Shown one piece after another: positions 1-7,618 of a DNA stretch of 7,618 bases. Origin of the DNA: Planctomycetota bacterium (GTDB lineage Bacteria > Planctomycetota > Phycisphaerae > FEN-1346); NCBI GenBank assembly GCA_026386995.1, contig JAPLMO010000322.1, positions 1 to 7,618 on the forward strand, read 5' to 3'. Numbering within the stretch: the first letter of the stretch is position 1; the number at the start of each line of letters is the position of its first letter. The notes beneath the pieces were generated by a model that saw only the letters and a list, made by a program, of their open reading frames with translations, ran no database searches and was not told the DNA's origin. A program made the translations under genes and the position numbers.

Positions 1-253
1 GGGCATACGTCGGCTGCGCCGCCGCTGCGGGCGCGGCAGGCGGCAGCGCGTAACCTTGAGAATACTGCGGCGGAGGGGGCGGCGGAACCATCACGGCGGC
101 CGGCGTCACTGACGGGGCAGGCAGCGCCACACCCACCGTGCCGTAGGTCTCCACGTAGGTCCGACGGTGCTTGTCGCACCCCCAACCGATGGTCACCGTG
201 ACCAGCAGGGCCAGCGCCAGCAGCGATCCGGCAAGACGGTAGGTGGTATTCAT
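1..253 (-). CDS. Lipoprotein-like secreted protein with Pro/Ala-rich region, N-terminal part only
   Basis: The gene reads leftward and is cut by the window edge, so only about 84 N-terminal residues are visible. It starts at the ATG at 253-251. A strong Shine-Dalgarno (AGGGAGG, complement of 261-267) sits 7 bases upstream and fixes the start. The protein begins MNTTYRLAGS, followed by a hydrophobic stretch (residues about 8-21, LLALALLVTVTIG) and then WGC at 22-24. That resembles a bacterial lipoprotein signal with Cys24 as the acylated residue, although W at -2 makes it a poor lipobox. The mature part starts KHRRTYVETYGTVG and turns into a Pro/Ala/Gln-rich stretch including six consecutive prolines, which looks like a flexible spacer. 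I do not recognise a family. It could be a lipid-anchored envelope protein or a plain secreted protein. It diverges from the nucleotidyltransferase gene on the other strand and is probably transcribed alone from the TATAAT box at 372-377. Confidence 0.72.
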   Translation of the reverse strand, partial: MNTTYRLAGSLLALALLVTVTIGWGCDKHRRTYVETYGTVGVALPAPSVTPAAVMVPPPPPPQYSQGYALPPAAPAAAAQPTYA

Positions 254-270
254 GTTCCGGCCTCCCTGCC

Positions 271-309
271 GCCCGAGTGGCCGCCTCACCGAGGGGCCGC
301 CACTCGGGC
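271..309 (-). promoter_or_regulatory. Hairpin in the 5' UTR of the left-edge gene
   Basis: An 11-base perfect inverted repeat (GCCCGAGTGGC at 271-281, GCCACTCGGGC at 299-309) encloses a second short stem (CCTC 284-287 with GAGG 291-294, loop ACC). It lies only a few bases upstream of the Shine-Dalgarno at 261-267 of the minus-strand gene, inside the transcript expected from the TATAAT box at 372-377. There is no T-run on either side, so it does not look like a Rho-independent terminator. It could modulate translation initiation or protect the mRNA 5' end. That role is inference. Confidence 0.45.
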
Positions 310-371
310 GACGTTCTCTTGACCTCTGCCAGATTAGACGCTTCACACTCGTTAATTATTCCCTCCAAAAT

Positions 372-377
372 ATTATA
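372..377 (-). promoter_or_regulatory. Candidate -10 box (TATAAT) for the left-edge gene
   Basis: The minus strand reads TATAAT here, inside an AT-rich island (about 351-390) that stands out from the GC-rich surroundings. No TTGACA-like -35 box is found 16-18 bases upstream. Transcription would begin near 365 and give a 5' UTR of about 110 bases carrying the hairpin at 271-309. Confidence 0.4.
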
Positions 378-448
378 TTCCGAAAGAAAGTAATGGGGTG
401 GGCCTGCCGCTGCGGTAATACGTCAGTCTGGTTAGGCGTTCCCCGCGC

Positions 449-540
449 CGGGTGGCATGCCCACGCCGCTGTTTGCGTGGGCCTGATGTCTGGCCGCGCG
501 GCACATGCCCACGCAAACATCCGCGTGGGCATGCCACCCG
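449..540. repeat. Element D: 92-bp nested palindrome, REPIN/BIME-like
   Basis: The outer arms pair perfectly over 18 bases (449-466 with 523-540, starting CGGGTGGCATGCCCACGC). After a 4-base partly paired internal loop, an inner 12-base stem follows (GTTTGCGTGGGC 471-482 with GCCCACGCAAAC 507-518). The apex adds ATGT 486-489 with ACAT 503-506 and the self-complementary GCCGCGCGGC at 493-502. Each half is also a hairpin by itself (GCCCACGC 459-466 with GCGTGGGC 475-482, and the mirror pair 507-514 with 523-530). It fills the gap between two divergent genes. A 7-base pair, CGTCAGT 421-427 and ACTGACG 568-574, flanks it and could mark wider ends. The rest of the 254-634 gap holds the hairpin and -10 box listed separately; no gene is seen. 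Confidence 0.8.
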
Positions 541-634
541 CCTTGCGTACGGCTCGTCGCCACCGTAACTGACGCCGTACCCGGCCGTACGGGTGAGTGG
601 GTTGGGACCGCAGGCATTTTCACGGGGCAAAAAA

Positions 635-1219
635 ATGATCGTCACAGGCCCGTTCTCCCTGGAAAGGGTGGTAAGCGCTGTGGAGAAAGTCCGCCGGCGT
701 CTTTTGAAAACCGCCGCAGCCCTTAAGGCCGCGGGCGTGCCGTATGCCGTTGTCGGCGAAAGCGCCGTGGCCCTGTGGGTCTCCCGCGTTGACGAAGCCG
801 CCGTCCGAAACACGCGGGACGTGGATATCCTCATCCGCCGGGGGGACTTGGAGGCCGCCAAGGCCGCGCTGGAATCCGCCGGTTTCGTCTACCGGCACGT
901 GGCCGGGATGGAGGTCTTTCTCGACGGGCCTGATGCCAAGCCCCGCGACGCCGTCCACATCGTTTTCGCCAATGAGAAGGTCCGGCCCCCCGAACCCCTG
1001 GCCAATCCCGATGTCACCGAGTCCGAGCAGACCGACGAGTTGTGCGTCTTATCCCTGGAGGCCCTCGTGCGGATCAAACTCACGGCCTTCCGCGACAAGG
1101 ACCGGACCCACCTTCGCGACCTGATCGAGGTCGGCCTGGTCAACGCTGATTGGCTGCCCCAACTCCCCCCGGTCCTGGCCGACCGCCTGCGCCTGCTGCT
1201 GGAAACCCCAGAGGGATGA
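635..1219 (+). CDS. Nucleotidyltransferase-fold protein (AbiEii/DUF6036-like)
   Basis: A 194-residue protein of the minimal nucleotidyltransferase fold. VVGESAVALW (residues 39-48) matches the glycine/serine loop after the first strand, and TRDVDILI (60-67) carries the paired acids Asp62 and Asp64 that bind metal in this fold. KLTAFRDKDRTHLRDL (148-163) matches the C-terminal Lys/Arg-Asp-Lys-Asp helix seen in AbiEii-type and DUF6036-like proteins. The strand expected to carry the third acid reads AVHIVF (106-111), with His in place of Asp. Relatives transfer nucleotides to RNA or protein targets, some as type IV toxins, but no substrate can be read from this sequence. No antitoxin-like gene adjoins it. 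I chose the ATG at 635 because the conserved part begins just after it; GGGG lies about 7 bases upstream. A GTG at 593 would add 14 residues lacking family character. It converges on the PPC gene, with palindrome A between them. Confidence 0.82.
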   Translation: MIVTGPFSLERVVSAVEKVRRRLLKTAAALKAAGVPYAVVGESAVALWVSRVDEAAVRNTRDVDILIRRGDLEAAKAALESAGFVYRHVAGMEVFLDGPDAKPRDAVHIVFANEKVRPPEPLANPDVTESEQTDELCVLSLEALVRIKLTAFRDKDRTHLRDLIEVGLVNADWLPQLPPVLADRLRLLLETPEG

Positions 1220-1250
1220 AACAAGCATAGTAGTGCGTCAACTTTAATTA

Positions 1251-1334
1251 TGTGGGTGCCACGGCTGCGCAGTTTGCAGCCGTGCGTCCCTGCCGACGAC
1301 CACGGCTGCAAACTGCGCAGCCGTGGCACCCACA
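1251..1334. repeat. Element A: 84-bp palindrome, REPIN-like, same family as B
   Basis: Two 34-base arms (1251-1284 and 1301-1334) are perfect reverse complements around a 16-base spacer. Inside the spacer CGTC (1285-1288) pairs with GACG (1295-1298). Each arm is itself a hairpin: CACGGCTGC 1260-1268 with GCAGCCGTG 1276-1284, and the same pair at 1301-1309 and 1317-1325. The element therefore is an inverted doublet of a 25-base hairpin. It lies between the stops of two convergent genes, where it might help end transcription, but neither side has a T-run. A near copy (B) lies 4134 bases to the right. Confidence 0.9.
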
Positions 1335-1358
1335 GATTTAGTCCTGGCAGGCTAATAG

Positions 1359-3779
1359 TTACGGCGTCACGATCTCGAAGGGTATGGCCGGCAGCGACCC
1401 GACGGCCGCGCGCCGCTGGGGCGCGGGGGCCTTTCCTTTTTCAGCGGCCGGCGCCGCCGGCGTGAAGAAGGCGTTGACGATCAGGTTCCCCTTGAGGCCC
1501 GCCTTGGTCTTGGCGGCGTCGCTCTGAAGCACGACCTCGGTGCCGCCCGGGCACGGCGCGATGCTCTTGATGGTGATTCCGTCCGGCGGGTCGCTCAACT
1601 CCAGGTGGACCTGTTTTGCGTAGGCCAGCAGCGGGGCGGTGAACTGGACCTTGGCCGTCCCGCCGACGGGAATCTTGACGGGGGTGTCGCCGGCGATCTT
1701 GATCTGCGACTTCGCCATGTTGCGCCCCGACACGGCCACCTTCATGTCCTGGGCGGGCACGAGGTGCCGGTACGCGAACGCCTGCATCATGTCTTCTGCC
1801 GGAACGGCCTGGCGGACGACTTCCTTCCCCTGGATCGTCGCGCGGCCTTCCCACGATAGGCTCAGGGGTTCCTGGGTGGGCGTTGCCGGGGCCGTCAGGG
1901 TCACGCGCACCTGGTCCTGGCCGGATGGCACGCAGGCGCCGCCGAGGGTGAACCCCGCCGGCGCGTCCTTCAAGGAGATCGCGATGTCGCCGGAGAACCC
2001 GTCCCTGCGCAGGGCGTAGACGGTGACGGGAATTGCCGCGCCCCCACGGACGTTGATGCTGGACGGCACGACCCGCAACTCAAAATCGGGTTGCGGCAGG
2101 CTGATGCGGAGGCGGTAGGCATAGTCCTGGCCGCCCTTGTGCTGCGCATCGCCCAGGTGGACGTAGTACGTCCCGTCGGCGGGCAGTTTGAAGCGGATGC
2201 AGGAGTCGGCCTGGTGCGTGGTCAGGCCCGCTCCCTTGTCCTCGTGGTCGTCATTGAAGGCCAGTTGTTTGCCGGCGGCGTCGGTCAGTTTGAGGACGGA
2301 ATCCAGCGGCGAGTTGAGGCGCCGGGCATCGACTTCGGCGACGACCTCGCTGCCGGCCCGGCCCTCGAAGCGGAACACGTCGCAGTCGTCGGCCTTGTCG
2401 ATGCGGCCGTTGACAATAATGGGGAGCGTGACAGGCTGGGCGCGGTCGGGCGTGTCGTTCGGCTCCTTCTCAAGGCATTCGGGCAACGTGTCGGCCGCAA
2501 AGGGCACCTTGTTGGAGACCATCGCCGCCGCGCCCACGGAAACCAGATGAACGCCCGGCTGCCGGGCCTGCGGCATGAGTTGGTTCACCGGAAGGTTCCA
2601 GCCCTTCAGGGCGACGGCCGTCCGTGCGCCGGCTGGGCCGCCGAGGGGGAAGATGCCGGTCACAAACGGCAGTTCGCCCACGGTGATGCGATAGAGAAAA
2701 TCTTCCCGGCCGCGGTAGATGGCGTCTTTGATCTCGATGACGTACTCGCCGTCCCTGGCGATCTCGTAGTACAGGACCGGATCGGGGTTGAACCGAAAAT
2801 CGTCGTCATACGCCAGTTCCTTGCCCGCCGAGTCGTAGAGCGCCAGCGTGGCCTGGAACCATCCGGGCACGGCGTCGGGGATGTACGGGATCAGTTCCCG
2901 CGCTGCGGCGACGATAACCAGGTGCTGGCCCTTGCGGGCCGAGAACCGATACCGGTCCACCTCGCCTGGCAGGATCTGGCCGTTGACGATGGCCGGCAGG
3001 GTGATGACCGTCTCCGGCTCGGCTTTGCGGGTCTTGGGCTCGAAGGCGGCCCGGGCGACGGCGCTTCTCTGCTCCGCGATGTTTCGGGACGGTTTCTCGG
3101 AGAACTCGGGCAACTGGCCGACGCGGAAGGCCAGCGGGTTGGACAGGCCGGCCGGCGATGCGATGCGCACCTCGCGCTGGCCGGGCTCGGCGTCCGGGGC
3201 AATCGTTACCTGGAGGACGGCGAGTTCGCTTATGGCGGGATTGGCGGGCCTCCGGACGGCCATGCCGATTTTCTTGCGGAGTTCGGCCAGCGTCTTGTCG
3301 TCTTCGGCCGTCCAGGAGGCGTTGGCGTACTTCTTCTTGAGGGCCTCGATCTCCTTGTCGTCGTTGGCGCCGGCGTCTTTGGCGTCCTTGCTGTCCTTGA
3401 CGTTTTTGGCGTTCTTGAGGCTTCTTAATGCCTCCAGGGCCTTGAAATCGTTTTGCACCACGGCCTTGCGGGCCAGCAACTCGTCCAACTTGATGCGCAT
3501 CTCGTTCAGTTCCTTTTGCGGGGTCGGCCGGATGAGTTCGGAGATGGCGGCCTGGACGCCTGTGCCGGAGAAATAAATGTTGGCGACGCCGTCCATCGCC
3601 TGCCCGGCGATGATCGCCTCAAACGTGGTTCCCTGCTTTCCGCCGGCGGGATAGATGTAGCCGATGCGCGGCGCCGGTTGCTGCGCCGTCGCGGCCGTCG
3701 CGGTCGCCAGAAAAGCCGCGAACACGAGCAAGGCGGAGCAACTTTGCGCGGCGGGTCTCCTGGGCCTGTTGCCCAACAT
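1359..3779 (-). CDS. Secreted PPC-domain protein with IPT/TIG-like domains
   Basis: An 806-residue exported protein and the last gene of the operon. The start chosen (ATG at 3779) gives a normal Sec signal: basic n-region MLGNRPRR, hydrophobic core SALLVFAAFLATATAA, likely cleavage after ATA (about residue 32). An IPT/TIG-like domain spans about 38-222 (IYPAGGKQGTTFEAIIAGQ), split by a charged helical insertion at about 86-176 that includes a KNAKNVKDSKDAKDA repeat. Two PPC-type beta domains follow at about 259-368 and 449-560, each with a VNG strand, a later Asp-rich turn (YDDDF 324-328; NDDHED 509-514) and a final DFLYR/DYAYR strand. The remainder (about 565-806) is beta-rich. I see no catalytic motif; such proteins probably bind or scaffold extracellular substrates. 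The reading frame is open back to an ATG at 3959, which has GGAG 5 bases upstream and sits 14 bases after the DUF1501 stop. That start would translate palindrome C into a 60-residue extension, so the start remains uncertain. Confidence 0.88.
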   Translation of the reverse strand: MLGNRPRRPAAQSCSALLVFAAFLATATAATAQQPAPRIGYIYPAGGKQGTTFEAIIAGQAMDGVANIYFSGTGVQAAISELIRPTPQKELNEMRIKLDELLARKAVVQNDFKALEALRSLKNAKNVKDSKDAKDAGANDDKEIEALKKKYANASWTAEDDKTLAELRKKIGMAVRRPANPAISELAVLQVTIAPDAEPGQREVRIASPAGLSNPLAFRVGQLPEFSEKPSRNIAEQRSAVARAAFEPKTRKAEPETVITLPAIVNGQILPGEVDRYRFSARKGQHLVIVAAARELIPYIPDAVPGWFQATLALYDSAGKELAYDDDFRFNPDPVLYYEIARDGEYVIEIKDAIYRGREDFLYRITVGELPFVTGIFPLGGPAGARTAVALKGWNLPVNQLMPQARQPGVHLVSVGAAAMVSNKVPFAADTLPECLEKEPNDTPDRAQPVTLPIIVNGRIDKADDCDVFRFEGRAGSEVVAEVDARRLNSPLDSVLKLTDAAGKQLAFNDDHEDKGAGLTTHQADSCIRFKLPADGTYYVHLGDAQHKGGQDYAYRLRISLPQPDFELRVVPSSINVRGGAAIPVTVYALRRDGFSGDIAISLKDAPAGFTLGGACVPSGQDQVRVTLTAPATPTQEPLSLSWEGRATIQGKEVVRQAVPAEDMMQAFAYRHLVPAQDMKVAVSGRNMAKSQIKIAGDTPVKIPVGGTAKVQFTAPLLAYAKQVHLELSDPPDGITIKSIAPCPGGTEVVLQSDAAKTKAGLKGNLIVNAFFTPAAPAAEKGKAPAPQRRAAVGSLPAIPFEIVTP

Positions 3780-3905
3780 GTAGGGTGGGTGCTCTGCACC
3801 CACCAATGCCGTTTTTCTCGCGTGAAAATGGTGGGTGCAGAGCACCCACCCTACATGAACGGCAATTCGGCAATTGGGCAACAGGCCCAGGAGGCCCACC
3901 GCGCA
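3745..3905. repeat. Element C: 161-bp palindrome with GTAG-flanked hairpins, REPIN/BIME-like
   Basis: The core arms 3777-3805 and 3829-3857 are perfect 29-base reverse complements; TTTTC 3813-3817 with GAAAA 3824-3828 closes the apex. Each arm is a hairpin: GGTGGGTGC 3784-3792, loop TCT, GCACCCACC 3796-3804, mirrored on the right. GTAG stands in front of each hairpin (3780-3783 on plus; complement of 3851-3854 on minus). The pairing continues outward: 3761-3776 matches 3874-3889 perfectly and 3745-3760 matches 3890-3905 at 14 of 16 bases. The right side carries 16 extra bases (3858-3873) that help form a tandem CGGCAATT (3860-3867, 3868-3875). It lies between the DUF1501 and PPC genes and overlaps the first codons of the latter. 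Confidence 0.88.
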
Positions 3906-3973
3906 CGGGTTTGCATCACGCTCTTGTGCGTATGTTGTGTGCCATCGGGATAGGTTCATAAATGCTCCGCGGC

Positions 3974-5350
3974 TTACACGAGTTCCTTGAGGCGTCCGCC
4001 CGTCTTAACGTTGTCCGCGGCGGCGGGTAAGACGCGGGCCTCCTGGCCCTGGGGATGAGGCAGCCTGGCCTCGGTGTCGATGCCAAGCAACTCGTACATG
4101 CTGGCGATAAGGTCGACCGGGTACACGGGCCGGTCCTTCACGTCCTCGCCGCGGGCGTCGGACGAGCCGATCACGCGGCCGCCCTTGAAGCCGCCGCCCG
4201 CCACCAGTGCCGAGAAGGCCTTGCCGTAATGGCCGCGCCCGCCGTTCCAGGGCGCCTCCCACTGGACCTTGGGCGTCCTGCCGAATTCGCCGCAGCACCA
4301 GATGATGGTGCTTGCCAGCAGGCCGCGGTCCGACAGGTCCTGAAGCAGCGTGGCAAGGCCCTTGTCCAGTTCGGGCAGTCTCCGGCGCATCTCCTGGAAG
4401 TGCTGCTTGTGCGTGTCCCAGCCCTTGTAGTTGATAGTGACGTATGGAACGCCCTTTTCGACCAGCCGCCGCGCCACAAGGCACGCCTGCCCGAACGTGG
4501 TCCGGCCATAGCGGTCCTTCAGGTCGTCTTTCTCCGAGGTGACGTCGAAAGCCTTGCCGGCGTCGCCCAGAATCAGGTCGTACGCCTGGTTCTCGCACTG
4601 ATCGGCGGCAACGAGTTGCGGATCGTCCTTCATGGCCTGCCCAAGCGTGTTCAACTTGTGCAGGAGTTCGCGCCGGTCCTTCTGCCGCTGCTCGGAGATG
4701 CCCTGAGCGACGATCCCCTCGACGGCAAACGGGACCCTCCCCGGGTCGCCGCCCGTGGCAAAGGGTTTGTAGCGCGAGCCCAGGAACCCGGCCTCGGAGA
4801 ACCGCCCCTGCAGTTCGGTCAGCACGATGTAGGGGGGCAGGAGGCCGCGATACCCGGCATCGACGCCCTTGAAGAGCGACACCACGGCGCCGACGCTCGG
4901 ATAGACGTCCTTGCCGCCGGGCGGCCGCCCGGTCTGCACCATGTACGCCGCCGTCTCGTGGCCGTTGTTGCCGTGGGTCATGCTGCGGATAAGGGCGTAC
5001 TTGTCGGCCTGCTTTGCCAGTTCGGGTAGCAGTTCGCAGATCTTGATTCCCGGCACGTTGGTGTCGATCGGCTTGGTGAGCGGGCCGCAATAGTCGTTGC
5101 CGGCATCGGGCTTCGGGTCGAAGGTGTCGAGGTGCGACGGGCCGCCCCACAGCCATATCTGGATGACGGCCTTGGCCTTGCCGGGGGTCTTGGCCGGGGC
5201 CGGCGGTGCGGCGGCTATCGCCCTAAGGGCCGGGCTGCCCGCCAGCGCAAGGCCGGCCGCGCCGAGTAGGCCCCGCCTCATCGCCTCGCGCCGGGAGATC
5301 GGCAGACCCAGCGCATCCCACATGCTGCCGGATTTCTGCTGCGTGCTCAT
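3974..5350 (-). CDS. DUF1501 protein, Tat-exported, alkaline phosphatase/sulfatase-like fold
   Basis: A 458-residue protein, close to the usual length of the DUF1501 family (PF07394), which is related in fold to sulfatases and alkaline phosphatases but has no settled reaction. The N-terminus has a twin-arginine signal: SRREAMRRG at 19-27, then a hydrophobic stretch GLLGAAGLALAG. Family landmarks follow: IQIWLWGGPSHLDTFDPKPD (63-82), THGNNGHE (125-132), NYKGWDTHKQHF (307-318), GEFGRTP (354-360), GRGHYGKAFSALVAGGGFKG (371-390), and VYPVDLIASMYELLGID (409-425). His and Asp residues in these blocks are the likely metal and active-site ligands. The common GRDH block reads GRGH here. The ATG at 5350 is preferred because AGGAG (complement of 5357-5361) lies 6 bases before it and the Tat signal begins soon after. 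An in-frame ATG at 5467 would translate palindrome B. It follows the DUF1549/DUF1553 gene in the operon, the usual partnership in planctomycetes. Confidence 0.92.
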   Translation of the reverse strand: MSTQQKSGSMWDALGLPISRREAMRRGLLGAAGLALAGSPALRAIAAAPPAPAKTPGKAKAVIQIWLWGGPSHLDTFDPKPDAGNDYCGPLTKPIDTNVPGIKICELLPELAKQADKYALIRSMTHGNNGHETAAYMVQTGRPPGGKDVYPSVGAVVSLFKGVDAGYRGLLPPYIVLTELQGRFSEAGFLGSRYKPFATGGDPGRVPFAVEGIVAQGISEQRQKDRRELLHKLNTLGQAMKDDPQLVAADQCENQAYDLILGDAGKAFDVTSEKDDLKDRYGRTTFGQACLVARRLVEKGVPYVTINYKGWDTHKQHFQEMRRRLPELDKGLATLLQDLSDRGLLASTIIWCCGEFGRTPKVQWEAPWNGGRGHYGKAFSALVAGGGFKGGRVIGSSDARGEDVKDRPVYPVDLIASMYELLGIDTEARLPHPQGQEARVLPAAADNVKTGGRLKELV

Positions 5351-5356
5351 GCGCCT

Positions 5357-5361
5357 CTCCT
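5357..5361 (-). promoter_or_regulatory. Ribosome binding site deciding the DUF1501 start
   Basis: The minus strand reads AGGAG, 6 bases before the ATG at 5350. It supports this start over the upstream in-frame ATG at 5467, which sits at the rim of palindrome B with no comparable site. Confidence 0.6.
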
Positions 5362-5387
5362 CATGCCGCGCTAACGGCTGGTAAACC

Positions 5388-5465
5388 GGGTGCCACGGCT
5401 GCGCCGTTTGCAGCCGTGTATCGCTGCCGATGACCACGGCTGCAAACGGCGCAGCCGTGGCACCC
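5388..5465. repeat. Element B: 78-bp palindrome, second copy of the A family
   Basis: Arms 5388-5418 and 5435-5465 are perfect 31-base reverse complements with a 16-base spacer of the same length as in A, identical to it at 12 of 16 positions. The arm sequence differs from A only at 5405 (C for A) and at its pairing partner 5448 (G for T), so pairing is kept. Within the spacer the apical stem is also kept by paired changes. It lies in the 138-base gap between the DUF1549/DUF1553 stop and the DUF1501 start, so it is transcribed inside the operon and should form a very stable hairpin in the mRNA. Confidence 0.9.
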
Positions 5466-5488
5466 ATGGATTCAATTACGCCAGTCGA

Positions 5489-7240
5489 CTAATGCCGATA
5501 GAGGAACTCCGCGCTGTTGATCAGCGCCCACGCGACGTCCATCGCGACCGTGCCGCCCTTGCCGGCGCCGGCCGGGGCATACGCCTCCACGGCCTTCAGT
5601 TCCTCATCGGTCGGGAACCGCGACAGGATCGTCAGGTACAGGTTGTTGACGGTTTCCCGCGGCCCCGCCTTGGACTGAAGCAGGGTCCGCAACTTGGGAC
5701 TCTGCTCGATTTTGCGCTGGATGTGGCTGGAGTTCAGCAGGTGCAGCCGCTGGTCGGCGGTCGGGCGGCTGTTGCGTTCGGCCTCCATGCCGGTGTCGCG
5801 CGGCGGGCGGCCGAACATCTCCAGGAAGGAACTCGTGATGCTGCCGTCAGGCAGCGCGATCGAACGCATGTTCTCCGGAATGAACGTGAAAGGCTCGGGA
5901 ATGGCGCTCGAGTACTTCTCGTTTGTCCCGGTGATCTGGTCGAGGGCGTCGATCAGCACCTCCGCCTCCAGCCGCCGCAGGGGATACTGCGCAAAGTTCG
6001 CCGCGGCCTCGGGCCGCCGGCCCTTGGGAATGGATGACAGTTGATACGTCTTGGAGTTCAGGATCAACCGGAAAAGGTGCTTCAGGTCGTAGCGGGCGCC
6101 GACCAACTCCTTCTCCAGGTAGGCCAGGAGTTCGGGGTTGACCGGCAGATTGTCGGGCCGGATGTCGTCGGCCTCATGGATGATGCCGCGCCCCATTAGC
6201 CACGACCATACGCGATTCGAGATGTTCTTCGCGAACCACGCATTTCTCGGCGTAATCAGCCACGCGGCGAAGGCCGCCCGCGGGTCCCGGCCCGGCGAAA
6301 TCTGGGCCGGCGTCCCGTCCGGAAAGACCGCCGCCTGAGGCGGGACCGCGGCGGCCGGCGGCGCGGGGGCGGCGGTTTGCGGCGCGCCGGCAGCGGTTTG
6401 CGACGCGCCGGCGGCTGTCGGCGGAGCAGGGGCGGGGGTTTGCGGCTTGTCGGCAGCGGCCGGCGGCGCGGCGGTTGCGGGTTGCTTCGGCGCAGCAGCC
6501 GCGGCTTGCGGCGCGGCGGAGGCCGTCTGCGGCGCGTCCTTCACAAGATCGAAGGAGACGATCTCCTCTTTCCATTCTCCCGTGGACTTATATCCGAGTC
6601 TCGAGAAAAAGGCCGCCATGCCCGCCAGCCGCTCCTTGGGCCATTTCTCCGCCCGCGCGCCCATGAACGTCAGGGCCACCGCCTGGGCAATGCCCTGGGG
6701 ATCCTTGCTCTGCATGGCCCGGTAGAAGTTGACCGGCGCCTCGCGAAAACAACTGCCGTTCGCCAGAAGCATCTCACGCGCGAACTGGTCGTACGGCTTG
6801 TTCTCCTTGACGCTCGTCCGGATCCAGCGATGATACGCCTGGGCCGCGTTCGGCCACAGGTTGATCGGGAACTCCGCCTTGACCCGCAACAGGTCGCTCC
6901 ACTTCATGGCCCAGTAATCGGCGAACTCGTCGCGCGCAAGCAGGCGGTCGACCAGCGCGCGGCGTTTGTTGGGGTCGCTGTCCTGGATGAAGTTTCTCGC
7001 CTCCTCGGCCGTGGGAAGCGTGCCGATCACGTCCAGGTACACGCGCCGGACGAATATGCCGTCCGAACAGAGGTTGGCCGGCTGGATGCCCAATTTCTCC
7101 AGCCCCCCGAAAACCAGTTTGTCGATCTGGCCGTCGGGCGTCGGGGCGGGGCCCTCAAAAGGGGTCGGCGGCGCGGCCGCGCCCAAGACGCTCAGGGCCG
7201 CCAGCAAGACGGCCGCCGAAGCCAACCACGCCTTCTTCAT
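5489..7240 (-). CDS. DUF1549/DUF1553 secreted protein, short form without heme motif
   Basis: A 583-residue protein and first gene of the operon. A Sec signal (MKKAWLASAAVLLAALSVLG) is followed by a DUF1549 region at about 35-232: VRRVYLDVIGTLPTAEEA (64-81), FADYWAMKWSDLLRV (106-120), and YDQFAREMLLANGS (150-163). A DUF1553 region follows at about 317-583: FAKNISNRVWSWLMGRGI (336-353), LRRLEAEVLIDAL (421-433), MFGRPPRDT (475-483), LYLTILSRFPTDEE (534-547), and a C-terminal WALINSAEFLYRH. A linker at 236-304 made almost wholly of Ala, Pro, Gln and Thr joins them. Many family members carry a CxxCH motif after the VALTFMG strand; here the sequence runs TFMGARAEKWPKERLAGMAAFF (191-212 contains this), and the protein has only two cysteines (58, 164), far apart. 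The N-terminal cytochrome-like domain of long relatives is also absent. Its role is unknown; location and partners suggest work outside the cytoplasm with the next two genes. GAGG-type Shine-Dalgarno sequences lie just before the ATG. Confidence 0.9.
   Translation of the reverse strand: MKKAWLASAAVLLAALSVLGAAAPPTPFEGPAPTPDGQIDKLVFGGLEKLGIQPANLCSDGIFVRRVYLDVIGTLPTAEEARNFIQDSDPNKRRALVDRLLARDEFADYWAMKWSDLLRVKAEFPINLWPNAAQAYHRWIRTSVKENKPYDQFAREMLLANGSCFREAPVNFYRAMQSKDPQGIAQAVALTFMGARAEKWPKERLAGMAAFFSRLGYKSTGEWKEEIVSFDLVKDAPQTASAAPQAAAAAPKQPATAAPPAAADKPQTPAPAPPTAAGASQTAAGAPQTAAPAPPAAAVPPQAAVFPDGTPAQISPGRDPRAAFAAWLITPRNAWFAKNISNRVWSWLMGRGIIHEADDIRPDNLPVNPELLAYLEKELVGARYDLKHLFRLILNSKTYQLSSIPKGRRPEAAANFAQYPLRRLEAEVLIDALDQITGTNEKYSSAIPEPFTFIPENMRSIALPDGSITSSFLEMFGRPPRDTGMEAERNSRPTADQRLHLLNSSHIQRKIEQSPKLRTLLQSKAGPRETVNNLYLTILSRFPTDEELKAVEAYAPAGAGKGGTVAMDVAWALINSAEFLYRH
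6372..6413 (-). repeat. Tandem 21-bp repeat in the Ala/Pro linker
   Basis: Two 21-base units (6372-6392 and 6393-6413) differ at two positions and encode AGAPQTA-like and AGASQTA-like heptapeptides on the minus strand. They sit inside the larger low-complexity stretch 6329-6535, which looks grown by slippage or unequal crossing over. The reading frame is kept. Confidence 0.6.
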
Positions 7241-7297
7241 GGCCTCTCGCCTCTTACAGATACGCCTCAGGGCACAATCACTGAAGCCCTTCTATAG

Positions 7298-7303
7298 ATT
7301 ATA
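7298..7303 (-). promoter_or_regulatory. Candidate -10 box (TATAAT) for the three-gene operon
   Basis: The minus strand reads TATAAT, 57 bases before the ATG of the DUF1549/DUF1553 gene, so transcription would start near 7291 with a UTR of about 50 bases. No TTGACA-like -35 box is seen at 16-18 bases; the spacer region is very GC-rich. It is the best promoter candidate upstream of the operon. The stretch from here to about 7462 shows no supported gene. Confidence 0.45.
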
Positions 7304-7462
7304 ACGTCCGCCGAGCCCGCGGGTTACGGCCTTACGCCAAACGCTGAGTGAAACGCCTCCCGCCGGCGGATATTACGCGATTTCACGCATGGCCGCCCTC
7401 TCCAGCCTGTTCAACGAGATCGGCAAGGGCCTCAAGCGGTTTTGAGAATGTGCGGGCAATCA

Positions 7463-7514
7463 TGTCAAGGCCCATTAAAAATGTCCGGGGTCCTGACCCA
7501 GTAGAAATGTCCGG
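7463..7514. mobile_element. Probable end of an insertion sequence with repeated AAATGTCCGG
   Basis: AAATGTCCGG occurs at 7479-7488 and again at 7505-7514, 26 bases apart. These overlap the 3' end of the probable transposase reading frame. TGTCAAGG at 7463 is a plausible outer tip, since many insertion sequences begin with TG. Repeated short sites near an end are typical transposase binding sites, for example in IS21-like elements, but the family cannot be assigned here and the other end is outside the window. Confidence 0.4.
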
Positions 7515-7618
7515 TCTTGGCGTTTCTGTTTGAAGGATTTTCTCCAGGGATGCTCCGGGCCTGGACGGTAGGGTTCGTGGTCGGTAGGATGAGGCGAGCC
7601 ATCGGGAGGATAGGGCTC
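7475..7618 (-). CDS. C-terminal end of a probable transposase (partial)
   Basis: The frame is open from the right edge to a TAA at 7477-7475 and gives 47 residues, so only the C-terminus is visible. The tail is rich in Pro and His (EPYPPDGSPHPTDHEPY), then has PEHPWRKSFKQKR and a final RTFLLGQDPGHF. A Pro-rich segment followed by HPWR and a basic patch at the very C-terminus is something I associate with integrase-type transposases of insertion sequences, and the last codons overlap the direct repeats at 7479-7514, as expected for a gene running up to an element's end. This is recognition from memory rather than a domain match; the catalytic part would lie beyond the window. Confidence 0.45.
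   Translation of the reverse strand, partial: EPYPPDGSPHPTDHEPYRPGPEHPWRKSFKQKRQDRTFLLGQDPGHF

Follow-up and report, generated by a model that had tools for sequence, protein, structure and literature searches.

Inverted REP sequences joined by a spacer (REPINs), lying between genes, able to form hairpins and tied to RAYT genes, have been described in Pseudomonas fluorescens SBW25 by Bertels and Rainey (2011, PMC3116915), and compensatory changes in REPINs are already in print in the same article. REPs tagged with GTAG or CGTC have been reported as head-head dimers, both homo- and heterodimers, whose spacers have complementary ends, and such tag families are recorded there in deep-branching phyla, the Planctomycetes being named (PMC3733652). 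TnpA-REP proteins of class 2, which go with GT[AG]G REPs, are presented as having HUH and Y motifs and REPs on both sides of their gene (PMC6006769), while the ends of IS200/IS605 elements have subterminal hairpins with guide tetranucleotides and are processed as single strands (PMC6006769, PMC8266576). Here we describe two palindromes, A and B, in a window of 7,618 nt (the whole stretch of DNA analysed) which, together with their relatives, are alike to these systems in the features just named. They differ from the SBW25 REPINs as portrayed in PMC3116915 in host phylum, REP sequence, guide (GTGC) and spacer (16 nt), from the dimers of PMC3733652 in the tag, although GTAG is indeed the tag of the window's third palindrome (3780-3854), and from IS200/IS605 elements in that there is no transposase gene inside and the two ends are identical inverted hairpins. 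The REP at 449-540 has GTGG, like the GT[AG]G REPs in the account of PMC6006769, and the planctomycete proteins are likened to TnpA-REP in general.

In our view A and B are very probably copies of the same REPIN of an uncultured planctomycete, copied by a RAYT, as we infer from relatives, and with selection acting on the stem of each REP. The two palindromes (bounds used here: A, 1254-1331, and B, 5388-5465, 78 nt each; an earlier note on this DNA had A as 1251-1334) indeed have in common, as had been claimed, the arm sequence, a 16-nt spacer and the orientation, with arms of 31 nt in both. A gapless alignment gives six differences in 78 nt (1271A/5405C, 1285C/5419T, 1286G/5420A, 1289C/5423G, 1297C/5431T and 1314T/5448G), exactly those listed before, and these do amount to two fully compensated pairs and one wobble; the change from 1289C to 5423G had been taken for the only unpaired one, which is incorrect, as folded B pairs 5423G with 5428C into a fifth apical pair. 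The arms of B are 100% complementary over 31 nt, and A is 95% complementary over 40 nt. Each 31-nt arm is a REP hairpin by itself, consisting of GGGTGC followed by CACGGCTGC-loop-GCAGCCGTG and forming 9-10 pairs when folded alone, and thus the element is, judged from its anatomy and from its relatives, a REPIN, namely two inverted REPs around a short spacer. Both copies in the 7.6 kb of the window lie between genes (Table 1; the start of the DUF1501 gene was set at 5350, following the closest genome found, G003). The tag rule missed the right arm of A, in which the tag's last C has a possible pairing partner in the base that follows the stem.

Table 1. Positions of the REPINs and of their parts in the window
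Feature	Position	Strand	Remarks
REPIN, second family	449..540		Tag GTGG, stem CATGCCCACGC; same REP flanks a transposase gene in G003
REPIN copy A	1254..1331	+	78 nt, two inverted REPs and 16-nt spacer; gap between two convergent genes
Left-arm REP of A	1254..1284	+	Tag GTGC, stem CACGGCTGC / GCAGCCGTG, loop GCAGTTT
Spacer of A	1285..1300	+	4-pair apical stem
Right-arm REP of A	1301..1331	-	Identical to left arm when read on minus strand
REPIN, third family	3780..3854		Tag GTAG, stem GGTGGGTGC, loop TCT
REPIN copy B	5388..5465	+	78 nt; between PSCyt2/PSD1 gene and DUF1501 gene
Left-arm REP of B	5388..5418	+	Tag GTGC, loop GCCGTTT
Spacer of B	5419..5434	+	5-pair apical stem including 5423G-5428C
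Right-arm REP of B	5435..5465	-	

The palindromes A and B are far beyond chance, whereas the compensation between them exceeds it only moderately. A uniform null gives p 0.0055 for two changes in the arms that are complementary on partners, and p 0.027 (0.051 with transition bias) for four in the spacer that leave every one of the four pairs intact and include one or more double changes; an end stem of at least four pairs arises in 8% (A) and 15% (B) of spacer shuffles. Positions 1271 and 1314 are base 3 of the REP loop, whose homologue varies in relatives (C 51, A 21 and T 16 in the 88 arms of the relative G001), and since this position is a hot spot there, the uniform null overstates the case. 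That the coincidence in the arms came about by chance at a mutable loop position is quite possible, if somewhat short of probable: loop base 3 varies freely in the relatives, and a symmetric change at it separates 11 of 1035 REPIN pairs in G001 and 14 of 231 in the relative G002, but these rates are still just 1% and 6%, and a second compensation is present in the apex.

The earlier note had proposed that selection acts on, or copying passes through, the folded form, and had suggested a covariation test in further copies. Elements with regular arms (46 in G001 and 22 in G002, 29 and 17 of them distinct) support selection on a folded, probably single-stranded DNA form, but for the fold of the single REP and not for the long hairpin proposed. 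REP stems are paired within arms in 99.2% (G001) and 98.7% (G002) of cells, and 0 of 200 shuffles reach either value, bearing in mind that most G001 elements were found by a pattern demanding one perfect arm, which is a bias towards intact stems, from which the between-arm test of loop letters is independent. The stem variants of the relatives are kept by compensatory changes (CACGGCTGC/GCAGCCGTG, CACACCTGC/GCAGGTGTG, CACAGGTGC/GCACCTGTG, CACGGGTG/CACCCGTG and CACTGCTGC/GCAGCAGTG). The long hairpin, in contrast, does no better than shuffles, being paired in 85.2% of cells against 85.4% shuffled in G001 (177 of 200 shuffles reach the observed value) and in 90.8% against 90.5% in G002 (67 of 200). 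Since the stems are kept within arms while the long hairpin equals its shuffles, selection seems to act on the short hairpins that serve as transposase substrates, the REP hairpins at the ends, rather than on one long hairpin. The comparison covers the arms; spacers in the relatives differ from those of A and B, so that the apical pairs fall outside it. Copies in which pairing is broken as often as kept were said to speak against the folded form, and this is what the homologue of 1271/1314 gives in G001 (paired 14, broken 15, in 29 distinct arm pairs) and nearly gives in G002 (paired 10, broken 7, in 17), both being relatives and not the window's own species.

That selection acts on a long hairpin or cruciform comprising the two arms together with the apex, and has left its trace in the apical compensation and in the symmetric change of the loop, seems unlikely to us. 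In its favour, all 31 arm pairs are intact in A as in B, the apex keeps four pairs through four changes and gains a fifth in B (null p 0.027-0.051), and, with G001, G002 and the window pooled, 87.8% of cells are paired against 86.3% shuffled, a value that 0 of 200 shuffles reach; we give this pooled result little weight because pooling mixes families. Besides the failure to exceed shuffles within each relative, the same stem in both arms occurs in 0 of 55 G001 elements, and the same loop in both arms in 0 of 24 elements of another family in G003 (25 loci, 1 dropped for N bases), where 3.1 would be expected. The relatives offer a comparison of two nested folds, with the single REP hairpin supported as the selected unit, and for inverted repeats in general what looks like compensation in a long hairpin may in fact lie in the small loops of two separate hairpins.

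With their two identical REPs each, A and B are homodimers, in contrast to these G001 elements with their unlike stems and these G003 elements with their unlike loops, which we count against the REPIN explanation. Identical arms might also arise with no selection on the fold if one arm were rewritten from the other, by template switching at a quasi-palindrome or by gene conversion. This would account for arms that are 100% identical within each copy despite the difference in loop base 3 between A and B, and a 32-nt inverted repeat (94% complementary) that encloses a REPIN, at 3745-3905 of the window, is what fold-back copying might leave; yet the relatives give no sign of homogenisation, the two arms agreeing at loop base 3 in 14 of 21 elements in G002, where 13.6 would be expected, and in 11 of 44 in G001, against 18.5, and we hold such rewriting to be improbable. 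For G001, these counts rest on 56 distinct sequences (61 places), of which 1 was unparsed and 11 of the 55 parsed were dropped for want of two 7-nt loops; an earlier element set gave 12 of 44 alike against 17.4 expected. For G002, 50 of 59 places were used, 1 was unparsed and 28 of the 49 parsed were dropped on the same ground. The G001 set does not include L092, a G002 element of which one half is foreign. One arm of the inverted repeat at 3745-3905 consists of the first codons of a gene, whose start is a prediction.

Under the REPIN explanation, A and B would be non-autonomous miniature mobile elements, each with a 16-nt spacer between two inverted REP hairpins, and would owe their copying to a RAYT / TnpA-REP (REP-associated tyrosine transposase), as the relatives suggest. 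This HUH-Y1 enzyme, related to the IS200/IS605 transposases, would recognise the single-stranded form of each REP, folded into a hairpin with the guide tetranucleotide, here GTGC, at its foot. Selection would keep the stem of each REP, and the loop base at 1271/1314 varies in such REPs. The symmetric change between A and B reflects the two identical REPs in each copy, its candidate sources being chance at a hot spot, copying of arm into arm, or selection on the long hairpin.

Transposase genes between inverted REPs were found in the relatives, and it is there that a cognate RAYT is flanked by the same REPs. The A/B stem type stands on both sides of the gene in L126 (G002) and on one side in L116 (G001), where the opposite side has the second arm type of G001; and in L125 (G003) the flanks are of the type at 449-540 of the window. 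The three proteins L116, L126 and L125 score 91.2, 87.6 and 88.4 bits with NF047646 REP_Tyr_transpos (cut-off 80), and H64-x-H66 and Y123, the HUH motif and the tyrosine, are identical in 3/3, as would be expected of RAYT / TnpA-REP proteins. Pairs of tag and hairpin flank 12 of 60 Y1-transposase-like loci, which stand for 56 distinct places (L125 and L277 being the same gene), compared with 0 of 252 control positions, and NF047646 has matches in 8/8 genomes of the order of G003, above the cut-off in 7.

The arm pattern with a free loop occurs in 98 stretches in a collection of 84,980 species genomes, all from three planctomycete assemblies and all but one from two of these; full REPINs number 61 in G001 (0 with the reversed control pattern) and 59 in G002 (1 with the control). 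Among 397 genomes of the class, the exact arm has one match in G002 and one in G003, and within the order of the nearest relative the A/B arm pattern occurs once among 8 genomes, at the edge of a contig. That single exact match is in G003, whose DUF1501 protein is 81% identical and in which BLAST with B gives 4 matches with both strands counted. In 6/6 syntenic relatives examined, the gap between the PSD1 and DUF1501 genes has no REPIN foot within 150 nt, so that the element is absent from the syntenic site of B, although an empty site alone gives no direction of change. Carriage by viruses was considered and rejected, with 0 stretches in viral_contigs.

An RNA element, such as a terminator, a small RNA or a precursor hairpin, is a highly improbable reading. 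A and B do have very stable RNA folds (-75.6 and -75.9 kcal/mol) and weak Rfam matches, mostly to microRNA families, but 0 of these 11 matches reach gathering scores, which led us to reject membership of a microRNA or sRNA family, and the gene contexts of A and B differ. Intrinsic terminators (a GC stem followed by a T run, with loops of 3-8 only) number 0 around A (1180-1420) and 0 around B (5330-5520), and no promoter-like site was seen around either copy.

The passages of the works cited here give GTAG, GTGG and CGTC as tags; the guide GTGC of A and B is none of these, which we count against the REPIN explanation, and a literature search returned no paper with 'GTGC' and 'RAYT' both as whole words. 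As a tentative and on balance doubtful generalisation, these planctomycetes may carry a GTGC class of REPs in addition to the GTGG and GTAG classes that lie within the same 7.6 kb, with a separate RAYT lineage for each class, the stem being re-coded and the foot GTG[CG]CA[CT] kept; short-spacer REPINs would mostly be heterodimers with avoided arm identity, to which the perfect homodimers A and B would be an exception. In the Marinomonas system the guide sets the cleavage dinucleotide, CT and CA being those given in the account of PMC8266576; if the same holds here, the dinucleotide cut by GTGC RAYTs should be neither CT nor CA. The three REP classes of the window and the flanking transposases in relatives offer a testable set for co-evolution of guide and cleavage site. 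The tag GTGC adjoins a Y1-transposase-like gene in L121, L126, L280 and L287, four of the 12 flanked loci; in L121 one of the two flanks has GTGA instead, and the match is part of a 1252-aa frame, so that it may be no RAYT.

Each arm of A and B, the two 78-nt palindromic elements, folds alone, with GGGTGC followed by CACGGCTGC, a 7-nt loop and GCAGCCGTG; this is the anatomy of a REP, a short hairpin unit, and the whole element, two inverted REPs around a spacer, is a REPIN. The window comes from a planctomycete-like genome, and among 41 genomes searched the closest DUF1501 protein, at 81% identity, is that of G003. A search of an 84,980-species collection with the arm pattern and a free loop returned 98 stretches, all of them titled as one of three planctomycete assemblies, CAITIS (G001), PMYD (G002) and PMZT (G003, one match only). 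G001 carries 61 short-spacer elements (reversed control pattern, 0), whose pattern had no match in six other genomes tried, G003 included, and G002 carries 59 long-spacer elements (reversed control, 1); no arm match was found in viral contigs. The lone exact A/B-type arm match of G003 lies at a contig edge (locus L006, 1-62), and as this contig begins inside the left arm of the REPIN, draft assemblies such as these may fail to resolve palindromes of this sort, and counts from them may be too low.

Genes and REPINs of the window
Feature	Position	Strand	Remarks
Second REPIN family	449-540		GTGG tag, stem CATGCCCACGC
Nucleotidyltransferase-like gene	593-1219	+	best match PF14907, under the PF14907 cut-off
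Element A	1254-1331		between convergent ends of the nucleotidyltransferase-like and PPC-domain genes
PPC-domain protein gene	1359 to ~3779	-	start inferred; open frame extends to 3959
GTAG-type REPIN	3780-3854		directly adjoins the PPC start codon as inferred (3779-3777)
DUF1501 gene	3974-5350	-	longer open frame to 5467; start at 5350 aligned with the G003 start
Element B	5388-5465		between the DUF1501 and PSCyt2/PSD1 genes
PSCyt2/PSD1 gene	5489-7240	-	

The gapless alignment of A and B holds six differences and bears out three changes listed in the earlier note, namely full compensation in the arm (1271A-1314T to 5405C-5448G) and in the apical stem (1286G-1297C to 5420A-5431T), and a wobble (1285C-1298G to 5419T-5432G). 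The change of 1289C to 5423G had been taken as unpaired, but in the fold of B 5423G pairs with 5428C, and the change thus lengthens the apical stem of B. Judged by simple nulls set up post hoc, p is 0.0055 for the coincidence in the arm (uniform substitution) and lies between 0.027 and 0.051 for that in the apex, and an apical-type stem arises in 8 to 15% of shuffled spacers. The palindrome of A, though not that of B, continues imperfectly into the flanks (1245-1253 / 1332-1340, TAATTATGT / ACAGATTTA).

The earlier note had read these paired changes as pointing to selection on, or copying through, the folded form and had proposed a covariation test; a covariation test by shuffling in the relatives favoured the REP stems within the arms and not the long hairpin, which runs through both arms and the apex. 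REP stems vary by compensation within arms, as CACACCTGC/GCAGGTGTG (50 arms), CACGGCTGC/GCAGCCGTG (50) and CACAGGTGC/GCACCTGTG (3) in G001, and as CACGGCTG/CAGCCGTG (47), CACGGCTGC/GCAGCCGTG (34), CACGGGTG/CACCCGTG (6), CACTGCTGC/GCAGCAGTG (4) and CACGGGTGC/GCACCCGTG (2) in G002, with other, mostly imperfect or shortened stems in 7 and 5 arms, respectively. Against shuffles that preserve column make-up but not relatedness, within-arm cells were paired in 99.2% versus 97.9% in G001, where the two arm types occupy separate columns and few sequences therefore underlie the double changes, and in 98.7% versus 94.5% in G002, values reached by 0/200 shuffles in either genome. The long hairpin was paired in 85.2% versus 85.4% (reached by 177/200 shuffles) and 90.8% versus 90.5% (67/200), respectively. 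Contrary to the REP-stem reading, the set pooled with the window gave 87.8% versus 86.3% for the long hairpin, reached by no shuffle; such an excess can come from pooling families of different composition.

Nor is the arm pair 1271/1314 kept for pairing in the relatives. The homologous position, loop base 3, is alike in both arms in 11/44 G001 elements, below the 18.5 expected by chance (an earlier count gave 12/44 versus 17.4), and in 14/21 in G002 (13.6 expected), and the second family, as present in G003, has identical loops in 0/24 elements (3.1 expected). In G001 it is as if arm identity at this base were avoided, and in G001 and G003 elements the left end and the right end look different in kind; REP heterodimers are already on record in a passage of PMC3733652. 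A and B are homodimers, and since a symmetric change separates only 11/1035 pairs of G001 elements and 14/231 of G002, their symmetric change is mildly odd.

A Y1 transposase gene with inverted REPs on both flanks is present in all three genomes, the REPs being two of the A/B stem type in G002, one A/B-type and one of the other arm type in G001, and the type of window palindrome 449-540 in G003. All three proteins share the HUH motif and tyrosine and pass the cut-off of NF047646 (REP-associated tyrosine transposases, RAYTs), which has matches in 8/8 genomes of G003's order, 7 of them above cut-off. A GTNN tag with a hairpin, inverted on both sides, was found at 12/60 loci (56 distinct places, as four G003 genes were counted twice, one of them as L125 and L277; weak Y1 matches, possibly no RAYTs, are included) versus 0/252 control positions taken from loci found by the arm pattern. 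Tags at flanked loci were GTGG (5), GTGC (4), GTAG (3) and GTGA (1); the rule misses L116, the flanked locus of G001, because its two flanking stems differ.

The PSD1-DUF1501 gene pair, which encloses B in the window, is adjacent in six relatives whose loci were fetched. In none of the six did the gap hold a REPIN, the loci an inverted repeat with a 12-nt seed, or the 150 nt around the gap a GGTG[CG]CA[CT] foot. The G003 gap, at ~57 nt, is close to the window gap minus B (138 - 78 = 60). This empty site fits an insertion of B, though formally a loss in the relatives could also account for it.

The data show the REPIN anatomy and, in relatives, multiplicity, RAYT linkage, REP stem compensation and the empty site. 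In the host of the window, the two elements would be mobilised by a RAYT of the same kind as those of the relatives, which, by analogy with the guide model outlined in parts of PMC8266576 and PMC6006769, would act on single-stranded DNA and use GTGC as its guide. A passage of PMC3116915 calls compensatory changes common in REPINs, and REP dimers with complementary spacer ends are described in part of PMC3733652. The GTGC guide, together with three guide classes within one short window, might be the new part; in the literature collection searched, GTGC and RAYT occurred together as whole words in no paper.

Other repeats are present in the window. The REP of 449-540 had 115 matches in G003 (59 + 56, a few across N runs), 10 in G060 and 6 in G046 among eight genomes searched, G003 included, and flanks the G003 RAYT gene. 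Around the GTAG-type REPIN lies an inverted repeat of 32 nt (3745-3776 / 3874-3905) with 94% complementarity. One of its arms consists of the first codons of the PPC gene, making the other an inverted copy of coding sequence that might be a product of fold-back copying. Within the PSCyt2/PSD1 gene, a repeat of period ~21 nt (6315-6548, family D1) encodes an Ala/Pro-rich linker, and near the window end (7464-7514, family D14) stand two 25-nt direct repeats, 80% alike and 26 nt apart from start to start.
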